From a virus, in IMG/VR virus record IMGVR_UViG_3300045996_002627, positions 1 through 29,440 of that record: a stretch of 29,440 nucleotides of DNA; one strand, written 5' to 3'. Shown here piece by piece: positions 1 through 29,440 of the stretch (the first letter of the stretch is position 1; each line of letters begins with the position of its first letter). Both the position numbers and the translations under genes were made by a program. The notes below the pieces were generated by a model, which was not told the origin of the DNA, did no database searches, and saw only the letters and a list, made by a program, of their open reading frames with translations.

Positions 1-2
1 AG

Positions 3-737
3 TATCGCCCCTCGAAGTTCCAGCGGACCCTGTGGAATCGCTGGCAGGAATTCTGGGGAGAGTGGGTGCCCCTCGTCACCCGCGGGGAACCCTTTGATCT
101 CGTCCACAACGGTGATGCGATCGACGGCGTGCATCACAACTCCACGACCCAAATCTCCCACAACATCCAGGATCAAATTCTCATCGCCGAAGCGGTGATG
201 AAGGATCCGATCGCGCAGTGCCGCAACTCGGGTGGCCGTTACTACCACATCCGCGGCACCGAGGCCCACGTCGGTAAGTCGGCGCTCCATGAGGAAGCGC
301 TCGCACGGATTCTTGGTGCCGAGCCGAATGAAGAGGGGCAGTATGCGCGGTATGAGTTGTGGAAGCGGGTGGGGAACGCTCTCGTCCACCTCCTCCATCA
401 CATCGGGACGACAGGATCGGCCTCCTACGAATCCTCCGCGGTGAACGGCGAGCTGGCCGCGATGTATGTCGAAGCGGGCCGCTGGGGCAACGAGCCGCCG
501 GATTACATCGTCCGCTCACACCGTCATCGCTCCATCGCCGTGGAGATGAACACCTCGAAGGGCTATGCCGCGGCGATCGTGACACCGGCATGGCAAGGGA
601 AAACGCCCTTCGCTTGGAAAATTCCTGGAGCGAGACTTGCAGAACCTCAAATTGGCGGCATCATCATTCGACAAGGCGATGAGGAACACTTCTACCGGCG
701 CAAAGTCTGGAGCTTCGACCGCTCGCGTGAAGAATAG
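3..737 (+). CDS. Metallophosphoesterase-like protein, 5' partial
   Basis: The reading frame is open to the left edge of the window, so the true start lies outside; the first internal ATG is at 66 but in-frame coding residues (for example WNRWQEFWGEW) precede it. Motifs typical of calcineurin-like metallophosphoesterases are visible in order: HNGDAIDG (the GD-x-x-D block), IRGTEAH (position of the GNH[DE] block, degenerate) and IVRSHRHRS (position of the GHxH block). The first metal-binding block (DxH) would lie upstream of the window. Family members hydrolyse phosphoesters of nucleotides, nucleic acids or proteins using two metal ions; the substrate cannot be read from the sequence. The 3' end overlaps the next gene by about 59 bp. 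The family call is fairly sure, the substrate is unknown, and the altered GNHD block could mean weak or changed catalysis. Confidence 0.72.
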   Translation, partial: YRPSKFQRTLWNRWQEFWGEWVPLVTRGEPFDLVHNGDAIDGVHHNSTTQISHNIQDQILIAEAVMKDPIAQCRNSGGRYYHIRGTEAHVGKSALHEEALARILGAEPNEEGQYARYELWKRVGNALVHLLHHIGTTGSASYESSAVNGELAAMYVEAGRWGNEPPDYIVRSHRHRSIAVEMNTSKGYAAAIVTPAWQGKTPFAWKIPGARLAEPQIGGIIIRQGDEEHFYRRKVWSFDRSREE

Positions 738-987
738 CGACGAGGGGTTGCTCGATCGTGATGAGTGGCTGGCGGCATTGGGCACGGCCAGTTTCCAGCC
801 ATTCAATGATCAAGCAAAAACCTGTCGCGAACTCGCTGCGATGTTCCAGATTGGTGAGCGGAAGATGCGAGAGCGTCTTGCAACTTTGACCCAGCAGGAT
901 CGCGTAAGGGTCTATCGCAAGATGGTGACGGATGTCACCGGGCGCTCATATCCGGTCCCGGCTTACGTGCTCCGGAAGGAAAAGTGA
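679..987 (+). CDS. Small helix-turn-helix protein
   Basis: This gene encodes 102 residues from the ATG at 679; an upstream in-frame ATG at 637 would overlap the preceding gene more deeply and is less likely. A weak AAGGCG sits just before the chosen start. Residues about 48-70 (TCRELAAMFQIGERKMRERL) fit a helix-turn-helix in which a substrate-contacting helix follows a short turn, and the following DRVRVYRK...YPVPAYVLRK looks like the beta-wing of a winged-helix domain. It could be a transcriptional regulator or a DNA-binding accessory protein. No target site is visible. It overlaps the 3' end of the phosphoesterase gene and is followed by a short gap carrying a promoter candidate for the zinc-finger gene. 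The HTH assignment comes from pattern only. Confidence 0.6.
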   Translation: MRNTSTGAKSGASTARVKNSDEGLLDRDEWLAALGTASFQPFNDQAKTCRELAAMFQIGERKMRERLATLTQQDRVRVYRKMVTDVTGRSYPVPAYVLRKEK

Positions 988-991
988 AGAC

Positions 992-1020
992 TTGCCCCCT
1001 CGGCGCACACCCCGTATCCT
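992..1020 (+). promoter_or_regulatory. Promoter candidate for the zinc-finger gene, leaderless type
   Basis: TTGCCC at 992-997 and TATCCT at 1015-1020 are separated by 17 bp, and the TATCCT box ends 7 nt before the ATG at 1028. No Shine-Dalgarno site lies between them. The spacing matches a leaderless promoter in which transcription begins at or next to the start codon. Confidence 0.4.
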
Positions 1021-1027
1021 CAGACGT

Positions 1028-1192
1028 ATGGAGCCCCAGGCGTCGTCTCAACCGTTCATGTGTCATGTCTGCTACATCTCCTTTGGTAGCGGCAAGGCAC
1101 TCAGCGCGCACTTGAAAGAGAAGCACGAACCCAAGTGGACGGAGAGCGACCGGCGGTTCCTGAAGAGTATCAAGATCACAGTGGAGGAGTAA
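1028..1192 (+). CDS. Small C2H2-type zinc-finger protein
   Basis: This gene encodes 54 residues. The core is a textbook C2H2 spacing: C-x2-C-x12-H-x4-H, beginning at FMCHVC and ending at KEKH, with the aromatic and leucine positions expected of the finger hydrophobic core (F in YISF, L in KALSAHL). Such fingers bind one zinc ion and are used for nucleic acid or protein contacts; they are uncommon in bacteria and their viruses. The start at 1028 was preferred over an in-frame ATG at 932 because 932 lies deep inside the preceding gene and because a TATCCT box sits 7 nt before 1028. The C-terminus is basic then acidic (KSIKITVEE). The gene is followed after 1 nt by the HAD nucleotidase gene, whose ribosome binding site lies inside this gene's last codons. 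Confidence 0.65.
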   Translation: MEPQASSQPFMCHVCYISFGSGKALSAHLKEKHEPKWTESDRRFLKSIKITVEE

Positions 1193-1193
1193 G

Positions 1194-1874
1194 TTGTCAA
1201 AGCAGAAGTTGTTCAAGATCGGCTTCGATCTCGATGGGGTCGTGGCTGATTTCAACCAGTCGTTCATCAAACGGCTGGAAAAGGTGAGCGGGAAGACTTC
1301 GACGCTCCCCCACACCGAGGAGCCGCCGTGCTGGGCCTACCCCACGGCGATTGGGTTCTCCGAAGAGGATGAACGTGCGGCGTGGAACTCGGTCAAGAAC
1401 GACCCTGGGTTCTGGCTGACCCTGGACCCGCTGTTCGAGGCGCAGCAGGCGCTCTCGGTCCTCAGCACGATGTATAACGTCGGGCACGAAGTCTACTTCA
1501 TGACCACACGGATGGGTGTGCACCCGCACCTTCAGTCGATGACGTGGCTCGAACTGAACGGCTTCCCCAACGCCTCGGTGCTGATCTCCTCCAACAAAGG
1601 CCCGGTGGCCCAGGGGCTCGCGCTCACCCACTTCATTGACGACAAGCCGGAGAACTGCTTCGATGTCGATGCCGCGTGCAACCCGACGATCGAATTCGCC
1701 GGCACCAAGACCAAGGAGATCAAAACCAAGGTCTATCTGTTCCGCCGGAAGTGGAACGACTATCCGAAGTATATGGAGCCGGCCGCGGAGGCAGGGATCA
1801 CCGTCGTCACCTCGCTCCGGGATTTCTTCGAGCACCTGATCAAAGAGGAGTCGGTCAATGCCATCGTTGTCTGA
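1194..1874 (+). CDS. HAD-superfamily 5'(3')-deoxyribonucleotidase-like phosphatase
   Basis: This gene encodes 226 residues and starts with TTG at 1194, with GGAGGAG ending about 6 nt upstream. All HAD signatures are present: FDLDGVVADF with the nucleophile Asp12 and acid/base Asp14, the Thr motif in YFMTTRMG (Thr104/105), Lys135 in SSNKGP, and the metal-binding pair Asp149-Asp150 in HFIDDKPENC. The layout resembles the cytosolic 5'(3')-deoxyribonucleotidase (NT5C) group, which removes phosphate from dNMPs or NMPs and so alters nucleotide pools; phages also use such enzymes around synthesis of modified nucleotides. It is translationally coupled to the next gene, overlapping it by 17 bp, and that gene is also from a nucleotide-related family. 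Enzyme class is confident, exact substrate is inference. Confidence 0.82.
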   Translation: MSKQKLFKIGFDLDGVVADFNQSFIKRLEKVSGKTSTLPHTEEPPCWAYPTAIGFSEEDERAAWNSVKNDPGFWLTLDPLFEAQQALSVLSTMYNVGHEVYFMTTRMGVHPHLQSMTWLELNGFPNASVLISSNKGPVAQGLALTHFIDDKPENCFDVDAACNPTIEFAGTKTKEIKTKVYLFRRKWNDYPKYMEPAAEAGITVVTSLRDFFEHLIKEESVNAIVV

Positions 1875-2301
1875 AGTGAAGGATTTCCGCACCGCGTTGT
1901 TCAACAAGTCGATGGAGCTGATCGACAAGAAGGGTGCGGACTACAACCGGGACCAGCAGGAGCAGGGGGATACCTTGTTCAATCTTCGGGTGGCGGAGAT
2001 TCTCGGCGTGGTCAACAGCGCCGAGGAGGGGATCCTCGTGCGCCTGAGCGACAAACTCATGCGGCTGATCTCGCTCACCAAGCCGGGACGCGAGGCCGCG
2101 GTGCGAGATGAGAGTGTGCTGGACACCATCGCCGATGTCCACAACTACGTGGACTACCTCGGGCTGTTCTGGCTTCAGCGGAGACGGGAGACGGAGATGC
2201 GGATGGTTAAACAGAAGCAACAGGCTGAGTTGAAGCAGCCGGAGCCTGGGGGGCTCTCAGGCGCGCGTGTTCAGAAGGTGAGCGACTTTGGCTACAAATA
2301 A
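1858..2301 (+). CDS. DUF1599/Nmad1 (nucleotide modification associated) family protein
   Basis: This gene encodes 147 residues and begins with ATG at 1858 inside the end of the nucleotidase gene. The pattern KKGADYN...LFNLRVAEILG...EGILVRLSDKLMRLISL...ESVLDTIADVHNYVDYLGLF matches the small all-helical DUF1599 family, named nucleotide modification associated domain 1, which is distantly reminiscent of MazG-type helical folds and is often found in phages near nucleotide metabolism genes. The last 35 residues (Gln/Glu/Lys-rich) fall outside the domain. Family membership is from pattern memory; the biochemical role of the family is not settled. Its pairing with the upstream nucleotidase supports a role in nucleotide handling. 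Confidence 0.65.
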   Translation: MPSLSEVKDFRTALFNKSMELIDKKGADYNRDQQEQGDTLFNLRVAEILGVVNSAEEGILVRLSDKLMRLISLTKPGREAAVRDESVLDTIADVHNYVDYLGLFWLQRRRETEMRMVKQKQQAELKQPEPGGLSGARVQKVSDFGYK

Positions 2302-2563
2302 GCCCACCCCCCGCGTCCACGTCTCGGTCTACTTCACCAACTCCCAGGCGCAGATTTTCGTGCTCGACCCGAAACTCGACAAGCTGGAGGAGAAGCCGAA
2401 GGAGCTGGTGATCCGTCGTGGGGATGCGACCAAAGGGGTCATCCGCATCCACCGCGAGCACGTGTGCTACTACGTCGTCGCCAAGCACATCGAGGAAGCA
2501 GCGTCCAAGTCCAAGCACCCTGCGTTCGACCCCTCGGCCGACGACACGATCCAGTTCCGCTAA
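2288..2563 (+). CDS. Hypothetical 91-residue protein
   Basis: I do not recognise this protein. It starts with TTG at 2288, overlapping the previous gene by 14 bp, with AAGGTG about 7 nt upstream. The sequence alternates hydrophobic and polar residues (VHVSVYFTNSQAQIFVLD, CYYVVAKHIEEA), suggesting a small beta-rich fold with a helix, and has no membrane segment or recognisable catalytic motif. It is the last gene of the rightward cluster; its stop codon at 2561-2563 interlocks with the stop of the convergent gene at 2560-2562, leaving no space for a terminator. Confidence 0.6.
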   Translation: MATNKPTPRVHVSVYFTNSQAQIFVLDPKLDKLEEKPKELVIRRGDATKGVIRIHREHVCYYVVAKHIEEAASKSKHPAFDPSADDTIQFR

Positions 2564-2826
2564 CCCTTACCTGTCCCGTTCGTGCGCGCCTTGATGTAGA
2601 TGATGTTGTCGTTCATCGTCTGCAACAACTGGTTCTGGGCCTTGGTGATCGTCACCAACTCCTGAACGTCGCGTTCGAGCTGGGGCAGGCCAGAAAGGTG
2701 GTTGTTCGACACCACCTTCACATCCCGCTTCGTCTTCACTTGAAGGTAGATGATGTAGGCCAGAGCAGCAGCGAGCCCGAGGGGGCTGATGCTGTTGAGC
2801 GCATTGGCAATTGTCTGAAGTTCCAT
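2560..2826 (-). CDS. Small membrane protein with coiled-coil tail, holin candidate
   Basis: This gene encodes 88 residues and is the last gene of the leftward virion operon. Residues about 14-30 (SPLGLAAALAYIIYLQV) form one transmembrane segment, followed by a basic stop-transfer stretch (KTKRD) and then a heptad-like region with regularly spaced L, V and I (LPQLERDVQELVTITKAQNQLLQTM). Small single-pass proteins at the end of a phage late operon are often holins or spanin-like lysis proteins, but no endolysin gene is adjacent, so this is only a position-based inference. It could also be a membrane anchor for an ejected virion protein. Its stop overlaps the stop of the convergent rightward gene. 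Confidence 0.6.
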   Translation of the reverse strand: MELQTIANALNSISPLGLAAALAYIIYLQVKTKRDVKVVSNNHLSGLPQLERDVQELVTITKAQNQLLQTMNDNIIYIKARTNGTGKG

Positions 2827-2836
2827 ACCCGGACCC

Positions 2837-5233
2837 TTACTCTCCCGACAACCTCTTGATCGCCGTTACTCCAGCCGGCTTCACGCCAAAGAACGACTTG
2901 GGATCGAACGCCTGCTCGGGAATCGGCGAGATACCACCGATCGCGCCAGCCGCGAAGCCACTGAGGCCGGCACCCTGAGCAGCCGCGATCGTGGACATCA
3001 GCGCATTCGGACCCGAGAGCGCGAGCAGCCACGACACCAGATACTTCTTGCGCGCATCACCCTCCGCCCACTTGCCGAGGCCGTAGGCGCCGGCCGTTTG
3101 GGCAATGTTCAACGCGGTTCGGAGATCCGCCTTCGAGAAGGTGTGCCCGAGTTCATTGAACCCCTCGGCGAACACGTTGGTCGGCACCCGCTGGAACGGG
3201 AAGGCCGTGTCGATCGCCGTCTTGGCCTGGGGCGAGAGCGGTGACATGCCGTTGGTGAAGTTGCGATCCGCCGTCAGTAGGTAGCGATCGATGTTCTTCT
3301 GATCCACCCCCGCGCGCTTCAGCGCTTCCTTCGCCGTGTCGTCAATCGCGCCGATCACTTTGGTCGGGGCGAAGCGGCCGAAGTGCACTTCACCGGGATC
3401 CCGCTTCACCGGGGGCTCGCCGAGGTGCTGCCAGAACTTCTTGATGTTGGTCGGGGCGCGGAGCATTTCCTTCGCCGGAGCGAGCCGACCTTTCGACGCC
3501 GTGCCTTCGACACCCGCACGGACAGTTGACCCGAGCGAGGTGAGCAGGTTCTTCGGGATCGCGCCACCCGTGAGGAAGGCTTCGCGGCGGAGCGAGTTGG
3601 CGATCTTCAGTCCACCCTTCACGCGCGCCGGGTTGAGCAAGGCGGCGGGAGCGACTGCCCCACCAAGCCCACCCAGAACCGCATTCCCCATCCGCTCATC
3701 GTCATCTTCGCCCTGGGTGGCACCGTAGGCTGCTCCGGCCGCACCACCACCGAGGATCGCCATCAGCTTGGGAGAGGCGGCACCGCGCTCGGACTTGATC
3801 CGATCGAGGAGTGCCTGGGTCTTGTCGCTGACCTTGCCGTTCTCGGCGAGTTCACGCTCCGCCGCGCGCTTGATCCCTTCGACCGCGCGATCGGGGAGGC
3901 GCGAGGGGGTGTTGCCACTCTGCTTGCGGATGTTCTCCGGACGATCGCCCAACATCCGCGCCGCCTTCTCCGCCCCGAACTTGTCTCGGAGCAGCTTGGC
4001 GAGCTTCGCAGGGTCGTTGCCGGCTTCGATCCGGATATCCAGTTCGTCCACCGACATCCCCGCCCGCCGGGCCGCGCCCTCGGCACCGTATTCGGCCTTC
4101 ATCTGTGCGAGCGTCTTGGTCGGCTTGCGGGTGAAGCCTTCGAGCACACCCGACGTAGCTCCTGCCGGCGCCTCACGCTCCTTGGCGACTGCCGAGGGAA
4201 CGTCATGGGCACGGAGCGCTTCATCACCAGGGTTCGCGGAGGCCATTGGAGCCGGCGGCTGGTCAGTCTCCGCCTTCAGCGGCGCAGAATTTTTCGTCTG
4301 TTGCTTACTTCCGGTAAGCATGGCCTTGGCCCGCTCACGCGCGGCCTTCTCCTCAAGCCGCTGCCGCACCTCGCGATACGCCTTGTCCTCCGCCGCGCCA
4401 CTCACCCGGCTCGGACTGCGCCGCTCGACACCCCCATAGACCGGAGGACGCCCAGGGGCTTCCTTTCGTCCAGCCGCTGCAGCTTCGGCCGCAGCTTCCG
4501 CCTTCATCACCGCGTTCGCCGCGGAGGTAGCCGGGGGTGGCACCTCGGCCATACCAGCGCCCGTCTGAGGGGCCGTCGTAATCGGCTTGTCCGGAACTCT
4601 CATCGAGAACTGATTGGGCCTCTGACTGGCGCCTACGGGCACGCGCATGGCCCCAGGGCGCATGCTGCTCCCAGAGGTGGCCGCAGCCGGCGGCACCGGA
4701 GGCTTCGAGGTGGCAAACACCGCCCCACCCGGCGCCGGCTTGATCGGCGGCTGCATGAGGGGAATGTCGGTGCCGGTCTTCGCAGCCGAGGTGAGCAGAC
4801 CGCCCGTAGTCGTGGCCTTGCCGGCACCCGCCGCTCCCTTGGCCATCTTCCCGGCCTTCCCCAGCCCCCGCAAAAACGGCAGGAACGTCTCAGTCGCCAA
4901 CACGGCGCCGCGACCGGCCTTTCGCTCGGTGCTCTCGTCGCTCTTGACGATCGAACTCACCCCGGTGGGGTCGAGCGCATCCAGCCCTGCGCCCACACTC
5001 GACTGCTGCGCGAGGGTCGAAGCCAGCGCCGCCGGATTCAGGTTGCTCGGGTTCTTGAGGATGTTCCGGCCAGCCGACTTGGCCAGCTCCCACATCCCCG
5101 TGCCCTGATCCTTCAGCTCACTCCCCGCGCCCTTGACCACTTCGGCCGCACTCCGCCCCCAGGAGCCCTTGGCCGGCTCCTCGATCTCATACTTCGATCC
5201 ATCCGGCAGCTCAACCTGATACTTCTGAGGCAT
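2837..5233 (-). CDS. Large Ala/Gly-rich virion protein, likely ejection (internal virion) protein
   Basis: This gene encodes 798 residues. The N-terminus YQVELPDGSKYEIEEP is the short beta-hairpin-like leader seen at the start of many phage tail and internal proteins. The middle is low complexity, rich in Ala, Pro, Gly and charged residues, with predicted helical and coiled-coil parts (for example around EDKAYREVRQRLEEKAARE). Residues about 735-780 are strongly hydrophobic (LVSWLLALSGPNALMSTIA followed by Gly/Ala-rich GFAAGAIGGISP) and could insert into a membrane. Its size, composition and position at the distal end of the virion operon after the nozzle-like protein resemble podoviral internal core or ejection proteins that form a DNA conduit through the cell envelope. 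No lysozyme or transglycosylase motif was found. It is separated from the next upstream gene by 0 nt. Confidence 0.65.
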   Translation of the reverse strand: MPQKYQVELPDGSKYEIEEPAKGSWGRSAAEVVKGAGSELKDQGTGMWELAKSAGRNILKNPSNLNPAALASTLAQQSSVGAGLDALDPTGVSSIVKSDESTERKAGRGAVLATETFLPFLRGLGKAGKMAKGAAGAGKATTTGGLLTSAAKTGTDIPLMQPPIKPAPGGAVFATSKPPVPPAAATSGSSMRPGAMRVPVGASQRPNQFSMRVPDKPITTAPQTGAGMAEVPPPATSAANAVMKAEAAAEAAAAGRKEAPGRPPVYGGVERRSPSRVSGAAEDKAYREVRQRLEEKAARERAKAMLTGSKQQTKNSAPLKAETDQPPAPMASANPGDEALRAHDVPSAVAKEREAPAGATSGVLEGFTRKPTKTLAQMKAEYGAEGAARRAGMSVDELDIRIEAGNDPAKLAKLLRDKFGAEKAARMLGDRPENIRKQSGNTPSRLPDRAVEGIKRAAERELAENGKVSDKTQALLDRIKSERGAASPKLMAILGGGAAGAAYGATQGEDDDERMGNAVLGGLGGAVAPAALLNPARVKGGLKIANSLRREAFLTGGAIPKNLLTSLGSTVRAGVEGTASKGRLAPAKEMLRAPTNIKKFWQHLGEPPVKRDPGEVHFGRFAPTKVIGAIDDTAKEALKRAGVDQKNIDRYLLTADRNFTNGMSPLSPQAKTAIDTAFPFQRVPTNVFAEGFNELGHTFSKADLRTALNIAQTAGAYGLGKWAEGDARKKYLVSWLLALSGPNALMSTIAAAQGAGLSGFAAGAIGGISPIPEQAFDPKSFFGVKPAGVTAIKRLSGE

Positions 5234-6139
5234 CTACGACACCCGCTTCACACGTGCGCCCGGCGGCAGGTTCGGGAACAACTGCTTCACTTCTTCGTCG
5301 CTCAGATACGCATCGCCCGGCTTGGTGCCGTTCCCCTCGACCTTGGGGCTGTTGGGCGGCAGCAGCCCACTCGCTACGGCCTGCTCACGCACTCGGCTGT
5401 AAACCTGATCGATCGCCGCGTGCACCTTGGCCGCGTATTCCTCGTCGCTCTCGAACATCCCCTGAGAGATCGACTTCGCCACCATCTGCGCTTCCTTCGC
5501 GGCCTGCTGCTTCAACGTCCCAGGCAATTCCTGGAGCTTCGCGTCGAGCGCCTTCTGTCGCCGCTCGGCATCCTTCTGCGCTCGCTGCTCACGCTGCTCG
5601 GCTCGCTTCGCTGCGTCTTGCGACAGCTTCAACTGCTCCCGCTGCATTGCCTGATCTTCCTTCGCCCGCGCCTCCTGCGCTTTCCGGATCTCCTCCTGCT
5701 GTTTCAGCTTCAACTGCTCTTGTTCAAACTCGTGCTTGCGGTAGATCCGTGCAGTCGGATCCTTCTCATCCGGGGTGAGCTGATCACTCCCCTCGAACTC
5801 CTGAATATCCGCGAGCACCTGGGGATCAATAATCCGATCCCCCGGCTTGCGCCGCGCCGCACCGGCCGAATACCGCGCCCGCTTGTTGTCGATCTCTCGC
5901 TCGCGCTGCATGCGATCCCGCTCCGCCGCCGTCTGCGCCTGCACCGCTTTCCGATACTCCGCCTGCTCAGTCAAATTCTTCGCGCGGTTCTCCTCATCGG
6001 CCCGGTTCGATCGCTGCTGCTCACTGGCCCGTGCGACATCGAGCAACTGCCCCATCTGTCGCTCCAGGTTGCGCTTTGCCAACAGCGCCTCCATCGACTG
6101 ATCCTGCTCGGCCCGCGCTGCGATCCAATCCATGTTCAT
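5234..6139 (-). CDS. Coiled-coil virion protein, ejection-type
   Basis: This gene encodes 301 residues, most of them long charged helices rich in Gln, Glu, Lys, Arg and Ala. Residues about 20-220 read as an almost uninterrupted coiled coil (for example EFEQEQLKLKQQEEIRKAQE, then DAAKRAEQREQRAQKDAERR). The last 60 residues (SKVEGN.. KPGDAYLSDEEVKQLFPNLP) form a distinct small acidic tail ending in basic VKRVS. There is no signal peptide or membrane segment. The gene abuts the 798-residue gene directly and lies 3 bp from the upstream gene, so the set is likely co-translated. Such helical proteins occur among podoviral internal core proteins; function is inferred from place and shape only. Confidence 0.6.
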   Translation of the reverse strand: MNMDWIAARAEQDQSMEALLAKRNLERQMGQLLDVARASEQQRSNRADEENRAKNLTEQAEYRKAVQAQTAAERDRMQREREIDNKRARYSAGAARRKPGDRIIDPQVLADIQEFEGSDQLTPDEKDPTARIYRKHEFEQEQLKLKQQEEIRKAQEARAKEDQAMQREQLKLSQDAAKRAEQREQRAQKDAERRQKALDAKLQELPGTLKQQAAKEAQMVAKSISQGMFESDEEYAAKVHAAIDQVYSRVREQAVASGLLPPNSPKVEGNGTKPGDAYLSDEEVKQLFPNLPPGARVKRVS

Positions 6140-6142
6140 GGT

Positions 6143-6994
6143 CTATCCTCGGTTCGAGAGATCGCCTTCATCTTCATCCAGCAATCGTGCAGTCGGCGGC
6201 TTCACGAACGGCGTGACGCCAATGCCACCGCCCGCACTTGCTACCTGTGGCTTCGTGCCACCCTGGCTCAACGCTTCAATCGCCTGAGCGATCCGATCCT
6301 GGAAACTCCGCTGCTCCTTGGCCGCGCCATAGTCGTTGATCGCACTCCCGGCCATCGCCCCAGCGCCGAGAATGTTCTCCATCACGCCCGCGCCCTTGAA
6401 CTCCGGTGCTCCAATCCGCTCGATCGCCGGCATCTTGTCGAACTTCTCGCCACCCATCAGTCCGGCCATCGCCTGCCGATACATCTCGTCGCTCGCCGCG
6501 CGGCCCTCGGCACCAAACGCACTCGGCCGGCTACCCCCCATGAACTTGATCGGCGTGACCCCCTTGGGCACTCCGCCCACGGTCACATCCTTCATGTTCT
6601 TCCCAAGCGCGGCCCGTCGAGCGAGATCGTAATTCTCCTTCCGCGATCCTTGGGCAAACTCGCGCTGCTTGAGATCCAGCCCGGCCCGTTCCTGAAGTGC
6701 GTCCTCGGCATTCCGCGCCTCACGCAACTTGAACAGTCCCTCGTCCTGGCGTGCAACATTCTCAGCCTCACGCCCCTTTTGCGTGCCCGCAGCCAGTCCA
6801 CTCAGCGCAGGCGCCGCCGCCCCCAGCCCCTTGCCGATCTTTGACAACAGACCACCAGCACCCGCCATTGCTCCACCCGTGGCCGCTGCCCCCGTGGCGC
6901 CCAGCCCCAGAAGGCTCCCGCCCCCGGTGAAGGGTGCCGCCACAATCGGCGCCGCCACGCTCAGCACTTTTCCGAGTCCTGACCAGAATCCCAT
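6143..6994 (-). CDS. Gly/Ala-rich pilot-like virion protein, ejection-type
   Basis: This gene encodes 283 residues. The first 75 residues are hydrophobic and glycine-rich (MGFWSGLGKVLSVAAPIVAA, then GGAMAGAGGLLSKIGKGLGA), a pattern shared with DNA pilot and ejection proteins that insert into membranes. Residues about 75-150 are helical and charged (GREAENVARQDEGLFKLREA), and the remainder mixes helices with Gly/Pro linkers, ending in an acidic DEDEGDLSNRG. The architecture of a membrane-active N-terminus followed by helices resembles microviral H and podoviral ejection proteins, but I see no specific motif. It is the third gene of the distal virion cluster, with 8 bp to the upstream gene. Confidence 0.6.
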   Translation of the reverse strand: MGFWSGLGKVLSVAAPIVAAPFTGGGSLLGLGATGAAATGGAMAGAGGLLSKIGKGLGAAAPALSGLAAGTQKGREAENVARQDEGLFKLREARNAEDALQERAGLDLKQREFAQGSRKENYDLARRAALGKNMKDVTVGGVPKGVTPIKFMGGSRPSAFGAEGRAASDEMYRQAMAGLMGGEKFDKMPAIERIGAPEFKGAGVMENILGAGAMAGSAINDYGAAKEQRSFQDRIAQAIEALSQGGTKPQVASAGGGIGVTPFVKPPTARLLDEDEGDLSNRG

Positions 6995-7002
6995 AGCACC
7001 CT

Positions 7003-8085
7003 CTACATGGAATCGAGCATCGCGCGCCGATTCAGATCCGCCTCAGTGGCCCCGATGTCGAACCCGAGCCGATCCCTGAACTGACGATCCCCGATCAACA
7101 TCCGCTGGAGATCATTGTTCAACCCGCCCATACCCAGCTTCTCTCGAATCGTCAGCTCGCGATCCCCCAGCCGGCCGGTCTGATCCAACCCCTTGAGCCG
7201 AATGTCCTGATCCCCCTTGCCCAGCTCGAAGTCCCGATCTCCGAGATACTTCTTGAGATCCAGATCCAACTTCTGCATCTCCTTCTGGAGCGCGAGCTTC
7301 TTGTCGGTATCCAGGCTCGCCCCGAATTCCTTGAGGTAGTTGTCAATCCGGTCCCGCTTGGCTTGCGTCTCCCGCCCCACCAACTCCGCGGCCATCATGC
7401 CCTGCTGGTTCCCCATCCGCTCCATCGCCGCGACCTTCTCCGGAGCGCCGAAGTCCTGACCATCGGCAAACGCTGCCTCAGCTCCACCACGCACGTCCTG
7501 ACGCATTGCCCGCTCGGCCGCAGCCTTCATCGGATCGAGTTGGGCCTTGATCGCCGGATCATTCACCGTGACGTTCTCGTCCACCTTCATCCCCGCCAAC
7601 AGCGCATCCCGGTAAATCTTCTGATCGTCGTTGATCGTCGGCGAGGGAGTCGCGGGCTGAGGAGTCGTCGTCGGCGGCGCCGCGGGCGGCTGGGGCTCAG
7701 TCGGTCCCGGCTTGGGCGCACCGGCCTGCGGATTGTTCTTCATCCACTCGATCGCACCAGGGTGATCCTTCGGGAACCAATTCCCGTTGATGTTCACACC
7801 CCCACCCTGCGCCACAAACGGATCATTCGGATCCGGCGCAGTCGGCGGCTGCTTCACATCCCCCGGACCACCGGGGAGGCTCTGACCACTCGGGGGCGGA
7901 GGAGCGGTGGCCTGTGTGCCCGTCGCCGCCTGTGAGTAGTCAACGGTCTTGTTCGGATCGAAGCCAGCCAAATCCATCCCACCACCCGCCGCGCGGGCGG
8001 CATCCATCTGTGCATTGCGCTCGCCGCCACGCCACAGCAGATCCTTGCTGGTCATCGACTCGCTGCCGTAATCCATTCTCGTCAT
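7003..8085 (-). CDS. Hypothetical virion protein with Pro-rich linker and coiled coil
   Basis: This gene encodes 360 residues. Residues about 1-60 are polar with Gly/Ala, then a Pro/Thr/Gln-rich linker (TATAPPPPSGQSLPGGPGDV, and a second at about 120-150) brackets a short conserved-looking segment NINGNWFPKDHPGAIEWMKN. From about residue 160 the protein is highly charged and helical (AAAERAMRQDVRGGAEAAFA; ALQKEMQKLDLDLKKYLGDR), consistent with an extended coiled coil. I do not recognise a family. It lies 3 bp downstream of the 264-residue gene and 8 bp upstream of the pilot-like gene, so it belongs to the same distal virion block and may be another internal protein. Confidence 0.58.
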   Translation of the reverse strand: MTRMDYGSESMTSKDLLWRGGERNAQMDAARAAGGGMDLAGFDPNKTVDYSQAATGTQATAPPPPSGQSLPGGPGDVKQPPTAPDPNDPFVAQGGGVNINGNWFPKDHPGAIEWMKNNPQAGAPKPGPTEPQPPAAPPTTTPQPATPSPTINDDQKIYRDALLAGMKVDENVTVNDPAIKAQLDPMKAAAERAMRQDVRGGAEAAFADGQDFGAPEKVAAMERMGNQQGMMAAELVGRETQAKRDRIDNYLKEFGASLDTDKKLALQKEMQKLDLDLKKYLGDRDFELGKGDQDIRLKGLDQTGRLGDRELTIREKLGMGGLNNDLQRMLIGDRQFRDRLGFDIGATEADLNRRAMLDSM

Positions 8086-8088
8086 CGT

Positions 8089-8883
8089 CTACCCCATGAG
8101 CGAAAGCAGCGCTTTGCGATCCATCTGGCCCCCCGCGGCCTCCTGCGCCTGCTTCATCAACTGCTGGAAGAAGTCATCGTCGGTCGGCACCATCGTGTTC
8201 AGCTTCTCGGTCAGCGGATCCGTGGTGTTCTGCGCCACCGGCCCGCCACCGGGCATCTCAGCCTGCACCTCCGGGCCACCCTCTCCGCCCTCCGGACTCC
8301 ACCCGCCCCACGTGCCCTTGCCGGTCTTGAACCCGGTGATGATGTCCCCAATCCCTTCCCGCCCATCGAAGTTCCGCCACTTGCTCAAGTTCCGCGCATC
8401 GAGCTTGTCGTCGCCCGCAGCCGAGAACTGGGCGCCGTTGATGTCCGCGGCGTTCAGCGCCTCGATCAACCCCTCCTGATTCAGCCCCTTGGTCGGATCG
8501 AAATTGCTCAACACCGTGAGCATCTTGTAGCGCTCACTCATGTCGTCCCAGCCCCGCCCGAACTTCTCGCTCGGGTTGGCCGCATCCGTGCTCCACGCCC
8601 CCATCTGACCGGCATACTTCCCGAGCTTGCGGTAATCCGGCTTCTCGGGCGCCTCACTCACCGGCTTCCCATCTACTTCGAGCGGGGAAGTCGGCGGCGC
8701 GGCAAACGGAGCGATCGTGGACGATGGCACGTCTTCTGCACTGGCACCCAGCGCATTTCCCAACATCCCACCTTCGAGCGCTCCCATCGCCGACTTCATG
8801 CCCTCTTCAGGCTTCGCAATCGACTTCTTGATCGCCCCGGTGATCGGATCGTCTTCCTCTTGGTAGTCAGCTAGGTTTGCCAT
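8089..8883 (-). CDS. Hypothetical virion protein, 264 residues
   Basis: I do not recognise a family. The N-terminus is acidic and short (MANLADYQEEDDPITGAIKK), followed by a Gly/Ala stretch with small residues (EGGMLGNALGASAED), a Pro-rich linker, and a globular-looking segment at about 90-200 containing many Trp, Tyr and Phe (YAGQMGAWSTDAANPSEKFG; KWRNFDGREGIGDIITGFKT; TWGGWSPEG). The C-terminus is helical (LTEKLNTMVPTDDDFFQQLM). There is no membrane or signal segment. It is followed 3 bp later by the 360-residue gene and preceded by the 48-residue coiled-coil gene, so it is part of the leftward virion operon. Confidence 0.58.
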   Translation of the reverse strand: MANLADYQEEDDPITGAIKKSIAKPEEGMKSAMGALEGGMLGNALGASAEDVPSSTIAPFAAPPTSPLEVDGKPVSEAPEKPDYRKLGKYAGQMGAWSTDAANPSEKFGRGWDDMSERYKMLTVLSNFDPTKGLNQEGLIEALNAADINGAQFSAAGDDKLDARNLSKWRNFDGREGIGDIITGFKTGKGTWGGWSPEGGEGGPEVQAEMPGGGPVAQNTTDPLTEKLNTMVPTDDDFFQQLMKQAQEAAGGQMDRKALLSLMG

Positions 8884-8887
8884 AGGG

Positions 8888-9034
8888 TCATTTTACAGGG
8901 TTGGCAGGGGTTTTGCTTTCCGCACCCTTCTGCTGCTCATGCTTGAGCTGTTCGATCTCCCCTTTGAGCAGCCGGTTCTCGACCGTCAGCTCGCCAATCA
9001 GCGCCAACAGATCCTTCACACTCGCCTTCAGCAT
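8888..9034 (-). CDS. 48-residue leucine-zipper-like protein
   Basis: This short gene fills the space between two longer virion genes. It begins at ATG 9034 with an excellent AAGGGGGAG site about 4 nt upstream, and ends with TGA at 8888-8890. The protein starts MLKASVKDLLALIGELTVEN and continues with a heptad pattern of leucines and isoleucines at residues 9-30 (LLALIGELTVENRLLKGEIEQL), then a polar tail (KHEQQKGAESKTPANPVK). A short parallel coiled coil is likely, which might act as an oligomerisation element or small virion chaperone. The start site is strongly supported; the function is unknown. Confidence 0.7.
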   Translation of the reverse strand: MLKASVKDLLALIGELTVENRLLKGEIEQLKHEQQKGAESKTPANPVK

Positions 9035-9043
9035 CACTCCCCC

Positions 9044-9775
9044 TTACGGATTGGTCGCAATGACCTTGACCGTGCCATCGCCGAATTTCACCTTGAGATC
9101 CCCGTCCGCGGTGTCCACGTAGATCCGTGCCCGCCCAGCAATCGCAGCCGGCGCCGCCACGCCATCCCCCAGGTTCAAATGCGAGGCGAACAGATCAAAC
9201 GCCGCGCACTCATCGAACGTGAGATCCGCATCGGTGCGGTCGCCCAGCTTCACGGTGCTCAAGCCATCTTCACTTGGACTGAGGAGGTAGCTCGCCGCGC
9301 CCACCCGATACAGCTTCAACACCTCTCGCGCGCCGGTCACATCGAACCACCCAAGCGAGGCATTGAACGAGTCGTCCGACACGATCATCGCCCACGCCTG
9401 ATCCCCGCTCAGGCTGGGGAGATGAATCCCCGCACCTACCGCGCCGGTCCCTGATCCCCCACTCACCTGCAACCCGATCTCGATCGTCCCTTCCACACTC
9501 CCGGTGACATCGAGCCCGGTGATTGTCACCTCGTCTCCAAACGCCCCCGTCCCGCCAAAGTGCCCATGACCATCGGCATCGAGATCCCCGGTGTGTCCCG
9601 TCTCCTCATCCTTGCTCAAGGTCAACGACCATGCCGTCACATCGGCATGGCCATCGTCCTCGGTATGCTCAGTCAACCACCCCGCGTTGATCTTGATCCC
9701 CAGGTTCTCGAATTCCTCGGCCACTCCCTTGCCCAAGGAGCTGACCGTCTCGCGCATGATCAACCCGAGCTGCAT
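9044..9775 (-). CDS. Phage structural protein, probable tail appendage
   Basis: This gene encodes 243 residues from ATG 9775, whose A/T overlaps the TAA stop of the upstream gene by one base; a longer in-frame start inside that gene is unlikely. Residues 1-30 are helical (MQLGLIMRETVSSLGKGVAE), followed by Gly/Asp/Thr-rich beta sequence, a compact region (FDECAAFDLFASHLNLGDGV) and a C-terminal beta segment ARIYVDTADGDLKVKFGDGT. That closing module, a statement of a label, a D-x-D-G loop and K-V-K-F-G-D-G, is common at the end of phage tail or baseplate-side structural proteins. It probably attaches to, or caps, the nozzle-like protein encoded just upstream. The specific role is unknown. Confidence 0.65.
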   Translation of the reverse strand: MQLGLIMRETVSSLGKGVAEEFENLGIKINAGWLTEHTEDDGHADVTAWSLTLSKDEETGHTGDLDADGHGHFGGTGAFGDEVTITGLDVTGSVEGTIEIGLQVSGGSGTGAVGAGIHLPSLSGDQAWAMIVSDDSFNASLGWFDVTGAREVLKLYRVGAASYLLSPSEDGLSTVKLGDRTDADLTFDECAAFDLFASHLNLGDGVAAPAAIAGRARIYVDTADGDLKVKFGDGTVKVIATNP

Positions 9776-12357
9776 TACCCCGCCTCCGTGCCTGAAGTCG
9801 GCCGGATCGCCACGCCCTCCAGCGTCCACGTTTGTTCAAGGTCCGCACCCGAATAGCTCTCGGGATCTCCTACCTCGAACTGGGCCTGCTCCAACTCCGC
9901 CATCGCCAGATCATCGAACTGCACGGTGGTGTATGCCTCACCACTCCCGACAATGCTCTGGGGCTGTGCCCGCTTCTCCTCCAGTCCCGTGTTCCGAATC
10001 GCCGCGACTTCGATCTCCGAGTCCGATGCCTTGGCCACCAGCACGGCGCCGTCGATCTCAAACTCCGAGAACAGCTCACCGAGCTGAAACGCCTTCGATA
10101 CCAGATACCCCCGAAACCGCGTGCCATCGTCCGTCACGCCCTGATCCGCAATCACCAGATTGCTCGTCACCGCCGTGCCGGGCGCCAAGTGCGGCCGGAG
10201 CTTGTTGGTCGTCACATCGGGAAACAGAATCGCGCTCACCGCGGTTGCAATGTTCCCGGTGTAGTCGGTCCAGGATCGCTGTCGGATGTTGAAGCACGCG
10301 AGGTAGTTCGGCACCGCGCTCGAATCCAGCGTCAGGGCATACCACACCAGCCAGTGCTTCGGATAGAACACCACCACCGCCGACACACTCGCATTGAGGT
10401 TGATCCGTGCCGCCAGCGCTCGCCGCTTCTGCATCAGATCCTCCAACCCATTCGCCCCGTAGCGGCACGCCCCGACGTTTTGATCCGTGAAATACACGCA
10501 CGCGATCCCGTGCTCGTCAGTCCCCGCGTGTGCCGCTCTCGGCAGACACCCTCGGCTCGGACTGATCTGCACCGAGTCATACGCCTTGCTCGGCCGACCA
10601 CTCCTCACCAGCTTGTGCATCTGGCTGTTTTTGAACGCCCAGATCCCGCCCATCACCGCCGGCATGAGCATGGTCAGCCCGCCCGAATTCAGCCCGAGGA
10701 GATCGAGAAAGAACCGCGCCGTCGCCGGCACGCGCTCATCGTTCCCCACCCCCAGATCCGCTCGCAGCGGAGTCCAGCTCACGCGCGAGTCATTCACCGG
10801 GGTGTAGGGCGATCCGCCCAGCAGCAATCGATCCTCATCCGCGGCAAGGTGGTTCGCCGCCGGCAGCGGGGTGTATTCCGTCAACGCCTCCGACAGATCC
10901 CCGATGTCCGCATACCCTGCCGCCAACGTCTGCGTGTCTACATACGTCAACGTCGCTACCGCGAAGCTCCCCACGCGGTAGAACAGGTTGTTGTCAATGG
11001 ACAACTCCAGCTCCCAGTGTGTCTCCACGCTGCCTGACGTAAACCCTCCGCCACTCGGCCGGGACCACGTGATGCTCGCATCCCCCCCACTCGGGGTGAA
11101 CGTCTGCACCGCACTCGGCTCCGATCGCAGCACTGTGACCCCGTTGACCACCTGGGTCCACCTTACTCGCCCATACCGTGTGCCACTCAGCGTGCCCGCA
11201 CCACCCGAGTCTGCCGCCGTGGGAGCCGCAGCGGGGGCATCCAACCCTGACCACCGCAACACCGTTCCGTCCCACACATGAGTGCGATCGGCATAGGTCG
11301 TTCCGTGCAGCGCCAGGAAGAACTTCCCATGCAAACTCACCCCATTTGACCCGTGCGCGGTGCTCAGAAACGCGCCGACCTTGTAGTTGACCACTGGCAC
11401 ACCGCCCTGCCACCCTCCAGCCTGCGTCCGACGATCCAACCGCCCATAGGAATCAATCGCCCACAGCTCGTCATCTGCGACATCGTTCGTCGGCTGGAAG
11501 CGCATCAAATCCTTCAGCGGCACCCCACCAGAACTACTCACTCCCACCAGCGCGTAGAGCACCGAAGCCCATTGCACCGAAGCCGACAACTCGTGCACCC
11601 AGAAGTTTGTCGGCAGCATGCCGATCTTCGCTGCGCTGGCCACCCGCGCCGAACCGTTGATCACCGTCGAGGACTCCAGTGTCCCTACCGGATCCAGTGT
11701 CAACGTCGCATTGCCATACGCCAACGCATTGATCGACATCGATTCAGCGTTGTGTGAGTTGTTGCTCTGTGTCGGCGCCTCCGACGTGCCACTCGTGGTC
11801 GTCGCAAACGCCGGGCTCGCCGCCGTGTCCACGTTGTCCCACCGCTCGGCAATCACGCTCGCATCCGCCGCCCCGCTCAACGTCACGGCCACCGTGCCGC
11901 TCAGCGCCGGGTTGCGCTTATACCACACCTCCACTCGACTTCCCAGCGTCACCCCGGCAAGAAACGTCAGCGCTTCGCCGTTATACGTCACCGCCGTCAC
12001 GGTGCCGGCGCTCACCGTGATCGTCACCATCATGATCTGATTCGTGTTCGGGCCGGCGTGTGCCGTGCTCACCACATTCCCACTATTCGCCGCCAGCCAC
12101 CCACCCGTGTTCCGCTGGGCCATTGTCGGCACGGCTCGCGCGAATACACTGTTGGTGAACACCAAAGGAGAGCACCCACCCCGTTTGGTGCCAAGCTGTC
12201 CTTCCCGAAAATCCACGTTCACCGCCTCGGTGCACTCGTTCGGTGCCAGCGACATCGGTGAATCGCCGTCGTTGATCCCGCCCCGGAGATCGAAAATCTT
12301 CAGATATTTATCAGCCACGATAGGTGCCCCACCAGAATCCCCACCACCACTGGCCAT
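9775..12357 (-). CDS. Nozzle-like tail protein (T7 gp12-type beta-propeller candidate)
   Basis: This gene encodes up to 860 residues. The start of the fold, KIFDLRGGINDGDSPMSLAP followed by NECTEAVNVDFREGQLGTKRGG, is the pattern seen at the N-terminus of T7 gp12-like tubular/nozzle proteins and related phage propeller proteins: an L-x-GG-x-N element, PNE, N-x-D and a G-x-L-x-K-R-x-G turn. The rest is beta-rich with repeated blade-like segments (TYADRTHVWDGTVLRWSGLD, RYGRVRWTQVVNGVTVLRSE). It follows the head-tail adaptor gene, as in podoviruses. The start is uncertain: ATG 12357 gives 46 bp overlap with the adaptor, while GTG 12318 (V-A-D-K) gives only 8 bp overlap, has GGTGGGG upstream, and removes a Gly/Ser-rich extension that looks like a by-product of the overlapping Trp/Gly codons. 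Confidence 0.72.
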   Translation of the reverse strand: MASGGGDSGGAPIVADKYLKIFDLRGGINDGDSPMSLAPNECTEAVNVDFREGQLGTKRGGCSPLVFTNSVFARAVPTMAQRNTGGWLAANSGNVVSTAHAGPNTNQIMMVTITVSAGTVTAVTYNGEALTFLAGVTLGSRVEVWYKRNPALSGTVAVTLSGAADASVIAERWDNVDTAASPAFATTTSGTSEAPTQSNNSHNAESMSINALAYGNATLTLDPVGTLESSTVINGSARVASAAKIGMLPTNFWVHELSASVQWASVLYALVGVSSSGGVPLKDLMRFQPTNDVADDELWAIDSYGRLDRRTQAGGWQGGVPVVNYKVGAFLSTAHGSNGVSLHGKFFLALHGTTYADRTHVWDGTVLRWSGLDAPAAAPTAADSGGAGTLSGTRYGRVRWTQVVNGVTVLRSEPSAVQTFTPSGGDASITWSRPSGGGFTSGSVETHWELELSIDNNLFYRVGSFAVATLTYVDTQTLAAGYADIGDLSEALTEYTPLPAANHLAADEDRLLLGGSPYTPVNDSRVSWTPLRADLGVGNDERVPATARFFLDLLGLNSGGLTMLMPAVMGGIWAFKNSQMHKLVRSGRPSKAYDSVQISPSRGCLPRAAHAGTDEHGIACVYFTDQNVGACRYGANGLEDLMQKRRALAARINLNASVSAVVVFYPKHWLVWYALTLDSSAVPNYLACFNIRQRSWTDYTGNIATAVSAILFPDVTTNKLRPHLAPGTAVTSNLVIADQGVTDDGTRFRGYLVSKAFQLGELFSEFEIDGAVLVAKASDSEIEVAAIRNTGLEEKRAQPQSIVGSGEAYTTVQFDDLAMAELEQAQFEVGDPESYSGADLEQTWTLEGVAIRPTSGTEAG

Positions 12358-12973
12358 CCTCGCCCTGTTTGATCGTCAGATACGATCGCACCGAGCAGAA
12401 GTAACGCAACTCGCCCAACCGATCCTTGAACTTTCCTTCCATCCCCTGCGCCAACCCTGCTTTCTCCAGCTTCATCAACTCATCCGCGGTCGCCCCAAAC
12501 ACCAGCGTGTCGTGGAAGTCCTCGGGCAGCGCCGGGATATCGCCATCCGCGCTCATGTCCGTTCCAGTGACGATTCCGTCAATGGTCAAGTCATACGCAT
12601 CATCCGGCTTCGGCCAGATACTCAGCGTCACCGTGGTCGCGTTGTGGCGGGAGATCACGAAATACTGGGGTGCCCCTTCGACACTCGCATCGGGATCCAG
12701 ATTCCGAATGAAGTCCTGGGTCTTCTCGATCAGCACCCGGTTGCCGGCGGGATACGTCACCGTGATTGGATGCACCAGCCCTGCAACGGCATAACTCACC
12801 GTGCCCGCCACCGTGGCCTGTGACACCGTGCCGAACCTGACGCTACTCAAGCCGCAGCTTGTCGCCACGGCTCGATAGCGCTCGTTGAGAAAGTCTTTGA
12901 TCCGGCTGCGCGAGTCTGGACTCGTCAGCTTCAGCCGGTCCATCACACGATTCTGCAACTGTAGGAACGTCAC
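12311..12973 (-). CDS. Head-to-tail adaptor protein
   Basis: This gene encodes 220 residues from GTG 12973, with AAGGGGTG about 5 nt upstream. The N-terminus MTFLQLQNRVMDRLKL followed by RSRIKDFLNERYRAV and the later PALPEDFHDTLVFGATADEL form the pattern of podoviral adaptor proteins (SU10/T7 gp11-type), which ring the portal and dock the nozzle. The centre is beta-rich (FVISRHNATTVTLSIWPKPD), as in that family. The C-terminus is unusual: GQWWWGFWWGTYRG, with five Trp in fourteen residues. Position between capsid-proximal genes and the nozzle-like protein supports the call. No homology search was run. Confidence 0.75.
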   Translation of the reverse strand: MTFLQLQNRVMDRLKLTSPDSRSRIKDFLNERYRAVATSCGLSSVRFGTVSQATVAGTVSYAVAGLVHPITVTYPAGNRVLIEKTQDFIRNLDPDASVEGAPQYFVISRHNATTVTLSIWPKPDDAYDLTIDGIVTGTDMSADGDIPALPEDFHDTLVFGATADELMKLEKAGLAQGMEGKFKDRLGELRYFCSVRSYLTIKQGEDGQWWWGFWWGTYRG

Positions 12974-12995
12974 GGTGTCACCCCTTATCTACTGA

Positions 12996-13610
12996 CTAGA
13001 AGACCTCTTCTTCGTCATCGAACTGACCGCGCCGACGCCGCTCCTCCTTGGCCTCACGCTCGGCGATGATCGCCCTGAGCATCAGGGTCATCGAGGGATA
13101 CTGCGTATACATCTCGATTCGCATGTCGTTCTTCGCCCCGGCCCACTGGAGGTTGATCTCCCCCTCGTTGTTCCGCTGCACTTCGACCTTGCGATCCAGA
13201 TACCGCCCCGGCTTGAGCTTGTTGAACAAGTGAATCTCCTCCTCGCTGTGGGTCAGCGGGTTGAGGAGGATCCCGTGGAGATACGTGTTCCGAGTGAACT
13301 TCGGTCGCACCCGCTTCCCTTCCGGGTTCCACGGGCTGGTCGGCTTGATCTCACTGTAGGAAAGCTGCCTGACCGACTCATCCCGGGTGACGATCTTCTC
13401 CATGCTCTCGGCGACTCGCACCATTGCCGCGAAGCCCTGCTCCATCGTCGGAGGTGCACTGTTCGCCTCCCCACTCCCCTCGGCATAGGCCGGGGGCTGG
13501 AGCTGATCCCCGCTATTCGGGTTGTTCAGCAGATCATCCGAGTCGAAGACCACCTTGGTCGGGGGGAGATCCTTGAGCGATTCCTTGGTCACTACCTTGT
13601 CGTTTGCCAT
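12996..13610 (-). CDS. Hypothetical virion-operon protein, 204 residues
   Basis: I do not recognise a family. The start ATG 13610 has AGGAG about 10 nt upstream. Residues 1-60 are disordered-looking and polar (KDLPPTKVVFDSDDLLNNPN, PPAYAEGSGEANSAPP). Residues about 80-200 carry a globular segment with basic patches and an HSEEEIHLFNKLKPGRYLDR stretch, then Trp/Met-rich sequence (INLQWAGAKNDMRIEMYTQY). The C-terminus is first strongly basic (AEREAKEERRRRG) then acidic (QFDDEEEVF). It is the first gene after the strong terminator at 13682-13727 and precedes the adaptor gene, so it may be a minor head or neck component. There is no evidence for an enzymatic role. Confidence 0.6.
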   Translation of the reverse strand: MANDKVVTKESLKDLPPTKVVFDSDDLLNNPNSGDQLQPPAYAEGSGEANSAPPTMEQGFAAMVRVAESMEKIVTRDESVRQLSYSEIKPTSPWNPEGKRVRPKFTRNTYLHGILLNPLTHSEEEIHLFNKLKPGRYLDRKVEVQRNNEGEINLQWAGAKNDMRIEMYTQYPSMTLMLRAIIAEREAKEERRRRGQFDDEEEVF

Positions 13611-13681
13611 GACTACCTACTCCTGTATCGGAGGTGCCCGCCGGGACTTTGGACTCCAGCGAACGAGTGGATGGTGATCGT

Positions 13682-13727
13682 AGAAAAACCTCTCCCTGGC
13701 CCGATCACCGGAAGCCAAGGAGAGGTT
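13682..13727 (-). terminator. Intrinsic terminator after the decoration-like gene
   Basis: On the minus strand a 14-bp stem (AACCTCTCCTTGGC with GCCAGGGAGAGGTT, one G-U wobble) with a 13-nt loop is followed directly by a run of T residues (TTTTTC). It lies about 18 nt after the stop of the gene at 13745 and is a strong rho-independent terminator by inspection. Confidence 0.82.
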
Positions 13728-13744
13728 CGAGTTGTCACTCAGCC

Positions 13745-14215
13745 TTAGCCGAGTGAGTCGCTGACCGAGGGGTAGCTCACCTGGATCGTGGCGAAGTTCG
13801 CCGCGTCCACCGAGCGGAACACCGCGCCGAGCACCTGATCACCCGCGACCACGGTGTCATCGACACGACCCGCGGTTCCGTCGATGTAGACCTTCGAGTT
13901 GTCCACGATACCCGCATCGCACGACACCGAGCAGGTGCCGTGAATCAGATACCAACCGAACTCGCTGGTCGAATCGACCGCCGCCTGGGCAATCGCCACC
14001 GGGCCAATCGCGTTCGCGACCACCAGGGTGCTCAGACCCGCCTCGTCATACGTGACCACCGACCCCGCGACCGTGGAGCCCACGCCCGTGAGGTAGATGT
14101 ATTCGTTGCCGGCGGCGTCGAAGCCGCGCGTCAGAAGGGGGCAAGCCTTGGCCGAATCCACCGCAGTGGTATCGCCCTGCACATAACCCCCAGGATATCC
14201 AACAAGCTGTGCCAT
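13745..14215 (-). CDS. Head decoration-like protein
   Basis: This gene encodes 156 residues from ATG 14215, with AGAGG about 8 nt upstream; an in-frame start at 14248 would begin in the intergenic hairpin region and is rejected. The sequence is small-residue and beta-rich without a membrane segment (MAQLVGYPGGYVQGDTTAVD, NEYIYLTGVGSTVAGSVVTY, AAVDSTSEFGWYLIHGTCSV, VLGAVFRSVDAANFATIQVS). Size, fold type and position directly after the major capsid gene fit a capsid decoration or cementing protein. Two cysteines occur in GTCSVSCDAG. It shares a transcript with the capsid gene, separated by a stable hairpin, and the transcript ends at the terminator that follows. No specific family could be recognised. 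Confidence 0.65.
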   Translation of the reverse strand: MAQLVGYPGGYVQGDTTAVDSAKACPLLTRGFDAAGNEYIYLTGVGSTVAGSVVTYDEAGLSTLVVANAIGPVAIAQAAVDSTSEFGWYLIHGTCSVSCDAGIVDNSKVYIDGTAGRVDDTVVAGDQVLGAVFRSVDAANFATIQVSYPSVSDSLG

Positions 14216-14249
14216 GTTCGTAACCTCTGATGAAACTTGGTTGAACAAT

Positions 14250-14273
14250 GGGGTGAGGATTACTCCCCACCCC
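14250..14273 (-). other. Stable hairpin with GNRA tetraloop between capsid and decoration genes
   Basis: Minus strand: GGGGTGGGGA, loop GTAA, TCCTCACCCC, a 10-bp stem with one wobble and a GNRA-type tetraloop. It is not followed by a clear T run, so it looks more like an mRNA stabiliser, processing site or partial terminator than a full terminator. Confidence 0.6.
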
Positions 14274-14283
14274 GTTGCGTCTA

Positions 14284-15219
14284 CTACACCTCGGCGAGCA
14301 CGAACACGCGGCTACGCGCGCTCACGACAGCCTGAAGCATCGTGTAAATGAAGAACCGGAAGCCGTTGCCGTTGTCGATCTCCTGCGTCTCGCCCTTCTG
14401 GCGCTTCGCACCCTTGTAGAACAGGAGCTTGAAGACCTTGGGGTTGAGGCCGTAGATTCGCGCCGTCGCGTGCTGCGAGAAGATCATCTTCCCGGTCTTG
14501 AACGCGATGTTCTTGCGGCCGGCGTCGAAGGCATCCTTGCCGACATACCGCTGGAGCGTGCTCTGCGTGCCCTCGTAGACCGCGTGCGAGTCCGCATCGG
14601 TCACGAACAGGGACGGCGCCGAACCACCCGAGCCCTTGCTTGCCTGATTCCAGGCCAGCGTCAGCTTGGCGATCATGTCGGTGCCCGCCGCGAGATACGT
14701 GCCGGCGATGTTGCGCCAGAAGGTATCCAGGGTGGAGTTGATGCCACCCACGGTGCCGGTGCCCGCGTCCGCGATGAGGTTCTGGAGGCCGAGGAAGCCG
14801 TTGGTGCTGGTCGAGAAGAGTTTCTGCTCGATCAGGTCGTCATGCGTCTCGAAGGCGTTGGTGAGCAGCGCCTTGACGAAATCGACCTTCTGGTTCTCCT
14901 CGGGGTTCTTGGCGTCGTCGCCCTTCGACCACACAACCGGAACCGAGAGCTGCGCGGGGTCGTAGACCGCGGCCGTCAGCACGTCGGTCTTGCCCATCGC
15001 CATCGGATCCAGGTCATTCACGAGGAACTGCGCACCGGGGTTGCGCCGATAATCCAGCGGGACTTCGATCTGCGGACCACCAGGGATGGTCTTGATCGCT
15101 CCCACCGATTCCAGCTCGCGCATGAACGCGCTCTCCGCCCACTGGTTGGCGGGCTTCCGCGCTTCGGCAAGCACGGCGTTGTAGCTGGAAGCCACAATCT
15201 GCGAAATGGTCAGTGCCAT
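14284..15219 (-). CDS. Major capsid protein
   Basis: This gene encodes 311 residues, normal for HK97-fold phage capsid proteins. The N-terminus MALTISQIVASSYNAVLAEA is a helical arm; the centre IEVPLDYRRNPGAQFLVNDL and TDVLTAAVYDPAQLSVPVVW resemble the E-loop and P-domain strands; VDFVKALLTNAFETHDDLIE fits the spine helix; PSLFVTDADSHAVYEG and ARIYGLNPKVFKLLFYKGAK fit the A-domain. A long N-terminal propeptide is absent, and a scaffold-like protein is encoded elsewhere in the operon. ATG 15219 has an AGGTGA site upstream. The gene has its own promoter candidate about 170 nt upstream and an intervening terminator, which suggests separate control for high capsid output. Assignment rests on pattern and context. 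Confidence 0.85.
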   Translation of the reverse strand: MALTISQIVASSYNAVLAEARKPANQWAESAFMRELESVGAIKTIPGGPQIEVPLDYRRNPGAQFLVNDLDPMAMGKTDVLTAAVYDPAQLSVPVVWSKGDDAKNPEENQKVDFVKALLTNAFETHDDLIEQKLFSTSTNGFLGLQNLIADAGTGTVGGINSTLDTFWRNIAGTYLAAGTDMIAKLTLAWNQASKGSGGSAPSLFVTDADSHAVYEGTQSTLQRYVGKDAFDAGRKNIAFKTGKMIFSQHATARIYGLNPKVFKLLFYKGAKRQKGETQEIDNGNGFRFFIYTMLQAVVSARSRVFVLAEV

Positions 15220-15254
15220 GTCACGTCACCTATTGATGCGTGCGGACTTGGCTG

Positions 15255-15317
15255 AAAAAAGAAAAGGAGCCCAGTCGCGCACAAGTTGAACACTTGTTAC
15301 GGCGCGCAACTGAGCCC
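15255..15317 (-). terminator. Strong intrinsic terminator or attenuator upstream of the capsid gene
   Basis: Minus strand: a long imperfect stem (GGGCTCAGTTGCGC paired with GCGCGACTGGGCTC, with wobbles), an inner perfect stem ACAAGT/ACTTGT with a 5-nt loop, then TTTTCTTTTTT. It ends about 36 nt before the capsid start codon and lies downstream of the promoter candidate at 15392-15421. It may stop read-through from upstream genes and also attenuate the capsid promoter. Confidence 0.8.
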
Positions 15318-15391
15318 ATATCGAAGGGCGTCAATCAGAGGTGCCGGGGTGCCATCACCTGTATCGTCGGTGTCGGCGGTTACGTGAGCAC

Positions 15392-15421
15392 ACTATGGCA
15401 TGAGTCTTGCGCGGATGTCAA
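15392..15421 (-). promoter_or_regulatory. Leftward promoter for the capsid unit
   Basis: Minus strand: TTGACA (15421-15416), 18-bp spacer, CATAGT (15397-15392), within the string ATGCCATAGTG. The core is identical over 12 nt to the promoter at 24633-24662, which also has an 18-bp spacer. The -35 overlaps the stop of the zinc-ribbon gene. The expected RNA start is near 15385, giving a leader of about 165 nt before the capsid gene. Confidence 0.65.
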
Positions 15422-15762
15422 ATCCAGCGTGAAAGATGCTTGTCGGTCGGGCCACACCAGCCGTTCTCACTCAGCTCACAGCCGTTGGGAAACATGTCCG
15501 ATCGATGCGCTGCCAGCACCGCTTTCAACTCGGTGCGGCTATATACCTTCCGCCCCGGCTCGATGTGCTCCATGACCATGCCCCCTGGAATGTCATCCGG
15601 GATCACACCCCCCACCCGCTTGAGGATCGCTTCGGGGAACGTCTCCCCGCCGCACACCTCACACGCGATCTCACTGATCTCCGTGCTCCAGGCGAGTTTC
15701 TTGGTGACGTGGTGGCAGCTCAGACACCCCAGTCGCCACTCTTTCATGATCATCCGCATCAC
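15418..15762 (-). CDS. Zinc-ribbon protein, unknown role
   Basis: This gene encodes 114 residues. A zinc ribbon is formed by CLSCHH (C-x2-C) and CEVCGG (C-x2-C) about 20 residues apart at the N-terminus, reading as two zinc knuckles. The second half (VIPDDIPGGMVMEHIEPGRK then VYSRTELKAVLAAHRSDMFP) is a region I associate with small conserved phage proteins of unknown function found near capsid genes; two further cysteines occur at the C-terminus (NGCELSENGWCG). It could be a nucleic-acid or protein-binding accessory factor. It is 1 bp downstream of the methyltransferase gene and its stop overlaps the -35 of the capsid promoter. I do not assign a function. Confidence 0.65.
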   Translation of the reverse strand: MMRMIMKEWRLGCLSCHHVTKKLAWSTEISEIACEVCGGETFPEAILKRVGGVIPDDIPGGMVMEHIEPGRKVYSRTELKAVLAAHRSDMFPNGCELSENGWCGPTDKHLSRWI

Positions 15763-16338
15763 TCACCTCTTGGTCAACGTCGCAATCATGTCCAGCGCGG
15801 CCTCTTTGTAGTTCGTCAGCGCAAACTGCCGATACTCCTCATTCCGCGACAACAGGTTCTCGTTCATGTTGTAGCCCCAAGCGGCAACAAAGTCACACGC
15901 GAATCCCTGGGCATTCCACTTGCGATCGGTATGCGGGGCGTTGTTCTCCCGCCAGTCCTTGCTCAAGTAGAAGAACCAGAACTCGCTCACCGGGGGCCAC
16001 TGGTGGGTAGGGTCGCCATACGCCCGACAGCTCGCCCAATGCGGGACGATGATCTGGCACGTTCCACCGGGAGTCAGCACGCGATACAGTTCATTCACAA
16101 ACGCCACCCGCTGATCCGCGGTGAGGTGTTCGATGAAGTGACTCGCGTGGGCCTCACCGACGCTCCCATCTGCCCAGGGCCACGGGGTCTTGGTGAGATC
16201 GACAACGAAATCGACCTTCCCGTCGAAGCCGTATTGATCCACCCCCTGAAACCCCTCACGCTTATTCGGCCCACACCCGAAGTCCAGCTTGAGTGGTTCC
16301 TTGGCCTTCTCGATCTTCAGTCGCTTTGCTTTACCCAC
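15763..16338 (-). CDS. Class I SAM-dependent methyltransferase
   Basis: This gene encodes 191 residues from GTG 16338, chosen because AGGAGG sits 4 nt upstream and the longer in-frame ATG start at 16410 would overlap the glycosyltransferase gene. Motif I is KLDFGCGPNKREGFQGVD with the Gly-rich loop and an acidic residue ending beta-2; DFVVDLTKTPWPWADGSVGE fits motif II; ASHFIEHL and ELYRVLTPGG, then CQIIVPH, give the later strands, as in Methyltransf_11-type enzymes. The substrate is not identifiable: such proteins methylate small molecules, sugars, lipids or proteins. It follows the glycosyltransferase gene after 8 bp, so methylation of a transferred sugar is a reasonable inference, not a demonstrated function. 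Confidence 0.8.
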   Translation of the reverse strand: MGKAKRLKIEKAKEPLKLDFGCGPNKREGFQGVDQYGFDGKVDFVVDLTKTPWPWADGSVGEAHASHFIEHLTADQRVAFVNELYRVLTPGGTCQIIVPHWASCRAYGDPTHQWPPVSEFWFFYLSKDWRENNAPHTDRKWNAQGFACDFVAAWGYNMNENLLSRNEEYRQFALTNYKEAALDMIATLTKR

Positions 16339-16346
16339 GTGTCCTC

Positions 16347-17063
16347 CTACCAGACGATATCCGTCTCCACCTCGTAGTGCCCGACTCGCACGTCGCAATC
16401 GATCGCGCACCGATACCCGTGCTTCCGCGCATCCGACCAGAAGTAGAGATCCTGCGTCCCAATCCCCTCACTCCCGCTCGCCACGGTCTTGAACCACGGC
16501 TTTCTCAACTTCCCATCCTTGAACATCTTCAACCGCCACAGGTTGAACCCCATGCCGGTGCCAACACACTCGACCAGCTTGCCCGGCTGCGGCACCTGGG
16601 GTCGGAAGTTCACCACTGGATCCTTCGGATCCCCCCAAATCTGCGCCACCCCGCTCGGCCCCTTGGTGAAATACAACCCACCAATGCACGCAAACTCGGG
16701 GTGCTTCTCCATCTGTTCGAGGAGCTTGAGCACGCCATCCGCGGGGGGCAAGTTGTCGTGTTCGATCGTCAACAAATACTCCCAGTCCCTCAACTCGGGA
16801 TGCGCGAGAATTTGCTCAATCACCGTGCTGTAGGCATCGCCCACTTCCATGCCCTGCGCCAAGATCCGAATCACCCCATTGTTCGGCGGAAACATCAGGT
16901 TCCAATGCGACAGCGCCGCTTTCGCCGGCAACATCGCCCCCGCCGGCAGGATCACAATAATCCTCTGCTTCTTCCACGAGCTGCCTTTGATCAACCGTGA
17001 TTGGGTCTGGGCAAGATCCTTATTGTGGACCCCACCAAAGTCGCTCACCAACTGTGGCTTCAC
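16347..17063 (-). CDS. Glycosyltransferase, GT-A type
   Basis: This gene encodes 238 residues from GTG 17063, with AAGGGG about 7 nt upstream. The Rossmann-like N-terminal strand is KQRIIVILPAGAMLPAKAAL, the metal/nucleotide-sugar site is probably LLTIEHDNLPPAD (EHDN in place of the usual DxD), and CIGGLYFTKG, GTGMGFNLWRLKMF and GIGTQDLYFWSDARKHGYRC match the later acceptor and catalytic segments seen in phage glycosyltransferase 2-like proteins; the ED/QD element is the likely catalytic base region. It would transfer a sugar from a nucleotide donor to an unknown acceptor. It sits between the fibre module and the methyltransferase gene in the virion operon, which hints that the acceptor is a virion protein. 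Confidence 0.75.
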   Translation of the reverse strand: MKPQLVSDFGGVHNKDLAQTQSRLIKGSSWKKQRIIVILPAGAMLPAKAALSHWNLMFPPNNGVIRILAQGMEVGDAYSTVIEQILAHPELRDWEYLLTIEHDNLPPADGVLKLLEQMEKHPEFACIGGLYFTKGPSGVAQIWGDPKDPVVNFRPQVPQPGKLVECVGTGMGFNLWRLKMFKDGKLRKPWFKTVASGSEGIGTQDLYFWSDARKHGYRCAIDCDVRVGHYEVETDIVW

Positions 17064-17064
17064 G

Positions 17065-17337
17065 CTACGACCCCTTCAAGTAATCCGGGAGATCGATATC
17101 ACCCGCGGCCAGCGTGAACGTCCGCGCCGCGCCGAACGCCTGCACCGCTGCTGTCACTTTCTGTCGCCGTGTCTGGAGCGTATCCCCCGCGGCAATCGCA
17201 ATCGGCACGAACTCGGTAGCCACGGCTCCCGCGGTGTCATCCCGCAAAAACGCGACCTTTGCTGTCAGCGTCATTTGACCACTGACACCTGTAGGCTCCA
17301 AGCTGTCATAGCTCAACACATACGCCTTATCCGCCAT
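17065..17337 (-). CDS. Hypothetical 90-residue protein next to the fibre gene
   Basis: I do not recognise this protein. ATG 17337 has AAGGAGGG a few bases upstream. The sequence begins MADKAYVLSYDSLEPTGVSG, then alternates beta-type segments (QMTLTAKVAFLRDDTAGAVA) with a helical middle (TLQTRRQKVTAAVQAFGAAR) and ends DLPDYLKGS. No cysteine, membrane segment or catalytic motif is present. Its placement 9 bp after the repeat fibre gene and 2 bp before the glycosyltransferase suggests a small structural or chaperone role for the fibre. This is context only. Confidence 0.55.
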   Translation of the reverse strand: MADKAYVLSYDSLEPTGVSGQMTLTAKVAFLRDDTAGAVATEFVPIAIAAGDTLQTRRQKVTAAVQAFGAARTFTLAAGDIDLPDYLKGS

Positions 17338-17346
17338 GATCCCTCC

Positions 17347-18762
17347 TTAGCTGTGTTCAGCGAACAGCCTCATCGCCAGGGCGCGATTGAGGTTGCTCGA
17401 ACGAATATACGCCGTGTCGGTAAGATTGACCGACCCCGGCATCGCCGTCGAGAACGAGGCACTGAAATACCCGTGATCCCAGTTCTGCGTCTCATTGGTG
17501 TCCGCGTTCGCTCCCGTGAGCACCTGCCCAGGGAAGAACTGCATCGACCACGTTTGGGCCGCGCCGGTTGTCCTCATCCAGAATCCCACCAGATACTCAC
17601 CCGGCACCAAGCTGATCGTGCCCACCGGGATCGTCCGATGGTGGTAGCCGGTCATACCGCCCACCTGGGTCGAGTTCGAGCCCGCCGTGCCGTTCGTCCA
17701 GCTTCGCGTTGCGCTCGCTGAACTCGCAAGGCTGGCCGTGGATCCGCTCAGCGTGTAGAACCCAATGCTGATTGAATAGCCACCCGAGCTTTGAGTCGCC
17801 TGGGACATCGACGCCTGGAAGTCCATCTTGGTGACGTTGATGAACGCCGGCAGGCTCAGATAGAACAGCGACAGCGCCGCGTTGCTCGTATTACTCGACG
17901 CCGCGAGGCCAGGATACGCGAGATCCACCCGATAGTTGCTGCGCGCGTGATCGCGAATCGAGAGGGTGGCGCTGTTGCCATTCACGCTCTGGCTGAGGGT
18001 CACACCGCCCATGCCAACAAACTGGATCTGGCTCCCTACCAACCCCGTGGTGCCAGCCGTATTGCCTTGTGTCGAGATTCCCGCAGTAAACCCTGCGCCC
18101 GCCCCGAGATTCGGCGCCGACACGGTGATCGTAATGCTCTGGCCGTCCGTGGACCCCGAGAGCGTGATGTTGTTACCACCAGCCAGCACCAGCCGGCTCC
18201 CAACCAGCCCGGTATCCCCTGCCGTGTTCCCGATGTTCGTCAGCCCGGCGGAGAAGTTTCCTCCACCCGCCGCGCCCGAGATGGTGATCGTCGCCGACTG
18301 ACCATTGACGGATCCACTGAGGGTGATATTGTTCCCGCCCGCCAACACCAAGTGGTTGCTCACCAGACCCGAGGTGCCGAGGGTATTCCCCAGGTCGCTC
18401 AACCCGGCGGTCAACCCGGTCATCTGTGTCTGGGTGCTCTGGTTGAACGCGCTCACGGTGATCGTCATCGACCCGCCGTTGGTGGATCCACTCAGCGTGA
18501 CATTGTTCCCACCAGCAAAGATCAACCGTCCGGTGACTGATCCTGTATCTCCCGCGGTGTTCCCACCCGAGATGCCACCACCAGCAAACCCTCCGCCCGG
18601 CCCACCCGCGGCCCCCGAAATCGTCACACTCTGGCCGTTCTGGCTCAGGGTGATGTTGTTACCCCCAGCGAGAAACAGCGTGCCTGTGGACACCACGGCC
18701 AGCGCCCCGGAGGTATTTCCCCCGAGGCTCACAGCCCGAATGCGATTCAGCGTGACAGGCAT
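17347..18762 (-). CDS. Repeat-built tail fibre or head-fibre protein
   Basis: This gene encodes 471 residues. The first 270 contain five copies of a roughly 55-residue unit, at about residues 11-50, 64-104, 121-163, 174-216 and 227-270. Each contains a GNT...G..G motif, a strand ending in AGGNNITLS, and an S-x-T-I-T strand. The fifth copy is degenerate (FVGMGGVTLS). The last 200 residues are different and globular (SLFYLSLPAFINVTKMDFQA, SWTNGTAGSNSTQVGGMTGY, YLVGFWMRTTGAAQTWSMQF) and could be the receptor-binding or cap domain. The repeats are rich in Ser, Thr, Asn and Gly, typical of trimeric beta-structured fibres. The gene shares one base with the upstream gene's stop and is followed by the glycosyltransferase and methyltransferase genes. 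The virion-surface assignment is from composition and repeats. Confidence 0.75.
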   Translation of the reverse strand: MPVTLNRIRAVSLGGNTSGALAVVSTGTLFLAGGNNITLSQNGQSVTISGAAGGPGGGFAGGGISGGNTAGDTGSVTGRLIFAGGNNVTLSGSTNGGSMTITVSAFNQSTQTQMTGLTAGLSDLGNTLGTSGLVSNHLVLAGGNNITLSGSVNGQSATITISGAAGGGNFSAGLTNIGNTAGDTGLVGSRLVLAGGNNITLSGSTDGQSITITVSAPNLGAGAGFTAGISTQGNTAGTTGLVGSQIQFVGMGGVTLSQSVNGNSATLSIRDHARSNYRVDLAYPGLAASSNTSNAALSLFYLSLPAFINVTKMDFQASMSQATQSSGGYSISIGFYTLSGSTASLASSASATRSWTNGTAGSNSTQVGGMTGYHHRTIPVGTISLVPGEYLVGFWMRTTGAAQTWSMQFFPGQVLTGANADTNETQNWDHGYFSASFSTAMPGSVNLTDTAYIRSSNLNRALAMRLFAEHS

Positions 18763-19349
18763 TAGGTGAAGTAGGTATACGTCACGCCGTCACCGTTGAC
18801 GGTCGTGTCAATGTTCACGTCAGCGAGGTTGTCGATCTCCAGTTCGATCGCATCCCCAGGGAAGAGGGGCACACCGCGTCTTGTGCCCAACGCAGCCACC
18901 ACCGTTGCCCCACCCACCGTGATCACCCCGGTGTTGTCCGTCTCCGCGGTAATCACCACCCGTTTGCACGGCGTCGATCCGGCCAGCGCTTCGGCCGTGC
19001 CCGCGCTCGCCACCGTCTTCCGTCCATCTCCAATCCCTGTGATGTCGTGCCCGACCCGCCCGATGATGTTCGAGCCCGTGGCCAGCACGATCAGACTCTT
19101 CAGATCCTCCAACCCTTGAGTCGCCCGCCGGAGCTTGGCCGAGATCGTCCCAGCCGCCCCCGCAGCCACAATCGCATCCGCAATCGCGCCCTCGGTCGCA
19201 TCGGCACCATCAGCAATCGTGATCGGACCACCACCACCCCCGCCCGGCTGGGTCATCGGATCCCATTCGAGCGTGATCGAATTCCAGACATACTGGAGCG
19301 CCCACTCGACGTGGAGAATCGGACGGGAGTAAGTGGTGTCAATCGCCAT
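18762..19349 (-). CDS. Virion structural protein, probable fibre-associated
   Basis: This gene encodes 195 residues. The N-terminus SRPILHVEWALQYVWNSITL is followed by a glycine run (QPGGGGGGPITIADGADATE) and then helical and beta segments. The last 65 residues (VVITAETDNTGVITVGGATV, LGTRRGVPLFPGDAIELEID) look like a small beta-sandwich of the kind used in phage structural proteins near fibres. ATG 19349 lies 1 bp from the next gene. It shares its last base with the start of the repeat fibre gene, indicating translational coupling. It may link the fibre to the virion; no family can be named. Confidence 0.6.
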   Translation of the reverse strand: MAIDTTYSRPILHVEWALQYVWNSITLEWDPMTQPGGGGGGPITIADGADATEGAIADAIVAAGAAGTISAKLRRATQGLEDLKSLIVLATGSNIIGRVGHDITGIGDGRKTVASAGTAEALAGSTPCKRVVITAETDNTGVITVGGATVVAALGTRRGVPLFPGDAIELEIDNLADVNIDTTVNGDGVTYTYFT

Positions 19350-19350
19350 G

Positions 19351-19566
19351 CTACGGCCTCACGTCGCTCTTGATCGCCATGATGGCCTCTTTGACCGATT
19401 CTTCGATCGCCGCGACCACCTGGGACTCAGAGACGAAATACCCAATCCCTTTACCCCGCGCTCGGCTCACGATCTCATCCACCAGATCGCGCTCGCTCTG
19501 GGCACCAGGGCGCATCTTCACAGTCGCGCCATCGTGACGCCCGACTGCCAGAAAGAACTCACTCAT
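19351..19566 (-). CDS. Hypothetical 71-residue protein
   Basis: I do not recognise this protein. ATG 19566 has a GGGGGT stretch about 9 nt upstream. The sequence MSEFFLAVGRHDGATVKMRP is followed by a helical acidic/basic part (DLVDEIVSRARGKGIGYFVS; QVVAAIEESVKEAIMAIKSD). No membrane segment or known motif is present. It sits between the scaffold-like gene and the fibre-associated gene, 1-25 bp from each, within the virion operon. Confidence 0.55.
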   Translation of the reverse strand: MSEFFLAVGRHDGATVKMRPGAQSERDLVDEIVSRARGKGIGYFVSESQVVAAIEESVKEAIMAIKSDVRP

Positions 19567-19591
19567 GCTCTACCCCCTGATTGTCGCACGC

Positions 19592-20680
19592 CTACCGCGG
19601 CAGGTTCTTGATCGAATCCCGGATGACATCGGCGATGTCGCGATCCTCATCCTTCGGCTCACCCGAGCGCTCAACCCCCGACGACTTCACCACCGCCTGG
19701 GCCGCAGCCGGCTTCGCCTTCATCTCAGCGATGATCTCCGCGCGCAGCTTGTCCTTCTCGATCTTGCCCGCCTCTTGGAACTTCTGCGGGACCGTGCGGA
19801 TATACGCTTCCTCGATCCCCATCCGCTCATTGCCCGGCGCCATCATCAACGCCTTGATGTCCTTCTCGTGCTGGGCATAACCCGGCCACTCCTTGCGATA
19901 GCGCTGGAGATCCACCTCCGCCCGCTGCTTCGCATCCGCCCAGCGGGTGCTCTGCTCGAACGCGGTAGCCACCTTGCCATACTTCTGCTCCATCTGATCC
20001 GCGATCTGCTTGGTCAGCTTTTCGCTCAGCGTCTTTTCGAGCGTGGACCCATGCCACGTGAGCAGATTCGTCAGCCCCTCGTCATCGTAGTATTCCAGTC
20101 CCTCGGCCGTCTTCTGGTTCGGGCCAGGGCGATCCGCCGGCACCGCGGGCTGCTGCCCTGCACGCTGGAGCATCTTGGCATACCGTTCATCCTGCAACAG
20201 CAGCTCGACGAACTTCTCGGGATCTTCTTCACTCAGCGCAATCGCCCTGAGCGCCTGCTGGATCTCCGCATCCTTCGCCCACTCATACTGCTTCCACTCG
20301 GCTTCCTGCTTGGCAATCGCTGCCTCCCGCTCCTGCCACGCCTTCTCCTTGGCCGTCCACTCCTCCAGCGCCTTCTGGTGCTGATTGCGCGTGCGCGTCA
20401 ACACCGCCTGATGCCGATGGATCGCGATATTCCCCCGCATCGCCGGGTTCTTCTCGCGGATCTCCTTCTCAATCCCCGCGAGTTCGGCTTCCTCAGCTTC
20501 CTCCTCGGCGGTCTTCTGCGCTGGAGCGGGCGGCTCATTCCCCTCGCCACCCTCACCCATCGAGCTGACGATCGCCTCGCGGATCGGATCGCCCTCACCA
20601 CTACCACCGCCCATGCCACCCGCACCGCCATCCGCGGCCGGCATGTCGTAGAACAACCCGTAGAACTTGTGCTTGAACAT
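19592..20680 (-). CDS. Scaffold-like protein
   Basis: This gene encodes 362 residues from ATG 20680, directly after the portal stop, with GGAGAAG in the portal's last codons. After a Gly/Pro-rich leader (residues about 10-60) it is largely charged helix: EEEAEEAELAGIEKEIREKN, EEWTAKEKAWQEREAAIAKQ and EKLTKQIADQMEQKYGKVAT form coiled coils, and the C-terminus is charged (GEPKDEDRDIADVIRDSIKN). An acidic, helical protein encoded next to the portal and upstream of the capsid gene is the usual profile of a scaffolding protein, which guides shell assembly and then leaves. The capsid gene lies about 4.5 kb downstream, with the fibre module inserted between. No catalytic triad of a prohead protease was seen. 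Confidence 0.68.
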   Translation of the reverse strand: MFKHKFYGLFYDMPAADGGAGGMGGGSGEGDPIREAIVSSMGEGGEGNEPPAPAQKTAEEEAEEAELAGIEKEIREKNPAMRGNIAIHRHQAVLTRTRNQHQKALEEWTAKEKAWQEREAAIAKQEAEWKQYEWAKDAEIQQALRAIALSEEDPEKFVELLLQDERYAKMLQRAGQQPAVPADRPGPNQKTAEGLEYYDDEGLTNLLTWHGSTLEKTLSEKLTKQIADQMEQKYGKVATAFEQSTRWADAKQRAEVDLQRYRKEWPGYAQHEKDIKALMMAPGNERMGIEEAYIRTVPQKFQEAGKIEKDKLRAEIIAEMKAKPAAAQAVVKSSGVERSGEPKDEDRDIADVIRDSIKNLPR

Positions 20681-22828
20681 TTACTTCTCCGTCGTTGGGA
20701 GGGAGCTGTCTCGGGATCCCTCGGCTCCCGTTTCTGCTTTCTCATACCGCCGGTTCAACGGCTGCACGACCGGCGCAGGGCCGGGGTGGGAAGTATCCGG
20801 GGCACCACCCGGCTGGCCTTCCGCGCCAGGAACTACCGGGGGCACCGGAGGCGGCAACACGGCTGCACTCTGAATCAGCTTCACCGCGGCGGCAATATCC
20901 TGCTCGGTGATCGGCGTGTTCGATTTGTTGATCAATGCCACCGCCATCGGCGACATCAGATCCTCGCCCTTGACCGTCGCCGAAATCTTCGGCCCCGGCG
21001 GCTGCGGGGGCTGCGGCTTCGCCATCGCCTTGGTCGGATCCATCCCATGTGCTTCGAGGAGCTTTCTCACCAGCGCCGCGGGGTCCACCAGGGGATCCTT
21101 CCGCAGCAGCTTATACAGATTCAACGCCTCGGCTCGCTGCTGACTCACATCCAACCGGAGCTGGCTGTCCGGGCGAATGCTGAAGATATACTCGCCCGCG
21201 ATCAGATCCTTGTTCCACTGCTTGAGCGCCGCGGCCCCATCTTCCCCGACCACATACGCATAGTCGGTGTCGTCCGCGAACATCTGCATCAACTGGCCAA
21301 CCCCCGCCGCGATCTCCAAGAAGAACCGCGCGACCCACTGCTGCTCATACGCCAGCCGCACGTCATTCGCGCCCTTCATCTCTCTGACTTCAGTCGCCGT
21401 CGTCTCGCCCGGTGTCGTCACGCCCTGCTGCATGGCGCCCATCGACCACGCTTCATCCAGATCCGCCTTGATCACCTTGTCGAAGTTCCAGTTCTCGGGC
21501 GGATAGTGGGCTCGCGCCACCTCACCGATCGCATTCGCACCCGGCCCGTTCATCGGGATCATGTCCTGCCACTTCCCGCGCCGGAGCTTATCCCCAATGA
21601 TCGCGTCCACCTGATTCACGTCGAACCAGCGCAGCGGCATCGAGTGATCCCTCTGCCGCACCATCTGGGTCCGCGACTTGATCAACTCCCTTACCTGCGG
21701 CCGGCCCACTTCCGAGTCAGACGGCGGGATCGCCATGTCCGAGATGTGCGCGATCGTGCCCACCTTGAGCGGATAGGTCGTCATCCCCACCCAGCGCCCG
21801 GTCGCCGGATCCTTCTTCTGCCACTTGAAGTCCTCGTCCACGACCTTGGACTTCTCACCCCGACCCGTCTCGACCAGCACGATTCGCTTGATCTTTCTCG
21901 GATCCTTCTCGTTCGGATCGAACGTGTGCGGGTGGTAGAACAGCTCGCAGTATTTGATATACGAATCAAACGGCTTCAGATTCGGGTTTTCATTGATCAA
22001 CAACCACTCTTCGTCGTTGATCTGCACACCCTCGGTGCCTTCCGGCACCCACTCGCGCCGGATCGCCTCGGCGAGCGGCAGATACCCCTCGCGGCCCAAA
22101 AACGACGCCTTCTGCCAGTCCGTGCCGACGAACTCGATCGGCCAGAGGAAGTGGAGCAAGCTCACCCGCTCCGCCTTGTAGCACTCGTAGATCGGCATCG
22201 GCAGCATCTCGGGAGCCGGCGCATCGGGCACGATCTCCCCCTGCTTTACCGGCACCTCACCACCACCCTCGGCAAAGGGTGCTGGTGATCCCGCCCCACC
22301 CTGCACGCTCACGTCAGGGAGCGGAGCGACCGATGTGCCTTCCACCTGGGATCCACTCGTCAACATCTGGCCCGGATCTTGCGCCGGAGGGAGTGCCGCC
22401 GCCATCCCACCGTCAAGCGGCTTCTCCTCGAACTCGGCCTCGTAGCTCACCATGCAGATCATGATCCCCGTGGCGTTGATCAAATCCCCCAGGCACTCGT
22501 TCATCACATGCTCGGCGTGCACCTTCTCGGTCAGCTCGAAGTTGAGTGCCGCGGCAAACACACTGGTCGCCGCCGCCCACTCCGGACGCCGCGCCTTCAA
22601 AATCACCTCGGGCACCTGGAAGAACAACTGGCTCTGCTTGTTCTTGGTCTTCGACCAGTCCGCCGGGATGTTCACCGTGTCTTCGCTCGGTGTCCCTTTG
22701 AACGGCTTGCCGCGCCGATAGCTGACGTTATCCTGGAGCGTCGGGCGCTTCTCCTGCTTCACCTGTCGGCAGGCATTCACCCGGCCCCACCACGCCTCGG
22801 CACTGAGCGGATCTTTCATCTTCGCCAT
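20681..22828 (-). CDS. Portal protein
   Basis: This gene encodes 715 residues from ATG 22828, with AGGAG about 8 nt upstream. The N-terminal half (WWGRVNACRQVKQEKRPTLQ, FFQVPEVILKARRPEWAAAT, FELTEKVHAEHVMNECLGDL) and the middle (VSLLHFLWPIEFVGTDWQKA, KVGTIAHISDMAIPPSDSEV, RELIKSRTQMVRQRDHSMPL) follow the pattern of large phage portals; a long helix with TATEVREMKGANDVRLAYEQ fits the portal stem/crown region. The C-terminal 60 residues are Pro-rich and probably disordered. Portals form the dodecameric channel at one capsid vertex for DNA packaging and exit. It is preceded after 3 bp by TerL and followed immediately by the scaffold-like gene. The call rests on gene order and sequence character. 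Confidence 0.85.
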   Translation of the reverse strand: MAKMKDPLSAEAWWGRVNACRQVKQEKRPTLQDNVSYRRGKPFKGTPSEDTVNIPADWSKTKNKQSQLFFQVPEVILKARRPEWAAATSVFAAALNFELTEKVHAEHVMNECLGDLINATGIMICMVSYEAEFEEKPLDGGMAAALPPAQDPGQMLTSGSQVEGTSVAPLPDVSVQGGAGSPAPFAEGGGEVPVKQGEIVPDAPAPEMLPMPIYECYKAERVSLLHFLWPIEFVGTDWQKASFLGREGYLPLAEAIRREWVPEGTEGVQINDEEWLLINENPNLKPFDSYIKYCELFYHPHTFDPNEKDPRKIKRIVLVETGRGEKSKVVDEDFKWQKKDPATGRWVGMTTYPLKVGTIAHISDMAIPPSDSEVGRPQVRELIKSRTQMVRQRDHSMPLRWFDVNQVDAIIGDKLRRGKWQDMIPMNGPGANAIGEVARAHYPPENWNFDKVIKADLDEAWSMGAMQQGVTTPGETTATEVREMKGANDVRLAYEQQWVARFFLEIAAGVGQLMQMFADDTDYAYVVGEDGAAALKQWNKDLIAGEYIFSIRPDSQLRLDVSQQRAEALNLYKLLRKDPLVDPAALVRKLLEAHGMDPTKAMAKPQPPQPPGPKISATVKGEDLMSPMAVALINKSNTPITEQDIAAAVKLIQSAAVLPPPVPPVVPGAEGQPGGAPDTSHPGPAPVVQPLNRRYEKAETGAEGSRDSSLPTTEK

Positions 22829-22831
22829 CGG

Positions 22832-24355
22832 TTATCTCCTGCTGCTCTCAGCACCCAACACAAACTCGTCACTGCCACCTTCAGCAAAAATCGCCTGACG
22901 CAGCTCCCGCGGGAGGTGGTCCAAATTCTTGACCGGCTCGTGGCTCGGCGCCGGCCGGTTACTCGCCCAATAGCGGATCGCATCGGCGGCGTGATCTTCC
23001 ACCCCGGTCGCCTGGGTGATGTCCTTGGGGTGCTTGGGATCGGTTTGGAGACTCGGCAGCGTGCGGATCGCATACGGCACCCCCAATCCTGTTCCGGCGG
23101 GTTGGGGAGCGAGCATCTGCAACCGCGGCCTTGGTCCCGTCCCGTCGTTGTAGACCGTGCTCAACCACGCATGGACTCTCATCCACCCGTTCTCGCGCTC
23201 GTTGTTGGCTTCGATCATCGAGACACCATGCCGCGCCATCGTCTCGGCAATGCTCTCGCCCACCGACTCACGCCACATCATCGGATCGCCCACCGTGAAG
23301 CGAATGTTCAACCCCTTCGACTCTTCAACGATCCTCTTGGCAGCCTTCTCGGGAATGTGGCCCTTGAAGGTCCACTCTTTGAACAAGATCGCGGTGCCAT
23401 CCGGTAGCATCGCCATCCAACCGCAATACCCCGGTTCGAGATCCGAATAGCCCCAGTCGATGAGGCGCACGATCTGCACCCACGGCACGAGATGAACCGG
23501 CACTCCATTGATCTTCGGCATCTCCTGAATGACGTGCCAGTCCGTGCCCAACTTCCGCTCGGCAAACTGGCTGAAGAACTGGCCCTCGACCAGCCACTCG
23601 CCGTCGATGTAGGCGCGTCGAAGTGACTCGCTCGGCAGCATCAACAGCTTCTTCTCATACTCCCCGCTCATGTGCGGGTTGTCGATCAAATTCATCTTGA
23701 TCGACTTCCACTTCGAGGGGTCGTAGTCCGGGTTCTCTTCCTCCGTCACGCTCTTGTCGATGAAATACCGCTTCACCCAGCTCGCACCCTCGCCGATCGG
23801 ATTGGTGGCACCTCTCACAAACGCCATCTTCTTGGCGCCCACCGCACTTCTCGCCGACATCGAGATCCGCATGAACTGATCGAGCGTGAAAGTTGTCAAC
23901 TCGTCATACCCAATCCAGTCCCACTCCTGACTGAGATAGTCCATGACGGCGGCATCGCTCTCACAATGCCCGAATTGGAGCAGCGAACCATTGTCGTATT
24001 CGAGGAAGAACTTGCTCTGGTTGAAGTCCCGCTTCAAGTCCAACATCTTCCCTTCCATCGCTGTCCGGGCGAAGTGCGATCCTCGAAGCTGAGGGAAGGT
24101 TCGACGCAGCAGCAGCGCCCGGTGCCCAGGGATCATCAGATTCCGCAGGTGCGCGTCCCAGCGCAGGGTGGTGGACTTGGCACTGCCTCGCCCACCCTCA
24201 CCCAGCACATACGGCTCGTCCGACTCGTGAAACTCGGCCCCCTTCAAGGTCGGGATGTAGAGGATGTGCGTATCCCCATTCGCCGCGACCTTCGTCACCG
24301 CATTTTCAGGAATCCCTTCCTTGCACTGCTGCTCATAGGGGCCGTAGTGAATCAA
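22832..24355 (-). CDS. terL: Terminase large subunit (TerL)
   Basis: This gene encodes 507 residues. ATPase motifs: Walker A GEGGRGSAKS at 52-61, Walker B with DE at 151-152 in WIGYDEL, and coupling motif GATNP at about 182-186. Nuclease motifs of the RNase H-like domain: Asp300 in RLIDWGYSD, Asp357 in FTVGDPMM and Asp458 in EDHAADAIRYW. This is the standard packaging motor and headful or site-specific nuclease of tailed phages. The start is TTG at 24355, 3 bp after the stop of the preceding small gene and without a strong ribosome binding site; a slightly downstream start is possible. It is followed 3 bp later by the portal. All catalytic residues look intact. Confidence 0.93.
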   Translation of the reverse strand: MIHYGPYEQQCKEGIPENAVTKVAANGDTHILYIPTLKGAEFHESDEPYVLGEGGRGSAKSTTLRWDAHLRNLMIPGHRALLLRRTFPQLRGSHFARTAMEGKMLDLKRDFNQSKFFLEYDNGSLLQFGHCESDAAVMDYLSQEWDWIGYDELTTFTLDQFMRISMSARSAVGAKKMAFVRGATNPIGEGASWVKRYFIDKSVTEEENPDYDPSKWKSIKMNLIDNPHMSGEYEKKLLMLPSESLRRAYIDGEWLVEGQFFSQFAERKLGTDWHVIQEMPKINGVPVHLVPWVQIVRLIDWGYSDLEPGYCGWMAMLPDGTAILFKEWTFKGHIPEKAAKRIVEESKGLNIRFTVGDPMMWRESVGESIAETMARHGVSMIEANNERENGWMRVHAWLSTVYNDGTGPRPRLQMLAPQPAGTGLGVPYAIRTLPSLQTDPKHPKDITQATGVEDHAADAIRYWASNRPAPSHEPVKNLDHLPRELRQAIFAEGGSDEFVLGAESSRR

Positions 24356-24358
24356 TGT

Positions 24359-24625
24359 TCAGTGCACCGTCTGCTTTGCGACATCCAGGTTGTCCGTCTC
24401 CAACCGCGCCGCAATCCCCCGCAGCGCCTTGGCCATCTCCTTCGTGTTCTGCTCGCGCGACTCCTGGGATCCGCTCAGGAGGATGCACGCCCCGAGGAAC
24501 CGATAGGCGAACGTCAGCACCGCACTCACGCCATCCCGCGCATGAAAGTCGGCACCGCTTTTGATTCCGGTGCTCAATTGCTCAATTAACCTGTCCACTT
24601 CGGGGTTGGCGCCGGCCTGTTCCAT
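24359..24625 (-). CDS. Small helical protein preceding TerL
   Basis: This gene encodes 88 residues if started at ATG 24625; a GTG at 24634 would add three residues but overlaps the predicted -10 box, so 24625 is preferred. The sequence MEQAGANPEVDRLIEQLSTG, HARDGVSAVLTFAYRFLGAC and EMAKALRGIAARLETDNLDV is mostly helical. Its position before TerL would suit a small terminase subunit, but no helix-turn-helix is visible, and a better TerS candidate lies elsewhere, so I leave it unassigned. The -10 ends 7 nt before the ATG and no Shine-Dalgarno site is present, so the message is probably leaderless. It is the first gene of the leftward virion operon. Confidence 0.65.
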   Translation of the reverse strand: MEQAGANPEVDRLIEQLSTGIKSGADFHARDGVSAVLTFAYRFLGACILLSGSQESREQNTKEMAKALRGIAARLETDNLDVAKQTVH

Positions 24626-24632
24626 GCTCGTC

Positions 24633-24662
24633 ACTATGGCATGCTTTCTGCACGGGGATCAA
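24633..24662 (-). promoter_or_regulatory. Leftward promoter of the terminase-portal operon
   Basis: Minus strand: TTGATC (24662-24657), 18-bp spacer, CATAGT (24638-24633), within ATGCCATAGTG, identical over 12 nt to the capsid promoter at 15392-15421. CATAGT is followed by 7 nt and then ATG 24625, so the RNA is expected to start at or beside the start codon. Confidence 0.65.
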
Positions 24663-24687
24663 CTGGCACGTCCTTTGCCGCCAATGC

Positions 24688-24693
24688 TACTCT
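24688..24693 (+). promoter_or_regulatory. -10 candidate for the rightward small-gene array, leaderless type
   Basis: TACTCT lies 7 nt before ATG 24701, with no Shine-Dalgarno site between. The -35 region is poor (TGGCAC at about 18-bp spacing), so this is a weak call. It is back-to-back with the leftward promoter at 24633-24662. Confidence 0.3.
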
Positions 24694-24700
24694 CGGCTGC

Positions 24701-25033
24701 ATGGCCACCAACCGTTTGGATGAGGTATATGAGGAGATCAACCGCGGTGACATCTACGAACAGCCGATCGTGGAGCAGAAGCCGGTGCGCCGCTCGATCT
24801 ACGGTTACTGCCACGACAAGACCGGGGTCGTCACCATCAACCCGCAGCTCTCAGTGCTCGACACCCTCATCCACGAACTCTTTCACCGCCGGCATCCCTC
24901 ATGGAGTGAGCGCTACGTGAAGGCCCAGACCACTCGCCTGATTCGCTCCCTTACGCCCGAGCAGCAGCAGGCACTCTACGACCACTACCTCCGAGTCCGC
25001 GTGCGCTCGCGCCGCAAGAAGGCTGTGCAATGA
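24701..25033 (+). CDS. Small HExxH metallopeptidase-like protein
   Basis: This gene encodes 110 residues from ATG 24701; a longer in-frame start at 24641 would run through the divergent promoter. The key segment SVLDTLIHELFHRRHPSWSERYV holds HELFH (HExxH) and a downstream Glu in SERYV as a likely third zinc ligand. The arrangement 'IHE-x-x-H near PxxxE' is shared with small phage zincin-like proteins. An N-terminal acidic helix (LDEVYEEINRGDIYEQPIVE) and a C-terminal strongly basic tail (DHYLRVRVRSRRKKAVQ) flank it. The substrate is unknown; it may be a degenerate or specialised peptidase. It is the first gene of the rightward array and overlaps the next gene by 4 bp (ATGA). Confidence 0.68.
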   Translation: MATNRLDEVYEEINRGDIYEQPIVEQKPVRRSIYGYCHDKTGVVTINPQLSVLDTLIHELFHRRHPSWSERYVKAQTTRLIRSLTPEQQQALYDHYLRVRVRSRRKKAVQ

Positions 25034-25185
25034 TCTACGGAGCAGAATCCGAACCGACAACACTTGAAGCTGTGATGACGATCATCATCGTTCTCGCGGC
25101 CATTCTCATTGGCACTGCTATCCTCATCGAGCTTGAGACAGGTAAGCCGGCGAAGGTAGTCATCTCTCAGTGGTGGAACTCGTGA
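25030..25185 (+). CDS. Single-pass membrane peptide, 51 residues
   Basis: This gene encodes 51 residues and starts with ATG overlapping the stop of the preceding gene (ATGA). After a polar start (MIYGAESEPTTLEAVM) residues about 16-35 are strongly hydrophobic (TIIIVLAAILIGTAILIEL), a clear transmembrane helix, followed by ETGKPAKVVISQWWNS with two adjacent Trp. A membrane-associated role is certain in outline, function is unknown. It ends with GTGA overlap with the next gene, so translation is coupled. Possible roles include superinfection exclusion or a lysis accessory, but nothing in the sequence decides this. Confidence 0.65.
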   Translation: MIYGAESEPTTLEAVMTIIIVLAAILIGTAILIELETGKPAKVVISQWWNS

Positions 25186-25343
25186 ACTTCCTCCTCGACC
25201 CGCGCTTGTTCAACTACTTGATCATGGCCCTCTACGTCATCAACGCCGTGCGGTGGGCATTGGCTCGCAACTGGGCCGACATGTGCTACTGGCTCTCAGC
25301 CTTCGCCATCACCGCCACTGTCACCTGGGGATACAAACACTAA
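25182..25343 (+). CDS. Two-pass membrane peptide, 53 residues, founder of a duplicated pair
   Basis: This gene encodes 53 residues, starting with GTG 25182 (GTGA overlap with the upstream stop). Two hydrophobic stretches are present: NYLIMALYVINAV and CYWLSAFAITATVTWG, separated by a short basic loop (RWALARNWADM). The C-terminal 29 residues are matched by the in-frame sequence at 25728-25838, where most base differences are synonymous, implying selection on this reading frame. A small hydrophobic two-helix protein of this kind could be a membrane regulator or a small holin-like pore, but no signature decides. It is followed, 14 bp after its stop, by the next gene with a GGAGGA ribosome binding site. 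Confidence 0.68.
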   Translation: MNFLLDPRLFNYLIMALYVINAVRWALARNWADMCYWLSAFAITATVTWGYKH

Positions 25344-25357
25344 TGGAGGAAGCCGTC

Positions 25358-25555
25358 ATGTCATTTCCTCAATTCGACGGAATGATCGCCTGCTTGCCCG
25401 AGAAGTGCTCCCAGAAGCAGTGCGAGGCGACGGGGACCTCGACGATCATTCAGCGCTATCTGGCGACGTACACCGGCAGTTCAAGACGAAAGGATGCGAG
25501 CAATGAACAGACACGGCGATCCGTTTGGCATCGACAACGACCACGAAGCGTTTAG
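25358..25555 (+). CDS. Small Cys-containing protein, 65 residues
   Basis: This gene encodes 65 residues from ATG 25358, with GGAGGA about 7 nt upstream, which is one of the better ribosome binding sites in this array. The N-terminal half contains three cysteines in LPEKCSQKQCEATG plus CLP, possibly a small metal site; the C-terminus is basic and irregular (RRKDASNEQTRRSVWHRQRP) and overlaps the next gene by 53 bp. The overlap and composition suggest that the true end may be earlier if a frameshift exists, but no evidence supports that directly. Function unknown. Confidence 0.5.
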   Translation: MSFPQFDGMIACLPEKCSQKQCEATGTSTIIQRYLATYTGSSRRKDASNEQTRRSVWHRQRPRSV

Positions 25556-25724
25556 GCTGCTGGACTTGATAAACGCCGAGTTCCAGAGCGATCCCCAAAG
25601 CGTGCAGTGTTTCGACTTGCGAATTGTCCAGCGCGTCAAGGAGTGCGTCGAGAAGCGAAAGGCGGCCGAGCGGCGCGGAGACGTGCCGCCGCTGTTGACG
25701 GACGTCCGAACACGAAGGGATTAG
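25503..25724 (+). CDS. Hypothetical acidic protein, 73 residues
   Basis: This gene encodes 73 residues from ATG 25503, with AAAGGA about 8 nt upstream; an in-frame ATG at 25494 sits on that site and is less likely. The sequence MNRHGDPFGIDNDHEAFRLL, DLINAEFQSDPQSVQCFDLR, IVQRVKECVEKRKAAERRGD is helical and charged, with two cysteines. It overlaps the previous gene by 53 bp. No family is recognised. It ends 2 bp before the ATG of an alternative frame at 25727, and directly before the truncated duplicate. Confidence 0.6.
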   Translation: MNRHGDPFGIDNDHEAFRLLDLINAEFQSDPQSVQCFDLRIVQRVKECVEKRKAAERRGDVPPLLTDVRTRRD

Positions 25725-25727
25725 ACA

Positions 25728-25841
25728 TGGATCAGCAACTGCCGGTGGGCGTGGCAGCGCAGCGCCGCGGATACCTGCTACTGGCTCTCGGCGCTCGCGA
25801 TTACCGCGACTGTCACCTGGGGCTACAAACATTGAGAACCC
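25728..25841 (+). pseudogene. Truncated duplicate of the two-pass membrane peptide gene
   Basis: In this frame the sequence reads ISNCRWAWQRSAADTCYWLS then ALAITATVTWGYKH and stops at TGA 25839-25841, matching INAVRWALARNWADMCYWLS and AFAITATVTWGYKH of the gene at 25182. Across the final 20 codons of the shared part most base differences are synonymous. The N-terminal membrane segment is missing and no ATG, GTG or TTG is present in frame after the stop at 25722-25724, so the copy is probably a 5'-deleted remnant, unless an unusual start or a +1 shift from ATG 25727 is used. Confidence 0.6.
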
Positions 25842-25858
25842 GACTCGACGGAGGCTGC

Positions 25859-25954
25859 ATGACGCGCTTCGAGAAGTTCCTCCTGATCCTCGCCACGCTC
25901 CTCCTCGCCGGCTGTCTGGTGATCACCATCGCGATCCTGGGGGTGATTCTGTGA
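25859..25954 (+). CDS. 31-residue membrane peptide with lipobox-like motif
   Basis: This tiny gene begins at ATG 25859, with CGGAGG about 5 nt upstream, and ends at TGA 25952-25954. The protein MTRFEKFLLILATLLLAGCL then VITIAILGVIL is almost entirely hydrophobic after the first six residues. LLAGC fits a lipobox, but the residues after Cys are also hydrophobic, so a simple single-pass membrane peptide is more likely than a lipoprotein. Its stop overlaps the GTG of the next gene (GTGA). Unknown function. Confidence 0.6.
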   Translation: MTRFEKFLLILATLLLAGCLVITIAILGVIL

Positions 25955-26196
25955 CCCCCGCCATCGCCTCGCTCACCTGCTTCTGGAACTCGACCACCCG
26001 TGGCAAAGGCGCCATCATTCCCAAAGTCATCGTTGTCGGCCATGCTCTCTTCGACGCTTTTCACTCCGAGCTGATTCTCATGGACCGCGAGATCCCCGAA
26101 GCACTACTCGCTGAAGGTCGCCCCCCGCTCAACTTCAAATCCGCCAAAATCGAACGTGGCCTCTCGCCCTATTGGCTCATCGAAGGGTGGTATTAA
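25951..26196 (+). CDS. Hypothetical 81-residue protein
   Basis: I do not recognise this protein. It starts with GTG 25951 overlapping the preceding stop by 4 bp, so it is probably translated by coupling. The sequence SLTCFWNSTTRGKGAIIPKV, IVVGHALFDAFHSELILMDR and EIPEALLAEGRPPLNFKSAK has mixed beta and helix character with no membrane segment. The C-terminus is RGLSPYWLIEGWY, aromatic-rich. It is followed after one base by the next gene's ATG. Confidence 0.55.
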   Translation: MTPAIASLTCFWNSTTRGKGAIIPKVIVVGHALFDAFHSELILMDREIPEALLAEGRPPLNFKSAKIERGLSPYWLIEGWY

Positions 26197-26197
26197 A

Positions 26198-26488
26198 ATG
26201 ATCCCCATCACCCGCATCATCGAAGCCTGCGCCGCGATCATCCCGGCCGCAGCCGAACGCCCCGACTACTACTTCGGTTCGATCTACCGACTCCCCGATC
26301 AAACCGGCTTCATCATCTACCTTCACCACGCCCCGACCGGCACCAAAGTTCCTTGTGTCTGGTCGAAGGCCGACATCGAACGCCTGAAGGATCGCCCCGA
26401 GAAGGACACCGTGGATTTCTGCCGCAACCTCTTTCACAACGCCATCGAGGCAATGGATGATCTCCTCACCCAGCATCGGAGAACCTGA
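26198..26488 (+). CDS. Hypothetical 96-residue protein
   Basis: This gene encodes 96 residues from ATG 26198, one base after the previous stop; an in-frame start at 26156 would overlap that gene. The sequence begins MIPITRIIEACAAIIPAAAE, then aromatic and beta-like RPDYYFGSIYRLPDQTGFII, then YLHHAPTGTKVPCVWSKADI and a helical C-terminus (DFCRNLFHNAIEAMDDLLTQ). It looks like a compact globular alpha/beta protein; family unknown. It is followed 1 bp later by the next ATG. Confidence 0.58.
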   Translation: MIPITRIIEACAAIIPAAAERPDYYFGSIYRLPDQTGFIIYLHHAPTGTKVPCVWSKADIERLKDRPEKDTVDFCRNLFHNAIEAMDDLLTQHRRT

Positions 26489-26489
26489 C

Positions 26490-26699
26490 ATGTCCGACCG
26501 CTTCCCCCGTCGCGTCTCGATCACCATCAACCTCGAAGTCACCACCGATCGTGATCCCCAGGACTACGGCCACTCGCTCGCCAAGTTCCTCGAAGGCGAG
26601 ATCCAGCACGCCTACAATCTCCACAAGGATCTCTCGGTCGATCCCGAGCCCTCCGCTCGCGTCACCGACACCGCCCTCGTCCATGAGCGCCGCCGATGA
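26490..26699 (+). CDS. Hypothetical 69-residue protein
   Basis: This gene encodes 69 residues from ATG 26490; an upstream in-frame ATG at 26457 falls inside the preceding gene. The sequence MSDRFPRRVSITINLEVTTD, RDPQDYGHSLAKFLEGEIQH, AYNLHKDLSVDPEPSARVTD suggests a strand followed by a helix, ending in basic HERRR. Not recognised. Its stop overlaps the next ATG (ATGA). Confidence 0.58.
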   Translation: MSDRFPRRVSITINLEVTTDRDPQDYGHSLAKFLEGEIQHAYNLHKDLSVDPEPSARVTDTALVHERRR

Positions 26700-26872
26700 A
26701 ATTCCTCATCACCAAAAAGCTCACCCGCAAGGAAGCCGACCGCGCGATCCTCGGCATCACCCGCTGGTTCGAGCACAATCCCTCTCGCCGTGTCTGCCGC
26801 ACCGATTACGGCTGGTCTGTTCGCCGCGGCCACGTCGCTGAGGACATCGATCGCCACACGGAACCGCGATGA
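26696..26872 (+). CDS. Small basic protein, 58 residues
   Basis: This short gene starts at ATG 26696 (ATGA overlap) and ends at 26870-26872, again overlapping the next ATG. The protein MKFLITKKLTRKEADRAILG, ITRWFEHNPSRRVCRTDYGW, SVRRGHVAEDIDRHTEPR is strongly basic, with Trp and aromatic residues, and could bind nucleic acid. It is likely real because both ends are coupled by overlap and the gene fills the space exactly. No family recognised. Confidence 0.6.
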   Translation: MKFLITKKLTRKEADRAILGITRWFEHNPSRRVCRTDYGWSVRRGHVAEDIDRHTEPR

Positions 26873-27132
26873 CCCCGCCCAAGGTCTGGAACAAGCGCCA
26901 CCCCTACCCTACTGACGCCGTCTACGTCGGCCGGCCCTCACGTTGGGGCAACCCCTATGGTGGCGGCTACACCCGCGAACACGCCATTGAACAGTTCCGC
27001 GAATATCTCGAACGCAACCCAGCTCTCGTTCGCCTCATCAAACGTGATCTCCGTGGCAAACATCTCGTCTGCTGGTGCGCCCCACGCCCCTGTCACGCTG
27101 ACCTTCTCCTTCGCATCGCCAATGAACCCTAA
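26869..27132 (+). CDS. DUF4326 domain protein
   Basis: This gene encodes 87 residues. The pattern YVGRPSRWGNP (residues 19-29), REHAIEQFREYL, and GKHLVCWCAPRPCHADLL (63-80) matches the DUF4326 family of small Cys-containing proteins common in phages and bacteria. The CWCxPxxCH core could bind metal or act as a redox or catalytic site; the biochemical function of the family is not known to me. The start overlaps the previous gene (ATGA) and the end overlaps the next gene by 11 bp. The family call is confident, function unknown. Confidence 0.8.
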   Translation: MTPPKVWNKRHPYPTDAVYVGRPSRWGNPYGGGYTREHAIEQFREYLERNPALVRLIKRDLRGKHLVCWCAPRPCHADLLLRIANEP

Positions 27133-27298
27133 CGAACTCGCCCTTGGCTTCCTCATGCTCCTCACCTACCCGTTCATCCTGGCCTTCGCCGTGGATGCCA
27201 TCGAGGAGGAGCTGACCGGCCAGATCGCCACCGACGACTTCGACTTCCGCCCTTGTGGCTGTGGGCTCGACTGCCCGTGGTGCTGGTATCCGAGCTGA
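27122..27298 (+). CDS. Membrane peptide with Cys cluster, 58 residues
   Basis: This short gene begins at ATG 27122 inside the end of the DUF4326 gene and ends at TGA 27296-27298. Residues about 5-25 (ELALGFLMLLTYPFILAFAV) form one transmembrane helix; the tail AIEEELTGQIATDDFDFRPC then GCGLDCPWCWYPS contains four cysteines in CGCGLDCPWC, a candidate metal-binding cluster. It is the last clear gene of the rightward array. Function unknown. Confidence 0.6.
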   Translation: MNPNELALGFLMLLTYPFILAFAVDAIEEELTGQIATDDFDFRPCGCGLDCPWCWYPS

Positions 27299-27657
27299 AG
27301 CCCCTGGAGGAACGGGACTCCAAGCTCATCAATTCTCTCCCGCAGGATCGCGCGAACGTGTGCTTACCGGCTGCCCACCAAAATTCGTTCCACCCCTAAT
27401 CCCCGGAAGTGCTCCCGCGCCGGCTGTTTCATCTCAGCCCGCGTGAGGTGCGATGAGCGCACGTGCGAGCGTTGACAACTGACAGCACACGCACCACGGC
27501 CACACTCACCAATGAGGGTGAGCGAGGGTGGCGCGCGTTGATGCTGAGGGTGAGTGTGCGCGGTGGGCTGAGTGAGCGCGGCGCGTTGACAACTAACGCC
27601 GCCGGTATCGGTGAGGGTGATTGATCGTGGTGGCGGTGCTAGTGACCTAACGCCGCA
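27299..27657 (+). repeat. Non-coding convergent gap with short direct repeats
   Basis: This stretch lies between the end of the rightward array and the end of the leftward TerS-like gene and holds no gene I can support. It contains GTTGACAACT at 27471-27480 and 27585-27594, TGAGGGTGA at 27514-27522, 27545-27553 and 27612-27620, and TAACGCCGC at 27594-27602 and 27648-27656. The repeats are clustered in the right half. No strong bidirectional terminator was seen. It may be a packaging or replication site, or simply repetitive intergenic sequence. Confidence 0.5.
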
Positions 27658-28104
27658 TTACTTCCCCTCTACACCACTGACCTTTACACCGATGTTGATC
27701 GTGGTGCCGGTGTTGACACTTGAATTTTGTTTTTCACTCACAGGTTCAACGGTGCGAGTGTGAAGCAAGGCCCATTGCGCCGCTCTCGTATCCCCCGTTT
27801 TGCTGGCGATCTGCGATCCGGCGACGAGATGATCGACAAAATCAGGAGCCAATTTGAGGAGCTTTTTGCGCGCCTTGCGCACGGCGGCGACGTTGCGCGC
27901 AGTGACTTCACTTGGGGTGCGCGTTTTGGTGGCCACCTCGAATGCTCCAGCGCGTTTGAGAGAGCGATAGTGCCGCTCGCAGAATCCGCGCGCTAAGACT
28001 TTGGGGGAGTTGCACTTCTGGCCAGACTCCAACTCATATTGGCAGAGCTTTCCAGTGTCCAGGGGGATGATCTCAGCGGTGAGGGTGGGGAGAGTGTCTG
28101 CCAT
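27658..28104 (-). CDS. TerS-like protein with N-terminal Cys/His motif
   Basis: This gene encodes 148 residues. The N-terminus LCQYELESGQKC, then CERHYRSLKRAG, holds a C...C...C-x2-H pattern that can bind zinc. The C-terminal half (ARNVAAVRKARKKLLKLAPD, FVDHLVAGSQIASKTGDTRA, AQWALLHTRTVEPVSEKQNS, then GTTINIGVKVSG) resembles the helical repeat plus beta tail seen in many phage terminase-small-subunit-like proteins, in which the helices bind packaging DNA or TerL. It is distant from TerL, about 3 kb away in the opposite arm, which happens in some phages. There is no ribosome binding site, but TACCCT lies 6 nt before ATG 28104, suggesting a leaderless message. The TerS call is tentative. Confidence 0.5.
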   Translation of the reverse strand: MADTLPTLTAEIIPLDTGKLCQYELESGQKCNSPKVLARGFCERHYRSLKRAGAFEVATKTRTPSEVTARNVAAVRKARKKLLKLAPDFVDHLVAGSQIASKTGDTRAAQWALLHTRTVEPVSEKQNSSVNTGTTINIGVKVSGVEGK

Positions 28105-28110
28105 GCCAGA

Positions 28111-28116
28111 AGGGTA
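28111..28116 (-). promoter_or_regulatory. -10 candidate for the TerS-like gene, leaderless type
   Basis: Minus strand TACCCT lies 6 nt before ATG 28104 with no Shine-Dalgarno site. The -35 is poor (TCCCGC region), so the call rests only on the TAnnnT box and spacing. Confidence 0.25.
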
Positions 28117-28143
28117 GCACGGCAGACACAGGAGGCGGGAGCG

Positions 28144-28335
28144 CTAGGCGGCGTCTATCGGGCGAAAGAACCAAACGCCGGAGGGGCGACGATCGATCGT
28201 GTAGTCGGCGAGGCGATCGAGGAGATCAACGGCGACGAGATGATCGGCCGGGCCGACCGCGATAAGGCCACTGTAGCGGGTGACAGTGACGCTGGAGGGT
28301 TGGAGAGCGATCCATTCGTCCAAGGTGATAGGCAT
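28144..28335 (-). CDS. Hypothetical 63-residue protein
   Basis: This gene encodes 63 residues from ATG 28335, chosen because AAAGGAG lies about 9 nt upstream; a longer in-frame start at 28461 would overlap the upstream gene. The sequence MPITLDEWIALQPSSVTVTR, YSGLIAVGPADHLVAVDLLD, RLADYTIDRRPSGVWFFRPI is a compact alpha/beta protein with no membrane segment. Not recognised. It contains one of five GAGGCGATCG copies in this arm. Confidence 0.6.
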   Translation of the reverse strand: MPITLDEWIALQPSSVTVTRYSGLIAVGPADHLVAVDLLDRLADYTIDRRPSGVWFFRPIDAA

Positions 28336-28339
28336 GGCG

Positions 28340-28660
28340 TTAGGCTCCTTTCGTGGTGCGTGGGACGAGGGGCAACGCCGGGTGATGCCAGGAGGGAGGG
28401 AGATCCGCGATCGGCCGGATGAGGCGCGCGGTAGTGGGGATCTCCTCGACCAGCACGGCATCCTGGTTGAGCGCCTGAGCGAGCCGGCGGGCGAGCAGAT
28501 CGATCTTCGCGCGGTCGGGGGTGGTGATCTCGATCGTTACCGTGTTTTCGGGTTGCCCCTGCCAGTAACCGATACCAGGGAGGAGCGTAAACGCCTCAAA
28601 AAGTGGCGAGATGAGGCGAGGAAGATCCGGTGCGTGCTGCACGTGGAGATGGAAAGTCAT
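28340..28660 (-). CDS. Hypothetical 106-residue protein
   Basis: I do not recognise this protein. ATG 28660 overlaps the stop of the upstream membrane peptide (ATGA). The sequence MTFHLHVQHAPDLPRLISPL, FEAFTLLPGIGYWQGQPENT, VTIEITTPDRAKIDLLARRL, AQALNQDAVLVEEIPTTARL suggests a small ferredoxin-like alpha/beta fold, with a strand-helix-strand arrangement. It ends in proline-rich PPSWHHPALPLVPRTTKGA. It lies 4 bp upstream of the 63-residue gene. Function unknown. Confidence 0.58.
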   Translation of the reverse strand: MTFHLHVQHAPDLPRLISPLFEAFTLLPGIGYWQGQPENTVTIEITTPDRAKIDLLARRLAQALNQDAVLVEEIPTTARLIRPIADLPPSWHHPALPLVPRTTKGA

Positions 28661-28836
28661 GCCGCACGTCCGATCGCGAGAACCAGCATGATTGCCAGGA
28701 TGTAGAGGACCACGGCGATCAATTCGCCAGTGGAGGGAGCGATCGGCCGGGTGAACGCACGGGCACAGGAAAGTGCCGCGGCCCGACAGAGGCGATTGAT
28801 CCGGCGGATGGAGGCGAGGCGATCGGTGTTGGGCAT
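28657..28836 (-). CDS. Small C-terminally anchored membrane protein, 59 residues
   Basis: This gene encodes 59 residues from ATG 28836, with GGAGAAG about 8 nt upstream; in-frame starts further upstream fall within the metallopeptidase gene. Residues 1-35 are basic (MPNTDRLASIRRINRLCRAA, ALSCARAFTRPIAPSTG) and residues about 38-56 (ELIAVVLYILAIMLVLAIG) form a transmembrane helix near the C-terminus. It would be tail-anchored with a cytoplasmic basic domain. Its stop overlaps the next gene's ATG. No family recognised. Confidence 0.6.
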   Translation of the reverse strand: MPNTDRLASIRRINRLCRAAALSCARAFTRPIAPSTGELIAVVLYILAIMLVLAIGRAA

Positions 28837-28840
28837 GGCG

Positions 28841-29395
28841 TTACTTCTCCTCGATTGACAAAAGGGTGATGAGGCGATCGGCGAGGGGAGCGGCGACGGG
28901 GAACGCTTGATTGAGAGTGAGCGGATCGGCCTGCTTGTTGAGGAAGTATCCCCAATTGGGATCCTTGCACCACGCGAGGAGGACGAGAGTAGCATTCAAT
29001 TCGGCGACCGTTTCCGCCCATGAAGAGTAAGCAGGGATGAGCGGATCAGGGATGCCAAAACCCGCACCATGGGCCGTGTGGCCGATTTCATGGAGGAGCA
29101 GATAGAGGCGGGTATCGGGTGAGCTGTCGGATTTGAGGTAAATCTCGCGGGTATTGTGGTGCACCATTGCCAGCGCTTCGGGCATGGAGGGATCGGCGAC
29201 GGGCCGCACGATCACAGCCCACCCCTCGGATTCAGCAAACGAGGTGAGGCGATCGAGGCGTTCGGGGGCATGGGGGATCGTGAGGCGATCGGCGTAGCGG
29301 ACGATATCGTGATCTCCTTCGAGGAGGAGCGCACGAAGGTTCTCATACGCGATCGGGATGAAGGTGCGGAGGGTGTGACGGGTAGGAGTGCACAT
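28841..29395 (-). CDS. ImmA/IrrE-like metallopeptidase
   Basis: This gene encodes 184 residues from ATG 29395, with AAAGGA about 10 nt upstream. The zinc site is LLHEIGHTAHG, with HEIGH at 102-106, and the likely third ligand is Glu128 (or Glu132) in SSWAETVAELNATLVLLAW, as in the ImmA/IrrE (COG2856, DUF955) group. The preceding strand REIYLKSDSSPDTRLYLL fits the family, where a strand ahead of the helix is followed by HExGH. Members cleave regulators such as repressors, or act in toxin-antitoxin and phage control systems. No cI-like repressor partner is encoded in the window, so the target is unknown. It heads the visible part of the leftward right-arm operon. Confidence 0.78.
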   Translation of the reverse strand: MCTPTRHTLRTFIPIAYENLRALLLEGDHDIVRYADRLTIPHAPERLDRLTSFAESEGWAVIVRPVADPSMPEALAMVHHNTREIYLKSDSSPDTRLYLLLHEIGHTAHGAGFGIPDPLIPAYSSWAETVAELNATLVLLAWCKDPNWGYFLNKQADPLTLNQAFPVAAPLADRLITLLSIEEK

Positions 29396-29399
29396 GGTT

Positions 29400-29440
29400 C
29401 TAGTGTCCTTTCGTAAGGTAGTTGTGGATTGTGGGGATGA
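29400..29440 (-). CDS. Possible C-terminal end of an upstream gene
   Basis: Reading the minus strand from the right edge, the frame ending at TAG 29400-29402 gives IPTIHNYLTKGH just before the ribosome binding site of the metallopeptidase gene. It may be the end of a gene outside the window. Twelve residues are too few to identify it. Confidence 0.25.
   Translation of the reverse strand, partial: IPTIHNYLTKGH

Follow-up and report, generated by a model that had tools for sequence, protein, structure and literature searches.

A fibre-tip domain, a glycosyltransferase, and a methyltransferase form a portable, apparently obligate gene module in uncultivated phages

We describe a gene module in which a fibre-tip domain is accompanied by a glycosyltransferase (GT) and a methyltransferase (MT). 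Judged by sequence, the three form a portable, apparently obligate unit in otherwise unrelated uncultivated phages. We put at about two in three the probability that the fibre tip is glycosylated by GT and that the sugar is then methylated by MT, a reading whose chemistry and target we infer from the genes. The starting point was a virus record of 29.4 kb (29,440 nucleotides), the whole of which is here called the window and whose virion genes lie on the minus strand.

The virion genes run in the order terminase-portal-scaffold-p71-p195-fibre-p90-GT-MT-zinc-ribbon-like-capsid-p167 (Table 1). As originally predicted, the fibre, p90, GT, and MT genes stand in tight succession within 15763-18762. 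All four are on the minus strand, separated by tiny gaps of 9 nt (fibre-p90), 1 nt (p90-GT), and 8 nt (GT-MT, with the MT start at GTG 16338). MT and the next gene are 0 nt apart, and this zinc-ribbon-like gene is a fifth tightly spaced gene, between MT and the capsid gene. On the other side, p195 and the fibre overlap by 1 nt. Protein-family profile searches returned no family match for p195 and no significant one for p71. Some relatives encode weakly similar proteins of 80-94 aa in the p90 slot (phmmer against a small database: L021, E 3e-4; L014, E 0.006), and p90 is poorly conserved. At the DNA level, no close relatives of the window were found among phage records. Two ORFs on the plus strand, at 4205-6844 (879 aa) and 19565-22288 (907 aa), oppose real virion genes and look like typical GC-rich shadow ORFs.

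The capsid terminator had been placed after the cassette, which holds only in the sense that it lies beyond the capsid gene: strong hairpins follow the capsid gene and p167, and the capsid transcript probably ends at the second of these, at about 13681-13729. A promoter and terminator scan of the region stayed at shuffle level, and its best-scoring promoter-like site, before the capsid gene (15421-15392), is no evidence of a promoter.

Table 1. Features of the virion region of the window.
Feature	Coordinates	Strand	Basis
Intrinsic-terminator-like hairpin after p167	13681..13729	-	Fold of 13611-13745, z -3.0; stem then TTTTTCT
Hairpin GGGGTGGGGAGTAATCCTCACCCC directly after capsid gene	14249..14283	-	Fold z -4.4; weak T tract
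Major capsid protein, 311 aa, backbone	14284..15219	-	NF033394 E 1.8e-42; phrog_9953
Zinc-ribbon-like protein, 114 aa, backbone gene adjoining cassette	15418..15762	-	Weak Zn_ribbon match; kept in L004
MT, class I SAM-dependent methyltransferase, 191 aa, GTG start	15763..16338	-	PF08241, phrog_6636, motif I
GT, GT-A glycosyltransferase, 238 aa, soluble	16347..17063	-	Alignment A4, AF2 model
p90, small protein between fibre and GT	17065..17337	-	Similarity in same slot of some relatives
Fibre, 471 aa: repeat shaft (residues 1-273) and C-terminal tip domain	17347..18762	-	ORF, repeats, composition
Tip domain, fibre residues 274-470, proposed acceptor	17353..17943	-	Profile match, model
p195, putative virion protein upstream of fibre	18762..19349	-	ORF alone
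p71, small ORF between scaffold and p195	19351..19566	-	ORF alone
Putative scaffold, backbone	19592..20680	-	Position; 23-41% identity to pre-capsid gene of relatives

The block had been proposed to be an insertion between the scaffold and capsid genes, and this agrees with its relatives. In L004, the nearest backbone relative (terminase 64%, portal 56%, capsid 64%), scaffold is followed by a gene for 202 residues, then by the zinc-ribbon gene, a pair of short ORFs, and the capsid gene. This stretch contains no fibre, GT, or MT; the L004 record ends inside the capsid gene, and the finding covers that locus. One of these short ORFs before the capsid gene is GIY-YIG-like by eye. Because the zinc-ribbon-like protein is kept in L004 (55% identical) without GT or MT, its gene belongs to the backbone and not to the cassette. 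Ten more capsid relatives, among them records of 49, 57, and 99 kb, likewise had no GT in the sequence examined. As these capsid relatives run from scaffold to capsid without GT or MT, the fibre-p90-GT-MT block seems to have been added in this lineage.

The GT-A fold assigned to the first enzyme is supported by its AF2 model (pLDDT 90.6), which matched STIV A197 (Z 20.0), the LH3 GT domain (Z 17.2), and SpsA (Z 14.2). A197 was the best match by both structure-search programs, with 2.2 A rmsd over 170 residues at 15% identity. Across the 64 sequences of alignment A4, E101-x-D103 (DxD-like), D205, and H229 are invariant; by analogy, E101 and D103 would be the acidic metal-binding motif and D205 the catalytic Asp. 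The window GT had no Pfam GT match, and 26 of the 64 relatives matched the GT2 profile PF00535 with E of at most 0.1, the lowest being 3e-4. Matches of GT to chlorite dismutase were dismissed as noise. Maximum hydropathy over 19 residues was 1.5 for the window GT and 0.76 for MT, and neither has a membrane segment.

For the second enzyme, the class I methyltransferase call was borne out by PF08241 (Methyltransf_11; 25.0 bits against a cut-off of 21.2). MT also matched phrog_6636 (E 3e-16), and motif I (lDlGcG), the glycine-rich SAM motif, is conserved in 79 aligned sequences. Translation probably begins at the GTG, which stands behind GGAGGA, leaving the longer ORF start at 16410 unused. In one relative, a 427-residue protein (L054:11354-12637) combines a divergent GT and an MT in one chain and adjoins a normal cassette. 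This fusion supports a single pathway and, together with the operon, suggests that the substrate of MT would be the transferred sugar. An apparent tip-GT fusion in L016 proved to be a frameshift, with the second half of the tip in another frame.

The fibre itself is Ser/Thr/Asn-rich and repetitive, as had been noted: these residues make up 32-34% of it, compared with 9-22% of other virion proteins, and it carries four diverged repeats of the form GGNN(I/V)TLS...TI(S/T), at residues 33, 84, 142, and 195, which are not tandem at the DNA level. A profile built iteratively from the C-terminal 200 residues of long genes upstream of GT matched a β-rich tip domain of ~200 residues in 75 loci, the window tip among them (E 5e-25). 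Tips are 12-34% identical between loci, GTs 60-79%, and fibre shafts vary freely; because the shafts are variable and the tip is kept, it is the tip, not the Ser/Thr repeat shaft, that is the constant partner of GT. Searched by short patterns, the window tip alone found no relatives, and these were recovered with group alignments A5 and A6. The tip has no Pfam family (the only Pfam match of a tip member, PKD-like at E 0.007, was dismissed), and its profile matched no solved structure by sequence. Its model is of fair quality (pLDDT 67); the best structure matches had Z of 11.3-11.7, compared with 6-7 at the end of the list, and were the central fibre of mycobacteriophage Douge, the Bxb1 tail tip, and a 201-residue capsid protein of cyanophage A4. 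Several tip positions are Ser or Thr in 80-93% of the aligned sequences, which is non-specific because tips are Ser/Thr-rich overall. We also observed a second Ser/Thr-rich protein of ~210-240 aa between the tip fibre and GT in L013, L038, L043, L049, L052, L067, L075, L076, L084, and L086. It often has a motif like AW(L/I)xA at its C-terminal end and is possibly a second fibre or decoration protein.

The association of the three parts was examined from each side. With GT as the query, 80 loci from viral contigs were recovered at 59-78% GT identity. Their flanking genes were spread over 43 and 128 phage families, with portal, terminase, and capsid represented by several families, and no other gene family was shared by more than seven loci. 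A Ser/Thr/Asn/Gly/Ala-rich protein of at least 200 aa lay within two genes upstream of GT at 60 of 66 loci but beside only 36 of 587 control genes. For 99 distinct GT loci, MT was downstream of GT in 85/85 of those with at least 2 kb of downstream sequence, and a tip-domain fibre was upstream in 80/83 of those with at least 3 kb upstream. Searching from GT says nothing about reciprocity, and we therefore used MT as the seed as well and found GT in 67/67 and the tip in 54/55 loci. With two tip groups as seeds, GT lay within 6 kb in 76 of 78 tip loci, and most loci whose contig runs on far enough downstream for a judgement carried it (L159 is a 6 kb contig). As these seeds were taken from GT loci, a wider, more distant tip superfamily without GT could exist. 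Three GT loci had no upstream tip, namely, L057, in which it lies just downstream, and L080 and L085, in which none was detected; the MT-seeded L242 likewise had no upstream tip. L156 was discarded as a case of a tip without GT, since GT was found elsewhere on its contig. The enzymes thus do not lie far from the fibre in relatives: the median tip-GT distance is 166 nt, and that between GT and MT is 24 nt. In Mantel tests, GT and tip distances were uncorrelated (r 0.01, p 0.42), which counts weakly because the tip alignment is poor; GT-MT (r 0.29) and tip-MT (r 0.22) distances were correlated.

Within the phage collection, the close GT relatives were three records, all from Manatee Spring, and plasmids gave no GT match. 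Among contigs of 84,980 species genomes there were only two GT matches, both in candidate-phyla metagenome-assembled genomes (MAGs) and both also with the tip. These contigs, L094 and L095, were binned into Magasanikbacteria and Yanofskybacteria MAGs, and L095 also has MT; they are probably phages or misbinned contigs, and they hint that the module has a broad range of hosts. A jumbo-sized phage contig of 447,763 bases (L018, IMGVR_UViG_3300009545_000018) carries the cassette too, and upstream of it lie two fibres, of 1135 and 1282 aa, that both bear the tip. In four loci, GIY-YIG homing-endonuclease-like genes are inserted between GT and MT (L039:10687-11472, L089:10781-11731, L114:7502-8215, and L148:9937-10671), making the cassette itself a target of selfish elements.

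Some relatives carry sugar-nucleotide genes in the cassette. In about nine loci (L045, L059, L060, L136, L158, L160/L161, L218, L231/L233, and L246; the L158 contig ends before MT), an RmlB-like gene, detected with the RmlB of L160 as the query, occupies the exact position between GT and MT. The four compared with profiles, those of L045, L060, L136, and L160, matched dTDP-glucose 4,6-dehydratase TIGR01181 with E from 1e-73 to 1e-80 and scores under the equivalog cut-off. A gene like that of dTDP-4-dehydrorhamnose reductase (RmlD) adjoins GT in about three loci (L033, L038/L128, and L047). These genes are the best pointer to the transferred sugar, which is probably a 6-deoxyhexose with a dTDP-linked donor. 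The window cassette has no RmlB-like or RmlD-like gene, and so its phage would use host dTDP-sugars.

Taken together, these data bear out part of the original prediction of a methylated sugar on the fibre or capsid. Virion decoration is well supported by the association, the enzyme assignments, and the deoxysugar genes, whereas the constant partner is the tip and not the repeat shaft or the capsid. The GT gene, in the virion operon, adjoins its proposed structural target, the fibre. The cassette would then be a self-contained unit of fibre maturation. The fibre would bear a β-sandwich tip domain, and a cytoplasmic GT-A enzyme would transfer a sugar, probably a 6-deoxyhexose, onto Ser/Thr of the tip; the donor dTDP-sugar would come from the host or, in some relatives, be made with the phage RmlB/RmlD-like enzymes. 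MT would then O-methylate the transferred sugar, and the finished fibre would enter the virion, where the capped sugar may tune adsorption, stability, or recognition. The analysis establishes the gene order, the near-obligate company of tip, GT, and MT, the folds, and the presence of sugar-nucleotide genes within the operon of some relatives; we infer what GT and MT catalyse, which sugar is used, where it is attached, how the steps follow one another, and what the phage gains. We hold only tentatively, at less than even odds, the broader idea that a mobile tip and its own modifying enzymes are exchanged among unrelated phages, that the tip works only once glycosylated and methylated, and that this is a widespread, undescribed route to a non-protein receptor-binding part.

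An obligate linkage to a receptor-binding domain is likewise predicted if what GT and MT modify is a glycan on the host surface, or the precursor of one, and the tip consequently stops binding debris and cells already infected (superinfection exclusion); masking of the tip's receptor would then be why the enzymes accompany it. Phage glycosyltransferases altering O-antigen are known and provide a precedent, and the RmlB/RmlD-like genes would fit LPS sugars too. We nevertheless consider this unlikely. The cassette sits in the virion operon, and it does not resemble a Gtr-type seroconversion module (P22 gtrABC-like), in which membrane-anchored enzymes and a flippase adjoin the GT, as GT and MT of the window lack a membrane anchor and only the tip fibre is conserved nearby, with no other constant partner. 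Moreover, GTs are 60-79% identical and tips 12-34%, yet different tips should see different receptors, and the two matches among the species genomes, both on contigs with a tip, show no lysogenic-conversion pattern.

It is similarly improbable that GT and MT decorate another virion protein (the capsid, p90, or decoration proteins) and are merely co-inherited with the fibre: capsid and structural families differ between loci while the tip is constant, although mycobacteriophages are reported to glycosylate capsid and tail-tube proteins (PMC12363180) and in the cluster J mycobacteriophage Redno2, GT, kinase, MT, and more GTs directly follow the capsid gene. That GT and MT are hitch-hikers or selfish cargo, functionally unconnected to the fibre, seems highly implausible, for despite the GIY-YIG homing endonucleases inside the cassette of some phages (L039 and L089, and by sequence L114 and L148), co-occurrence in fixed order is near complete (85/85, 80/83, 67/67, and 54/55).

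Documented cases of glycosylated structural proteins come from few phages, and the module is present in well over a hundred uncultivated phages that are unrelated to one another. If tip glycosylation and methylation is the correct reading, virion glycosylation would be common and predictable from sequence, with its likely substrate named, and the module would offer a small, testable three-gene system of two enzymes paired with one fibre-tip domain. It also gives a candidate function to families now filed as unknown, the phrog_1574-like GT and the tip. Full-text searches, which covered few subscription papers, found no description of the tip-GT-MT module.

Several known systems resemble the module in part. 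Podoviridae sp. ctKR88 (MW202524, Manatee Spring) is a member, in which a tip fibre, GT (62%), and MT (57%) are arranged as in the window; it differs from the window in an extra methyltransferase before GT and further GT-annotated genes upstream, and its cassette genes are annotated only as "has synthase" and methyltransferase. In Paenibacillus phage PG1, an MT homologue (36%, E 8e-15) comes directly after the tail fibre gene, and neither GT nor the tip domain was detected in that region. In the cluster J mycobacteriophage Redno2, gp14 is a distant GT homologue (profile E 6e-9, ~21% identity) in a head operon that runs from the capsid gene to gp14, gp15 (kinase), gp16 (annotated methyltransferase), and further GTs. 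Unlike the module, Redno2 has a kinase and several extra GTs, its gp16 has no MT-profile match, and the tip domain was not detected in the 14.6 kb examined. STIV A197, the closest solved fold to GT, is a viral GT proposed to glycosylate the virus's own coat (PMC10551542), but it comes from an archaeal virus and its acceptor is only proposed. Mycobacteriophage virions are reported to be glycosylated on capsid and tail-tube proteins (PMC12363180), and in Che8, Corndog, and Myrna, each phage's structural proteins are reportedly glycosylated by GTs that it encodes itself (Freeman et al. 2023, cited in PMC12363180). The window resembles these in that phage GTs would act on the phage's own virion proteins; their targets are capsid and tail-tube proteins, whereas its module has a near-obligate fibre-tip partner and an MT. 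Virion self-glycosylation is already known, and the module would be a variant of it, in which GT and MT are paired with a fibre tip.
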